In this document: one piece after another, positions 1 through 64,000 of the stretch
Numbering within the stretch: the first letter of the stretch is position 1
Layout of the letters: every line of letters starts with the position of its first letter
NCBI GenBank assembly: GCA_964035015.1
Contig: OZ035998.1
Span: 12,408,143 to 12,472,142, forward strand
Length of the DNA: 64,000 bases
Direction: 5' to 3'
DNA from: Corallium rubrum
Taxonomy: Eukaryota > Cnidaria > Anthozoa > Scleralcyonacea > Coralliidae
The notes under the pieces: generated by a model
Seen by the model: only the letters and a program-made list of their open reading frames with translations
The model's database searches: none
What the model was told of the DNA's origin: nothing
Position numbers and translations under genes: made by a program

Positions 1-30
1 ACATCTAAGTTGTATTCTTTTTGTATCCAG

Positions 31-133
31 GTAACCGCCAGGCATGCTCAAATAATGTAATACACGATTTCGGCAGAGCCTCATTTCCTTTTCCTCGAAA
101 CATACAGGAAGTTCTGTTCACAGGATACTCATA
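31..133 (+). CDS. Possible terminal exon, unidentified
   Basis: A strong acceptor (pyrimidine-rich run ending TATCCAG at 21-30) is followed in phase 1 by 34 codons to a TAA at 131-133. The peptide has one Cys and no recognised domain. The phase matches the EGF-like exons downstream, but the stop means it would end a transcript from upstream of the window and cannot join them. It may be chance. Confidence 0.22.
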
Positions 134-892
134 AATGAAATAACAAATTTTTCCTATCCTTTTTTCGATATTTCCATGCCAGTTGTGCCGAGCCGCTGGC
201 AATTTGACGTACAGTATACATATTCGATAGTTGTTACCAAAACAGTTATAAATTCTGTTTATATTAATAGCTAAAAAAGACAGAAGAAACATATACTTGT
301 GGTAATTTTCTACTAATATTGACGACTTTTCTCGTTATTCTATTACATCGAACTCGTTTATCAATAAAATCTCCTGTTCAGTAAGCAAAACAATACTGGC
401 CGCCATTTTGTTTTGCCCCGAAGGTGAAAAGTGGAGGATGTCCTGAAATTCATGCAGGAGCCTATTACATTGCGTAAAAAGTAAAAAGCACTATTCGGCG
501 GCAAAGTATACGTGGTAATGCAATATATTCCGAATTGATTAGCCAATTAGATTGCGTGAAAAGGACGATTTACCTCTAGGACCAGGTATATGATAAATAT
601 GTAGATACATATTTAGAACAATATTTCACACGCAAATTTCAACCGGAAATCAATAGATAGGTCTTTGGTTTAACAATTTATCATATTAGCAATCCAGATC
701 ATCATACTATTAAATTTAGGTATTTTTGAAGACATACTATAGCCCTAACTGAAAATATTTCTAAAAAAGCATTTCGAACGATTTGCCGTTGGTTAGATTT
801 GTCTATCAAGGTCACGAAAAAAGTTATTGAAAAAAATAGAATTGTCTTCTGTACAACATGCACAAGAATATTGTATATACAATAACTTTAAA

Positions 893-896
893 TATA

Positions 897-941
<45 letters not shown>

Positions 942-1096
942 GCATATGTTCTTATTAGCACTAAAGTTACTATAAACTTCAAGTAAACGACAATTTTTTT
1001 TAATGTAAACATGTTTCGGCAAATTTATGCCATCTTCAGTACAAGATATGAAAGAATAATTATTTTTACTACGATATGCTAATTAAAATAACAAGG

Positions 1097-1139
<43 letters not shown>

Positions 1140-1169
1140 CTATTAATAATTCATGAGGAAAACACAAAG

Positions 1170-1240
<71 letters not shown>
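893..1240. repeat. (AT)n microsatellites, three arrays
   Basis: AT dinucleotide arrays lie at about 893-936, 1099-1135 and 1171-1240. The last two each run directly into the dispersed repeat that begins TTAATAATTCATGAGG. Confidence 0.9.
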
Positions 1241-1245
<5 letters not shown>

Positions 1246-1500
1246 CTTTAATAATTCATGAGGAAAACACAAAGAAAATCATAAGCGTATCGGATCTATA
1301 TATGTGATATATATAGACTCGCTCTAAGTTTCTCGCTGCTGGTTTTTAACGGCTGAGATAAGTTTAATTTTCAAAATTACCACGCCAATAAACGTTTAAA
1401 GACCTTGCAGTACGGGCATTATCAGCTCTAAATCGCCTCGTGTTTTATATCCGATAGAGCCCTCCTGCGCAGTTTTTAAATATTACATATAGCTTTATAA
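1241..1500 (+). repeat. AT-anchored dispersed repeat, copy 1
   Basis: It starts at the end of an AT array with AATTCATGAGG and AACACAAAG, then runs through TACCACGCCAATAAAC, a second box near TATCCGAT and AAATATTACATATA. The same order of landmarks recurs near 5.1, 47.5 and 49.6 kb. A short copy of the leading end also lies at 1139-1170. No ORF was seen. Confidence 0.7.
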
Positions 1501-1804
1501 TAAACATAGAAAGATTACACCATCCAATACGCCACTATATAAGCAATAAAAATTGATCCATTATTTGCAAAATAGAAAATATGGTCTCCTGTTTTATATA
1601 GCCTGATGCAAACGCAAGAGTATACTAGTAAACTAGAATTCGAAACAAGACTAAGAAATGTGGCGTAACGTCACAACCGTGATTGCATATAGCCCGGCAT
1701 AAACACGAGCCTGCGCGTAAGACGCAATCTATAAAGTACGTAATAGTTCAAATACGAGACGAAGATTTTCCTCAGATTTCAAAGCAATGATTAACATTAA
1801 TTTC

Positions 1805-2134
1805 TTTTGGTTTTGGTTCATGAATTATTAATGAGTTTGAGAATGTTTAATAAACGAGTAGTAGTGTTTTATCAAGTATAAAGATACGAGGCAAAGCCGA
1901 GTGTTTTTATATCAGATAAAACACGAACTGCGAGTTTATTGAATGGGTTCAAAAATGAACCACGCTTGGTAAGTTCATTGGCGTGGTAAGTTTGAAAAAT
2001 AACCTTGTCTAAGCCGAGAAAATTAAAGCTAAAGTTTATGTAAATCAGGAGGTATCTTTATCACATATAAAGACACGATACGGTCATGATTTTCTTTTGT
2101 GTTTTCCTCATGAATTATTAATGAGTTCTTGAAG
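1805..2134 (-). repeat. AT-anchored dispersed repeat, complete copy
   Basis: A ~330-bp copy in reverse orientation, bounded at both ends by TTCATGAATTATTAATGAG-like sequence. Inside are the shared landmarks: AACACAAAAG (reverse complement), a TCGGCTTAG box, TACCACGCCAATGAAC and two GATAAA boxes. No coding capacity was seen. The matching ends suggest a tandem-capable unit. Confidence 0.65.
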
Positions 2135-2276
2135 TATTTTACAAAACTGTATAGAGACACTGCATATAAAACACAATTTACCACGAGTCACATCAGTAAC
2201 TCAGAGGTATATATCCTTAAATATATATCCTTAACTTAGAGGTATATATCCTTATATATATATTAGGAAAGAACAA

Positions 2277-2985
2277 ACATTAAGAGGGAGCAAAAATTAG
2301 CAAACATTAGCAAAGAGACAAAACGTTATCAAAGGGCAAAGATTAGCAAAGAACTAAGAGAAAAAATTAGCAATCATTAGCAAAGAGAAAAGATTAGCAA
2401 AGAGCAAAGAATAGCAAAGATTAGCAAAGAGCAAATATTAGAAACAAACTAGGAGCAAAGAACAGAGTAGCAAAGAGCAAAGGGGAAAGACTACAAAGAG
2501 CAAAGATTAGCAAGGAGCAAAGATTAGGGAAAATTAGCAGAGACAAAAGATTATCAAAGAGTAAAGATTAGCAAAGAACAGGTATTAACAAAGAGCAAAA
2601 ATAAGTAAAGCGCTAAGATATCAAAAAGCAAAGATGTGCAAAGACCAGAGATTAGCAAAGAACAGATTAAACAGAAATTGACACGTTCTTGAAACAAAGA
2701 ACAGAGATTAGAAAAGAAAAAAGATTAGCAAAGGACAAAAGCAAAGAAGATAGACAAACATTAGCAAAGAACAAAGACTAGAAAAAAGCAAATTGAGTAA
2801 TGAACAAAAATTAGCAAAGAGCAAAGATTAGCAAGCATTATCAAAGAGCAAAGATTATCAAAGAACAAAGATTAGGAAAAATCGAAGAGTAAAGAAAAAA
2901 GAGTAGCAAAGATTAGCAAGGAGCAAAGATTAAGGGAAAATTAGCAGCGAGAAAAGATTATCAAAGATCAAAGATTTTTTCTAAA
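2277..2985 (+). repeat. Degenerate AGCAAAGATT minisatellite
   Basis: About 700 bp of imperfect purine-rich repeats built on AGCAAAGATTAGCAAAGA variants. Unit lengths vary and stops interrupt all frames. Confidence 0.85.
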
Positions 2986-3113
2986 TTAAGCTAAATTATT
3001 AGTGTATAGCCCAGTATAATAGTATTGATTACGAAACGTAGTTTAACTTGTACTAACGTTTTGGCTGTGGAAATGTTAATTTGTAAAACCACTATGATTT
3101 TTTTTTTCTTCAG

Positions 3114-3244
3114 ATAAATGCCATGCGTTGTGTGGCACTGGAGTCTACTGGAAAGCGGGAACTTGTCAAACAAGTGGAAAATGTCTGTGTTATTGGGGAT
3201 GGACTGGACCAAATGCAAGATACACAAGGAACAATAAAATTTTG
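3114..3244 (+). CDS. EGF-like protein, module A exon 1
   Basis: The exon starts after TTTTCTTCAG in phase 1 and ends at NNKIL before a GTGAAT donor. It encodes an EGF/laminin-like half-module: KCHALC, a CQTSGKCLC knot core and the WGWTGP turn typical of EGF-like repeats. The exon at 4695-4810 repeats the same ending (NNRIL plus donor), which supports both boundaries. Proteins of this kind are extracellular. The N-terminus and signal peptide are not in the window. I cannot name the gene; a generic EGF-repeat matrix or adhesion protein is the safest call. Confidence 0.75.
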
Positions 3245-3918
3245 GTGAATAAGAAGTGCAATGCACATTTTATTTTATTTTATTTTATATAAATATATAA
3301 TTATACAATTATATTACTTTACTGTCGTCTGAACGAGAGTAATTTAGTACTGTTTATTAGCATATACAGAAACAATTGAACATCATTTATATAATTTTTA
3401 TCCAGCTAAGACTATTAAGTCCTTTTTGTTTGCTTTTTATGATGTAGTTGTTTGATTGCGCATGCCCAGTAGCTTAGTTGTACGTTGGCTTTTCGACACA
3501 AGCATATACTTATACTTTGTTTGAAGCTTTGCATGGCGATTACTTAAATCGGTACACAATTAAAAAAAATAAAATAGGGTGAAACCAACAAATTGTGTAC
3601 ATTTAATTACGCATATACTTTGTTCGTTCGTTCGTTCGTTCGTTCGTTCGTTCGTTCGTTCGTTCGTTCGTTCGTTCGTTCGTTCGTTCGTTCGTTCGTT
3701 CGTTCGTTCGTTCGTTCGTTCGTTCGTTCGTTCGTTCGTTCGTTCGTTCGTTCGTTCGTTCGCTCGCTCGCTCGCTTGCTTGCTTGCTTGCTTACTTATT
3801 TGTTCATTTCATTCATTCAGACATTTTTTTATTTTTTTATTTGTTAATTTATTTGTATATTTCTTCATTTGTTTGTTTGGTTCTTGTTTTTATTCTGGAA
3901 GTTATAAATTCTTTTTAG
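3245..3918 (+). other. Intron with (TTCG)n microsatellite
   Basis: The intron between two EGF-module exons. It contains a long GTTC array (about 3621-3793) grading into CGCT and TGCT units. The FVRS-repeat frames over it are microsatellite translations. Confidence 0.75.
3621..3793. repeat. (TTCG)n tetranucleotide array
   Basis: A near-perfect TTCG repeat, degenerating at its 3' end into CTCG and then CTTG units. An ACGA-type array of complementary motif occurs at 48.5 kb. Confidence 0.95.
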
Positions 3919-4060
3919 GCGGACTATTGTCGAGTACCTTGTCACTATACTCACGACTACGCCAATCCTAAATGCGTGAACTCTACTCACCCTGAACACG
4001 AATGTGAAATACCAGCAATTTCCGACCCTAAAGTGCCATGCGATCCACGATGCAACGCTG
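3919..4060 (+). CDS. EGF-like protein, module A exon 2
   Basis: The exon begins after CTTTTTAG in phase 0, directly continuing the previous exon, and ends in phase 1 before GTAAGT. It encodes ADYC, then PCHYTHD, and a Cys-rich tail ending in PCDPRCNAG. The ADYCxxxCHYTHD signature recurs in the exon at 6526, so the gene is built by repeating a two-exon unit. A longer tail of about 20 residues distinguishes this copy. No catalytic residues are seen; it is a structural disulfide-rich segment. Confidence 0.75.
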
Positions 4061-4694
4061 GTAAGTTTGTATAGATTATACACCATGTAAAGATTGCAAT
4101 AGCGTACACAAGCAAATCTTCAACACAGGAATGCACCACGTGAGTCACTGACTTGTACATACTGAAGTCAAGCTTGTTTGCTACAAGATTCTGCACGAAG
4201 TCAGACAGAAAAACGATTGTTATTTTTGCGTCATAAGAGTTTTACTTGTTCTCCTTAAGACTGAAATAATTGTATTCATTTATATAATACCAAACAGTTA
4301 TTTATAAATAAGTTATAAAATATTTCCAATAGAAGATATTGAAGCTTATAATCTAAATAACTAATATTTGCATAACTAACATGCAATCAAGTATTTTATT
4401 CATACATATATATGCAGTTCTGGTGGGACACAAAATTATATGTGTAGATCGTCAGCGACTGAAACTGACATCCAAATGCAGCCATTTTTGTCAAAGTAAT
4501 GTTTAATTATTTAAACCTTTAAATTGAAAGTAATTGAAGAAGTTCTACAAATTTACGACATACTCGGCTTGTACATGATATCTACACCACCAAACTTTAT
4601 TGTATATATCAAATTATTGGACTCTTGTTTATAGAAATAACCCAATTATAATCCAGACACCATTTACACCAGTATAAATCTATTCGTTTTTTAG
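4061..4694 (+). other. Intron, no feature seen
   Basis: AT-rich intron between module A and module B of the EGF-like gene. I see no exon, repeat or element. Confidence 0.6.
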
Positions 4695-4810
4695 TACCAA
4701 ATCATGGAAAAGGACGGTGTTTGAGAAATGGTCGTTGTTTGTGTTGGTGGGGATGGACTGGTCCTCATGCATGCTACCTAAATGGTGGATTTTTCAACAA
4801 CAGGATTCTT
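4695..4810 (+). CDS. EGF-like protein, module B exon 1
   Basis: The acceptor CGTTTTTTAG is followed in phase 1 and the exon ends in phase 0 at NNRIL before a perfect GTAAGT donor. It encodes GRCLRNGRCLCWWGWTGPHAC, the same knot core and WGWTGP turn as 3114-3244. The N-terminal Cys pair seen in module A (KCHALC) is absent, so this copy is diverged or uses a Cys from the preceding exon. It continues in phase into the exon at 6526. Confidence 0.78.
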
Positions 4811-5021
4811 GTAAGTAATGCCAATTTTAATGCCGTTCAAATCCGCTGAAGAACGTGATTAGCTCTTTTCAGATTTTAATGTTTTTCATTGGCTTCAAAT
4901 ACATGCACTATGTTTCCTCTTCTCTTTACTGTACTGTCTCAAAACTGCGCATGTATGGACTGCTCTTTCCAATCAAAATTAAGAAATTTTGTCATGTATA
5001 TTTTATTATATGTTAAAGTGC

Positions 5022-5022
<1 letters not shown>

Positions 5023-5080
<58 letters not shown>

Positions 5081-5375
5081 AAAACTCATTAACAATTCAT
5101 GAGGAAAACACAAAGGAAATCAGTACCATGTCTGTGGTTTATATCTGATAAAGAAACCTCCTTTGATTTTCTCGGCTTAGAGTTAGACAACGTTATTTTT
5201 CTAACTTACTACGCCAATGAACTTACTAAATGGGTCGTTTTTGAAGCTATTTAAAACATTCGCAGTACGTATTTTATTAGATCTAAAACACTCGGCTATC
5301 GCCTTGTGTTTTAAATCTGATAAAACACTGCTGCTCATGCATGTTTTAAATATTACACATATAATTTCAGTACAA
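5023..5375 (+). repeat. (AT)n array plus AT-anchored repeat copy
   Basis: The AT array (5023-5078) runs into AAAACTCATTAACAATTCATG, then AACACAAAGGAAATC, CTCGGCTTAG, TACGCCAATGAAC and AAATATTACACATATA. These are the same landmarks in the same order as the copies at 1.2, 1.8, 47.5 and 49.6 kb. Confidence 0.75.
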
Positions 5376-5579
5376 ACGCCTAGTACAAAGTGCGAAGAAC
5401 GTGTATCATACCGTAGCTACACAGGTTGTAAGATTGTATGAACATCATAGACCGTTTCAACTGAATTATACGTTATACGAAGCTGTATAAACAATTAAAA
5501 CAAAAGCAACTACTGAACTTGTTAAAAGCTGATAAGACGTGTAGGAAACAGTATACAGCTAGTCATTACTACAACTTCA

Positions 5580-6333
5580 TGACAAAATGGTCGCCGCTTA
5601 AGGGCTAATTTACGTATATAGCCTTTATAAAATGGCATCCAATTTTGAACAGTAAATATATAGAGGGCAAATATTAAAATGAAAATTCTGCTAATTGAGT
5701 ATCTACTATATTATCCTACTATTTGCCGACCTCGCTATTTAAGCAAATTTTCAAATTATTCACTCCCTTATTTCTTTAAATCAAGTATACCTACGATCTG
5801 CCAAATCGGACTATATCTCACAAGCTATCGTCTGTCAATGATTGAGCCTCCATCATCAATCATGGTGAGTTCAAAATGCATATTGACATGTTGTCAGTAT
5901 ATATGTTGGGTAGTTGTTGAATTGGAGGTATACAACGTCAGCCAATTTGGGCAATATGTAATTTATTACATGCAAGATAAAGGTTCCTCTATCTACTCTC
6001 GAACATTTGACCAAAGACGATTTTGAAAGTATCAAACAAAATCCTACCGCAATCCAGTGGTGCATGACCTGCTTTTATTTGTTCACAATATTTCAACACA
6101 ATTTGGCAGATCGTATAATATACCTGATGCAAATAAATAGGTGACTGAATGATTGGATAATGGTGGTTGTTTAGATCAGGAGGTCAGCAAATAGTTGGTA
6201 AGCTACTCAATAAGCAGAATTCTCACTTAAAAAAACCGCCTTATATATTTACTGTTCAAAATGGAACGCCACCCTCTAAGGAATATATGTAAATTGGCTT
6301 TCAAGCGTTCGCCATTTTGTCATTAATTTCTGG
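5580..6333. mobile_element. Fold-back (long inverted repeat) element
   Basis: The left arm near 5580-5700 (CATGACAAAATGGTCGCC and TTTTGAACAGTAAATATA) recurs inverted near 6230-6333 (TATATTTACTGTTCAAAATGG and GCCATTTTGTCATTAA). The complementarity continues inward over matching ATCTGCCAAAT sequences near 5797 and 6104. There is no transposase ORF. It is a non-autonomous hairpin element inside an intron. Confidence 0.6.
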
Positions 6334-6525
6334 TAATGTTTCATAGAGAGTGACATTTCAATTAAACGTTGAACCTAACAGATTTGAAAACTGACGAGGC
6401 AACCAAAAATAGACAAATTAGATGTTTAGTAACAATGCTAGAGCTGTAACTATTATGTGGTTATATACATGAACACTATCAAATTCCTATTATATCATAA
6501 CTCAACAAATAATTGCACTTTCTAG

Positions 6526-6613
6526 GCTGATTATTGTGAAAAAGCATGTCATTATACCCATGATGTTCGTAATGCGACATGTTTGAACGAGAAATGGGTT
6601 GGAATTCAAACTG
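6526..6613 (+). CDS. EGF-like protein, module B exon 2
   Basis: The acceptor TTTCTAG is followed in phase 0 by ADYCEKACHYTHD, a direct paralogue of the exon at 3919-4060 but shorter. It ends in phase 1 at GIQTG before a GTGAGT donor. It lacks the second Cys-rich tail of module A. The exon order (knot exon, then ADYC exon) is the same in both modules, showing tandem duplication of an exon pair. Confidence 0.75.
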
Positions 6614-7210
6614 GTGAGTAAAACGTGTAACTTGTACGATGTGCATTGCTAACTAGACAAAATGTTCAAAGATAATATTCTTATAAATAGACGCTGCATG
6701 TGACTGTCAGCATTTCACAGTTTATAACTTAGAAACCCGTCAATAATTTATGAGAAAAATACAAAGGAAATCAGTACCATCTCTCCACGATTTATATCTG
6801 ATAAAGAATTCTCCGAAATTACATAAATTTCAGTATATAAATTAGCCCTTAATTATGGCCTCGTTTTTAAGTAAAAATTATTTTGAATAAGGTCTATACA
6901 CATGCATGCATATATATATATATGCAGTAATCATCAACAGTAAGCAATAAAACGTTAGTAATAGTAAAATATTTAAGAAAAATGTGTCATGGTTTTGTTC
7001 AAAGCTATATAAACATAATATTTTACTTTTGACTCGAATGTAATCGATCTTAGCAAGCAAGTTGTCAAGAATGCTTGTGACATGAGCAGCCACTGCCAGC
7101 TGTCTCAAATTACCTGTCAATTGTGGTAGTATATCTTGGCCCGTTTACGAGTTTACGTTATAATTATAAGATTTTATACATTAAAACATTTGCGTTACAA
7201 TTTTTAAAAG
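6614..7210 (+). other. Intron, partial dispersed repeat
   Basis: The intron leading to the proposed last exon. It has a partial, degenerate copy of the AT-anchored repeat near 6733-6830 and a short AT run near 6910. Nothing else was seen. Confidence 0.5.
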
Positions 7211-7284
7211 GTTACGATAGTAAAAGACAAATAAAGCTTCAAGAAGAACTTGATCAAGATGTCAAAGAAAGTCATATCTTTTAA
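7211..7284 (+). CDS. Possible last exon of the EGF-like gene
   Basis: After an AAAAG acceptor, phase 1 gives 24 charged residues (GYDSKRQIKLQEELDQDVKE and a short hydrophobic end) and then TAA at 7282-7284. The phase agrees with the donor at 6614. The sequence is hydrophilic with no membrane segment, so the protein would be secreted if this is right. An AATAAA lies near 7580. The polypyrimidine tract is weak, so this is tentative. Confidence 0.4.
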
Positions 7285-8640
7285 GGAGGTAGGGTAGTAT
7301 TAATTGTTTGTTTTTTATTTATGTAACTATACAATACATTATTCAGTGGCGCAGTTTATTTGTTTTATTTGAAACTTGTACTTTTTCTTCTTAAGTTTAT
7401 AAAATAATGTTTTTAATTCTATTTTCTCTATAGATTCTTCAAATACATCGATGAACGGATATTATTGACCTTCTTCAGTTTATCCCTAATTTCTCTCAAA
7501 ATTGATTATGGTATAGAATAGTTCTAATTAGGAAATGTGGATGAAGTAATGTTCAACAAAATATGAATAGAACTACCATTAATAAAACCGTTATAAATCT
7601 TCGTTTATAGTATGCTATTATTATATACGTTTTCTCAAGTTTTATAGCAGGTTTTCTCAGACTTATGGAGTCACAAATACCCTTTCCCATTTTATTCCGC
7701 TTAGACTATTTTATTTGCCTACAGGGGCAAGTTAAAAAATGCCAAGGTTTAGGTTAACATTAAATTCAAAAAAGAAGTTTTTCAGAAAACTGTAGGTATA
7801 GAGTCACAGCTATTTTCATCTCTACTCTACTGATTACGAATAACCCAGATTCCGCAACACTGAATATGCAGTGACAAAGAAAGATGGAACCGTACCGGCT
7901 ACCCTTATTACATATTTTGCTTATTCTTATTACATATATATTCCTTATTTTCAACAAATATAGTTAAATTAAAGGGTTCCGCACCTTTTCTTTCTCTCTT
8001 AATGCTGTCAAGATAAAACGATATATCTGAACGATAATGCTTGAAGACATTAAAAATTAATTTTGTAGAAAATACAATATCGAATAAGAGAGAAAAGTTG
8101 TGAAGTTTGTACTTATTCTGCATGCGAGTATAGATAGACTATGCAGTCGTATAAACCTAGCGTAAAAAATAGAATATCCTATGTAGCATGCAATCAAAGC
8201 CCGGAAAATGAAACAAGAATGGACGACTGCTGTTAGATCAAAACGGATACAACAAGTCACGATTGACAGCCAATTATAATCATTTCCAATTTCCTCAAAT
8301 TGACCCATTTTGTTTCAAGAAAGCAGATATTCAAGAAAAAAACAATACAAATTTTGTATAACTAAAGTTGTTTCTAGATTTTTATGAAGGAGAAGAATCA
8401 AAAAATTACTATTACTTTATTACAAAACAGGCTTTAGGAAAAGCCAACTAAAATAATCAATTAAGATAACGTGTAATTTTCTTCGGATGAACTTCAAACC
8501 AAACTGACCTAAGTTAATATACTGATGTCTTGCTTATTGGTCTTATATACCCATGTTAAGTTGTTAACCTGTTTTGTACTGATATGTCTAGTCGGTCTCC
8601 ATTATTATATTTACCGTAACTTGTCCCTTAACTCTCTGTC
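7285..8640. other. Non-coding stretch, nothing recognised
   Basis: AT-rich sequence with only short ORFs. No exon signature, RNA gene or clear repeat was recognised. Confidence 0.5.
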
Positions 8641-8649
8641 AGATACTAG

Positions 8650-9780
8650 TGCTGCATATTTAGGCAATGTTTTAGATTAAGCAAAATGAAAAGGTGGTAA
8701 ACCCAAGAATAGTTTAATAACAAAATGACGTTTGAGCGGAGACTTTAATCAGAGTAAAATGTGATGAATGGCTTCGCTCGAAACGTCAGTATATTTCGCT
8801 ATCAAAAGTCAAAACTACTCTCGGCAGTTTGCCATCTATTCACTTTGCTCTAACGTCAACGCACGGCTGGCAAAGGTAATATGAAAGTTAAGATCCAATT
8901 TGATTATCAGATAAAGAGAACAGCTAAACAAGCTGTAAATAATTTGGCGACAACCCGTAGTTTGACCGTCTTTCGTTAGTTAATACTCTCTATATACACA
9001 CCTTTTATAACCCTTTCATGCGCATCGTTGTTGTCGAACAACTTTATCTTTTTAAACGCCAGATGCATGACTTTTCAAAGGGAGGAGTCAGGAGTCGGTA
9101 TAATATTCGCAGTATTTTAGCAAATTTTACCAGATATTTAGCATATATCACTAGTATTAGGTAGGATACTTGGCCTTTTCACTGTATTTTGTTTTTTTAT
9201 TTGCCTGCACAGTTTTGAAACCATTAGGTCAAGGAAATAACTGCATGTATATTTCTAGCTTATCAGCTTTTAGTGTGAATGCAGACTTTCTTTATACAGC
9301 TTCGTATAGTTACATACGTAATTCAATAAAAAAAGTTAATGATGTCATATATAATCTGTAATAGTACAATATCGTTCCGCGTTCCTCACACTTAATATAT
9401 AGTAATAGTCGCTATAGTTAGTCTAATATAGTCATTGCATGTCTGAGAGTGCAATGTTCCTATTTCCTAGTTCCTACTCCAGTAGGGAGTGTCGTAGAGC
9501 TTTGAAGCAACATAGCGTATTTTGTTATATCTGTTAACCCTTTATTGGCCACAGTTGCCTTTTGGCAACTTACTAATTTTACTCTGGCTAACGCCAGACG
9601 GTTTTACTCGTCAAGGGGAGAGCCCCCAGAAACCTAGCCAATAAAAGGTCAACTCAGGCCTTGAACAAACGCCAACAATGTATTGGCTCGCATCATATAA
9701 ACAAACCATCTGAAAAATCAGAATGAAGCAAGGATATAATGTCCGTAATTATGCAGTTTATTCGAAAATTAAACTATACA
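8650..9780 (+). repeat. Large dispersed repeat, contiguous copy
   Basis: A ~1.1 kb repeat whose blocks recur, separated, between 12.0 and 15.2 kb. The first block (8650-9000) matches 14081-14430, the block 9100-9360 matches 12040-12300 and 15005-15140, and the last block (9380-9780) matches 13265-13680. It contains a GATGAATGGCTTCGCTCGAAAC hairpin segment (8767 onward) resembling the 3' regions of Penelope-like elements, and the phrase CTCTGGCTAACGCCAGACG. No long ORF. Confidence 0.7.
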
Positions 9781-9869
9781 TGGATCGACCGTTGACCTGA
9801 CTTTCCTGTAAAATTTTGGGAAAACTTTAACAGATTCTATGATTCCTTCTATGATTCAATATATGTTTT

Positions 9870-10065
9870 ACTGATACGTTTAATATTTATTTGCTAAGCT
9901 TTCGGCCTGTTGACTCAGGTCTTCATCAGAGCACTATAATAACGAGCTGTTGCCCCCAGTTGCTTATAGTTTAGAAATGACGTGAGACAACAGCTCGTTA
10001 TTACGTTGCTCTGATGAAGGCTGAGCCAACAGGCCGGAAACTTAGCAAATAAATATTAAACGTGG
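9870..10065. repeat. Inverted repeat carrying hammerhead-like cores
   Basis: A stretch starting near 9873 (ATATTTATTTGCTAAGC) is repeated inverted near 10042-10065. Each arm contains CTGATGA followed about 20 nt later by GAAA: one on the - strand (9900-9929) and one on the + strand (10011-10040). Confidence 0.7.
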
Positions 10066-10139
10066 GCTGGGGGACCTTGTATGTTAAAAAAGGCCTTGTG
10101 CGCTCCAGTTCTTCCAAAAAAAATGTCCTCCCATCTCTC

Positions 10140-10475
10140 GGCGTGTTCACGTAATTGTCTTGAAGACTGCGTAAAAATGTTCAGACTTTTTGCAGGTCAT
10201 AAAACAAGCTTGAAGTATCAAATACGGTAGTATACATTCGGTACCGCATGGCCAACTAGTTAAATTGGGAAAATATGGTATAATTAACATGCTGGAAATG
10301 TACTAAAAATTATCGAGGACTTCCTGACAAACAGATGGATGGCTCACTTTGAGTGGAAAATGATATTTCGTCGTGTGAAAGAGTGTAATTACTTCAGTCA
10401 GCTCAGGAATGCGTCAATTAGGTTCGGTATTGGGCCTTCTATTGGTTCTTCTTTTTGTTAATAATTTCATGGCGA
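10140..10475 (+). pseudogene. Reverse transcriptase fragment, decayed
   Basis: A broken frame gives LKIIEDFL near 10312 and GSVLGLLLVLLFVNN near 10425. This corresponds to the non-LTR retrotransposon segment whose family consensus is QGSVLGPLLFLLYIND. A second copy of the same DNA lies at 18395-18640. Stops and frameshifts show it is dead. Confidence 0.6.
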
Positions 10476-10511
10476 TTATATTGCTGTACTGAAACGATGA
10501 AATAGCGGCCG

Positions 10512-10840
10512 CATCATATATGGTCAATCGAGATATGGTCTGGAAACTCGGCAAACTTCAAAGCGCCTATAATGAGCTGTGATTTTATGTTGAACCGTAC
10601 CTTACACCGTGCACATCCTTTGTTTTAGGTCATTAACGTTTATTAATATTTAAATAGCACGGTTGAATGATTGAACTGAACTGAAACGTCGCATGCTATT
10701 GGACAATTCGTTCATTATACTAAAATACAATGTGTTCAGTGACCGTGCACCATGCACAAAAATGCATATAAGGCGAACAAAAAGATAGACCAAAGACTTT
10801 AGCTGAGTTTCCAGACCATATCTCGATTGACTATGATGGT
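10512..10840. mobile_element. Small terminal-inverted-repeat element
   Basis: ATGGTCAATCGAGATATGG near 10519 and its inverse near 10805-10838 form ~38-bp terminal inverted repeats around ~250 bp without coding capacity. Confidence 0.55.
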
Positions 10841-11179
10841 ATCCGCTATGTCATGGGCACTGACTGTTACACATATATGTAACAGATAAACATAAACAGA
10901 CGATTGTTATCTGATATAGCAAAATAACGAGCTAGTAAACCTGCTAGTGGCCGGGCTATAGGTTAAGACTAGAATTACTATCGCAAGTGAAGTGCTGCCT
11001 CAAATGGCAGGAATTTCCTGATTTATAGTTTCTGATGTTTTACAAAATTGCCCCAAAAAACCCCTAGGCTGATATTATTAATTGCAACAGACACCAGAGT
11101 ATTTACAGATCTACTGTATTTTTAATTTTCTAATTATAAGATTTAAAATTACATATTTATACTAAAACTTATTTCTTGA

Positions 11180-11580
11180 TATAATTGGCAAGGGTTTTGA
11201 CAGGATATACAAGGCTTATACACTATTATAGTATAGAAATAATAAATAACCATGCCTCTTGCTCTGGGCAAGCTGTAAATGCAATTCAAAGTGTCTCGTG
11301 TTATGACAAATCTACAGCTGAAAAATTATACAGCAATATACCATCGAGTACATCAGACTATTTTGCATAATTTTTATAAGTAAAATAATTATGTTCGAAG
11401 ATATCATCTATTAAATAATTATTAAGTCGGTTTTCTTTGTTCTTGCGAGGGTTGTGTATATAGCATACAACCCTATGAATACTAATCAGAAAATAAATGA
11501 AGAAAAAAACTAGGAAAATCTTTGTCCAAGGTAGAAAAAATAGACAAAACTTTGTTGGAAAACCTCCTCAATAATCATTT
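11180..11580. other. Non-coding stretch, nothing recognised
   Basis: AT-rich, with one short ORF lacking any signature. There is a small GAGGGTTGT...ACAACCC hairpin near 11448-11474. Confidence 0.4.
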
Positions 11581-11699
11581 AAGTCGGATAAAACCCTCGA
11601 ACGTCGGGATTTATGCTATATAAAGCCCTCGGACGCTTCGCGTCCTCGGGTCTTTATATAGCATAAATCCCTCGTTCTCGGGCTTTATCCTATACTTAG
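11580..11699. mobile_element. Hairpin MITE
   Basis: A near-perfect ~115-bp palindrome: GGATAAAACCCTCG and TATGCTATATAAAG on the left are mirrored on the right, around CGGACGCTTCGCGTCC. No ORF. Confidence 0.7.
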
Positions 11700-12039
11700 T
11701 TTATTCATGCATAAATTATCTTTGATGTGGGGTCATGTGCCGCGGTTAATATAAAGGTTATTGGCCTTGTATATTAAATGACCTACAATATAGCTTTAAA
11801 ACTACGTCTAGAATACTATTTTTTGGTAAATAACGATAAATATCGTCTGTATCATATGAATAAACTAAATCAGATAATTACGTCGAAGTAGGTAACTAAG
11901 CTAAAGTTATTCTTGGTAATTAACTCTTATTTAATATATGTTTGGCTCGGAGTATACCGCAATATATAGTATCCTAGAATTTTGGAACTGATTCTTATAT
12001 TAATTTCATTGGTAAACTTCAATATAGTAAGATATTTTC

Positions 12040-12300
12040 GGTATAATATTCGCTGTATTTTAGCAAATTTTATCAGATATATTTGGCATATATCACTAGT
12101 ATTGGTAGGAAACCAATCCAATTGCTGTGTTACGAAACGTACTTGACTTTTTACTGTTTCTTTTATTTGCCTAAACAGTTTTGAAAACATTTGGTTCAAG
12201 GAATAAGATACTTTACTCTTTTGTAAACTAAATACATGCATATTTCTTATCAGATTTTAGCTAGTGTGAATGCAGACTTTCTTTATACAAGCTTCGTATA
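12040..12300 (+). repeat. Large dispersed repeat, second copy, part 1
   Basis: It matches 9100-9360 (landmarks CGGTATAATATTCG, CATATATCACTAGTATT and GAATGCAGACTTTC). The copy is interrupted by the hairpin block at 12330-12715 and resumes at 12725 and 13265. Confidence 0.65.
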
Positions 12301-12329
12301 GTAATACCATGATCGCCTCGAATTTTTTT

Positions 12330-12715
12330 GTTCTCCGCGCGGGGGAATGTAAACCTCGTATTTCCCTCATCGCTCATGCAAGAGGGAAATTTTTCCTTTG
12401 TCTTCTAATTTTCCCATGATGTTCAGTTGATGAGGGAAAATTAGAAATCCTTTGTCTTCTTCTAAATTCCCTGCTTGCATATATTTTCCCTCATCAACGC
12501 ACGTGAAAATTAGATGCAACTTCTCTGATCAACCGTGTGAATTTCCTGTTGGTAAGATTCTCAAAGTTTTCCTTGGCGATAATAATACTACAAACTAAAT
12601 ATACCAAGACTTTTCGGGAAATTAGCGATTAAATTTCCCCTTTGCTTCGGGAAAATTTGTAAACTTTCACAAACCTTCCCTCGGCTACGGAAAATTTAAT
12701 CGCTAATTCCCTCAT
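12330..12715. mobile_element. Cluster of nested hairpin repeats
   Basis: Several inverted segments: a GAGGGAAA / TTTCCCTC series, and GGGAAATTAGCGATTAAAT near 12620 mirrored at about 12690-12710. It interrupts the dispersed repeat and has no ORF. Confidence 0.55.
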
Positions 12716-12780
12716 GTCATGTTACTTATAATTATTACATCATTACGTAATTCAGTCAAAAAAAGTTAATGATGTCTCAA

Positions 12781-12886
12781 CAGCCTCGGTCCCAGGCTCT
12801 TCAGTAATAAAAGGCGAGCATAGCGCTCAAGCGCGCGGGGGTGCTATGCTCGCCTTTTATTACTGAAGAGCCTGGGACCGAGGCTG
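12781..12886. mobile_element. 106-bp hairpin MITE with 9-bp target duplication
   Basis: The termini CAGCCTCGGTCCCAGG...CCTGGGACCGAGGCTG form ~44-bp near-perfect inverted arms. The element is flanked by perfect ATGTCTCAA duplications at 12772-12780 and 12887-12895. A 9-bp duplication fits Mutator-like elements. The surrounding DNA is a dispersed repeat whose other copies lack this insertion. Confidence 0.85.
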
Positions 12887-13264
12887 ATGTCTCAACCTTA
12901 AAACCGCCAGCTATACGCAGTCTAGAACGACGCGGCTCTCCGAACAATAGAATTATTCATTTAAAAGAAAGAAAATGAAGAATTTGCAGTCCCAAGAGAA
13001 ATCTTAACGCCGTCCCCGTTCTGATAAACAACACAACTAAGAGCATTTTCACGTCTTCACGACGACGTCAACTCGTGGAGAAATGAGAGCTGCTGCTTAA
13101 ATTAATACTGTTTTCGGTATACATGCATTACAATCGTTTTAGAAGCATTATTAGCGTGTTTTAAGAATCATATAAATAAGCTTCAAGTGTCAAACACTGA
13201 AGTCAATTAACCGATACCAAAATTTTTATTACGTTTTTCACTGCCGTCGTAGACCAGGTAAACT

Positions 13265-13680
13265 CCCGCCCCAGTATATAGTATAATAATCGCTAGTTAG
13301 TCTACTATATATAGTCTTGTCTGAGAGTGTTCAATATTCCTATTTCCCAGTTCTCAGTAATCTGTTGAGAGTTTTGTAAAGCTTTGAAGCAACCTATCGC
13401 CCTTTGTTATCTGTTAATCTTTTATTGGCCACAGTTGCCTTTTGGCAACTTAGTTCATTTTACTCTGGCTAACGCCAGACCATTTTACTCGTCAAGGGGA
13501 GAGCACCCAGGCCTTGAACGAACGCCAACAATGTATTGGTTCACATCATATAAACAAACCAACTGAAAAATCAGAATGAAGCATGTAAGGATACAATGTC
13601 AATGGAGTAGTAAACGTAATTATGTTTATTCAAAAAATAAACCACTCGAAGGAATAAGAAAACTTTAATAGATGCCTAAA
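13265..13680 (+). repeat. Large dispersed repeat, second copy, part 2
   Basis: It matches 9380-9780, sharing TTATTGGCCACAGTTGCC, CTCTGGCTAACGCCAGAC, CGTCAAGGGGAGAGC and CGCCAACAATGTATTGG. Short ORFs over it are repeat translations. Confidence 0.7.
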
Positions 13681-14080
13681 CTTGTTCACAAACTCATCCA
13701 CAAACTTGACAGTTCTCAAGATTGGAATATGACGACTTCAAGAGCCAATTCAAATTATGCAACTTATATATTAACTGATGTTTCTGCTATTTTGAAAACA
13801 TTAGTTTGCAGGTGTTCTACTTGCCTTGAAGTCGTTATCCATATTCCAGCGCTAGCAGTTTGACCCGAGAAAGAAACGCCTGTGGAGGAGGTATATATAC
13901 GGTAGGTCTTTATATAAACATGTTTATTTGTGTTGGTCCTATTTTCTTGGTATTGTATTTATCTTATTTCTTGATTATTTAGCATGAGCTAGCTGGGCTC
14001 TGGTGAATCCTAAGTCAGTCCCAGGTCAGGTGTAGCCGTGTAGGTCGTGTAGGACTCTAACGAGTAGAGTGCGCCATACG

Positions 14081-14450
14081 GGCAATGTTTTAGATAGAGC
14101 AAAATGAGAAGATGGTAAACTGTTGAGACTAGTTTGATAACAAAATGACGTTTTGAGCGGAAACTTTCATCAGAGTAAAATGTGATGAATGGCTCCGCTC
14201 GAAACGTCATCAGTATATTTCTTTTTTCAAAAGTCAAAACTACTCTCGGCAGTTTGCCATCTATTCACTTTGCTCTAACGTCAACGCACGGCTGAACAAA
14301 TGTACGATGAAAGTTAAGATACAATTTGATTATAATCAGATAAAGAAAACAGCTAAACAAGCTGTAGATAATTTTGCGACAAACGTAGCTTTGACCGTCT
14401 TTCGTTAGTTAATACAACTCTATATCGTACGCACTGTTGTCGAATAACTT
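14081..14450 (+). repeat. Large dispersed repeat, third copy
   Basis: It matches 8660-9020: GATGAATGGCT, GCTCGAAACGTCA, CTCTCGGCAGTTTGCC and GCTAAACAAGCTGTA. It contains an ATGACGTTTTGAGCGG...CCGCTCGAAACGTCAT inverted pair like those near Penelope-like 3' ends. Confidence 0.7.
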
Positions 14451-14532
14451 TATCTTTTTATTAAATAAAATAAAATAAAAATTAAATATAAGGAAAGTAT
14501 TATATTGCATGTTGTTAGTAAGGCGGAAGTAG

Positions 14533-14699
14533 CTCTCTCCTCCGCAGAGGCTTTATATTACATGACGCATGAGGGACTATTAACCGCGGGCGAAGGAACG
14601 CCTTTCTCCTCCCCCTTCGTTTTCCGCCTGCGTTCCTTCGCCCCGCGGTTAATATTCCCTCATGCGTCATGTAATATAAAGCCTCTGCGGAGGAGAGAG
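14533..14699. mobile_element. 167-bp hairpin MITE with 9-bp target duplication
   Basis: The ends CTCTCTCCTCCGCAGAGG and its inverse form arms of about 70 bp that include TTACATGACGCATGAGGGA. Perfect CGGAAGTAG duplications lie at 14524-14532 and 14700-14708. The CTCCTCCGCAG terminus resembles that of the 28283-29570 element. Confidence 0.85.
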
Positions 14700-15004
14700 C
14701 GGAAGTAGAGTAACGTGTTAATCCTCCACCAACTAGTATCCTCTCACACCTCACTGAAACTCGCCACACTGCTTCACTTAACGACTTCAAAATTATTTCC
14801 TCTTGCTCTTCAACTTCTGAACTGCTCGTACGTGAAAGTCTCTTAATCTCTAAATTAAACCCTCTTTAAATGCCAATTTAGCTCAGTCCCTTTCTCTTTG
14901 TTTTGATCTATTCTTCCTACTTACCAGTATGGCAGTAAAAGCAGATATCCCTAGCTAAGTGATCTGAGACTCGTGTGTGTAATTGGCGAGCCGTTTGGCC
15001 CACA

Positions 15005-15145
15005 TATAATGCGGTTATCAGCTTTTAGTGTGAATGCAGACTTTCTTTATACAGCTTCGTATAGTTACATACATAATTCAGTCAAAAAAAGTTAATGATG
15101 TCATATAATCTGTAATAGTACAATATCGTTCCGCGTTCGTCACAC
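15005..15145 (+). repeat. Large dispersed repeat, third copy, tail
   Basis: It matches 9260-9395 (GAATGCAGACTTTC, GTATAGTTACATAC, TAATGATGTCATATA, CAATATCGTTCCGCG). Confidence 0.65.
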
Positions 15146-15367
15146 TTAGTATTCAACAATCAGACAAGGCGCCCAAGTTTTCTATCGTTGATAGAAAACG
15201 AGGGCGAGTTGTCTATTTGTTTTAGTATAAATTTACCAGCAAAAGTTAAATAAATTCTCGACCATAAGGTATTTTTGAGGTTCGTTTAATACATTTTTAA
15301 CTGTAATAACTGTATGCCAATAACAAACGTTCAACAGTCATTTCGGACATATCTCCTTACGGCTGCT

Positions 15368-15850
15368 GACAGAGTGCCCCTTGTACCCCGCATGCGGAGA
15401 AGGAGACTGCCAACGTTGACGAGCTCCACTTTTCTTATTGAGCATGCGCCTAATCCTCTGTAACAGAGCCTGAAGAAAAACTCGTTACCAGTCAACGGAT
15501 CAGCCGGATATCAACCAAGGGGGAGATTTGGTAAATCATCGACTTCGTGCATTTTCCAGTCATCAAGCGGGACTTTCTGTTGAATCTTTGTTGAAATTTC
15601 ACTCAACCGTGATAGTAACTATTTAAACTACTGTAGTCGGGTGATAAATATAAATTTGCCCAGCAGATAACTTTTAAAAAGACCATATCGAACACGAATA
15701 CATTGAGAAGGTTAAAATACTTTAATAAAAACTAACATTTGAAACTAGATTGACCCATCCAATTTCCTGGATGATCGACTGATAAAAGAAAGTGGAGCTC
15801 GTTGGCAGTCTCCTTCTCCGCGTGCGGGGTAAAAGGGACACTCTGACGAA
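15368..15850. mobile_element. Terminal-inverted-repeat element, ~480 bp
   Basis: CAGAGTGCCCCTT...ACCCCGC and GGAGAAGGAGACTGCC on the left recur inverted near 15795-15848. The interior has no transposase-like frame. A target duplication is not clear. Confidence 0.6.
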
Positions 15851-16074
15851 TTTTGTCATTGGTTGATTTTTCCACAAAGTAGCATTATTGCATCATCCCG
15901 TCAGGCCTTGCGAAACTGGATGGCATGATGCGCATGCTCGATTTTTCGAGTTCTTTCTTTTCGACAGCTTTGCCTTTTATCGAGTTGGGTTAAAGTGTTT
16001 TCCGACGGTATTGGTGAATTCATCAGTCGTTGATAAGTAATGTTGCTCATGAAGACAGAATAGTCCGGCGGTTA

Positions 16075-16690
16075 AGCCCGAAATTTTGCCTCAATTGTGC
16101 GTTTTGTGATAAAAGCGCATGAAACTTGGCAAGTAGATAGTTACTAGTGCTGATGATTTTCTGATATAGAGCCAACGCAGATTTCTTCCTTGGTTGGCAC
16201 AAAATCGAGTTTTTTCCAATTTACCTATTAAAGTACTTTCTTATAAAAAAGTGAAAATTCAAAGTTCACTTTTAGTAAATATCATCTATATTGTTAGAAC
16301 GTTCGCAAAAAACTATATGAAGGACATTCAAGCGGCTAGGACGATTTTCTAAGCCTATTTTGAGTTATTACCGCTCAAAAATGTGCAAAATGCCGCAAAA
16401 TGATTTTTTTTAGTGGGTTTAACCTTCCGTAACTCAAAACGAGCTTGGAAAATCGTACTACTACGCTTAAATCTCCTACATATAGTTTTTTTGCGAACTT
16501 TCTAACGATATAGGTGATATATCACTTTTTTATAAGATAATACTTTAATAGGTAAATTGGAAGAAAACTCAATTTTGTGGCAACCAGGAAGAACTCTGCG
16601 TCGACTCTATATCAGATAATCATCAGCCCTAGTAACTCTATCTACTTGCCAAGTTTCATGCTTTTATCACAAAACGCACAATTCATCCCC
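16075..16690. mobile_element. Fold-back element, ~615 bp
   Basis: The left arm (CAATTGTGCGTTTTGTGAT, AACTTGGCAAGTAGATAG, CAATTTACCTATTAAAGTA) is mirrored on the right over more than 250 bp per arm, leaving a small centre near 16380. No ORF. Confidence 0.7.
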
Positions 16691-16915
16691 TTAACAGCTT
16701 GACTACAGTAGAACAGACGAATTTATTACAGACGTGAGAAAATGCCGTGTTGACACTTGACATCATTGACTTGAGGACTAGAGACACAAGAAAGAGCTGC
16801 AGAATATCAAAGAACATATACGTACTGTTTACCTAGTATTAAACGCCTTGCTGCTTGGTCCAACAACCACGAAACGCAGTTGGTAGGGTAGGCACCGAAT
16901 AATGCAAAAAATATG

Positions 16916-17158
16916 GGGTGTTGGTGGCACAATGGTTAGCGCACGTGCCTTTCACCTCTGCGACCCGGGTTCAATTCCTGCTCTCAGCAGTTATCTGATT
17001 AAAATTTCACCTTGGCCCCATGTGAGAAGAGTGCTTCCAGTTTGACTCTACCAAACATCGCAGGTTTCCTCCGGACCAATGAGGGATGGCCCTTACTGGA
17101 CCTATAGGGAGAACAGTTAGCTATTAACTAATAGAGCTATCCAGTATAAATTAGATTA
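16916..17158 (+). mobile_element. tRNA-derived SINE, copy 1
   Basis: The head resembles a tRNA: an A-box-like TGGCACAATGGTTAGCGC and a B-box GGTTCAATTCC, followed by a body with CAGTTATCTGATTAAAAT, TTTGACTCTACCAAAC and GGTTTCCTCCGG and a tail near ATCCAGTATAAAT. A second copy with the same organisation lies at 34044-34325. It would be transcribed by RNA polymerase III. Confidence 0.8.
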
Positions 17159-17535
17159 GTTGTTTTGTGGTTTTGTCTAGTCTACTGAAAGTATTAAGAT
17201 CGTTTTATTATTCGGCTAAATGGGCTTGTTGTTGGGTTCATTTGGGTTGTTTACACCAAATCGCTTCATGGGACCAAGTACTTCATATAAGGCCATATAC
17301 AAAGAATTTGTGTCGAGGGTATAGTTTACACAAGAAAATACCTTTAACTGTCCAATTACACAGTTTCAGAGCGGTTCTACATAACAACATTGCTTAATAA
17401 TGATTGCTCCTGAGAGTTTTGTACTTTTTAACAAAAACTTAATATGCGCACGCTGTTCCGCAGGTTTTCTTGATGTCCGAAGGCTTCGCCAACAAACGCC
17501 AGACGATTTCAGTTACTCGGGAGAGCTCCGGGAAA

Positions 17536-17870
<335 letters not shown>

Positions 17871-18257
17871 GACTTTAAATTGTCAATAAACCCAATAAAA
17901 GTAAGCAAAAAAAAACAGATTACCTGTCTCAGGACGAGTTTGTTACCATTTGGCGCCACGCGTGGCCCCGTACAACACGTCGGGGATTTTAGCGATGAAA
18001 ATGCACTGAAAACATTCTGCTGTGTTAATTACGTGATTAGACATATATCCAAGTAATTTTTGACTTTCGTCGATGATTAAATCCACATAAAATTCATCAA
18101 AAACGACAAAATCGTCGCGAAGTATCTCGTGTGCCGTGCCGTTATGGAGTTATAATGTCATGTTTGTTTGACCCAATAGCCAATCAGAGTGTGTGTTGTC
18201 GTTCATTTACTTCCGGTTATTTTATAAATATATATATATATACTACACTCGAAATTT

Positions 18258-18350
18258 TCTTTTTCTCATTGAGGCGGAAAGACGGGCGCGGGCGGAAAAG
18301 CGGGCGGGCGGATAAGCGGGCGGGCGAATAAGCGGGCGGAAAGGCAGGAA
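18258..18350. repeat. GC-rich GCGGGCGG minisatellite
   Basis: About eight degenerate units of GCGGGCGGATAA and relatives. This base composition is unlike the AT-rich surroundings. Confidence 0.75.
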
Positions 18351-18394
18351 ACCGTTGACTCAGGCCTTGAACAAATGCCAACAATGTCTTGAAG

Positions 18395-18640
18395 AGTGCG
18401 TGGTCATAAAACAAGCTTGAAATATCAAATGCGGTAGTTTACATTTGGTACCGCGCGGCCAACCAAAAAAAGAAGGTTTTACAGGAAATGTACTTAAGAT
18501 TATCGAGGACTTCCTGGCAAATAGATGGATAACCGGCTGTTTGAGTGGGAAATTATATTTCGTCGTGGGAAAGAGTAATTACTTCGGAGGTTCGGTATTG
18601 GGCCTTCTATTAGTTCTTCTTTTTACTTGGGCTATCTGTG
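18395..18640 (+). pseudogene. Reverse transcriptase fragment of a non-LTR retrotransposon
   Basis: The frame gives LKIIEDFLANRW followed 30 residues later by GSVLGLLLVLLF, the region just before the catalytic (Y/F)xDD box in CR1/Jockey-type reverse transcriptases. The catalytic box itself is absent. The DNA is homologous to 10140-10475. Confidence 0.65.
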
Positions 18641-18807
18641 GTAGGCAGAGTCTAGGTTTCGGCTCGGGTTTCCCCCTTTTTTCTTTTTTTTTGGGGGGGT
18701 GTGGGGTGTGTTGTGTGTTGTGTTTAGGTTATAACCCAACCCCCTGCCGGGTCTAATCCCATATTGGTGCGCGAAACATTTGGTATATTACCCGGCGAGC
18801 TGTTTCG

Positions 18808-19083
18808 CAGGCCCGGATTTACCAATTTTGGGCCTACAGGCTAAGTGTGACGACACATTTCTGGCATGCTCCCCGGAATTTTGGGTCTCTGAAGCAGCAT
18901 TTCCCGCATTTTGAGGACACTTTTGAGCAAAATATAAAGGTCTGAAATCCCAATTTTTTAACAGAGTTTCTCGCTTTTTTTTGAAATAGTGTCTAAATTT
19001 TTTTTTCGTCCCAAAATATGGGCCGTCCAAATTGTGGGCCTACAGGCTATAGCCTGGTAAGCCTATAGGTAAATCCGGGCCTG
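18808..19083. mobile_element. hAT-like MITE with 8-bp target duplication
   Basis: Terminal inverted repeats CAGGCCCGGATTTACC and GGTAAATCCGGGCCTG, with perfect CTGTTTCG duplications at 18800-18807 and 19084-19091. The 276-bp length, 8-bp duplication and CAG start fit a non-autonomous hAT element. No transposase is present. Confidence 0.88.
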
Positions 19084-19389
19084 CTGTTTCGTGTAAATAA
19101 AACCCATCTCGAAACAAACCCGTCTCGAAACAACCAAGAGACAGACTTGGAGCAACTCTACCGGCGAGCCAGCTTTTTGTCATGTAAACTCCAATGAATC
19201 GAAAATCTTGTCGGGGAAAAGAGATAACTAACTCGAGTACCCGTATCTGGGAAACTCACCCCCGAAGCCTATGATTGGACCACCCCGATTCAGGACGTAA
19301 CGTATTTGAAATTTAAACCCGGAAACTTATAGCGAGCAAAATCAGACGCCTTCACACAGTTAACAGTTTAGACACACAGTTCATCAGTT

Positions 19390-19438
19390 CATGTTTCCCG
19401 AGTCCACGTCCATGTTTACCATTCTAAGGCGTATACAG
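19390..19438 (+). CDS. Possible first exon, unidentified
   Basis: ATG at 19390 opens 16 codons to a GTTAGT donor in a locally GC-richer stretch. No partner exon was confirmed. A frame at 19718-19921 (67 aa) lies downstream but is not clearly linked. Confidence 0.18.
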
Positions 19439-19991
19439 GTTAGTATCAAGCATATATATGTATGTTAACTAATGGACATTACTTGAATGCTTAGCGAGGT
19501 AGAAATCAGTGGTGTACAGCACTTTTGAGGAACGTTTGATGACTGAATGAAGCATATGTTTGTTTCAAATTGCAACCATGTAACGTTATTATATTTCATA
19601 CTGCAAATACTACATCATGGCAATATAATACTTAATGATTATTGACTAAATCCAGTTGAATTATATTAGAATCAATGTGGTACACATGTTGCGAAGGTAT
19701 GCAGTTTTATTACTTGTATGAACCATGTACTTTATATTTACAACGAAGGCTCTGACAAGTATTGTGTAAAAGGTAAAGACCAATTCGTGGTGTCATATCG
19801 AAGTGGTTATCATGCAGATACTAATGAAAATGAACATGCATGGTTATATATTTGCGTTCAGAACTATCGATCAAGCGAACCTCGTGGTCAAAACAAGGAT
19901 TATTATGCAGATGTAATATAACACCGTTTTGGTTGTCTGCGGCGCAAGGTATATGAGTAAGCGGATGTGCACAGGCTGCGCAAGGTATGTG

Positions 19992-20511
19992 TAGCATGTA
20001 TCCATTTGGTCCAAAACGTCAACGGTGTCCTGGTCGTACAGAGATATAGCCACAATTAACACTAAAGAAATCTTTGCAACCAGCGACCTACGTTCGTCGT
20101 TACAAAGATAAATCATTGTCAATCTGCTTCTGCGTCCGCTATGACCTCTTTGTAACTAAACTAGTATATAAGTGAAAAATCCATCGCATTGTTTAAGCTT
20201 ACGACTGTGGCGTGAGGCGCTCTAGCCTGGTATGATCGAGAAGTCAATGATATAGCATGTATCCATTTGGTCCAAAACGTCAACGGTGTCGTGGTCGTAT
20301 AGAGATATAGCCACAATTAACACTAAAGAAATCTTTGCAACCAGCGACCTACGTTCGTCGTTACAAAGATAAATTGTCAATCTGCTTCTGCGTCCACTAT
20401 GACCTCTTTGTAACTAAACTAGTATATAAGTGAAAAATCCATCGCATTGTTTTAAGCTTACGACTGTGGCGTGAGGCGCTCTAACCTGGTATGATCGAGA
20501 AGTCAATGAAA
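19992..20511 (+). repeat. Tandem duplication of a ~260-bp unit
   Basis: Two copies (about 19992-20251 and 20252-20511) differ at only a handful of positions. Each contains TAGTATATAAGTG, a TATA-box-like string, and the block GGCGTGAGGCGCTCTA. The function is unknown; it may be a duplicated promoter or a small RNA unit. Confidence 0.75.
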
Positions 20512-20653
20512 AGGATAGATAAAAGTCTTTTTAAACGCGGTTGCATGTCATTGCATGTCAACTGTACTCGGGGAAGGATTCCATTTCATATGAAACACGA
20601 TTTTAGTCGTCTGCAGCTGCTGGAAACCCAACCTTATATAAAGTAACGCGGGA

Positions 20654-20797
20654 ATGAAATTCGGCGAAATGTACAGTCGACTACTAATTAAACTAACGTC
20701 TCTACCGGTTTACGTTGTACTAGGTTTATATGCTTCGCTCAATATTGCTTTCGGTGCAGATGTAGAAGGACGCAGGAATGGATATGACTGCAGTTAG
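20654..20797 (+). CDS. Small ORF with signal-peptide-like sequence
   Basis: A 47-codon frame lies just after a TTATATAAAG TATA-like string (20634-20643). A second ATG at 20669 may be the real start, since the TATA box is so close. The middle is hydrophobic (SLPVYVVLGLYASLNIAFG), followed by a short charged tail with one Cys. A GTAAGT donor follows the stop by 3 nt. It could encode a small secreted precursor or be chance; no family was recognised. Confidence 0.25.
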   Translation: MKFGEMYSRLLIKLTSLPVYVVLGLYASLNIAFGADVEGRRNGYDCS

Positions 20798-21307
20798 TGT
20801 GTAAGTAGTGAACCAGCCAACCAAGGTTGTTTTTGCAAGGTTCTAGTTTGAACAAGACGTCTACTCATTACTCAGGCGTTGCACAGCCGTGAACTGCAGC
20901 GGTGCAGGAAGCGCCGAAGGTTTGCTAATGTAGTATTTATAAATATAAACAATAAGGTCGTTTTTCCGAAAATTAAACAACGGTTACGGATCTAATATAT
21001 TTAGTAGACAAAACCTATATAGTGTCGGATCGGCGGATTCAAGCGATCATTCTGATTAGAATGTATTATTGTAATGCGACACGAACACCTACACGATATC
21101 TAGACATGCAAACAGTTCAACATATTGATATGAATGCGGATATCTTTATAATATTTGCTCTATTCGGTGGTTATTATTATACCAGCATTTTGTAGTTGTT
21201 GGACTTTAGAAAAGCAAGGCCAGGGCCAACCTGTTTCGAAATAGTTCGTCATCTTTTACGTGGTCTACCGCGATCGGCGTGTTCAGTTGTAAACATGTGT
21301 AATATGA

Positions 21308-21436
21308 CCATATGCACACGGTAACGTTACCGAGCGTTTTCGTATTGTTTACTGTTCTCAAGGGAATCGAAAACAATCAGCTCATTACTTGAAACAATAC
21401 GAAAACGCTCGGAAACGTTACCGTGTGCACATAGTC
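21308..21436. mobile_element. Hairpin element
   Basis: GCACACGGTAACGTTACCG and GCGTTTTCGTATTGTTT are mirrored at about 21390-21428. No ORF. Confidence 0.65.
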
Positions 21437-22059
21437 TAAGCCTTTGTAATCAGCATATTTATGAGGAAGACAATTATCCGCCGCATTTAATATACTGATC
21501 AATTATATAACTCGGTCACTTGCAAAATATTACAACACCGTTCCAGATCAAGATTCGAAAACATTTCATCCAAAGGTAAAGTTGTTGAAAAGAAAGAACT
21601 CGCTTAAACACATTAACATGTCTCACAATTTCGCAAATGCTGACGGGAAGTATTGCGCAATTTTGTTTTTGTGTGGGAAAAGACAATACAGAAATAAAGA
21701 ACGCAAGTTAAGGCCAGTGATTTTTCGTGAAGGAAAATCCAGAGTGTTAAAATATATCCATTTTAATGCCGCATGCGTGCAGGGCTGCAGGGTACTGAGG
21801 GAGAGCTAGACTTTTTCCACCAAAAGTATAGGTTAAATTCCCATTCAGCTATTGGTTCACTCCAGTCTGATGTAAAGACACTGTCAACTCTGCTAAGCAT
21901 AACAATAAGGTTTGGTGGAAAGCGCGGAAAACGCGGACATGGACAGTGGGCATTCTCGTTCCCAGGTCCCCTACTTCCGGATGTCTAAGATTTCAGAACA
22001 TCCGGGACGTTAATCTTTATTCTGTGGTCCGGGACTCCACAGCACAGAACAGAATAGTA

Positions 22060-22370
22060 ATACAACCAGAAGTCCGACTCGCGTCGGAACCTTTGAAGTT
22101 TATGTCCTCGCGCATGTCACCTCGCGCATGTCGCCTCGCGCATCTTGATTCCTCGCCATCCTACGCAATCCTGGCAAGTTCCCCCGGCAGTTTGGACCTT
22201 GAAAAGAAGGTTAAAACTGCCGGGGGAACTTGCCAGGATTGCGTAGGATGGCGCAGGACATTGCGTAGGATCACGTCGGATGGCGTCGGATGGCGTCGGA
22301 TGGCGTAAAATATCGCGCCTGCGCATTGAAGAAATGCGGACAAGTTTTCACTTGAGTCGGACTTCTGGTT
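22060..22370. mobile_element. TIR element with internal hairpin
   Basis: Outer ends ACCAGAAGTCCGACTC and GAGTCGGACTTCTGGT, with an inner palindrome (22155-22250, GGCAAGTTCCCCCGGCAG arms) and short CGGATGGCGT tandem units at 22270-22305. Small ORFs over it are not credible. Confidence 0.6.
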
Positions 22371-22499
22371 GATCTCTATTCTGTGTCCACAGGCAGGTTT
22401 CACAATTATCCTGGTAATCCCGGCATATTTTTGCATGGAAGAAGATGGGCAATAAATTCAGAACTTTGGGACATTGTTGAAATACATCGTGTATGTTGT

Positions 22500-23240
22500 T
22501 AAACCTTTCATAAGATTTCATTTGCTATACTGTTCAAGTTTCTGCGTTTTGTGTAACGTTTTAAAATGTCCAAAATGTTCGCATCATTGCTCGTCAATAA
22601 TAGTAGAAAATAAGATCTCAATGGTGTTGTAGAATTTCGAATATTGTTTTTAAAATACTTAACATATATCCTTGAGCTATAGCTAACGTAAAATTCTATT
22701 TGTGGGAGGACTTTCAAGTTTCTAAATAAAAGGAGAATATTTTTTAAATGGGTAAACGTTGTCATTTTGGTTTACCTTGACGTATAAATTTGTTAAGTTT
22801 GTTGTTTTGCCTTTGTGGAGTTTTAGTGTTTTGTACTATCTATAACTTTTGAAAATCTTTGGTTTAAAATGTTTCAGAAGTTCATACCTAAAGTATTTTG
22901 GAAGTTACGGATAATTTAAAACACCAAAACTGCACTAATGCAAACACGTTTGGCCGGCCGTAAAACAAAGGCTCAAAGCTAACAAATCACCATAGGCCAG
23001 ACCAAATGGAAAACGTTTTCCTATTTTTAAAACACTTCTTTTTCAGCTAGAAACTTGAAATTTCTGCCACAAATACCGGTAACATTTTATAGTATCTTCT
23101 GTTTGATATATAGCTCAAAGATGTGACTTCAGTATTTCAAAAGCAATATGTAATCCGAAATTCTGTAGCACTTGTCAGTGAGAAGTCCATTTCCCATTAT
23201 TATTTGACAAGCAATGCCAATGGTGCAAACATTTTGGACA
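22500..23240. other. Non-coding stretch, nothing recognised
   Basis: AT-rich with no supported exon, repeat or RNA. Confidence 0.45.
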
Positions 23241-23244
23241 TCTA

Positions 23245-23560
23245 CAGGGTGTATCAAAAAAAAGGCTACCCTTAGAAAATATAATTAACATTCTTTTCAA
23301 ATAACCTATTGTATATTGACAGCCCTGGACACCTCTGAAGTCACGGATGCGTAAAAAACAAATGGTCGTATACACCTGGGAAATTACGATAACTTCTAAA
23401 CGTATGAAGGAGCATAACTGAAATAAAAATGTTAATTATATTCATATCAGTTCGATTAAAAATGGTTCAACTGACCACAGGGCTGTCAATATACAATAGG
23501 TTATTTGAAAAGAATGTTAATTATATTTTCTAAGGGTAGCCTTTTTTTTGATACACCCTG
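23245..23560. mobile_element. Mariner-like MITE with TA target duplication
   Basis: Inverted arms starting CAGGGTGTATCAAAAAAAA and extending about 90 bp, flanked by TA at both ends. The 316-bp length, CAGGGTG-type terminus and TA site fit a Tc1/mariner-derived MITE. Confidence 0.75.
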
Positions 23561-23562
23561 TA

Positions 23563-23727
23563 TAGAGCGTTTTCATTCACGTGATCGGTGACCCATTGGG
23601 GTGGTGAAACAATACGAAATATTTGAATAAGAAAGAGCTAATTCCCATACCGTACACCAATATGGCCGCCATTTCATTGTTTTGGTACACCAATATGGCC
23701 GCCGTGACGTAAGATGAAAACGCTCTA
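23563..23727. mobile_element. Second TIR MITE, directly adjacent
   Basis: Ends TAGAGCGTTTTCAT and ATGAAAACGCTCTA flanked by TA. Inside is a direct repeat of ACACCAATATGGCCGCC. It abuts the preceding MITE. Confidence 0.7.
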
Positions 23728-23729
23728 TA

Positions 23730-24880
23730 GAAAGTTACCCAGAACGCAAAAACTTGAAGTATACAAGAAACGAAAGCTTATAAAATTTCTAACAACATAC
23801 CTACACGATGTGTTTCAACAATGCGTAGTTCGTAAGTTATTAATAGTTAAGGGTCTATTAGCCAATCACGTTATGACCCAATTCTCTGTCTCCAGAGCCC
23901 TAAGAATTTTCATGCGGCCGCGCTAAGAAAAGTAGGGGATCTGGGAAGGAGAATGGGGCGGTAATAATTCCATGTCCTAAATAACCCAGGTACTTCATGA
24001 AAGCCTGACCCCAACACACCCCCTAATCCTAACCAATAAATTCGTGAATATAGGACATGGATTTATAACCAATGGGACTGTGAGCAGATTGCAAAAGTAG
24101 GTGAGGGAAAGAAAAAGACATTCTTTTCAGAATAAGTTTGAAACACTGAGATTGTAAACATTACTTCCGACTTCCAGTAATAAAAACCAGTAGGGTTTAA
24201 CATATAACTCGCATTTCCTTTGTCAGTCATCAGCCAGCTCTTAGGATGGTTGAAATTACTATGCCGCAGTAAGAACATTTACAGAGCGTGCCGGTAGGTT
24301 GGATGATCCTTGGTATTGCTTGCTCAATGAATCTAAAGTACTGCATGCAAACAATAAAAGCACAGCCTTCATTTGCGATATCAGGGTTGGACCAAAATCA
24401 TTTTGCATTAATTCTTGCAAATGAATTTACAGCTGCATGATTTGTACCCTTTCGCAGCAAAGCTTTCTTCACCAATTCAAGCCGCTAATCGAAAATGGTT
24501 TCGGTTGCAAAAATGCGACATCAAAACAGGTGGGAAAATTGTCGTAACTGACCAAAAATCGCGGGCGCATTTGCTCTGTTTCTTTATTTTTGTTCGAAAT
24601 GAGGTTCGTTCAGGTTTGAATGTTTTGTTAACTGAAATATTTGGTACGCTGAAGAAGAGAAACCTCGGCGATTTAAAACTGGTTGTGATGACTTTCATGT
24701 GAGCTATATATTCCTATGATCGGAGTTATGGAAACCTTGGATTATTCGAGGAGAATATGCAACAAACAGGGTTTTTCGTTTCGATGTCCATTTTGTTTGT
24801 GTCGACAAACTGTTTAAACAGCAAAATACTACTAAAAGGTGAGTTGAAGTATCTAGATCATATGTTTATCTTTAGTAATA
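23730..24880. other. Non-coding stretch, nothing recognised
   Basis: Short unsupported ORFs only (for example 24415-24702, overlapped by an antisense frame of similar length). No domain, repeat or RNA was recognised. Confidence 0.4.
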
Positions 24881-25320
24881 ATATAGAGGGCAAAATTTCT
24901 CGAATATGATTGGCTAATGAAGAGGGCATTTTTTTGTAATTCAGGGCAAAATTACTTGCACTTGATTGGTTCCTTGATCAGCAATACTTGCATGTGATTG
25001 GTCGCTTGGTTACTTAGTAACAGTGAACCTCAGAGGACTGACAATGTTTTCAACAAATCTGCAAGGTTTTTCGGTCTGAAAATGCTTTTTTGTTTACTTT
25101 GAACTACTTTGAACTATTGAAGGAGTGTAAACTATTAGTGAAAATGAATACAGTAGAAAATTTACGAACTTTTGCCTGTGTTTACAAAAAGAAAGCTACA
25201 TGCACAGCGATAGAGCAAGGGAAATTTGGAATGTTGCCGAGCGTCGACCGTGATAAGGTACATTGTACTTCGACATTTTCTGGACATAACATAGCTCTTG
25301 AATAATTTTGCCCGCTATAT
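24881..25320. mobile_element. TIR element, ~440 bp
   Basis: Ends ATATAGAGGGCAAAATT and its inverse AATTTTGCCCGCTATAT. Internal TTGATTGGTT and GTGATTGGTC strings. No transposase frame. Confidence 0.6.
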
Positions 25321-25324
25321 TATT

Positions 25325-25490
25325 AACACATAATCGCATGAGTTCTCGTAAAATTAAGGTTTAATTTCACTCGTGTTTTCAAAATCTTACAAATTACCCT
25401 CGTCGCTTCGCGACTCGGGCAATTTTGTAGAATTTTGAAAACACTCGTGAAATTAAACCTTAATTTTCCTCGGCCCCATGCGATTACCTA
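25325..25490. mobile_element. Hairpin element
   Basis: AATCGCATGAG, AAAATTAAGGTTTAATTTCAC and GTGTTTTCAAAAT are mirrored around CGTCGCTTCGCGAC. Confidence 0.65.
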
Positions 25491-25499
25491 TACAAATAC

Positions 25500-27030
25500 T
25501 GTGTGAATTGTTAATATTGAAGCCCACTTGACGGTGTAAATTTATCGCCTAGTTGCTTAATATCCTAAACACAGTTAAAATCAGTGCTTTTGAACGAGCC
25601 ATAGTTAAAAATTTAGCCCTTTGCCACCCAAATTTTATTCTCTTAAACTATCCATAGTTCTTTGCTCCATCCACTGAAATAAATGACAACGTCCAGAAAA
25701 ATCGAAAACGAACTGAATCTTGTGCCCTTTCGCCTGTCCATAGGAAATTTCGATAACAGTCGGTTTAGGAAATGTGCTTGAATTACCGTATATTGTTTGT
25801 TAATCGTCTAAATGAAACTTTACAACTGCTTACAGGTTCTTGCAGTATGACTAAAACCAGTCTGTTTAAGAATCAACTGCATTTCCGAAGCCTACGCGAA
25901 CTCTAAAGTTTGCTCATTTTCGGTACACAATTTTGACAGCTATAAAAAGCGACGAAAGCCAATAAATGAAAATTTTCGCCTATGCCACCAATTTTTTTGT
26001 CTTTCAAAGTATGCTTTTGATCCTAATTGTTAACATTGTACCAGTTTCTGAGCTTTAAAAAATCGTAAACACTTGAATTTCACGCTTTGAATTTGAGTCA
26101 CTTGAAGCCGCCATTTTGGATTTGGAATATTGAACAGAATAACTGCTACCAAAAATAATATTGCATTGTTATCATGCAAATCTTTGTGTTCTTTTTCTCT
26201 TTTTAGATACTATATTAGCTATATTTATGGCTAAAGAAAAAGTTAAAAGAGTGAAGTGCTTAATATGCTGTATATATTTATATACATGCTTATTTTGAAA
26301 TTGCTAGATTTAAATAGGCTAAGTGTGTTCAAGCAAAGGTTGACCAACGTTGAGTGAAGATACTGAAAGGATTCAAGTTTATTTAATTTACATATATTCT
26401 GCTACATGTACCTATGTTTAAATGTTTATATATAGTCTTATTGCTTATTAATGTTAAAAAAAGTTGGAATGTTACTCATGTGTTGTAATAGACTCTGTTG
26501 TAATTTAAATTGGCAGTGATATGAAGATGTGACAATAACTCCTTATTTTTGCTGTGAATTGTTCTTTTCATTTTCTACTGAACCTTTGACATAACCACCA
26601 AAAAGGCCAGACACAAGCTAGTTATAAATTGTATTATTGAGTTTATAAAACACGAGCAACTGCCAACTCGTACTTCCCTGAGCTTTAATATTATGTGTAT
26701 TATAACCAAAAACTATTTATTATGGTTTTTTCTCTTTTTTATTGTATGGTAGAACATAGTATGTTTCTTATTCAGTATTTCGTTTTTAATAAAATATCTA
26801 AAAAGAAGTAGAATTACCAAAAAACTCTTCGATTATTTACAGCTTAAAAGCCGCTATATTGCCGTCCCAGTCCCCCGCAAGCTTGTTTATATCACGGTTT
26901 TCGCGCATGCTCAGACAATTTTCCCACCTGTTCGACATCAAGGTATTATCACATAAACCAAATTCATCACAGATATGTTGGGAATCCACACTTGTGACGC
27001 ATTTTAGTCGAATCTTTTAATTATAGTTAG
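25500..27030. other. Non-coding stretch, nothing recognised
   Basis: About 1.5 kb of AT-rich DNA without a supported exon. No repeat structure is evident on reading. Confidence 0.4.
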
Positions 27031-27033
27031 ATT

Positions 27034-27133
27034 CTTCATAGGCCATAATATCAGACATTCTATGATATTGACGTTTATCTGACATAGGCCATAATATCAG
27101 ACATTCTATGATACAGACGTTTATCTGACAGGT
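27034..27133 (+). repeat. Tandem ~58-bp duplication
   Basis: Two copies of CATAATATCAGACATTCTAT followed by GACGTTTATCTGACA, ending exactly where the Penelope-like coding remnant begins. Confidence 0.75.
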
Positions 27134-27351
27134 TTGCTGAACATCTTCGTTCTGTGAGGAACAATGATGTTGACAAGCCTGTTGCCCGACATTTTAATAG
27201 TGTCAACCATCATATTTCTGACATGAAAGTTTGTGCTATCTCACTCATTTCCGGTGGTAATCATAGCCGCAAACGACAGGAAAAGCGTCTCATTTTCAAA
27301 ATTGGAACCATTCATCCTCATGGACTCAATGAACGTTTTTCTTTTATTTAA
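27110..27351 (+). pseudogene. Penelope-like element, GIY-YIG endonuclease C-terminus
   Basis: The frame reads RRLSDRFAEHLR, then KPVARHFNSVNH, and closes with the GTIHPHGLNERFSFI-like end and TAA at 27349-27351. This order (RFxEHLR, PVxxHF, then a P-GLNE-type end) is typical of the C-terminal GIY-YIG nuclease of Penelope-like retroelements. The reverse transcriptase and the GIY-YIG catalytic start are missing, so it is a 5'-truncated, non-functional copy. It is followed by its own 3' UTR with a hammerhead-like motif. Confidence 0.8.
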
Positions 27352-27770
27352 CACTTCTGAAGATGCTGTTTTTGTATTAGCAAGGGCAGACATAAACAGT
27401 GTTTTCACTTTACTTCTCCATTCTTTACTCTCTATTTTTTACTCTCCTTTTTTTACTTATCGATGGTGAGAATAGCAAATGGCTTTCGCATCTCATTATT
27501 TATTTGTTATTGTTACTTTGCTCTGATTGGCTTATTCTTTTGAATCTCATTATTAGTTTGTCTTGGTTACCTTTATCTGATTGGCTAATTTTTATCACGT
27601 GATTATCTCGCGTGTATTAGCTCGTTGTTTGTTTTACTCTTTACGTTTCTCTCTGACGAAGGGCCTTCGCTCGAAACGTTAGACCACTTACGTTCTCTGT
27701 TTCGGCAGTATTAACCTACTATACCAGATTTCGATTGTTGTTTCAACACTGCCTACGCAGCACACTACTT
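27352..27770 (+). mobile_element. Penelope-like element 3' region
   Basis: Non-coding tail of the truncated element. It contains the CTGACGA...CGAAACG motif and ends near ACTGCCTACGCAGCAC. The same terminal sequence appears inverted near 50761-50880 and in part near 59061. Confidence 0.65.
27653..27676 (+). ncRNA. Hammerhead-like ribozyme core
   Basis: CTGACGA, a 4-bp stem II (GGGC / GCTC) with a CTTC loop, then GAAA. CUGANGA plus GAAA are the conserved hammerhead core strings, and Penelope-like elements are known to carry such ribozymes. Stems I and III are not convincing by eye, so cleavage ability is unproven. Confidence 0.4.
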
Positions 27771-28282
27771 TTATTACAACATATAGTTACTTTGGTTTCG
27801 ATAAATTAATAACCTGTACGTAACAAAAGATATAGCCTAGCGTCATGCAATAAGAAAATCAGTAGAAGCAGGTTTATTATATGTAGTTTATTATATGGCA
27901 CTTTTTATTTCAAAATCAATCATGTATTTCTTGGTCTTCGCTTCCTTCAAAACACCGGACTAGTGTTATTTTCTGGTGTTTCTTTCTCGTCTTGATACTA
28001 AAATTTACTTTTAGAATGTTCATCGTCATTTATTTCATTAACTTTCTTATTAGGTTTTTTTGTTTGTTTCAAATCGTAGAGCCTTAACAATTTTCATAAT
28101 AACCGCGGGCATTGAAAAATCTCGCCACGTCGGCAACCAATCACAGCGCGTGATTTTACCGGAAATAATTCGTGCCATATAATAAAATATCGTATCACAA
28201 ACTTGTTAAAATATCTCACATTTACTCGGCCTCGTAAATGGTGTACATGTTCGGCCTTGAACGTATTAACCTCGCTCGGTCA

Positions 28283-29570
28283 CTGCCTCCTCCGCAGGCC
28301 CTCGTTGCATCATGGACAGGTCACACTGTTGAGAGGGCCTGCCAGATCAAAACAAAAAAATCATAAACAAAATGGTGACTGATCCCATTATGCACAGCGA
28401 GACTAGAGGGCCTGCAAAATCTTTCCGGCTCGGTCTAAACTTTCTTACAGATCATGACAATGAAGAAACCAATATGTTTTAGAATTACTGACCTTCTGCC
28501 AATACTATTTCTGGCGACGAAAAGGAATTGAAGGAAAAGATGTCTGCCGAACAAAAGCAAATTCGGCGGTCATGAAAGTACAGGTTTTTATTGTTTTTTT
28601 GTTTATTTAGCAATCGAAGACTGTCAACTGACCAAGAGTTAATGAGATTTAATTTTGATAAATTGTAGGCTAGAGTGTAGCGTAATTCAAGTTTCAGTTG
28701 TTGTGGAAACCGGAAAAGTATATAAAACCCAAGAGTCTCCGGGTAGACTATAAGGGGCTGTTTATTACATGGGAGGCGGGATGAGACGTTTTGCCAGCAC
28801 GATATTATGCTGACTTGGCAAAACTTCTGACTGAAAATTCTGACAAAGTTTGCCTAGTCCGTCTACTCCGAACGTTTTCTCAAGAAATAATCCACTGTAG
28901 AAGTTATAAAATATATTGGCAGAAAGGTAATTCACCTCGCTACAACATACATACAGTTTATCCGACCAAATAGCTTAGTTTCCCTAAAAAAAGCGAAATA
29001 CTGAACGTGTCCAAATCATAATAGCGGCCGCTATTTTGAATTTTTTCCCGTATGTATTATAATCTGTCTTCTCCGAATGTTTTCTCGAGAAATAAACCAC
29101 TGTAGTAACTTCAAATATACTGGAAGAAAGATAATTTATCTGGCTACAACATACGTACAGTTTATCCGACCAAATAGCTTAGTTTTCTTAAAAAAAAGCG
29201 AAATACCAAACATGTCCAACATTGCTAGTCCAACATGAACTAGAGATGCTTGTTGAACGTCCATGAACCCGGCAAACGTCCCGTCCCGCTTAAGTGCATT
29301 TTCGTTGATTATTCCGGCCGAAAGTTGACAAAGTTCAACCGTAATTGCTTTTTTCAACAATTCCTTCATTTTAAAGCCAGGATTCGTATGTCATAAGTCT
29401 TCAATGGCCTTCAAAATCTTCGGATATAACCATGGCTATTAACAATGGTAGTTAATTACGCAAATTTATTCCGTGCCAAGTTTTGCCAAATTTTTTACAG
29501 GATCTTGCAGGCCCTAAATTCGGCGTGTGTGACCTGTCCATGATGCAACGAGGGCCTGCGGAGGAGGCAG
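28283..29570. mobile_element. 1.29-kb Mutator-like TIR element
   Basis: Perfect 44-bp terminal inverted repeats starting CTGCCTCCTCCGCAGGCCC and a perfect 9-bp target duplication GCTCGGTCA at 28274-28282 and 29571-29579. Inside is a ~205-bp-offset tandem duplication (28856-29015 against 29063-29220). A - strand frame at 29136-29369 has no recognised domain. No transposase was found. It is inserted into another hairpin repeat. Confidence 0.88.
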
Positions 29571-30044
29571 GCTCGGTCAGTACAGCAAGACCTAGGTTTG
29601 ATATTTTACCGTGAAGACCTCACTCTCGGTTATTAAGTAGTTATTATTATATGGCAAGCGTCACTTCCGGTGAAATAGCGCGCTGTGATTGGCTTAGAAA
29701 CATTTTTAGCGGTCCATTACTTTCCCGTAATGGACCAGCGGTCCATTACGGAAAAAAAGCAAACAAATTTCTTATCAGCCATGTTGTTTGCAACTAAACA
29801 ACGAAAGAAAACCGCAAGAATTTTGTGAATTCAACAACCTGTGGACTAAATTATGTATGATTGGGACGAGAGCAATCTGGAAGCGAGTTTAGGAGTCCGA
29901 AAGGGACGACAACAAAAGCAACAACATTGAAAACGATGAGTTTATATCACACGCTCGAGGTCACACTAAACTGACTAAAGTACGTATCATGACAAAGTAT
30001 AAATGTAAGGTTTGTTGTTTCAAAATGCCATATAATAAACTTTT

Positions 30045-30187
30045 TATTAACCTCGCTTGCTCGGTCTTTACAGAGAAATATCAGACCTCGGTCTTTGTGT
30101 ACAAACCTCGCCCTACGGGCTCGGTCTGTACCAAAAAGACCTCGGTCTGATATTTCTCTGTAAAGACCTCGCGTTCGGTTAATAAGA
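30045..30187. mobile_element. Hairpin repeat
   Basis: TTATTAACCTCGC, GGTCTTTACAGAGAAATATC and AGACCTCGGTC are mirrored around a CCTACGGGCTCGG centre. Relatives flank the 28283-29570 element. Confidence 0.7.
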
Positions 30188-30274
30188 AGTTAATAATTAA
30201 ATCTATTTTTTTTTATTTGCAGATTCAAGTTCAAATTATCTTACAGTTTTAACGTGACAGAACAAAATAAGGAA

Positions 30275-30332
30275 ATGTGGTTCTTTGTTTGTTTCCTGCT
30301 AACTCTAATTTACAGTTCCGCATGTGCATTAG
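30275..30332 (+). CDS. SRCR-domain protein, exon 1: signal peptide
   Basis: ATG at 30275 opens MWFFVCFLLTLIYSSACAL, a compact hydrophobic signal peptide, and the exon stops in phase 1 before a perfect GTAAGT donor. Every SRCR exon downstream starts in phase 1 and the first would give residue D and LRLTGFSN immediately after, which is a natural mature N-terminus. An acceptor (TTTATTTGCAG, ending 30222) upstream implies a separate leader or UTR exon. That this exon belongs to the SRCR gene is inferred from phase and order. No in-window competitor was found. Confidence 0.68.
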
Positions 30333-30722
30333 GTAAGTTTTGATTTCAACACTGTACATAAGGGCAAGCAAGTACATCATTGAATACAAAAATAGTAAGC
30401 TTATAGATAAAATAAACTTTAAAGCCAGAGCCAGCCAACAATTTATCGAAAAATAATATAAAAACATGATCCAAAAATTAACATCTTGAAAAATCAAAAC
30501 AATAGCTAAAAAACGAGATAAAGAGATGATATGGTATTTCAACTTTACTGGAAAGTCATCATCAAACCAAGTCAATGACTTTGGAATAAAATCAAAATAT
30601 TACCATTTCATCTTTTTGTCTTGTTTTTAATCCATATCTTGGACTTTTCAAGATGTTTAATTGTTATTTTTCTTTAACTAAAACTAGATATAAAACAATA
30701 TTTAACAGATTTGCAACGGAAT

Positions 30723-30933
<211 letters not shown>

Positions 30934-31489
30934 TTATAGTTAAAGATGTTGTTCCTACAGCACAAACATTTTTATTGACACACGTTGATAAATAATTTTT
31001 AGACTTTTAAAAAAGTAGTTTCTACCTCTATTTTTAGCATTATGATACAACATTTGTTTGAATGTGTACCAATCGCGAACCGAACCACAAAGTTTCCGAA
31101 CTTTTGCGACAGGGTGCGGAAATTTTCGAAAATCAGATAGATTTTTAAACGTAATTATTATCTATACTTTCAAAACTTATTTAGTATAATCGAAAGCTAT
31201 TCTGCCTTTTAAAAAATTATTCTATAACTATGACTATCTAGTTGGTTGAAATCAACGTATTTGACCATATTCACTTTTTGTTTTTTCCAGCTATTCAACT
31301 CCTGCATGATATTCAGTAAGGTTTTTTATAGCAACTATCCGTGATATCCGTCCCTATTTTTACATCAATTGTTTATGCTACTAACTCACTTTCTAGCTAA
31401 CCCTTTAAAATAAGGACGGATATCACAATACTAATACCGATACCGATACAGACACCAATACCAATACCAATCCACTAATACACACCAAT

Positions 31490-32250
31490 ACACACCAATG
31501 TACACCAATATACACCAATATACACCAATATACACCAACGTACACCAATATACACCAACGTACACCAATATACACCAACGTACACCAATATACACCAATG
31601 TACACCAACGTACACCAAATATACACCAATATATACACCAACATACACAAATATACACCGATATACACCAATATACACCAATATACACCAATGTACACCA
31701 GTGTACACCAATGTACACCAATGTAAACAAATATACACCAATATACACAAATATACACCAATATACACCAACGTACACCGATATACACCAATATACACCA
31801 ACATACACAAATATACACCAATATACACAAATATACACCAACGTACACCAATGTACACCAACGTACACCAATGTACACCAATGTACACCAATGTACACCA
31901 ATATCCACCAATATCCACCAATATAGACAAATATGCACTGATGTACACCAACGTACACCAATATACACCAATATACACCAATATACACCAATGTACAGCA
32001 ATGTACAGCAATGTACACCAATATGCACCAATGTACACCAATGTACACCAATATACACAAATATACACCAACATACACCAATGAACACCAACATACACCA
32101 ATGAACACCAACGTACACCGATATACACCGATATACACCGATATACACCGATATACACCGATATACACCGATATACACCAATGTACACCAATGTACACCA
32201 ACGTACACCAATGTACACCAACGTACACAAATATACACCAACACACTAAT
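31490..32250. repeat. ACACCAATAT minisatellite
   Basis: About 760 bp of units ACACCAATAT or ACACCAACGT and variants. Open frames on both strands (YTNIHQ / VYIGV) are by-products of a unit lacking stops. Confidence 0.92.
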
Positions 32251-32365
32251 AGACTGAAAGACCAATACACTAATAAACTAATACACTGAACTGCATGCCG
32301 ATATCCGTGATATCCGTCCTTATTTTGCCATTAGTTGTTTATGCTACTAATTCACTTTTCATCCT

Positions 32366-32915
32366 AAAACTACACTAAAACTACACTAACTTCACTAACT
32401 ATACACTAACTACACCAAAACCACACTAACTACGCTAAAATTACACTAACTACGCTAAAACTACACTAAAACTACCCTAAAACTACACTAACTACACTAA
32501 AACTACACTAACTACACTAAAACTACACTAACTACACTAAAACTACACTAAAACTACACTAACTACACTAAAACTACACTAACTACCCTAAAACTACACT
32601 AACTACACTAAAACTACACTAACTACACTAAAACTACACTAACTACACTAAAACTACACTAAAACTACACTAAAACTACACTAAAACTACACTAACTACA
32701 CTAAAACTACACTAACTACACTAAAACTACACTAAAACAACACCAAAACTACACTAAAACTACAATAATAAAACTACACTAAAACTACACTAAAACTACA
32801 CTAAAACTACACTAAAACTACACTAAAACTACACTAAAACTACACTAAAACTACACTAAAACTACACTAAAACTACACTAAAACTACACTAAAACTACAC
32901 TAACTACACTAATAC
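32366..32915. repeat. CTACACTAAAA minisatellite
   Basis: Alternating ACTACACTAA and AACTACACTAA units. This is the reverse complement of the array at 35985-37140. Confidence 0.92.
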
Positions 32916-33230
32916 ACTAAACTGCATGCCGATATCCGTGATATCCGTGATATCCGTCGTTATTTTTACATAACTTGCCATCCTACTAATTCACTTTCCA
33001 ACCCTTTAAAGATAAGGACGGATTGGACGGATACCACGGAGTTAGGCATGCAAATTAGTTTAAACTAATACTAATAACTAATTTGCATACCTATTTCCGT
33101 GATATCCGTGATATCCGTCCTCATTTTTGTGACTACCGCTGACCTGTCAGCGGTAGCCATAATGTCGGCGTGTTGCTTGCTTGCGCGAGTGTCTTGGACC
33201 GCACTTACGTCATACTCGTGCAGCCATCGC

Positions 33231-33333
33231 CATATAGTCAAGAAGATCGCCATTGATCGCCAAGTATTCGGGAAGTACTCGTCATATAGTCAAGAAGATC
33301 GCCATTGATCGCCAAGTATTCGGGAAGTACTCG
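33231..33333 (+). repeat. 52-bp tandem duplication
   Basis: CATATAGTCAAGAAGATCGC to GGAAGTACTCG is repeated exactly twice (33231-33282 and 33283-33333), just upstream of the possible first exon at 33404. Confidence 0.85.
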
Positions 33334-33403
33334 AGTTGTTTTCGTGGCCTCGCGGGGAATAAACTAAAGTGAATCAAGTCTTTGCATTTTGGTTGCTCTC
33401 TCG

Positions 33404-33496
33404 ATGACAGTTTTGATTTTTGAAAGTGTTAATTATTACTTTGCAAATCTTTTCTTCTTGGAACGGTTTCTGTCCACATTGATCAGTTTATACAAG
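33404..33496 (+). CDS. Possible exon 1 of an unidentified small gene
   Basis: ATG at 33404 opens 31 codons, hydrophobic and aromatic (ending LSTLISLYK), to a GTAAGA donor in phase 0. The exon at 34404 continues in phase 0 from a strong acceptor. The upstream 250 bp are GC-richer and contain TTACGTCA, a CRE-like string. No domain was recognised. It sits in the unique centre of the fold-back composite, so it may be a captured fragment. Confidence 0.32.
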
Positions 33497-34043
33497 GTAA
33501 GAAATAGTTTCAAAACTGTGACGTTGTTTATCTTATATACTATATACAAAATCTATAAGTACTTGGTCGGAAACAGGGTACTGTACTTATAGCAGTACTA
33601 GAAATATTCAGCTTTTGCTAGAAGTTGGGCCTTCAACCTTCTTTTATCGAAGAAACTGCTATATACCTAAATTATTTATAATGATAAAATCGCTTTATAA
33701 GTTTAATTTTGGTTGAATTGTGTGTTGTGCTCACTGGTCAGTGACTCATGTTTATACTGCATGTACACATGTATATATCATACACCAGTGCATACACTAA
33801 GAGTGAGAAGTGTGTTTTAACCAACTTCGAGCTAGATGTTTTGATATTAGAGCAAACACAACTTTCATTGTTTCGTGATCAAACAAATCAGGAAATTAAT
33901 TGTTTGATCACATACCAAACCTTTGTCTCGCTTATGATTTTCCTATCTGTTTGGTTTGTGAATTATTAATGAGTTCGAGAAGTATATATCACAGTGCCCT
34001 GTATTTACACTATATACATTGTATATAAGAAATTTATGCTAGG

Positions 34044-34325
34044 TGGTGTTGGTGGCATAGTGGTTAGTGCACGTGCCTTTCACCTCTGCGAGCTGGGTTC
34101 AATACCTGCACGGTGCAGTTATCTGATTAAAATAATTCACCTTGGCCACATGTGAGAACAGTGCTTCCAGTTTGACTCTACCAAACACCACAGGTTTCCT
34201 CCGGGTACTCAGGTTTCCTCCTATAGTAACACTGGACCAATGAGGGTGGGCCCTTACTGGACCTCTGAGGATAACTGTTTAGATATAACTGATAGAGTTA
34301 TCCAGTATAAATAAGGTTAGATTAA
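34044..34325 (+). mobile_element. tRNA-derived SINE, copy 2
   Basis: A-box-like GGCATAGTGGTTAGTGC, B-box GGGTTCAATACC and the same body as the copy at 16916, with an extra GGTTTCCTCC-containing segment. It lies in the intron of the possible small gene. Confidence 0.8.
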
Positions 34326-34403
34326 TTTAGTTTAAGCAAAATATGTTGGCTGTTACATAGACATTACAAAACCTTGACTTGGTGCTTTGTTTACTTGTTT
34401 TAG

Positions 34404-34595
34404 GTGTTGTTCAATATCTTGTATAATGAAATTAAGAAATCAACGTTTGTGGACACCAGAGCTGCTACAGTGATCCGTCCACAGAATAGTAGATACACCA
34501 GAAGTCTAACTCTTGTGAAAGTACTGAAACATTCTATAATCTACATGCCACCAATTGTATATTTTGATACTGAAATTGTTGTAAAGCTATTGTGA
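34404..34595 (+). CDS. Possible exon 2 of an unidentified small gene
   Basis: It follows ACTTGTTTTAG in phase 0 and gives 63 residues to TGA at 34593-34595. The two exons would encode 94 aa. No known motif; composition is basic in the middle (RAATVIRPQNSRYTR). It could be a decayed gene fragment. Confidence 0.3.
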   Translation: MLFNILYNEIKKSTFVDTRAATVIRPQNSRYTRSLTLVKVLKHSIIYMPPIVYFDTEIVVKLL

Positions 34596-34884
34596 AGTGC
34601 TGGGAAACTTAAAGCCTTGAATATGTTGAAAGCCTTGAAATGAAGAAATATATCTGTTGAAACTACAATACTGAGTATTGTTGTTCTGTGTTATTTAAAA
34701 TACTAGCAGAATCACAAAATATCAGTGATGTGGATTACACGTGAATGCCACTGACAGCATATTTATGGCAGGTAAAATGTTGTTTTGGAACACAATGTTG
34801 ATTATCTCGAGTGATTAATTCTTTGAAAGTTTTCAAGGCGATAATGTATATAGATTATTTTTGTGGAAACACCGCAATGAAAAT

Positions 34885-34965
34885 TATTTATTTGCTAACA
34901 GTTTCGGCCTGAGTCAACAGGCTGAAAGCTTAGCAAACAAATATTTTACGGTGTTTCCACAAAAA
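34885..34965. repeat. Inverted repeat, hammerhead-like relative
   Basis: ATTTATTTGCTAACAGTTTC, CCTGAGTCAACAGG and GAAAGCTTAGCAAAC correspond to the inner part of the motif near 9.9-10.06 kb, without a complete CTGATGA. Confidence 0.5.
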
Positions 34966-35394
34966 TAATCTATATGTATATGATCTGGGGTGAGTTGTAC
35001 AAAGCCAAGATAGCTTATCTAGTTGATAAGTTCTAGCTAAAGAACAGCACTAATCATGCTTTGAACAACCTAATATAAAATTTTATCCACTGATAAAATT
35101 TTATCCACAGTGGATAAAAGTTAAATTGGGTTGTTCAAAGCACCACTAGAGTGGTTCTCTAGCTAGGATTTATCCACCATTTTTTTGTGTGTGTCTGTGC
35201 TTTTCACACATTTTCATGCATTTCAAGTCTATATCTCGTTCTGTACTTAACAGCGGTAGTCACATGTACGCATTGCGTACCTATTTTTACATAACTTGCC
35301 ATGCCACTAACTCACTTTCCAACCCTTTAAAAATAAGGACGGATTGGACGGATACCACGGAGTTAGGCATGCAAATTAGTTTATTATCGTTATT

Positions 35395-35668
<274 letters not shown>

Positions 35669-35984
35669 ATAATAAACTAATTTGCATGCCTAACTCCGTG
35701 GTATCCGTCCAATCCGTCCTTATTTTTAAAGGGTTGGAAAGTGAGTTAGTAGGATGGCAAGTTATGTAAAAATAAGGACGGATATCACGGATATCACGGA
35801 GATAGGTATGCAAATTAGTTATTAGTATTAGTTTAAACTAATTTGCATGCCTAACTCCGTGATATCCGTCGAACCCGTCCTTATCTTTAAAGGGTTAAAA
35901 AGTGAATTAGTAGGATGGCAAGTTATGTAAAAATAAGGACGGATATCACGGATATCGGCATGCAGTTCAGTGTATTAGTGTAGT

Positions 35985-37140
35985 TTTAGTGTAGTTAGTG
36001 TAGTTTTAGCGTAGTTAGTGTAGTTTTAGTGTAGTTAGTGTAGTTTTAGTGTAGTTTGTGTAGTTTTAGTGTAGTTTTAGTGTAGTTAGTGTAGTTTTAG
36101 CGTAGTTAGTGTAGTTTTAGTGTAGTTAGTGGAGTTTTAGTGTAGTTAATGTAGTTTTAGTGTAGTTAGTGTAGTTTTAGTGTAGTTAGTTAGTGTAGTT
36201 TTAGTGTAGTTAGTGTAGTTTTAGTGTAGTTAGTGTAGTTTTAGTGTAGTTAGTGTAGTTTTAGCGTAGTTAGTGTAGTTTTAGTGTAGTTAGTGTAGTT
36301 TTAGTGTAGTTTTAGTGTAGTTAGTGTAGTTAGTGTGGTTTTAGTGTAGTTAGTGTAGTTTTAGCGTAGTTAGTGTAGTTTCAGCGTAGTTAGTGTAGTT
36401 TTAGCGTAGTTAGTGTAGTTTTAGTGTAGTTTTAGTGTAGTTAGTGTAATTTTAGTGTAGTTTTAGCGTAGTTAGTGTAGTTTTAGTGTAGTTAGTGTAG
36501 TTTTAGCGTAGTTAGTGTAGTTTTAGCGTAGTTAGTGTAGTTTTAGTGTAGTTTTAGTGTAGTTAGTGTAGTTTTAGTGTAGTTTTAGCGCAGTTAGTGT
36601 AGTTTTAGTGTAGTTAGTGTAGTTTTAGCGTAGTTAGTGTAGTTTTAGCGTAGTTAGTGTAGTTTTAGTGTAGTTTTAGTGTAGTTTTAGCGCAGTTAGT
36701 GTAGTTTTAGTGTAGTTAGTGTAGTTTTAGCGTAGTTAGTGTAGTTTTAGTGTAGTTAGTGTAGTTTTAGCGTAGTTAGTGTAGTTTTAGTGTAGTTAGA
36801 GTAGTTTTAGTGTAGTTAGTGTAGTTTTAGTGTAGTTAGTGTAGTTTTAGTGTAGTTTTAGTGTAGTTAGTGTAGTTTTAGTGTAGTTTTAGTGTAGTTA
36901 GTGTAGTTTTAGTTTAGTTAGTGTAGTTTTAGTGTAGTTAGTGTAGTTTTAGCGTAGTTAGTGTAGTTTTAGTGTAGTTAGTGTACTTAGTGTTGTTTTA
37001 GTGTAGTTAGTGTACTTAGTGTAGTTTTAGTGTAGATAGTGTACTTAGTGTAGTTTTAGTGTAGTTTTAGTGTAGTTAGTGTAGTTTTAGTGTAGTTAGT
37101 GTAGTTTTAGTGTAGTTAGTGTATTAGTGTATTGGTGTAT
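35985..37140. repeat. TAGTTTTAGTG minisatellite
   Basis: About 1.15 kb of alternating TAGTTTTAGTG and TAGTTAGTG units with TAGCG variants. It is the reverse complement of the 32366-32915 array. Confidence 0.92.
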
Positions 37141-37255
37141 TGGGCTATTGATATAAAACTTTGCAGTCAAATTTTCCTCGGTGAGTTTGAGGATGTGTGC
37201 AAGTAAAAAACACAGGAAAAATCTATAATTATCTATTCGATTTGGGGTTCGATCG

Positions 37256-37572
37256 ACTCTGTTTCACTTATGGAAATTTTTTACGGATTTTTATAAATAT
37301 TTGACTGGAAAAACAAGCAATATTATGAATATTTTTGTTTAGTTGTCTCCCAAGTGACACTGATGTAAACTCGGACAACAGAAATCATTATGACCGTGAC
37401 AACATAATAATGTAAACTCGGACAACAGAAATTATTATAACCGTGACAATGAACTAAAACAACTATATAATCACTTGGGAGATAACTAAACAAAAATATT
37501 CCGAATATTGCTTGTTCTTCCAGTCAAGCATTTATAAAAATCCGTAAAAAATTTCCATAAATGAAACAGAGT
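37256..37572. promoter_or_regulatory. 102-bp inverted repeat with paired direct repeats, candidate origin
   Basis: Arms 37256-37357 and 37471-37572 are near-perfect inverted copies (ACTCTGTTTCA ... CCAAGTGA on the left). The 113-bp loop has two 42-bp direct repeats (37361-37402 and 37408-37449, core ATGTAAACTCGGACAACAG) differing at four or so positions. It is located 105 bp before the helicase start. Initiator helicases typically bind repeated sites at an origin, so this is a reasonable candidate; it could also be a terminal hairpin or an unrelated MITE. Confidence 0.6.
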
Positions 37573-37588
37573 GAATAATAGGTGTTTA

Positions 37589-37642
37589 AAACCTCGAGGT
37601 TTCAAAATACGAATAATTAACGCACGAAAAGTATAAAAAACC
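37589..37642 (+). promoter_or_regulatory. Candidate promoter with perfect palindrome
   Basis: A 14-bp perfect palindrome AAACCTCGAGGTTT (37589-37602) precedes a TATA-like GTATAAAAAACC (37631-37642), 36 nt before the helicase ATG. A short upstream ORF begins at 37643 and ends at a TGA after eight codons. Confidence 0.4.
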
Positions 37643-37677
37643 ATGCACTTCGAAAGGGAACAGCCTTGAGTTGGAAC

Positions 37678-40092
37678 ATGTCGGTACAAAGAAGATGGAA
37701 CTACGCTTCGGAGCCAGCAAGGCAGCTCAATAGTATTGCCATTAAAAACTCTGCGAGATGTTATATAGCGCCGATCGTACAGCGTGGTTTAGCCGTATTT
37801 ACAGTGAAATGTGTATGGAGAGTTGCTGGTGGTCAAGATGGTTTATATAAAGCATGGGATATGATATCTGAGAAACGAAACGAGTGCGACACGAGCGTTG
37901 CCGACATACCAAACGTGGTATTCTTCTTTTCAGCAATCTCTGTTTTCGATGACAAAAATAAAAAGTCAGCAAATGAAGACAACGTGGAAACAGTTGAGTC
38001 AGAGCAGTCTTTGTTATCGGAAACGAATTCGTCGCAGAGTACAACTGTATACGAATCGGCCGTTCAGAAGAAACGATATCCAGCAATAAGTTATTGGATT
38101 GCAGTTACATCGAAAAATGGAGCACCGGTGCGAGACCTTTCGCTGAGAAAGGCGCTACTGAAATGCAACGTGGAGATCGACGCAAAAACGGTATCGTGTG
38201 GAAGAGGCAGTGAAGAAAAATACATTCGAGCTCTGTTCACAGTACTAAAAGATCATAGTTCTTCCTACATGCAGGAACTTGTCAACGAGTCGTGCCAAAG
38301 ATGCTTCGAGCAAACCTACGTGGACGTGACAGACGACGAACCAACCACAAGTCAAGTATCTGAGATTGTAACTATAGAAAAAGTTGTAAGATTCACAATG
38401 GTGTCAAAAGCGTCGAAGCAGATCGAAACGGCGTTAAAAAGTCTTCGACGGTCTGGTCTCGAGCTCGATATAGCTGGGATGCCTGCTGAAATTGTCGCGG
38501 AAGAAGAAGCCAGTCTAACAAGCGAAATAACTACCGATCCATGTGTCATACTTATCCACGACATCGAGAAAATCATGAAAAAGTTGAATTTTGCCCTTTA
38601 CAAGGGAGAGGTTTACAAATTGATTCCCGGAGCTAAATTCACCTACAAATTGAAATGTGACGTCGAGAAGTTTATCGGCACACTCGAAGGCAACGCGGTA
38701 TTAAAAGCCAAAATTATCAAGTACGGGAAGCGTGTCTTCAACAAACTCAGTAATCCGGACAGTCAAGCCATACGACAAATCAGAGTGGATTATAACCTAA
38801 TCGAAATAAGCGACGGTCACTGTTTGTCCCTCAAAGACAGAGAGATTACAAGCAACGCAATACCAGAAGCAGAAATCGGAATGATTACCCCACGAGCCTT
38901 CTCCGCCTACGACGGTGCCATGCAGAATTGTGAAGCAAAGTTCTTTCAAGAGGTGCTGGAGGACAGTCTTTCGTCTGAAGAGATCAGTTCATTCTGTGAA
39001 GATTTCCTTCGCCTTCTACACCACAGAGGAAAGACGCACAAGGAGAAAGTGCCATTTCTTATTGGAGAACCCAACAGCGGTAAGACGAGTTTGTTCAGTC
39101 CAATTCAAGGTATTGTCCACCCAAAACGCATAGCAAAGATAACCAAGCAGCGCGAATTCAACAAAGCGATGATCAACGATGATTGCGAAGTTATATTTCT
39201 AGACGAAGCTCACGTGACAATGATGGATCTTGACGACTGGAAGATTCTAACGCAAGGCGGTTGGACTGCTCACGACGCAAAGTTCAAGACATGCCAAGGA
39301 TTTGTCAACAAATGCCCAATGCTTATAGCGTCGCAAACCGACATGGATTTTGGTAGTACAGTGGACAACGACGCTATGGATACCCGATTGCGCAGATACA
39401 AGTTCAAAAAACTGCCTTCTCCAGAGCCTGATGCTTTTACTTGGCTGAAAAAACATCCCGTAGAGTGCATCATCTGGGCAATGAACAACGCAGGTGGCAA
39501 CGCGCGCGACAGTCATGTTCAACACGAAAATGGTACGGATGGCGAAGATGCGAATGAAAAACTGACATGTGCCGAGGAACAGGAGTTGTTCGAATTGAAT
39601 GTAAGATCGATTATTGAAAGCGACGACGCTGATAGTGAATACGAAGAAGCCTTCGAAGATGACGCAGCTGGACCAAGTCAAGAGGCGACGAGTGACTCGA
39701 TTGGTTCGTCGGCTCAAGCCTCCTCGCAGCGAGCAGTGGTTGATGTGGAAACACGAGTGCAAGGAGAATTGGAAAAGTGTCACGAGACGTCGTTGAGATT
39801 CAAGCATTTGAGCGGAATAAAAAATAAGCTCTTGCGAGAAAAGCAAAAACGCCTATGCGAATACAAGGAACGGATGGTGAAGCAAAAGCTGTTAACAGCT
39901 GAAGAATGCGAACAGTTCGACGACCAAGAAACTATCCCGGAAGCCCTAAAGAAGAAAATTCACGAGAGACGGTGGAAGATCATCCGAGAAGATAATGCAA
40001 AGAGGAAGCAAAATATTGAAGAAGAAATGGAAGCAGCATTTGCCAACCCTTGGCTGCACAAAACGGAGCGTGACCTCATCGAAAATCAATAA
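37678..40092 (+). CDS. SF3 helicase replication protein
   Basis: ATG at 37678 gives 804 aa with no introns (the frame opens at 37666 with TTG). The C-terminal half carries the superfamily 3 helicase set, residues counted from this ATG: Walker A GEPNSGKT at 463-470, Walker B with VIFLDEAH at 505-512, motif C PMLIASQ at 547-553, and an arginine-rich DTRLRRYKF at 568-576. SF3 proteins such as papillomavirus E1 and parvovirus NS1 are hexameric initiator helicases. Motif C normally ends in Asn; here it is Gln. The N-terminal 450 residues lack a visible HUH nuclease. After the helicase come an acidic segment (~615-670) and a highly charged, probably helical tail. The frame ends at TAA 40090-40092, but homologous-looking coding continues in the same frame beyond it. 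The role is inferred: unwinding the element's own DNA. Confidence 0.8.
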   Translation: MSVQRRWNYASEPARQLNSIAIKNSARCYIAPIVQRGLAVFTVKCVWRVAGGQDGLYKAWDMISEKRNECDTSVADIPNVVFFFSAISVFDDKNKKSANEDNVETVESEQSLLSETNSSQSTTVYESAVQKKRYPAISYWIAVTSKNGAPVRDLSLRKALLKCNVEIDAKTVSCGRGSEEKYIRALFTVLKDHSSSYMQELVNESCQRCFEQTYVDVTDDEPTTSQVSEIVTIEKVVRFTMVSKASKQIETALKSLRRSGLELDIAGMPAEIVAEEEASLTSEITTDPCVILIHDIEKIMKKLNFALYKGEVYKLIPGAKFTYKLKCDVEKFIGTLEGNAVLKAKIIKYGKRVFNKLSNPDSQAIRQIRVDYNLIEISDGHCLSLKDREITSNAIPEAEIGMITPRAFSAYDGAMQNCEAKFFQEVLEDSLSSEEISSFCEDFLRLLHHRGKTHKEKVPFLIGEPNSGKTSLFSPIQGIVHPKRIAKITKQREFNKAMINDDCEVIFLDEAHVTMMDLDDWKILTQGGWTAHDAKFKTCQGFVNKCPMLIASQTDMDFGSTVDNDAMDTRLRRYKFKKLPSPEPDAFTWLKKHPVECIIWAMNNAGGNARDSHVQHENGTDGEDANEKLTCAEEQELFELNVRSIIESDDADSEYEEAFEDDAAGPSQEATSDSIGSSAQASSQRAVVDVETRVQGELEKCHETSLRFKHLSGIKNKLLREKQKRLCEYKERMVKQKLLTAEECEQFDDQETIPEALKKKIHERRWKIIREDNAKRKQNIEEEMEAAFANPWLHKTERDLIENQ

Positions 40093-40620
40093 AAATTTGA
40101 GAAAACCGATCCAGCATTGTACAAGTCCCTTTGCGAGATTGGCGTACACAAGCTGTGGTTATATCATTCTTCCAAAAAGTACGACGTCAAAAGCAAAGTG
40201 GCGATCGCAAAACGCGCAAAGATGCTGAAGGACTTTGGTTACAACGCAAGTGTCACGGATCTTTGGTCGGTCCCGCTACTTTTTGACCGTTCCACTTCAA
40301 GCCACCCGCATTACGAGAGCGGGCCCGAGGACGGCTTAAGCGGTTTGACTCAACCAGATCCGCCCCGAAAATCGTCGCAGCAACGTGTGTCGCAGCAACG
40401 TATACCGCCACCAGCCTTCAATAAAAACAAAACGCATAGCCATCCTATCACAAAAGACATTCTCAGTCAACCAACACTGGTCCGAACTTGGAAAACTGCT
40501 AATAACGACGAGGACAACCGAGACCGCTTATTCACACGAAGTCAACCTGTTCCTAAGCGAAAGAAATTGTGCAAAACCGTTAACCAAAGTAAAATCGAGG
40601 ATTTTTTTCGTCCAAAATAA
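40093..40620 (+). pseudogene. In-frame C-terminal continuation with PIP box
   Basis: Immediately after the helicase stop the same frame stays open for 175 codons to TAA at 40618-40620 (an ATG lies at 40117). It starts with a compact helical region (SLCEIGVHKLWLYHSSKKYD), then a disordered Pro/Gln/Ser-rich linker, a basic stretch (PKRKKLC) and finally QSKIEDFFRPK. QxxIxxFF is the canonical PCNA-interacting peptide, and PKRKK resembles a nuclear localisation signal. I infer that it was originally the C-terminus of the helicase, cut off by one nonsense change; a separate gene or stop-codon readthrough is possible. Confidence 0.65.
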
Positions 40621-40786
40621 CTGAAAAGAAAAACATGCTATAACTTATAAATTTGTTTTTCTCTTTTCGTTGTTTTTTTTTGCGCTCGCGTGTGTGTGTG
40701 CGCGCACGTAAAATGTGTACAAATGGTAATCTAAAGTAACTCACAAAAAGCAGTTGTCGCGTAATAAATTTTAATAATAGTAACAT
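40621..40786. terminator. Convergent 3' ends with poly(A) signal
   Basis: A 166-bp gap separates the two convergent coding regions. An AATAAA for the + strand gene lies at 40763-40768. A GTGTGTGTGCGCGC run occurs near 40689-40706. Confidence 0.5.
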
Positions 40787-42466
40787 TCATTTGTTTAATC
40801 CCGCAGTTGTTTTGCCAAATGATTTTGACAAGGCTCGCTTTTGTAGAGAATCAGCAGTTCGTCCTTCCAGAAACGAAATCTCGGAATCTCGTAAAATTGC
40901 TGTCCACTGGCCAAACCCATGTTTGTCGATGCCTCGCTTTAGGACGCAATCTTCTTGCGCGGTAAACCGCAAACGTTTTGCTCTTTCGTTATTCGGTGTA
41001 GAGACCAAACTGCAGGTTTCCGAAGCTGTGGCGAACAGCTGAGACGGACTTCGTCCGATTGCGGGAAATTGTATTTCTGTCGATATCTCTAATTCCTCCT
41101 GTGATGACTCGGACGATGTGAAAAGTGATTTGTTGTATTTCTTACGACTTTTTTGCGACGTTTCGACATCCGATTCCGATTGAGATAGTCCTAACGTTTT
41201 ACGCAGTTTTTTCTCGACTCCACTTCTTTTGTTTTGTTCTAATTTCTGAAGACTATCCCGCGCTTTAGTCGCCACTTCGCGTGAACGTTTCTTTTTGTAA
41301 TAGATCTGCGCAACACTCGAACTGTGCTTTTGGTCTTCCGACACCGCTTCCCGCTCCTGAGGTGACAACGATTTGTCACTTTCCGTCTCGATGATCTGCC
41401 GAAGTCTAGTCGGATGAATGTATTTGCCGATTGCGTCGTAGACCAATTTCGACATCATATCGGACAGCTTGTCGTACTGCGTGCCGTTGCGGGTAACCAG
41501 AAGGTAGTCACACTTGGGTTTCAAACGTGGTCGGATGTATTTGACAAAATCGTCGATGATTCGAAGACCGGTACGATCCAAGATAAGCGAATCGAAGCCA
41601 TACTTTGCCGCGGTTTTGAATTGACGCTGGTCAATAAAGCCACCGTTCTGTTTCGCAGTCTCGATCATTTCTAGCGTCAAGTACTGGTACGTCATCGGCC
41701 GTGACCCTTTCACGTTGATGAACAAGTAATTGGCGATAAACTTGTTGGCAAACGATAGATCGTAAGGGCTGACCGATGACGCTAAGTCGCCGTTCGTTTT
41801 GCATCGTTCGAGAATTCCCTTATATCTTGGCAGATGGTACGGTATGACCTCCAGCATTTCTTCCATAGTCGCCCAGTTCCCTTTGGCTTCTAATGTATCG
41901 ATATCCATGTCTTTGGTCCACTGCACCTTCATCATTTTACCGATGCACTTTTTGGCTCGTTTCAAATGAATTTCCGTCACACTGACATTTTCCAGAACTT
42001 TGCGACAAGGTAATTTTATTCTTCGGTAATCGATTAAATCGGCAATCGCATTCAAGTACGCCATTTGGCCAGGATAACTCAACTTCCATTTTTCTTCCAT
42101 TGTCGTTATAAATTTGCATAGGATTGTTGGCGAACCCAGGCAAAAGTCTACGATATCGTCCGTCAACACCGCATCTTCATCTTCATACGATATCTTTAAG
42201 AACTTTAGACATCTCTTGGCGGTTTGATTAGCTTGTGTCATACTTTTCCCACCACCTGCAGCGCTGTTTAACCACGATGCAAATTCGCTACCTGCTGGGC
42301 TGGACATGGAGTAAGATGGGATATTCGATGTGTCGAAGCTGCGTCTTCCTTTCTCTGGTTTTTGTGCCAGATTTGCCGGTTTGCTCTGCAACTGATGGTG
42401 CCCCGACGTGACGGTTGTCGATGGTTTTTCGTCAAAGTAATAGAACCATGGGTGTATTGAATGCAT
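40787..42466 (-). CDS. Tyrosine recombinase with Myb/SANT domain
   Basis: 559 aa from the ATG at 42466, without introns. A helical core-binding-like region occupies roughly 75-250. The catalytic part shows the YR order: R256 in GSRPMTYQYLT, an FVKYIRP strand region (308-313), HPTRLRQ at 351-357, then KHSSSVAQIYY with H381 and Y389/Y390. This R...HxxR...H...Y arrangement, especially H-S-x(3)-A-x(2)-YY, resembles animal Crypton-type recombinases. A charged linker leads to a Myb/SANT-like domain (about 499-546: FTAQEDCVLKRGIDKHG, QWTAILRD, GRTADSLQKRA), similar to telobox-type DNA-binding domains. It probably integrates or resolves the element. The coding frame extends upstream past one in-frame TGA, so this ATG is probably not the original start. 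Confidence 0.75.
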   Translation of the reverse strand: MHSIHPWFYYFDEKPSTTVTSGHHQLQSKPANLAQKPEKGRRSFDTSNIPSYSMSSPAGSEFASWLNSAAGGGKSMTQANQTAKRCLKFLKISYEDEDAVLTDDIVDFCLGSPTILCKFITTMEEKWKLSYPGQMAYLNAIADLIDYRRIKLPCRKVLENVSVTEIHLKRAKKCIGKMMKVQWTKDMDIDTLEAKGNWATMEEMLEVIPYHLPRYKGILERCKTNGDLASSVSPYDLSFANKFIANYLFINVKGSRPMTYQYLTLEMIETAKQNGGFIDQRQFKTAAKYGFDSLILDRTGLRIIDDFVKYIRPRLKPKCDYLLVTRNGTQYDKLSDMMSKLVYDAIGKYIHPTRLRQIIETESDKSLSPQEREAVSEDQKHSSSVAQIYYKKKRSREVATKARDSLQKLEQNKRSGVEKKLRKTLGLSQSESDVETSQKSRKKYNKSLFTSSESSQEELEISTEIQFPAIGRSPSQLFATASETCSLVSTPNNERAKRLRFTAQEDCVLKRGIDKHGFGQWTAILRDSEISFLEGRTADSLQKRALSKSFGKTTAGLNK

Positions 42467-42628
42467 GTGCTTTCTCAGTCCTCGTTTTGTCCCGAATCCT
42501 TCGTGTTCACAACTCTCGACTGGACATTTGTACAGAGAGTTCTCGCTTGGTCAAAGGTGTAATCTCTTCGGACGTTCTCGTGCTCCAGCAATCTTGGACC
42601 AGTCAATCGGAATTCTGCCACCTTGCAT
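42467..42628 (-). pseudogene. Recombinase N-terminus with C2H2 finger, cut by a stop
   Basis: Upstream of the 42466 ATG the frame continues to an ATG at 42628. Counted from there, codon 26 is TGA (42551-42553). Downstream of it come YKCPVESC, then GFGTKRGLRKHMHSIH, fitting C-x4-C-x4-F-x5-L-x2-H-x4-H (C35, C40, H54, H59). The finger straddles the 42466 ATG, so starting there removes both cysteines. TGA could have arisen from CGA by a CpG transition. A TATA-like CATAAATAGG lies on the minus strand near 42662-42671. Confidence 0.6.
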
Positions 42629-42732
42629 TTCTGTTTATCTTAGCCTTGTACATGTGTTCCCTATTTATGCTAAAGGAGGTGAACCTCTATTGTAACATCA
42701 AGCCAATGAAATCGCAAAAACGTCGAGCATGA

Positions 42733-43130
42733 TCGAGCGTGTTCTTATTATTCAAGCTTATTATTATGAATAATTTTGAAGTTAATTTGATATTAATTCT
42801 ATTGCTGCGTGCAAACAATCGTAATATGATGTTTGACAAATTTTCTTTGTCAAGAGTTTTTCCTGAAGCGGAACAATGTAAAGAGGAACATCTGAGAACA
42901 TATTGTTCCTCACTTAAAGCGGAACGTTTTGGACTTCGCAGCTAAATCGGAACATTTTGTTCTGCTTTGCACTATCGGAACGAATTCATGCATTCCTTTT
43001 TACGAAAACGGACCAAAATGTGCCGTTAATAGATATCGGAAGCAAAAGAAAACGACAAATATTTTGTTCTCTAACGAATCTAAAAAAACAACTATCTAAA
43101 CTATCTTGAAGTCAAGACAAAGTCTACGTT
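42733..43130. promoter_or_regulatory. Upstream region of the recombinase with GGAAC boxes
   Basis: Five GGAAC boxes (42870, 42885, 42921, 42949 and 42977) plus an inverted GAGGAACA / TGTTCCTC pair (42883-42911) lie in ~110 bp. They could be regulator or recombinase binding sites, or chance. Nothing else was seen here. Confidence 0.3.
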
Positions 43131-43250
43131 CCCATTAACAAACTAAGGGTTGAAAAATTCAAAGCAAACCAATGTCACGCCAAAGGTAAATGCCCAAATT
43201 TTAAAGAAAACTGGACTGTTTCCTAAAGGAACACAAACTTTCCCTATCTG

Positions 43251-43439
<189 letters not shown>

Positions 43440-43527
43440 TCAAAGATTCACTTGACAACGTGCAACCGTATAAATAACTTAAAAAACAAACATTTCTTTG
43501 TAGTCAGAAAATAATTTTGTTCTTTAG

Positions 43528-43839
43528 ACTTGCGTCTTACTGGATTTAGCAATCGACCAAATCGTGGACGCGTTGAGATACTTTATAATGGGGAATGGGG
43601 CACGGTTTGTGACGATTCTTGGGACATTAATGACGCTCGGGTGGTTTGTCGGCAGTTAGGATTTCCCGATGTACTTCGCGATCTAAATGGGGAAAATGTT
43701 CCAGATGGTATAGGCAAAATATGGCTAGATGAGGTAGACTGTAATGGGAGAGAACTTTTATTATCCAACTGTACTCATAATGGATGGGACTCTAGCGATT
43801 GCTACCATGATGAAGATGCAGGGGTGGTTTGCAAAAGAG
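43528..43839 (+). CDS. SRCR-domain protein, SRCR exon 1
   Basis: A complete scavenger receptor cysteine-rich domain in one exon (phase 1 to 1). It has LRLTGFSN, GRVEILYNGEWGTVCDDSWD, ARVVCRQLGFPD, IWLDEVDCNGRE, LSNCTHNGW, and DCYHDEDAGVVC. The six cysteines correspond to positions C2, C3, C5, C6, C7 and C8 of the SRCR nomenclature (group A set). The calcium-site-like acidic residues CDD and DE are kept. The acceptor is TTCTTTAG and the donor GTAAGT. This is the best-conserved domain of the eleven. SRCR arrays are extracellular ligand-binding modules, often in innate immunity. The gene runs to 62.8 kb and beyond, with no terminal exon in the window. Confidence 0.95.
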
Positions 43840-45362
43840 GTAAGTTTTTGACATAAAATATTTTTCAGTGATTACATTGCATTGCTTAAAATAAGAAATC
43901 CTTATACATACCTAGAAGCTTTGGTAAATAAATATTGTCAAAAACTGTAGAAAATAACATCATGCTATTTCTTGGAGAAAAATATTGCTGTAATATTGCT
44001 GTTTGTTTTAGGAGAAAAAACGATATTGTTTTTCATCTACTGGTTTACTTAGATAGTAATTACTCCATTCGCACTCTCTATACTCTATTTTATTTTAGCA
44101 GATGCAAGATTATGGTTGGGTAGTGGCTGCTGTCACACATTGTCCCTATACCGTGCGAAGAGTCTTCGCTATTTACTCCGGACCTATTAATTATTTCCGT
44201 TATTACAGATTTTGTTTCGATTCATTATCACACATAGACCTTTTGCAATACCCCGCCAGAGTACTAGGTTCGGCCGTTTTGGTAACATGAAATCGAGGCG
44301 GGTAGATACTGCAGTGTTGATTTCACCTTCAACAAGGCTTCAAAATAACATGAAGCGATAACTGCATGAATTATCCTACACTGCCAACTGCGAAACCAGT
44401 GAGCTAACTCGGAGAATGGAGCTGTCCAAACATGATTTGAACTAGCACCTTTGGGAATTTGAACTTATGCTTTACCAATGGAACTATAGAGTTAATACCA
44501 CCGAGCGAATGCGAACGTATCGAAACGAAATGGTCATAAATTGCCGTGTTCCTCTGCACACAACGAAAAAAAGTGGCCAATATGAGGAGAAAGTGTCACA
44601 CTATTAGTACTATCATACATAATAAGGGGGCACTGGAGTTTAACTTGAAGCCAACCGGTGTAACTATACTTTTTTGTATTTATGTTATTTTCGTCAGGGT
44701 CAATAAATATATACGTTTCCAGCTCTCAGCTTATAGGCCTATACATATACTCCCAACCCTATAAATTAACGAAACAAATATAAGCAACTATAATTCGCGT
44801 TCGCGTACAGACATGGAACTACGCCATACACAGATTACTACAAGCATTTTGACTAAAGACATTTCTCAGTATACAGTTTTAGTATTACTAAGAAGTAGTG
44901 ATAAAAACCGAGCCTTCGATCGTGTGCTGACCTTTTCACGATTCTCCACAGCACTTGTGCCAAAACGTCAACTCTGCATTTTTTAGTTGTGCGGGGTTTC
45001 TTCCATTCAATGCACTGCCAGATATGCCTTCTTGCCTTAAAAAACAAGGACTATATACCGCAGATAAGACTGCATGTCGGGTGACCTAGACAAAACTATT
45101 CCAAATTATTTGTTTTGAATCTGGCTATGTCAAATCAGTCGCTCCCGTACTCTGGCGGGGTATTGTATAAGGTCCATATGGCCAAGAATTTAGTCTATTC
45201 TCCGTTGCCTGCCACAGAGAACAAGGCCAATTTTTCCACTTCCAAAAAGGTATTTTCTGCGTTCTTGACTGCTTCATCAATTAGTCATCCATCCCTCATG
45301 AGCGCGGTATACATCTTGGTTGGGGTCTATTTAACCTATAAATAGCTGAGGTTTATTTAACC

Positions 45363-45411
<49 letters not shown>

Positions 45412-45451
45412 GTAATAATAATTACTTTGTATTCACATTTGCTATTATTAG
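43840..45451 (+). other. Intron, inverted fragments and TTA array
   Basis: Contains inverted ATACCCCGCCAGAGTAC-like segments (near 44250 and 45150) and a TTA array at 45363-45411 close to the next acceptor. No exon was seen. Confidence 0.6.
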
Positions 45452-45754
45452 CTATCCAGTTAAAAGAAGGAAAGACTGACGAGGCAGGTCGTGTTGAGGT
45501 ATTCCACAAAGGAAGATGGTACTTCGTTTGCAATGGATTATTTGATATGAAAGCAGCAAATGTTGCATGTTGGGAACTAGGTTTTGCAGGAGCACTGAAA
45601 ATTGTCAATTATAAAGCTGATCATGTGCAAGGTTTTGCGTTGGATAACATAACTTGCAAAGGGTCAGAAAGAAGATTAACTGAATGTCGATATACTGATC
45701 TTGGGAGGACAGGATGTGGAGCACAGATGTATGCTGGCGTGTTATGCAATACAG
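45452..45754 (+). CDS. SRCR-domain protein, SRCR exon 2
   Basis: The acceptor CTATTATTAG lies just after a TTA array and the donor is GTAAAA. The domain runs AIQLKEG, GRVEVFHKGRWYFVCNGLFD, NVACWELGFAG, DNITCKGSE, TECRYTD, TGCGAQMYAGVLC. All six group A cysteines are present. The acidic CDD of the first domain is replaced by CNG, so a metal-dependent ligand site is less likely here. Confidence 0.94.
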
Positions 45755-46149
45755 GTAAAACTGGTTTATAATTCACACACATCATTGTTATTAGGCTCAG
45801 CTTGTTTTGTTTTTGTTTTTTTATTTTCTTTTACCTGAAAGGATAAGAGTGATTGGTTGTTGTGCGGTGGGAAGTCTATAAGTTCTTGGCTTCTTAGGGG
45901 ATATTAAGAAATATTTTCAAACAAAACGGATTTTTGTGTTTTCATCTGTAAGGTTTATATTGTGTATTATATATTGTGAATAATGTAATAATTATGTAAA
46001 GGATAAATTCTGTTATAGAAGCGAAAATTTGTGGAAACACGACACCACGTTTATTTTTATTTTTATTGCTTAGACCATGGCATATCCATAAATTCTTGCT
46101 TCCATCCGTGAAAGCATCGTCGGTTAAACTTTATTTCTTTGCGGTTTAG

Positions 46150-46464
46150 ATATTTCAGGTATCCGTCTTCGAGGTGAAAAATCTCCAGAGATAGGTCGAG
46201 TTGAACTCCTGGACAAGAATGAATGGTTTGCAATTTGTGCGGATAGAACTTGGAACACGAATAACGGAAAAGTGGTTTGCCGTCATTTGAAATTCCCAGA
46301 GCTAATAGAAATTTCAACCTATGCGAACGATCAGGGCACATCAATGCCAAATGTATGGCAATACGATATTACATGTAATGGCACCGAGAGAGATATTCAG
46401 CATTGTCCTAAAAAAAGTCAACATGCAAGTTGCAATACTGTTGCTGGGGTACGATGCAAGCCAG
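46150..46464 (+). CDS. SRCR-domain protein, SRCR exon 3
   Basis: Two possible acceptors 9 bp apart (before 46150 and before 46159), both in frame, so a three-residue alternative (DIS in or out) is possible. The domain shows GIRLRGE, GRVELLDKNEWFAICADRTW, KVVCRHLKFPE, YDITCNGTE, QHCPKKSQHASCNTVAGVRC. Six cysteines are kept. The donor is GTAATA. Confidence 0.93.
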
Positions 46465-47829
46465 GTAATAACATTTATAAAATAACACAAGTAAAATTTA
46501 CTAAAATCCGTATGTTATATATATATATATACAGTACTGTAGGTGCATCTATATAACAGTACAAACTGAACATGCAAACAAAATTAGAATGTATAGAGAA
46601 TAATAATACATGGATGTGCGGAAATATGAAATTTATTTCGAGTGTTGACTAGGATATCTCACGAGTGAGCAAAGCGAATGAGTGAGATATCTTTGTCAAC
46701 ACGAGAAATAAATTTCAAATTTCCAAGCATTCTGGCATGTATTGTTCTGTTTATTATATTAAAAATAGTCCTATTTCCCCACAAAAATAGAGCAGTAAAC
46801 TCTAATGCGTTACACGATAATCGACACATGTGAGATTATCATTAATAATCACACATGTGGGATTTTCGTTTTTATTAGTAGCGGAAACATCAATAAAACA
46901 CTCTATTTTATATAATAAATTGGTTTAATGCAACATGGCAATTGTACAGATTTTTGCGGTATATGTAATACAGTCTTTATTTATTAGAGATATTCTGTCT
47001 AATTAATTTCGTCAGATACCATTATGTTATTAATACTTTTAAATTATTTGAAAAGTATTTTAAACTTTCGCACGATGGTATAAGAAGCATGTCATCAAGC
47101 GCAACGATGTCATCAAAATTTGAAAAAAAGAGAAGACAAATCATAGGAACCGGGATATTTTTTTAAATTTTGTTTTTATTATAATATTTGAAAGAGCTGA
47201 ATTTGATTTTTTCTGTATTTGAAAACTTTTTTTTGAGAAACACAGTGCTCGTAAATGCTTAAATCCCAAGTTTATGAACGCAAGGTTGTGAGATATTACG
47301 GTCATCCTTTTTACCCTCATAAAAGTTGATATGTCTCTGGAGTTTTGTGAATCGATTGCCTAGTTTGGTCACGCAGTCGTAGTAAATGCACATTTTCTCA
47401 AAAAGGTTCACTCCTCAAATTTTTCACTGGGGGACATCTCCCCGTAGTTACGTGCCCAGAAATGTTCTTTATAAACTTCTCAAACTCATTAATAATTCAT
47501 GAAGAAAACACAAAGGAAATTACTACCGTGTTGGTGATTTTTATGTCCGATGAAGAAATTACATAAATTAAGCAAACTTTTACCTCGATGTTCTCTTAAA
47601 ACACCCATGTGTTTGAGATGCTATATCAAACACTCGGAAGGGTGTTTCATCATATCCAAACATCTTGACGTTTTTTTCCAAAAAAAAATTGGTTTCACTT
47701 CGATTTTCAACAAACGTCTTAGTGTTCGGATATCCTGATGAAATAATCCTCTTCGTATGTATTACATATACTAAACAGGGTTTACTTTAACTCTCCATGT
47801 TTACTCTGAATATAAATTTCTTGTTGCAG
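46465..47829 (+). other. Intron with hairpins and a dispersed repeat copy
   Basis: Contains hairpins near 46620-46735 and 46790-46910 and an AT-anchored repeat copy from 47483 to about 47740. The long frames seen are not coding. Confidence 0.6.
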
Positions 47830-48138
47830 CTCTTCGACTCGTTGATTCGAACTCCGCAAATTCTGGGAGAGTTGAGGCATTTGCTGATAACAGCTGGGGT
47901 ACTGTTTGTGATGGTAGTTGGGATGGAAAAACTGGAAATTTGGCTTGCCGCGAGTTAGGTTTTCCTGGTTTACTAACTTTACTTCCGGGATTTGCGTATG
48001 TGCCTATGGGAACTGGAGAGATAGCATATAACAGCGTCAGTTGCTATGGAGATGAAACCAGATTGTCTAAATGCTTAAATAATGCCTTTGACAACAGTTG
48101 TACACACTATAATGATATTGGAGTTGTTTGCAAAAAAG
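47830..48138 (+). CDS. SRCR-domain protein, SRCR exon 4
   Basis: The acceptor TTGTTGCAG is strong; the donor is GTATAA. The domain shows LRLVDSN, GRVEAFADNSWGTVCDGSWD, NLACRELGFPG, NSVSCYGDE, SKCLNNAFDNSC, NDIGVVC, with six cysteines. The first Asp pair is reduced to CDG. Confidence 0.94.
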
Positions 48139-48931
48139 GTATAATGAAGAAATAGACTATTATTAATTTTACAGGTTGCAGTCGAAATTTATTAACGCAT
48201 TCAGTTTTATCTACCAGAATCGGAGCAAAACAAGCACACGCATTTTAAATCTTTTTACATTTTAAAAGCCATTAAAATTATTGTTTTAAAATTTCATGAA
48301 TCTTTGTGAGGCTATATGGCTTTATTTAGTAGAAAAAGCAGCAATAAATAGTAATATAATAATAATATGATAAAAGTGTATGTTGTTCTATTTTTCTTTG
48401 AACACTGTAAAAAATAATCAGAATTAATTTATTGATTATTAATAACTAATTTATTCGTGTAAGTTAAAATGAACAAACGAACAACCGAACGAACGAACGA
48501 ACGAACGAACAAACGAACGAACGAACGAACGAACGAACGAACGAACGAACGAACGAACGAACGAACGAACGAACGAACGAACGAACGAACGAACGAACGA
48601 ACGAACGAACGAACGAACGAACGAACGAACGAACGAACGAACGAACAAATAGGTAAATGAATGAATGAACAAATTAAATTCTGGACTGCACTCATGTTAT
48701 TTTTATTTTATGCACGTCTATTTTTAATACTTATTACAGACAGACAACCTTTACTCATAATGAATAGCGAGGTGTCAGTTCTATTATGATCTATTACAAA
48801 ATTCGGTTTTGGATTACGAGGCAATTTTTTAAACTCAGGTGGTATAATGTGGATGACGAGTTCATTTGGTGAAAATACCTAATCTCTGAATGCATTCTAT
48901 AGTAGTGTTTGACGGTTTTTTATTTATTCAG
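48139..48931 (+). other. Intron with (ACGA)n array
   Basis: Contains the GAAC tetranucleotide array at about 48485-48650. No exon. Confidence 0.7.
48485..48650. repeat. (GAAC)n array
   Basis: A near-perfect GAAC repeat. NERT / FVRS frames over it are translation artefacts. It is complementary to the motif at 3.6-3.8 kb. Confidence 0.95.
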
Positions 48932-49240
48932 GAATTCGCCTTAATGGTGCGAACACTGATACAGAAGGCCGAGTCGAGATATTTGTGAATGGAAAATGGG
49001 GAAGTCTTGAAGTCAAAACGTGGAGCAGTAAACACGCTAGGGTTGTGTGCCGTGTGTTGGGATACTTGGATGCTGAGGAAAAACTTGACACCTCTTTAGT
49101 TCCTCAAGGATCTGGATTAATCTGGGTCATGAGTGGCAACTGCACTGGAGAAGAAAAAAGGCTTGTTCAATGTCTGTCTATCAAATTAGAAAATAATTCA
49201 AAAATTCATGGAAATGACGTAGGCGTGAAATGCAAACCAG
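48932..49240 (+). CDS. SRCR-domain protein, SRCR exon 5, lacking a disulfide
   Basis: GIRLNGANT, GRVEIFVNGKWGSLEVKTW, ARVVCRVLGYLD, SGNCTGEE, VQCLSIK, NDVGVKC. Only four cysteines are present. The first (position C2, where others have TVCDD) is replaced by SLEV, and the one before the HxNDVG segment (C7) by NNSK. In SRCR domains C2 pairs with C7, so a whole disulfide is missing while the two others remain. The reading frame is intact and the splice signals are normal (donor GTCAGT), so this is divergence rather than decay. The start could be off by one base. Confidence 0.92.
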
Positions 49241-49526
49241 GTCAGTCTTATAAGGCGCCGTCAATGCATTTTCTTGCAACTTGCAACGTAGATAATTTGC
49301 ATTTCAAGGTGTACGTAATATAAAAAATCACTTAGTTTTTAATACTCTTAGTTTCTGATATAATTATATTTCTCGACAACTTGCAAGTTGGAAATCCGAC
49401 CGCAACCTGCAATTGGAAGTTGCAGAGAACATTACCCTACTTAATACGGTCTCTAGCTTTGTGATTGCAGAGAGATTAAAAGTACAACAAAATGAATGAT
49501 ATGCATAGAAACAGCTAATATGTTAG

Positions 49527-49576
<50 letters not shown>

Positions 49577-50067
49577 TAGTTAATAATTCATGAGGAAAAT
49601 TCAAAAGAAATTAATCTTTAATCAGTGTCTTTATATAGTATGATACACACCCTACAAACCCACTAACTTGTATATAAATGTGAATGTTTTATTAATCAGG
49701 TCTATAATCTATATCACATATATAGACACATGAGGTCTATATCACATATACAGACACTTGTCTCTTAACCATTTCGACAAGGGTACGCTGGTAGTGCCCC
49801 CATACGAGAGGGAGAGGCGACGTTTAGTTGCAAACAAGCTGTTATTAGATGAGAACTTATACAATGATAAAGCACGCTGACTCGGTTTTTAAATATTACA
49901 TATAAATAAAGATTGTTGTTAAAGATCACAGTATATATTATATTCTTACATTATACTCTCGTTAAAAATTGTTTCAGTCGCAAAAAGTTAGTCGTATTTT
50001 TTGCTATTCTTTATACTACTGAATTATGAGAGATATTTTATCCCGTTTTTCATTATATTACCAACAG
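49241..50067 (+). other. Intron with AT array and dispersed repeat
   Basis: An AT array (49530-49572) runs directly into an AT-anchored repeat copy (to about 49905). No exon. Confidence 0.7.
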
Positions 50068-50382
50068 TTTCTCCGTTGATTCGTATGAAAGGAGGAACGC
50101 TGACAATGGGGCGCCTTGAGATCTTTCACGAAGGTGAATGGGGGAGCATTTGTGAGTTAAACCGGCAATCATGGAACGACAAAGCTTCGACGGTTGCTTG
50201 TCGGGAATTGGGATTTCCTGGGTTTATAAGGAGGACAAACACGATACGTGGATTTGGGATTGTTTGGACGGATAGTGTAAAATGTAATGGAACCGAACAA
50301 AGTATATTGGATTGTTCTCATTTTTCATGGTTATCGAGCACTTGTTCACATTGGTATGACATAACTTTGCAATGTCAAACAG
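50068..50382 (+). CDS. SRCR-domain protein, SRCR exon 6
   Basis: The acceptor TTACCAACAG; the donor GTATAT. It shows LIRMKGGT, GRLEIFHEGEWGSICELN, TVACRELGFPG, DSVKCNGTE, LDCSHF, STCSHWYDITLQC. Six cysteines. There is a two-residue insertion after the first Cys (CELNRQSW) compared with CDDSW. Confidence 0.94.
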
Positions 50383-50756
50383 GTATATAATTTTTTTAGA
50401 ATATAAGTGATAAATTATATATATGTCTGCTGTCTACCTCTTTTGGTTGTTTAGCAGCTGCATATCCGTCTACTTGCTTGTATGTCTACTTGTCAACCAA
50501 TCTGTCTACCTGTATCAGAACTGGCTATACATGTACATGTCTGTTTGTATATACCTGTCTACTTGTTTATTTTCTACTTGTCTACTCGTCTACCTGTCTA
50601 CTTGTTTACTTGTTTAATTTTCTACTTGTCTACTCGTCTACTTGTTTACCTGTCTACTTGTTTACCTGTCTACTTGTTTACTTGTCTACTTGTTTATTTT
50701 TTTACTTGTTTACTCGTCTACCAGTCTATACCTGTCTATATAGTGTAATAAAATTA

Positions 50757-50880
50757 GCGTGCTGCGTAGGCAGTGTAGAAACAACAATCGAAATATAGTA
50801 AGGTTAGATATACTGCCGAAACAGAGAGGTTAGATATACTGTTTCGGCAGTATATCTAACCTTACTATATTTCGATTATA
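50757..50880. repeat. Inverted Penelope-like 3'-end repeat
   Basis: GTGCTGCGTAGGCAGTGT starts a copy of the terminal sequence at 27700-27770 in reverse. A second inverted part (GTTTCGGCAGTATATC onward) makes a hairpin. Confidence 0.65.
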
Positions 50881-51099
50881 CCTGTCTATAGCTGTTTATA
50901 CATATCGATATCTCTACCTGTCTATACCTCTCTACCTGTCTACTGTATATCTGCCTAGCTGTCTACTTGTCTCCCATATATACCTGTTTGTTTTCTACCT
51001 GTTTGCCTGTCCAGCAGCTGCCTATCCGTCTATTTGACAGCCTATTTTCTGTCTGCCGGTCTATATACCACTTTACCTGTCTACTACCTTGTCTGTCTG

Positions 51100-51903
51100 G
51101 GCTGTTCGGAAAACGCGGGGTGCGGGGTGCGGGGTCAATTTAATTTTTAATTATAAAAGCGAATAAAGGATATACTTTTGTTTTAAAATTATGCCTATCG
51201 AAAATATTCGTTTCAAACAAGCGGTACAGTATTAAAAATATATAACTATTTTAATTAAAGTTAATGTAAGTCCAAGATGGCATCCCAAATCATCGAGTTT
51301 GGATTCGAGTTTAAGTTAAAGTTCGAATCACATCTAGTAAACACGTTGGTGGGTCAGGATAGCGTATAAGCTAGGCGGTAAACACGGCAGCTAGTGGGTC
51401 AATTTTGACGATATACGTAAGCCAAGTAACATAATAACATTAGTCTTAGATGTGGTTTGGTGTCGGATAGTGCCAGACTTAAAAACCCCAACAATAATAC
51501 ATAATAAGGACTGCAGTTCAACGAAATAATTCGCCTAGCTTACACGCTATCCTGACCCACTAACGTGTTTACCAGCTCGTATACTATATACTCTAGCCTG
51601 ATATACTAGATGTGATTCGAACCCCATCTTGGACGTACAGTCTCCCTCGCAGCCGTTCTTTGGGTCGGAGGGATGAGAGTCCGACCCAAAGAACGGCTGC
51701 GAGGGAGACAAGGACTTACATTGGCTTATTAAAATAGCTATATATATTTGTAATACTGTACCGCCTGGTTTTATACGAATATTTTTCAATAGGAATAATT
51801 TTAAAACAACAACAACTAAAAGATATACTTTATTCGCTTTTATTATTAAAAATTAATTTCACCCCGCACCCCGCACCCCATACCCCGCGTTTTCCGAACA
51901 GCC
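51100..51903. mobile_element. Fold-back MITE, 804 bp, with nested hairpin
   Basis: Terminal GGCTGTTCGGAAAACGCGGG is mirrored at 51884-51903. Arms are complementary over most of their length (for example GGGTCAGGATAGCGT against ACGCTATCCTGACCC). A second perfect ~30-bp hairpin (51644-51711, TCCCTCGCAGCCGTTC arms) is nested in the right arm only. The element sits inside a GTCT microsatellite, so the target duplication cannot be read. Confidence 0.75.
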
Positions 51904-51910
51904 GTCTGTC

Positions 51911-52830
<920 letters not shown>

Positions 52831-52904
52831 ATTACTTGCAAAATTTTATTACTCTAATACAGTTGTTTCTTATCATGCCGCATTACATCTCTATATTGCA
52901 ACAG

Positions 52905-53219
52905 ATGTTCGTCTGGTTAAACCTCCATATTCGATCTTAGAAGAAGGAGTCGAGTTGTATTCTAAAGGACAATGGGCAAAAGTTTGCGATGATGGATCGT
53001 GGGACGATGTTGATTCTAAAGTTCTTTGCAAATCACTTGGATTCGACCCAAATGGAGCTCTTTACAAAAGTTTCGCTATACAAGGAGATCCCGGACTGAA
53101 AACAAACTGGCTTGGAAATGTGACATGCAACGGAAGTGAAGATACTTTAATGAAATGCCTGTCGGAAAGTAACTATACTTGCCCTCAAAGAAGATATATA
53201 GTAATCAAGTGTAAAGCAA
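52905..53219 (+). CDS. SRCR-domain protein, SRCR exon 7
   Basis: The acceptor TATTGCAACAG; the donor GTAAGT. It shows VRLVKPP, GVELYSKGQWAKVCDDGSWDD, KVLCKSLGFDP, GNVTCNGSE, MKCLSESNYTC, YIVIKC. Six cysteines, CDD retained. The usual GR before VE is changed to EG. Confidence 0.93.
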
Positions 53220-53694
53220 GTAAGTGAATCAATTTTTCTATTTACACTTAAAATTAGTATTTATAGTCATTAAAGTTAAAAGACGTAAATCATATACCTA
53301 CACATTGTGTTTTTTTAAAACAAACAGATTTTATTTAAAACTATAAACGAGAAAATATAATTAATAAATTTACCCCCTTTTACCTATTTAATATATTTTT
53401 TCACTTCACAAGCATTTTCCAATTTCGCTAAGAAAAAAATATTATAATGGAGCAATTTTTTGTTCAACTTTGTTTGCGATGGCAGTATATAAAAATGATC
53501 ATTTAAAACTCTTTTTTTATACAAGTCACTGTTTAAAATTCTATGAAAGGGAATTACTTTACTATGTAAATTTTTTTCCATTAATTACTAAATTCCTATT
53601 TTCTTTCATAAAAATACGATTAGGAAAATATTTTCTGCTATAAAAGCCTTCTTCTATGCAACACTGTTTCTTAAACTTATCTGTTAATATCCAG
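53220..53694 (+). other. Intron, nothing seen
   Basis: AT-rich, no recognisable feature. Confidence 0.6.
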
Positions 53695-53991
53695 GTGTTC
53701 GTCTTGTTGGAGATAAACAAAGACCGTTTTCAGGGAAACTTGAAGTGTTACTCGAGAATAGATGGGGACCAGTTTGTGGAAAATCTTTAAGCAGTCGTCC
53801 TGCTGCAGTTGTTTGTCGAGAATTAGGGTATGCGGAAAGTATGTCGACATTTATCGGCCGACCACAAGACTCAGAACAGTTAGTTTTGGATCGTTTTCGT
53901 TGTAATGGTGACGAAAGCAAGGTAGCTGAATGCAGATTGGGTACATGGAAAAACAAGTCATGTCCCCAATGGAATATCGTATGTCGACCAG
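53695..53991 (+). CDS. SRCR-domain protein, SRCR exon 8
   Basis: The acceptor AATATCCAG; the donor GTAGGT. It shows VRLVGDK, GKLEVLLENRWGPVCGKS, AVVCRELGYAE, DRFRCNGDE, AECRLGTWKNKSC, NIVC. Six cysteines; it is the shortest of the set (99 residues) with a trimmed C-terminal loop. Confidence 0.93.
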
Positions 53992-54439
53992 GTAGGTTGA
54001 AGTCGTTAAAATAAAATATAAATTACTGCATTATATCCTATATGTACGAATTATCTTCACTGTCCATGTGATGCAGCTTTGATGTATTTGATATGTATAA
54101 AACAAATGCACGAGTAAAGCATGAAAGCAAGCATATTATATATATACATTGCAACAACTACCGTCTACCAAGCTAGTGAATAAAATCGTACGATAATTTC
54201 TAACTAGTGGAGTGATGTCGTATGACCAATGAGAGTTTTACTTGTCTCATCAATTTCACTGAAATCTCAGTTCTTATACAATTATATAACATGTGAAATG
54301 ACATTTCGAAATTTTACTTCTATGATTATTGACCAGAAGCGTCGTGTTGTTCTGAGCTATAGTTTTCGAAATATTAGTAATTGCAATTATTAAAGTCCGC
54401 GGATACGCAGTGTGTTTATAATATATTTCTCTGACGTTC

Positions 54440-54655
54440 AGTCATACGCTCAAATTCGTTCCCAGAGCCCACGTCCCATTACCCAGCGGGCGGGAAACGA
54501 GAGGCTCTGGGATAATCTGTTCACGCCATCACAGGATTCTTGTTACCGGAAGAAGTCACTGTGTTCATCAGCCAATGAAATATCGATGTGAAACGGATTA
54601 TCGCAGAGTCGCTCGTTTCCCGGGTGGGTAACGTGGGCTTTGAGAATGAGATTGT
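54440..54655. mobile_element. TIR element, ~215 bp
   Basis: CCCAGAGCCCACGTCCCATT and GGGAAACGAG on the left recur inverted as CTCGTTTCCCGGGTGGGTAA and ACGTGGGCTTTGAGAA on the right. No ORF. Confidence 0.55.
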
Positions 54656-55076
54656 CATACGCTTTATAATAATTTTTACGTACATTTGTTTGCATTGTCA
54701 GAATTAAGAACATAGTCAAAATACTATTCTTCGTAAATATTGTGAAGTTTCGAAATATCAGCTTTCGATTAATTAAACAAGTTTCACAGTACAATTTAAT
54801 AGCTCACCGTTGGCTGTATTTGTATGGAAACGCGGGTTTCAAATACCACTCACCCGTCAGAATTAACAAAGAAACATGAATATCTCCGCAAATGCACATA
54901 ACAACCTTTGATAATATCGATTACTCTTGACAATGCAATGTCCAGCGAGCGAGGTTTGCGGGCATTGGGTCCGTTGGGGAAGAGGGGCAAAATAACAACG
55001 TAACAGCGCGGTGGACACATGCATGCGTAGCATGTCTATATTTTAATTTGTAAATTTGTGCTGGTGATCCGGTATT

Positions 55077-55474
55077 TTGTTTGTTTGTTTGTTTGTTTGT
55101 TTGTTTGTTTGTTTGTTTGTTTGTTTGTTTGTTTGTTTGTTTGTTTGTTTGTTTGTTTGTTTGTTTGTTTGTTTGTTTGTTTGTTTGTTTGTTTGTTTGT
55201 TTTTTTGTTTGTTTGTTTGTTTGTTTGTTTGTTTGTTTGTTTGTTTGTTTGTTTGTTTGTTTGTTTGTTTGTTTGTTTGTTTGTTTGTTTGTTTGTTTGT
55301 TTGTTTGTTTGTTTGTTTGTTTGTTTGTTTGTTTGTTTGTTTGTTTGTTTGTTTGTTTGTTTGTTTGTTTGTTTGTTTGTTTGTTTGTTTGTTTGTTTGT
55401 TTGTTTGTTTGTTTGTTTGTTTGTTTGTTTGTTTGTTTGTTTGTTTGTTTGTTTGTTTGTTTGTTTGTTTGTTT
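55077..55474. repeat. (TTTG)n array, ~400 bp
   Basis: Almost perfect TTTG repeat with one TTTT interruption near 55201. The longest microsatellite in the window. Confidence 0.97.
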
Positions 55475-55753
55475 TATTTCATTTTATTTTATTAGCTTTG
55501 CCAGTTACACATTACAATTACAAACATAATTATACAGAACGAAAACAGTTTTGGCAGGGACACCACAACAGCAAAAGCCAATTACTGTGGGCCCAACCAG
55601 AACCAAAACCAACCAGACTGACCCTGTTGATGCTATACATTCGGAGTATGCATGTATATAAGTACAGTATGCGTATGTTTGTGGTATTCTGCAGTGAATG
55701 TGTGTACGCGGGTGCATGTTAATATTAAGTGATTTTTTTGAAAATATATTTAG

Positions 55754-56062
55754 GCGTGCGACTTCAAGGAGGCAAACATGATTACGAAGGCTTTGCAGAA
55801 GTCTTTTGGAAAGGCGAATGGAGGAGAATTTGTGCGAACACGTGGACTATAAAAGAAGCTAATGTCGTCTGCACGGAATTGGGATACGGAAAAGCCTTAG
55901 GATTAACACATAAACCAGATAATGTGCCTGGCAAAACATGGCTGAACAACGTTACTTGTGTAGGATCCGAGATCTCTTTATTACAATGTAATTATCAACA
56001 GTTGCCGGATGAAGAAAACTGCAGTGTAAAACTGTTTCCACACATGAAATGCGATTTACAAG
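55754..56062 (+). CDS. SRCR-domain protein, SRCR exon 9
   Basis: The acceptor ATATATTTAG; the donor GTAAAG. It shows VRLQGGK, GFAEVFWKGEWRRICANTW, NVVCTELGYGK, NNVTCVGSE, LQCNYQ, ENCSVKLFPHMKC. Six cysteines. The residues around the first Cys (ICANTW) resemble exon 3 (ICADRTW), and GFAEV replaces GRVEV. Confidence 0.93.
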
Positions 56063-58544
56063 GTAAAGCATATTATACAATTATTGGACGAGGTTGAGCA
56101 TGATAGCTTGTGTTATCAACGCCGAGGTCTGTGTTATCTGCCGAAGCCGAAGGCCGCTGAGGTGGATAAGACAAACCGAGGCTTGACCGAAAACCGAAAT
56201 CAATAATTGTTTTTTATACAATTATTATAAGTAATAGCATAAAAAGAGGTGTATTAGCTATTAAACGTCCCGCTCGATGAAGGTCATTTAGTAAAATTTT
56301 ACTAGTAAAATTTTACTAAATGACCCAAATCAAGCGGTACGTTTAATACCTCTTTTTATGTTATTCCTTTGTAATATCATGTTTGTGGGAATTTCTTTTG
56401 TTTGCGGGGATTTCTTTTGTTGTCACCTCCGTTGACGTCAAACCGGATATGATTAGTTCTATAATCAGACCTGGTATGACATCAATGGAGGTAGGATTAG
56501 TAGAAATGAATATAATGAGGTATATTAGTTGTTAATGGACCTGTGAGAACAAGAGAAACCCCCGCAAACATGACATTATAAAATTAATGTAGAAGCCTTA
56601 TAAATGTAAAATTTATACAAAGTTAGATTAGAATAGTAACTTCATACCATCTTCAGTTTGAGGTTCGCTTACTCTTTTCCTTTTCAAATACAATTTTTAG
56701 ATTTCTAATTAGTTCCACTAGAGAGCTCATAAGACAAAAGAAAAAGGTCGCTTCGCGCGAAAAAATCGCCTAGTGGAAAACCGGCTTTAAACTCTTACAA
56801 CTGTGTATGTGGTTCGCTTGGTTTTTCTTTGTGGTTTTGGCGTCAACAAAACGTGCCATGCAAATGCGCCTGATTAATCCGCTTGTGATGTTCACTCCTA
56901 AGACATTGCGTTATTAGCAGGAATCCCTCCAGCTTCTTATTGGCCGATAAACTTAGCACTTCCGTATGACGTTATCTGGCGCGATATGGCGTATTTATAT
57001 ATGTTGTAGAACAAATATATCGCTCTTGGAGTACGGATTGATTCTAGATTGTAGTTCTGTTGCAAATACTGTGACTCAGCTTTGGAAACAATTCCTAATT
57101 TAGCAAAGTTGTTAGAGCACACGAACGCGCCATGTCAATAATGTTGAAAGAGTAAATTGGTATTAAAATATCAAAAAGAAAGATTCGCACTGTTATACGA
57201 CAACGTGTTTGCAACTTAGACACTTAGTTATACCCACTCTTAAGCTATGTTTGGCCAAGAGTGGCTTGGAGAATTTGTATGCGACTGGGCATAATTATAA
57301 CTTAAACAGTTTAATGAAATTATGATACTTAACTTTGATCGCGACATCAGCGCTTCGAGTATTTGACTCATTCTATCGCCGAACGGCCAATCAGAAAGCC
57401 GGACTAGTTTGTTGATACTAATACTTATTAATAATATACATGTACATGAAAAATATTCAACTGAACTGTACTTACGACATTACCGATTACAGTACTGAGT
57501 ACTCGATATTTCGTCCACTCTCGTATGTTTGGTTGTTTAAGAACGGCTCGGTTTTTCTAACACTACTTGAAAAATAGGTACGCATTGCGTACATGCGGAT
57601 ACTGGTATTTATTTGGCCTGAACAACGCAAATTGTTCACTAAAACATACTGAAAATGCTAGATAACCTTGTGACATATCAGCATATGTTCTGATTTGAAA
57701 CAAATTTCTTTCTTTGAAAAGAATTTCTCAGATTTGAAAAAGAAATGTTTTCTACTATTCCAAATCTCGGCCAATCTCGTCTAGACCGCCATCTTTGTTT
57801 AATTTGTGTTGGAACAGCCTGGGTACGAGGTTGGGAAATACCATCCATCAGATACGCTGTTAGAACGTGATTGTTCATTGGCTCCAAAAATTTGAACTGC
57901 ATTTGTTTGTTTCTTCTGGACTATATACAGTTTATTACACTGCCAAAGTCGACTTTTGTTATTTACTCTGGCTAACGACAAACGTTATTATTATGTTACA
58001 AACGTTTTGTTATTTACTCTGGCTAACGAGAAAACCGACATATCCATTTTAGGGACTTATCAAATTGAGAAATTTTTCCCTGTATATTGTTATGTTTTAA
58101 AGTGGCTATGAAACGAAATTTCACTTCAGTTTTTTAAGATTGTATTTGAAAGAACACCTAAGATAATGAAAAATGGTTTTTACATGCTTTTCAAATCTTT
58201 TCCCATTCTTGAGTTATTAGCTATGCAATTTGAGCAATGACATCACACGTTGTATGTGGGAGAAAATGGAAAATCAGTCATGTCTTTGGATTGGTTTGAC
58301 TAAACTGAATCAGACGTTGGAAATTTTTCTTGGAGTATGGTCGCATTACATCTGCAATGTGTGGTTTCGTGTAGTCAAACCAATCTTGTAGTCAACAACT
58401 GTATCTTTTTACTCTGTCTAATGGTAGAGTAGGTCAGATCAACAGAAATCAGAACAACAAAGCGTTAAACTAGCTACCTAATTAGATATTAAACCAGTGC
58501 ATATTTGATGAGATCAATTGCTTACCGAATTCTTTTATTCTTAG
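56063..58544 (+). other. Intron with hairpin elements
   Basis: A hairpin repeat (56240-56362), a CTCTGGCTAACG repeat pair (57964-58028) and a GTACGCATTGCGTAC palindrome near 57580 shared with 35.27 kb. No exon. Confidence 0.6.
56240..56362. mobile_element. Hairpin element
   Basis: AAAAAGAGGTGTATTAG, AACGT and GGTCATTTAGTAAAATTTTA are mirrored around ACTAGT. Confidence 0.65.
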
Positions 58545-58862
58545 ACATTAAATCAACGTTGCGGCTCATAGGTTCTCGTGCTGGCCAAGGTCGGGTTGAA
58601 GTGTTGCATCATGGACTGTGGGGAAGCGTTTGTGATGATGGCTGGGACATCAATGAAGCCAAAGTTGTGTGCAATTCTCTTGGTTTTCCTGGTGTGATTG
58701 CAGCCCTAGAAGGTTCAAAAGTCCAAGATGGTCAAGGACCAATTTGGTTTACTTATCTCACGTGCACCGGCAATGAACACAGTCTGCATGCATGTGGCAA
58801 TGTGGGATTGGGAAACCAAATATGTTTTCATCATGAAGATGCTGGGGTAATTTGCAAGCAAA
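58545..58862 (+). CDS. SRCR-domain protein, SRCR exon 10
   Basis: The acceptor TTATTCTTAG; the donor GTAAGT. It shows LRLIGSRAGQ, GRVEVLHHGLWGSVCDDGWD, KVVCNSLGFPG, TYLTCTGNE, HACGNVG, NQICFHHEDAGVIC. Six cysteines. It is closest to SRCR exon 1 in the CDD...WDIN and HEDAGV segments, suggesting a relatively recent duplication between them. Confidence 0.95.
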
Positions 58863-60304
58863 GTAAGTCAAATTAAACTTTCTAATACAAAATTTATTTA
58901 TCGCAAGTATTTTCCTTTTACATTTTAAGTAAAGAATAGATTCAAGAAAAATAACATTTGCAGCAGAAACAGTGAATTATAACAACGCCAGAGCTGCAAT
59001 GCTAAATATTTGAATGATTCAGAAAAAAACACTCCTATTTCCAAAGTGTGTTAACAAGTAGAGTGTTGCGTAGACAGTGTTTTGAACAGAGCAAAGTAAA
59101 AAGGTTGGTAAACTGAGTCACTGACAAGATTTTTAGCAGTGTTGGAAAATGTCCGGCAGCGCCGCTGCCAGGAAATTTTTTGTAAAAGTTGTTCGCAGGA
59201 AATTTTTTGTATCTTGCACGAAATATTTGTCAGTTTTTTTAATCCAAGTCAAAGTTTAAAGATAAATTTCCTATATTCTTCAAAAAATCGAAAAGCACAA
59301 TCACAATCACACAATTTTGATGGGCATCATTTTTGATCGAATATCAAGTTTCATATTCTATGACTCATCTTTCTATATTCTTGCCAAACCTAGCGGCGAT
59401 TTGTAAACAATTCGAAAGTTTTTTGAAGGTTTATTGCATGATCTTAACCTGTCTAAGTTTCGTATATCCTTGCGCAAATGACGCAACGATTTGTTCTAGA
59501 AAACAATGAAATATTTATCATTTCAGTATAGTGTTGCAGGCTGCAGCTGTCATTGTGCATTTGCAAAAATGCAAGCTGCTTTTATCTTATTCAACTGTTT
59601 CATTTCGATTTTTGACGCTAGTACTTGTATTACGTAGTATTCAATTGAAAAAGTTTTCTATTTCAAAGTATGTATACATACAAACTTGCACGTCTGGTGG
59701 TATCACAACTTATAAAATTGAAAAATTCTATCAGGCAGGAAATCGTTAATTTAGTTTAGCAGGAAATCTTTATTTTTGGATTTTGCTGCCAGGAAGAAAA
59801 ATGCTTTATCTAGGACTGATTTTTAGTAACGAAAAACTGACGTTTTGAGCGCAGCCCTTGATAAGAGTAAAATGTGGAGTAATATCTCCAAATATAGTCT
59901 TGCAATTATAAAAAATGGCGTATATAACTCTTCTGTATCTGACACCTCATTTCGTTCTTAAAATATTAAGATTGTTTGATATGAAAATTTAACCCCTTGA
60001 CGTCACACGTGCATAATGACTTACTGAAAAAAAAATAATATAACTCTGCAATTATTGAACAAAGTCACTTGAAACATTGCAATAGTGTTGTGGAAAACAC
60101 ACGGGTACAAGATTTGTTTTAAGCGAGCTCATGCGATAACAAAAATCGAAATTTTCAATTTATGACGTTCTAATTAATAAATGTATTTACTAATGTAATC
60201 CAAGTAATGCGAACGATTTTGTCGACAACATTGCTAATTTCGACAAAAATATTATCATCCGCCGTCTTGAACAATTTTTTGATACGCATCTGACGTCACA
60301 AACT

Positions 60305-60559
60305 GCAATCCTGGTCAAAATCACTCGGACACTTTGCTTTAAACGACGTCTGAAATCAAATTTCCTTCGGAAAATCATTCCCCCCGCTCCCCCAATCCAA
60401 TGTTGATAAAACAATTGCACTGAACATACTTTGCATTTCATTTTCTAACCAACATTGAACTGGGGGAGAGGGGGGCGATGTCTTTGAAACATAATCTTAG
60501 AAATTGATGCGCTTAAGTTCTTTTTACGCGACTGTCCGAGTGAATTTTGGCCAGGATCG
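60305..60559. mobile_element. 255-bp TIR element, copy 1
   Basis: The ends CAATCCTGGTCAAAAT and ATTTTGGCCAGGATCG with CACTCGGACA / TGTCCGAGTG next to them. Nearly identical to 61536-61789. Confidence 0.75.
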
Positions 60560-61535
60560 TCTGACAATAACCGCGTCAATGAATAACACCATTTCCCTCA
60601 CTGTTGGTGGGTTTATTCGGCTAAAATTTCATTAATTTATATAAAATCTGTTCCTCCTTATAATTCCGTTAAATAAAATAAAAATAAACAAAAAAAACTA
60701 ATAATTTGCGTACTCCTTCATGGTTACGTCATACATTAATCTAAGCGAATAAAAGGAATTTTAAATTCAGAAGGGATAAGAATTAAGTATTGAAAATAAT
60801 TAAGTATTATGCCATATACTTTATACCAAACATTTATTGTGCATTTATTTATTATGAACTATTATATTACAACTGCAATATATCGTTTCCGCTTATGCAG
60901 CTTCGGTTACACGGCTTATCAACTTCTCGATATCTCACGGTAAACATACCCATTCACTTGTCACTTTGCGAATTTAGAGAGGGAAAATCCTGTTCATTCC
61001 TATCGTATTTTATGCGAAATTAATATATCTTTCGTTCCAAACGGTAAACGAGTAGTAATTGTAAGAAACAAAGAAAACGCAACGGTAAACATGTACAGTT
61101 TTCATCAAACATAAATGACTGATCAACTCTTAATTATTCTAAAAATGCGATTTTACAATGTTGACCGTGGCCATTCTCAATATGCGCATTTATTCACACT
61201 ACGTTTCCTCTTCATTGAATAAGTTCGAGTATATGAACAATTTCAAAATGAAAACACGGTATATAAACACTTCTTTCATGCTCTAATAGTTCAATGAAGA
61301 GGGAACTTTCACATGTTTACCGTGCACGCCTGTTTACCGTGCGATGCACATCGTGACGTGCATTACGTCACATAACGATAGAATATGTGGAAACGTCTAT
61401 TTCTTTGAATGTACAATGTATTTCTTTGTATGAGTTGTTTCTGTAATAATTTGATTGTAATATGTAATTTTTTTCACGATTCTGATTCATTTAAACAGAG
61501 GAAAAACACTTTTGTTTCAAGTTGATATTTTCAGA

Positions 61536-61789
61536 CAATCCTGGTCAAAATCACTCGGACACTCTGCTTTAAACGACGTCTGAAATCAAATTTCCTTCGG
61601 AAAATCATTCCCCCCGCTCCCCCCATCCAATGTTGATAGAACAATTGCACTGAACATGCTTTGCATTTCATTTTCTAACCAACATTGAACTGGGGGAGAG
61701 GGGGGCGATGTCTTTGGAACATAATCTTAGAAATTGATGCGCTTAAGTTCTTTTTACGCGACTGTCCGAGTGAATTTTGGCCAGGATTG
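61536..61789. mobile_element. 255-bp TIR element, copy 2
   Basis: Same sequence and orientation as 60305-60559 with only a few differences, indicating recent activity or local duplication. Confidence 0.75.
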
Positions 61790-62351
61790 TGGGTAAAGGA
61801 AACTCTTTACTTAGTTATACCGATATGTATGAATGTCTAAAGTTTGCTTTTTGTGAATGTCGTTTTTACATCATTGCACCTAAAAGCATGAAAATCACCC
61901 GGCTACCAGCGATGTGTAATTTTATAATATTGACTCAACTTGTGACGTCACTACCTTCCAAGTTAATTAGGCAAAGTATTGAAACAAGATGACGGATAAG
62001 ATCGTGCTTTGCCAGAATTAGTACTGTTGTTATAAACAAACATGGTTCCAGTTACTTGATCTCTTTAACATTTTTCAAGAAGTCATTGTGCACGTGTGAC
62101 GTCAAGGGGTTAAATTTGCATATCAAACAAAACTTAATATCTCAAGAACGAAGCGAGATATCGAAAAGCTGTGACTTCTTATTATTCTTCATTATTTTAA
62201 GAGTTGTTTTTTTCTTAAATAAGACAAACTTAATTTACATTTTATAGGCACTGTAGATATTTTGTAATTGATAGATTAAGAATAGCGAGGGCCACGAAGT
62301 TATCAGTGTTTAAATATTACTGTAAAGTGTTACCCTCATGAAATAGAGCCA

Positions 62352-62452
<101 letters not shown>

Positions 62453-62507
62453 TGTAAATATAAATATGCTTGTGGTGACTGCATTTTTTTTCTTCTGTTT
62501 ATAAAAG

Positions 62508-62807
62508 AGGTGCGCCTAAGTGAAGGAGACCACATGGAAGGAAGATTAGAAGTTTATTACAAAGGACTTTGGGGAGCTGTTTGTGGAAATAGTTTGGACA
62601 AAAAGGCGGCAGATGTTGTATGTCGCCAATTGGGTTATCCTGAAGTTGAAAGTTTTCTTCCTTCTTTGTCAACTCCAACTGGAGAAATATGGCTGGATTA
62701 TGTGTCGTGTAACGGAAGCGAAAAATCCCTGTTACAATGCAAACATGGAGAGTGGGTGAAACACGGTTGTGGAAACAAGGGAGAACTTAGATTGCAATGC
62801 AAAAAAG
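62508..62807 (+). CDS. SRCR-domain protein, SRCR exon 11
   Basis: The acceptor TTTATAAAAG; the donor GTTGGT. It shows VRLSEGD, GRLEVYYKGLWGAVCGNS, DVVCRQLGYPE, DYVSCNGSE, LQCKHGEWVKHGC, LRLQC. Six cysteines; CGN in place of CDD. The last exon in the window, still phase 1, so the gene must continue. Confidence 0.94.
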
Positions 62808-64000
62808 GTTGGTGTATGAGCATACATAAATATTTTATTCATATGCATGCACACGAGATTGTAACATTTTTTTTCTAATTGACGTACGTTCGTCAAAAAC
62901 CATCCAGTTCTGCTACAGTTTAATTGTAGACTTGCAATTGTTAAATACACAAAATTTTGTTTTTGTCAAAATTTCACCATGACACGATTAAAAATCGATT
63001 TCTCTTTTAGTCAAACACTTTCGACCACTGAAGTAACCCATTGCTTTGTTTGTTTGCCTGCTTGTTTATTCGTCTGTTTGTTTTTTTGTCCTTGGGTGTT
63101 TTTCTGTTCGTTTGTTCCATAGCAACAAAATTAGCACAGACCCCGTACAACCATGGATAGTAAAAGCACTGAATAGCAAACTTGATGACGTGAACAAGAC
63201 AACTGTCAAGTTTAAAAAGCGTTAGCCCATATCATTGTTCAAAGTTAACAGTAACACAGCTCAAAATAGTAAAAAAGAACTAAAAAGGATATAAATAGAT
63301 AAAATGCCCGTCTATTATTACTCATGTTAAAAGATAATATTAAAGCTTCCTACAGGTAAATTTAAATATGCACCGCAAATCTAAAAGGCACAGTTCTTTA
63401 TATTTAGTTTTCCAAAAACAACATACGAAATATCAAAACAAAGATCAATCACGTTTACTTTGAAGACTGAAGACTCGATTATGGCTTAAGTAGGTTTGTA
63501 GGGCAATAAAATCATTTGAATTGTCAACATAGTCATCTAAATGAGAGAATATAAAAAAAATTCAAACAAAGTTATCTTAAAAATCGCATAAAAACAAGCA
63601 TATACTCACGCTATTGGGTTTTAACCAAAAAGCTCAAAACGCCCCACGTGACTATTAGTTTCCTATCCAGCCTTTCTACAACCTATGGTCGAACCTTTCA
63701 ACATTATATATATGCCATCACGATTGTAATAAGTTCTTTTAAGAACAGTTTAAACCGATCAGTCTAGTGATTTTGTTACAATACAAGAATTTGTATAATT
63801 TTATATGACTACTAGCTATAGAGCGAAGCCACTTTATTTATTGAGGATAACAGTATCACGGTACTGATAACCCATGCAACGACTCTCACCTCTTGAATTA
63901 AGGGGGATAGATAGATAGATAATTTCGAGATAATTTATTAAGTTAATAGCATTGCAGCTAGAAGCTAAATTGTGTATACTATAAACTTTACATAAAAATT
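62808..64000 (+). other. Intron running off the window, nothing seen
   Basis: AT-rich DNA without a further SRCR exon, RNA or clear element. A short GATA run lies near 63909-63920. Confidence 0.5.

Follow-up and report, generated by a model that had tools for sequence, protein, structure and literature searches.

A probable capsidless two-gene transposon of Corallium rubrum pairing an SF3-like helicase with a tyrosine-recombinase-like protein at microsatellite sites

In small viruses, SF3 helicases serve in replication; parvoviruses and papillomaviruses possess capsids and are not known to encode a tyrosine recombinase (YR). Among eukaryotic mobile elements, Cryptons are YR DNA transposons devoid of a capsid, for which circle formation followed by reintegration has been proposed (Kojima and Jurka, 2011; PMC3212892). 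In the available text of that study, fungal and oomycete Crypton groups have short repeats at their edges, animal Cryptons lack both a C-terminal domain and terminal repeats, and the word "helicase" does not occur (PMC3212892). Polinton-like viruses, several of which are integrated in host genomes, include members that encode a YR and members that encode an SF3 helicase, and their donor is believed to circularize, according to the accessible parts of their description (PMC4642659). Endogenous nimaviruses of crustaceans, with genomes of ~300–400 kb containing many genes, have been reported, in the excerpts available, to possess a family of YRs with a C2H2 domain and to insert into a (TAACC)n microsatellite (PMC10871703). 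In the literature searched, no mobile element combining a virus-like helicase with a recombinase inserting into simple repeats has been described.

The window analyzed here is a stretch of 64,000 nucleotides from Corallium rubrum (assembly GCA_964035015.1, contig OZ035998.1), in which a preliminary description had placed a two-gene element at 37250..43130. These bounds proved too narrow. Comparison of several copies, from which the ends and target repeats could be established, gives the element an approximate span of 30934–43252, its left edge being common to the C15 copy (L038) and its right edge to L032, L034 and L036. The window copy thus measures ~12.3 kb including a nested insert and ~10.2 kb without it. 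(AAAG)n microsatellites adjoin both edges (30721..30933 on the left and 43253..43439 on the right) and are read as the target: on the left, similarity to L038 ends inside the array and the AAAG repeat gives way to TTATAG at an identical point in the two copies. Apart from this extent, the microsatellite targets, head-to-tail junctions between copies and damage to the window copy are all additions to the preliminary description.

The left non-coding part (31336..37139) consists of tandem repeats with units of 10–20 bp and of large inverted repeats, from which its ORFs of at least 90 residues derive. It contains a foreign nested insert of 2.1 kb (33129..35263), separate from the host element, which was recognized by reading through its exact 13-bp inverted ends (GTGACTACCGCTG / CAGCGGTAGTCAC) and is not present in the C15 copy (L035). 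Near the opposite edge, the right subterminal region (42640..43252) is rich in GGAAC/GTTCC, with 9 motifs versus 0.77 in shuffles. These motifs are candidate accessory binding sites, and GGAAC is enriched at the right ends of families A, B and C. Rfam gave no match across 30700–43500.

The pairing of the two genes is recurrent. In the 474-Mb genome of the window, 51 helicase loci are listed, 45 of which have a recombinase no more than 20 kb downstream, for a chance expectation of ~0.006 per locus; no listed YR is found at the other six. Because this pairing occurs in fixed arrangements, neither gene is an unrelated host gene, and the earlier proposal that both belong to one element withstood this objection. 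Copies of the element are numerous and near-identical, and the same genome contains seven tandem YR pairs. The window copy itself is damaged, each of its two genes carrying one in-frame stop. Families B and C initially appeared to be deprived of a recombinase, since the stretches first read contained none, an impression overturned by longer stretches which include this gene.

The helicase ORF (37678..40092, forward strand, 804 aa) contains the motifs GEPNSGKT(S), VIFLDEAH and PMLIASQ, as previously noted. Past the stop codon that ends it at 40092, the reading frame stays open to 40620 and, as the open frames of three other copies encode 999–1001 aa, this stop is considered as an in-frame interruption of the window gene. 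The continuation (40093..40620, forward strand, same frame) terminates in the PIP-box-like stretch QSKIEDFFRPK, with which P0001, a 98%-identical relative, also ends. The idea that these helicases generally carry a PIP box was rejected, as it is found in 18 of 113 relatives and families B and C end differently. While the window helicase matched no SF3 family in Pfam, precomputed PF19263 or PF00519 assignments are present on 35 of the 113 listed relatives. A Pfam scan of 33 relatives (E up to 1) recovered PPV_E1_C in 12 (best 3e-7), Parvo_NS1 in 18 (best 1e-4) and DUF5906 in 15 (best 1e-6), together with the P-loop GTPase family MMR_HSR1 in 23 (best 2e-3). The SF3 matches of family B and C proteins fall under Pfam cut-offs. 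A PDB sequence search retrieved mainly P-loop proteins, the aligned part being the Walker A region (best E 0.025). The SF3 assignment of the preliminary description is sustained by the relatives, many of which match SF3 families, mostly weakly, and the protein can be described as an SF3-like helicase with an SF3 ATPase domain.

Collectively, we consider it likely that the locus is a capsidless two-gene YR transposon which circularizes, uses a short core to integrate into microsatellites and probably replicates by means of its SF3 helicase together with host enzymes. It is possible, but unlikely, that such a transposon moves by excision and integration only, the helicase having a role in regulation or as an aid to recombination. 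This alternative is consistent with the N-terminal part of the helicase, for which no convincing family match was obtained, and neither an origin nor an initiator nuclease is in evidence; the replicative function of the SF3 helicases of small viruses and the number and near-identity of the copies argue against it. So does the presence, in each of families A, B and C, of a large cluster of inverted and tandem repeats. In the window, the structured hairpin already noticed in the preliminary description was recovered 5' of the helicase as a long palindrome (37256..37572), also found in other family A copies, whose two 102-nt arms are 93% complementary and whose folding energy deviates strongly from that of 100 shuffles (z = -20.8). 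This palindrome is a possible candidate for a replication origin.

An endogenised DNA virus of Polinton-like, virophage-like or nimavirus-like type, integrated by its YR, stripped of its capsid genes and spread by later infections or by a helper, would also account for such a gene pair. Indeed, in the parts of the sources available, an SF3 helicase and a YR are found together in some Polinton-like viruses (PMC4642659) and nimavirus YRs have telomere-type microsatellites as insertion sites (PMC10871703). Yet, within the bounds of the window copy, the ORF listing contains no further non-repetitive ORF of at least 90–110 aa beyond the two genes, and the same holds for the family B stretches read. 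Moreover, searches of IMG/VR confirmed no relative of the helicase or of the recombinase. A viral origin of this kind appears improbable.

The second gene (40787..42466, reverse strand) encodes a YR-like protein of 559 aa in which R256, HPTRLRQ and KHSSSVAQIYY were confirmed. Alignment of 123 sequences showed that R256, K284, R354, H381 and Y390 are invariant (123/123) and that H351 is retained in 122, the complete R-K-HxxR-H-Y set of YRs being hence preserved in 122 of them. Under strict invariance, the test of this pattern failed, one sequence having Q at H351; a second run, restricted to columns at least 97% conserved, a threshold picked after this Q was known, returned a comparable pattern in 1 of 20,000 column permutations. 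H381 and Y390 are 9 residues apart, as in 6 of 7 YRs compared, whereas the R354–H381 spacing, at 27 versus 22–23 in known YRs, speaks against a YR. At the C-terminus, the SANT-like part previously proposed corresponds to a Myb/SANT domain (E 7e-5, slightly under the Pfam cut-off in the window protein), which was matched by Pfam in all 23 aligned relatives; likewise, Myb-type proteins, with TRF2 on top, were retrieved from the PDB by sequence search. As for the C2H2-like zinc finger attributed to this protein, it does exist (42467..42628, reverse strand) but is located upstream of the ATG at 42466, severed in the window copy by an in-frame stop between this ATG and a start at 42628. This stop is absent from the other copies read at this part (L032, L034 and L036).

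The YR assignment held for the catalytic set, whereas profile comparison did not recover known YRs: hhalign detected neither Cre, lambda Int nor seven bacterial and phage YRs, with profiles of low diversity (Neff 1.8–2.0). In addition, no YR family was matched in Pfam, PHROGs or NCBIfam, the latter two returning chance-level matches only. These results would suit an unrelated DNA-binding protein with a fortuitous catalytic pattern. Given the conservation of this pattern, its rarity in permutations, the H381–Y390 spacing and the core-type insertion seen, with no array, where copies adjoin in tandem, this explanation is very improbable. On the basis of its residues and their spacing, the protein is predicted to be a tyrosine recombinase.

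In family A, the target repeat is present at 7 of 8 right ends and 2 of 2 left ends and, at left ends of the other families, at 14/16 (B), 12/14 (C), 2/2 (D) and 1/1 (E), versus none of 4000 background segments per repeat unit. Families related to the window copy are inserted in (AAC)n or (GAT)n arrays. The inverted ends of family A were equaled in 2 of 2000 shuffles, while left–right inverted similarity is not significant in B (705/2000) or C (384/2000) when each is taken alone. At two tandem junctions (L022 and L066), a right end is followed by a core of 6–7 bases resembling the target repeat and then by a left end, an organization compatible with a circular intermediate. That the microsatellites belong to the element, or grew from its ends after insertion without any target preference, is highly improbable: array length and purity do vary among copies, but no array lies between the ends joined in L022 and L066, and the arrays beyond the edge are impure and copy-specific.

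In the two-gene transposon that we favor, the recombinase would act on both ends, which bear inversely oriented motifs of GGAA(C) type 17–25 bp from the edge, and would join them around the short core to form a circle. The core would then recombine with a stretch that matches it in (AAAG)n, (AAC)n or (GAT)n, according to family; the zinc finger, the Myb domain and the subterminal GGAAC motifs would probably guide the enzyme. The helicase would probably open DNA at the repeat and palindrome region and recruit the replication enzymes of the host, a step that some members would perform through a C-terminal PIP-box-like motif, leading to an increase in copy number. That an animal YR transposon free of a capsid should also carry a helicase of replicative type bears on the mutual origin of small DNA viruses and transposons. 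Related recombinases with differing simple-repeat targets inside one genome also form a natural set, with which it becomes testable how a YR switches target and whether microsatellites are safe harbours for mobile DNA. The evidence leans slightly toward these capsidless elements forming a superfamily of animal DNA transposons of their own, which replicate with their own SF3 helicase and host enzymes and integrate by a YR which repeatedly switched microsatellite target. If so, they would be a eukaryotic counterpart to bacterial integrating plasmids and might connect SF3-helicase viruses with YR transposons.

The nearest precedents are Cryptons, Polinton-like viruses and nimavirus YRs, none of which is a full match. 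With parvoviruses and papillomaviruses, the relatives of the coral helicase have in common the SF3 ATPase domain (Parvo_NS1 and PPV_E1_C in Pfam). Polinton-like viruses, as far as the available text describes them, encode capsid proteins and a packaging ATPase, in contrast to the coral element, whose ORF listing contains no such candidate. Cryptons, especially CryptonA of animals, resemble it as YR transposons without capsid genes (here, by ORF listing) but, in the portion of their description available, differ by the absence of a second gene for an SF3 helicase, of a C-terminal Myb domain and of a microsatellite target. The lack of a C-terminal domain and of terminal repeats in animal Cryptons contrasts with the Myb domain and the inverted ends of family A, and DUF3504, the relationship expected of a Crypton-type YR, was not matched in the 23 recombinase members scanned (Pfam, E up to 1). 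Endogenous nimaviruses, compared by what is accessible of their description, share with the coral element a C2H2-bearing YR and insertion into microsatellites, in genomes of ~300–400 kb versus edges only ~10–12 kb apart.

The two genes named in the preliminary description are both present, with an SF3-like helicase frame at 37678-40092 on the forward strand and a tyrosine-recombinase-like (YR) frame at 40787-42466 on the reverse strand. Their proposed co-occurrence was examined in the genome (474 Mb, 312 contigs) from which the window (G000:C8:12408143-12472142) is taken. There, 56 helicase matches were merged into 51 loci, while all 76 recombinase matches of one set and the 12 window-family matches of another (of 83) were merged into 84 loci; both collections are lower bounds. 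A recombinase gene was found downstream within 20 kb at 45 of the 51 helicase loci, against a chance pairing of about 0.006 per locus (calculated on either side with 76 recombinase loci from the second of these sets, with which 43 of the 51 are paired), so that the predicted association holds in this genome. In nine of the 45 pairs, all from family A to which the window copy belongs, the recombinase is on the opposite strand, 557-716 bp away; in one it is on the opposite strand at 3.6 kb, and in 35 it is on the same strand, 3.2-9.8 kb away. Six helicase loci have no listed recombinase. At one of them, the family B copy C15:3.78M, the right edge is reached about 4.4 kb downstream with no recombinase found in between, and this copy therefore looks internally deleted. 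The sole recombinase locus without a listed helicase that was inspected, on contig C53, does contain one, 68% identical to the family B helicase over 392 aa.

Named relatives are all anthozoan, both for the helicase (Actinostola, Oculina, Acropora, Desmophyllum and Nematostella, among 113 matches) and for the recombinase (Oculina, Nematostella and Montipora, among the best 120 of 947), and those of the family B helicase are the octocorals Dendronephthya and Paramuricea (75 matches). Three pairs of helicase and recombinase relatives, P0076/P0114, P0077/P0150 and P0059/P0134, share the length of their longest contig (15684, 78386 and 81048, respectively), a possible hint of co-occurrence in other assemblies.

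Alignment of copies, suggested earlier as a way to fix ends and target sites, provided both and revised the initial extent of 37250..43130. Since the match of three family A copies (L032, L034 and L036) ends inside the right (AAAG)n array of the window and similarity to the family A copy on C15 begins at its left (AAAG)n array, the edges are placed at about 30934 and 43252. Counting ends whose 60 flanking bases score at least 0.8 for the repeat of their family, we found (AAAG) at 7/8 right and 2/2 left ends of family A, (AAC) at 14/16 left ends of B and 2/2 of D, and (GAT) at 12/14 left ends of C and 1/1 of E, with a background of 0/4000 window segments reaching 0.8 for any unit. Ends below this value are impure arrays (L019, 0.75; L065, 0.72), a mixed purine array (L034, 0.77) or tandem junctions (L022, 0.62; L066, 0.43). 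Four stretches were left out of the count: L074 (N), L081 (right-edge motif not found), and L055 and L056, which begin within a purine array, L056 being the copy of L082. For the C1:47.6M copy, the sequence runs into N before a left edge is reached, and similarity to the C28 copy ends inside the left tandem repeats. Both flanks were read in six copies, five of which carry the family repeat on each side: the window and C15 copies (A), C8 and C15:3.78M (B) and C23 (C), the latter with a right repeat judged impure by eye. The sixth, C1:58.15M (B), has only ACAACAAAG on its right flank, followed by unique DNA. The C23 copy lies between gene-like frames in which acidic or proline residues abound (L045 827-1336; L054 tail), so it may have inserted into the (GAT)n stretch of a host gene. 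Just right of the window element begins a frame (43530-43800) that appears to resemble an SRCR-type cysteine-rich domain.

Seven recombinase pairs are in tandem on the same strand, and two helicase pairs were also found. In L022, the right end of one family B element, with 570 bp before the core that match the C8 right end without a difference, leads through ACAACC into the left end of the next, with the array absent; by reading, L066 looks similar, with GATGACC between two family C ends. The arrays therefore do not belong to the element, and the junction core resembles the target repeat unit. Inverted similarity between left and right ends was equalled in 2, 705 and 384 of 2000 shuffles for A, B and C, respectively, and the right ends of B and C are alike (1 of 2000 shuffles). 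Each of the six ends of A, B and C has GGAA(C)-type motifs at a distance of 17-25 bp from its edge. GGAAC/GTTCC is enriched near right ends over shuffles (A, 9 vs 0.77; B, 12 vs 1.28; C, 14 vs 0.94), is not dense near the left end of A (1 vs 0.23), and occurs at 0.8-1.0 per kb in the window outside the element. Each of A, B and C contains an extensive cluster of repeats, both tandem and inverted (window 31336-37139; L039, L044, L048, L049), which is possibly an origin or an assembly-prone region and whose sequence in A differs from that in B and C. The left part of the window element also contains a nested insert (33129-35263) with exact 13-bp inverted ends, GTGACTACCGCTG and CAGCGGTAGTCAC.

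Regarding the recombinase, R256, K284, R354, H381 and Y390 are invariant in 123/123 aligned proteins and H351 in 122/123. Such a catalytic pattern arose in 1 of 20000 column permutations when conservation of at least 97% was required of the columns; if strict invariance is demanded, the pattern fails on H351. H381 and Y390 are 9 residues apart, as in six of the seven YRs fetched (10 in IntS), while R354-H381 spans 27 residues vs 22-23 and R256-K284 spans 28 vs 23-27, the lysine of Cre being misaligned in the latter comparison. Profile alignment by hhalign against Cre, lambda Int and the seven-member YR set was negative, with low-diversity profiles. The assignment to putative tyrosine recombinases, as proposed at the outset, rests on residues, spacing and insertion pattern. 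Conservation among relatives extends to the zinc finger and the Myb domain. In the PDB, the Myb domain matched sequences of telomeric-repeat-binding factors best (TRF2, E 1e-4), a suggestive result for a protein that might target tandem repeats.

For the helicase, no SF3 match was found in Pfam with the window protein alone. Precomputed domains PF19263 or PF00519 are present on 35/113 listed relatives, and scanning 33 aligned members at E up to 1 returned PPV_E1_C in 12 (best 3e-7), Parvo_NS1 in 18 (best 1e-4), DUF5906 in 15 (best 1e-6) and MMR_HSR1, a P-loop GTPase family, in 23 (best 2e-3). PPV_E1_C matched the family B (3e-4) and C (1e-3) helicases and DUF5906 that of C (3e-5), all below Pfam's cut-offs. 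The SF3 claim of the preliminary description is thus supported through relatives, by mostly weak matches. The stop at 40092 represents damage to the window copy, since three other family A copies are open for 999-1001 aa. The longer frame terminates in QSKIEDFFRPK, a PIP-box-like motif; the pattern occurs within the last 40 aa of 18/113 relatives vs 0.135 expected from shuffles, and the C-terminus in B and C instead reads PQLSSQSYWTK.... The gene is intronless in A; by reading (L018, L044), the B and C genes seem, unlike A, to have a short first exon, of an AT-hook-like RPGRPRKE type, and one GT-AG intron.

Both genes are disrupted in the window copy. Open frames for the two genes exist in other copies. 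Eleven matches to the family B recombinase, including the query's own place, are 100% identical after rounding. dN/dS is 0.06 between the B and C recombinases (dS saturated), and 0.40 and 0.09 for two A and two B helicases, both from few changes; dS was not computable for two further pairs.

The anatomy is consistent with a YR element that would first form a circle and then insert where its core matches a microsatellite. We infer that the helicase would act in replication with host enzymes, and the repeat and palindrome region could serve as origin. Searches of the open-licence PMC literature found no description of an animal element that lacks a capsid and combines a YR with an SF3 helicase. 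The Crypton paper (PMC3212892) describes YR sites as typically two 11-13 bp inverted repeats around 6-8 bp, a layout close to that of the tandem junctions reported here.
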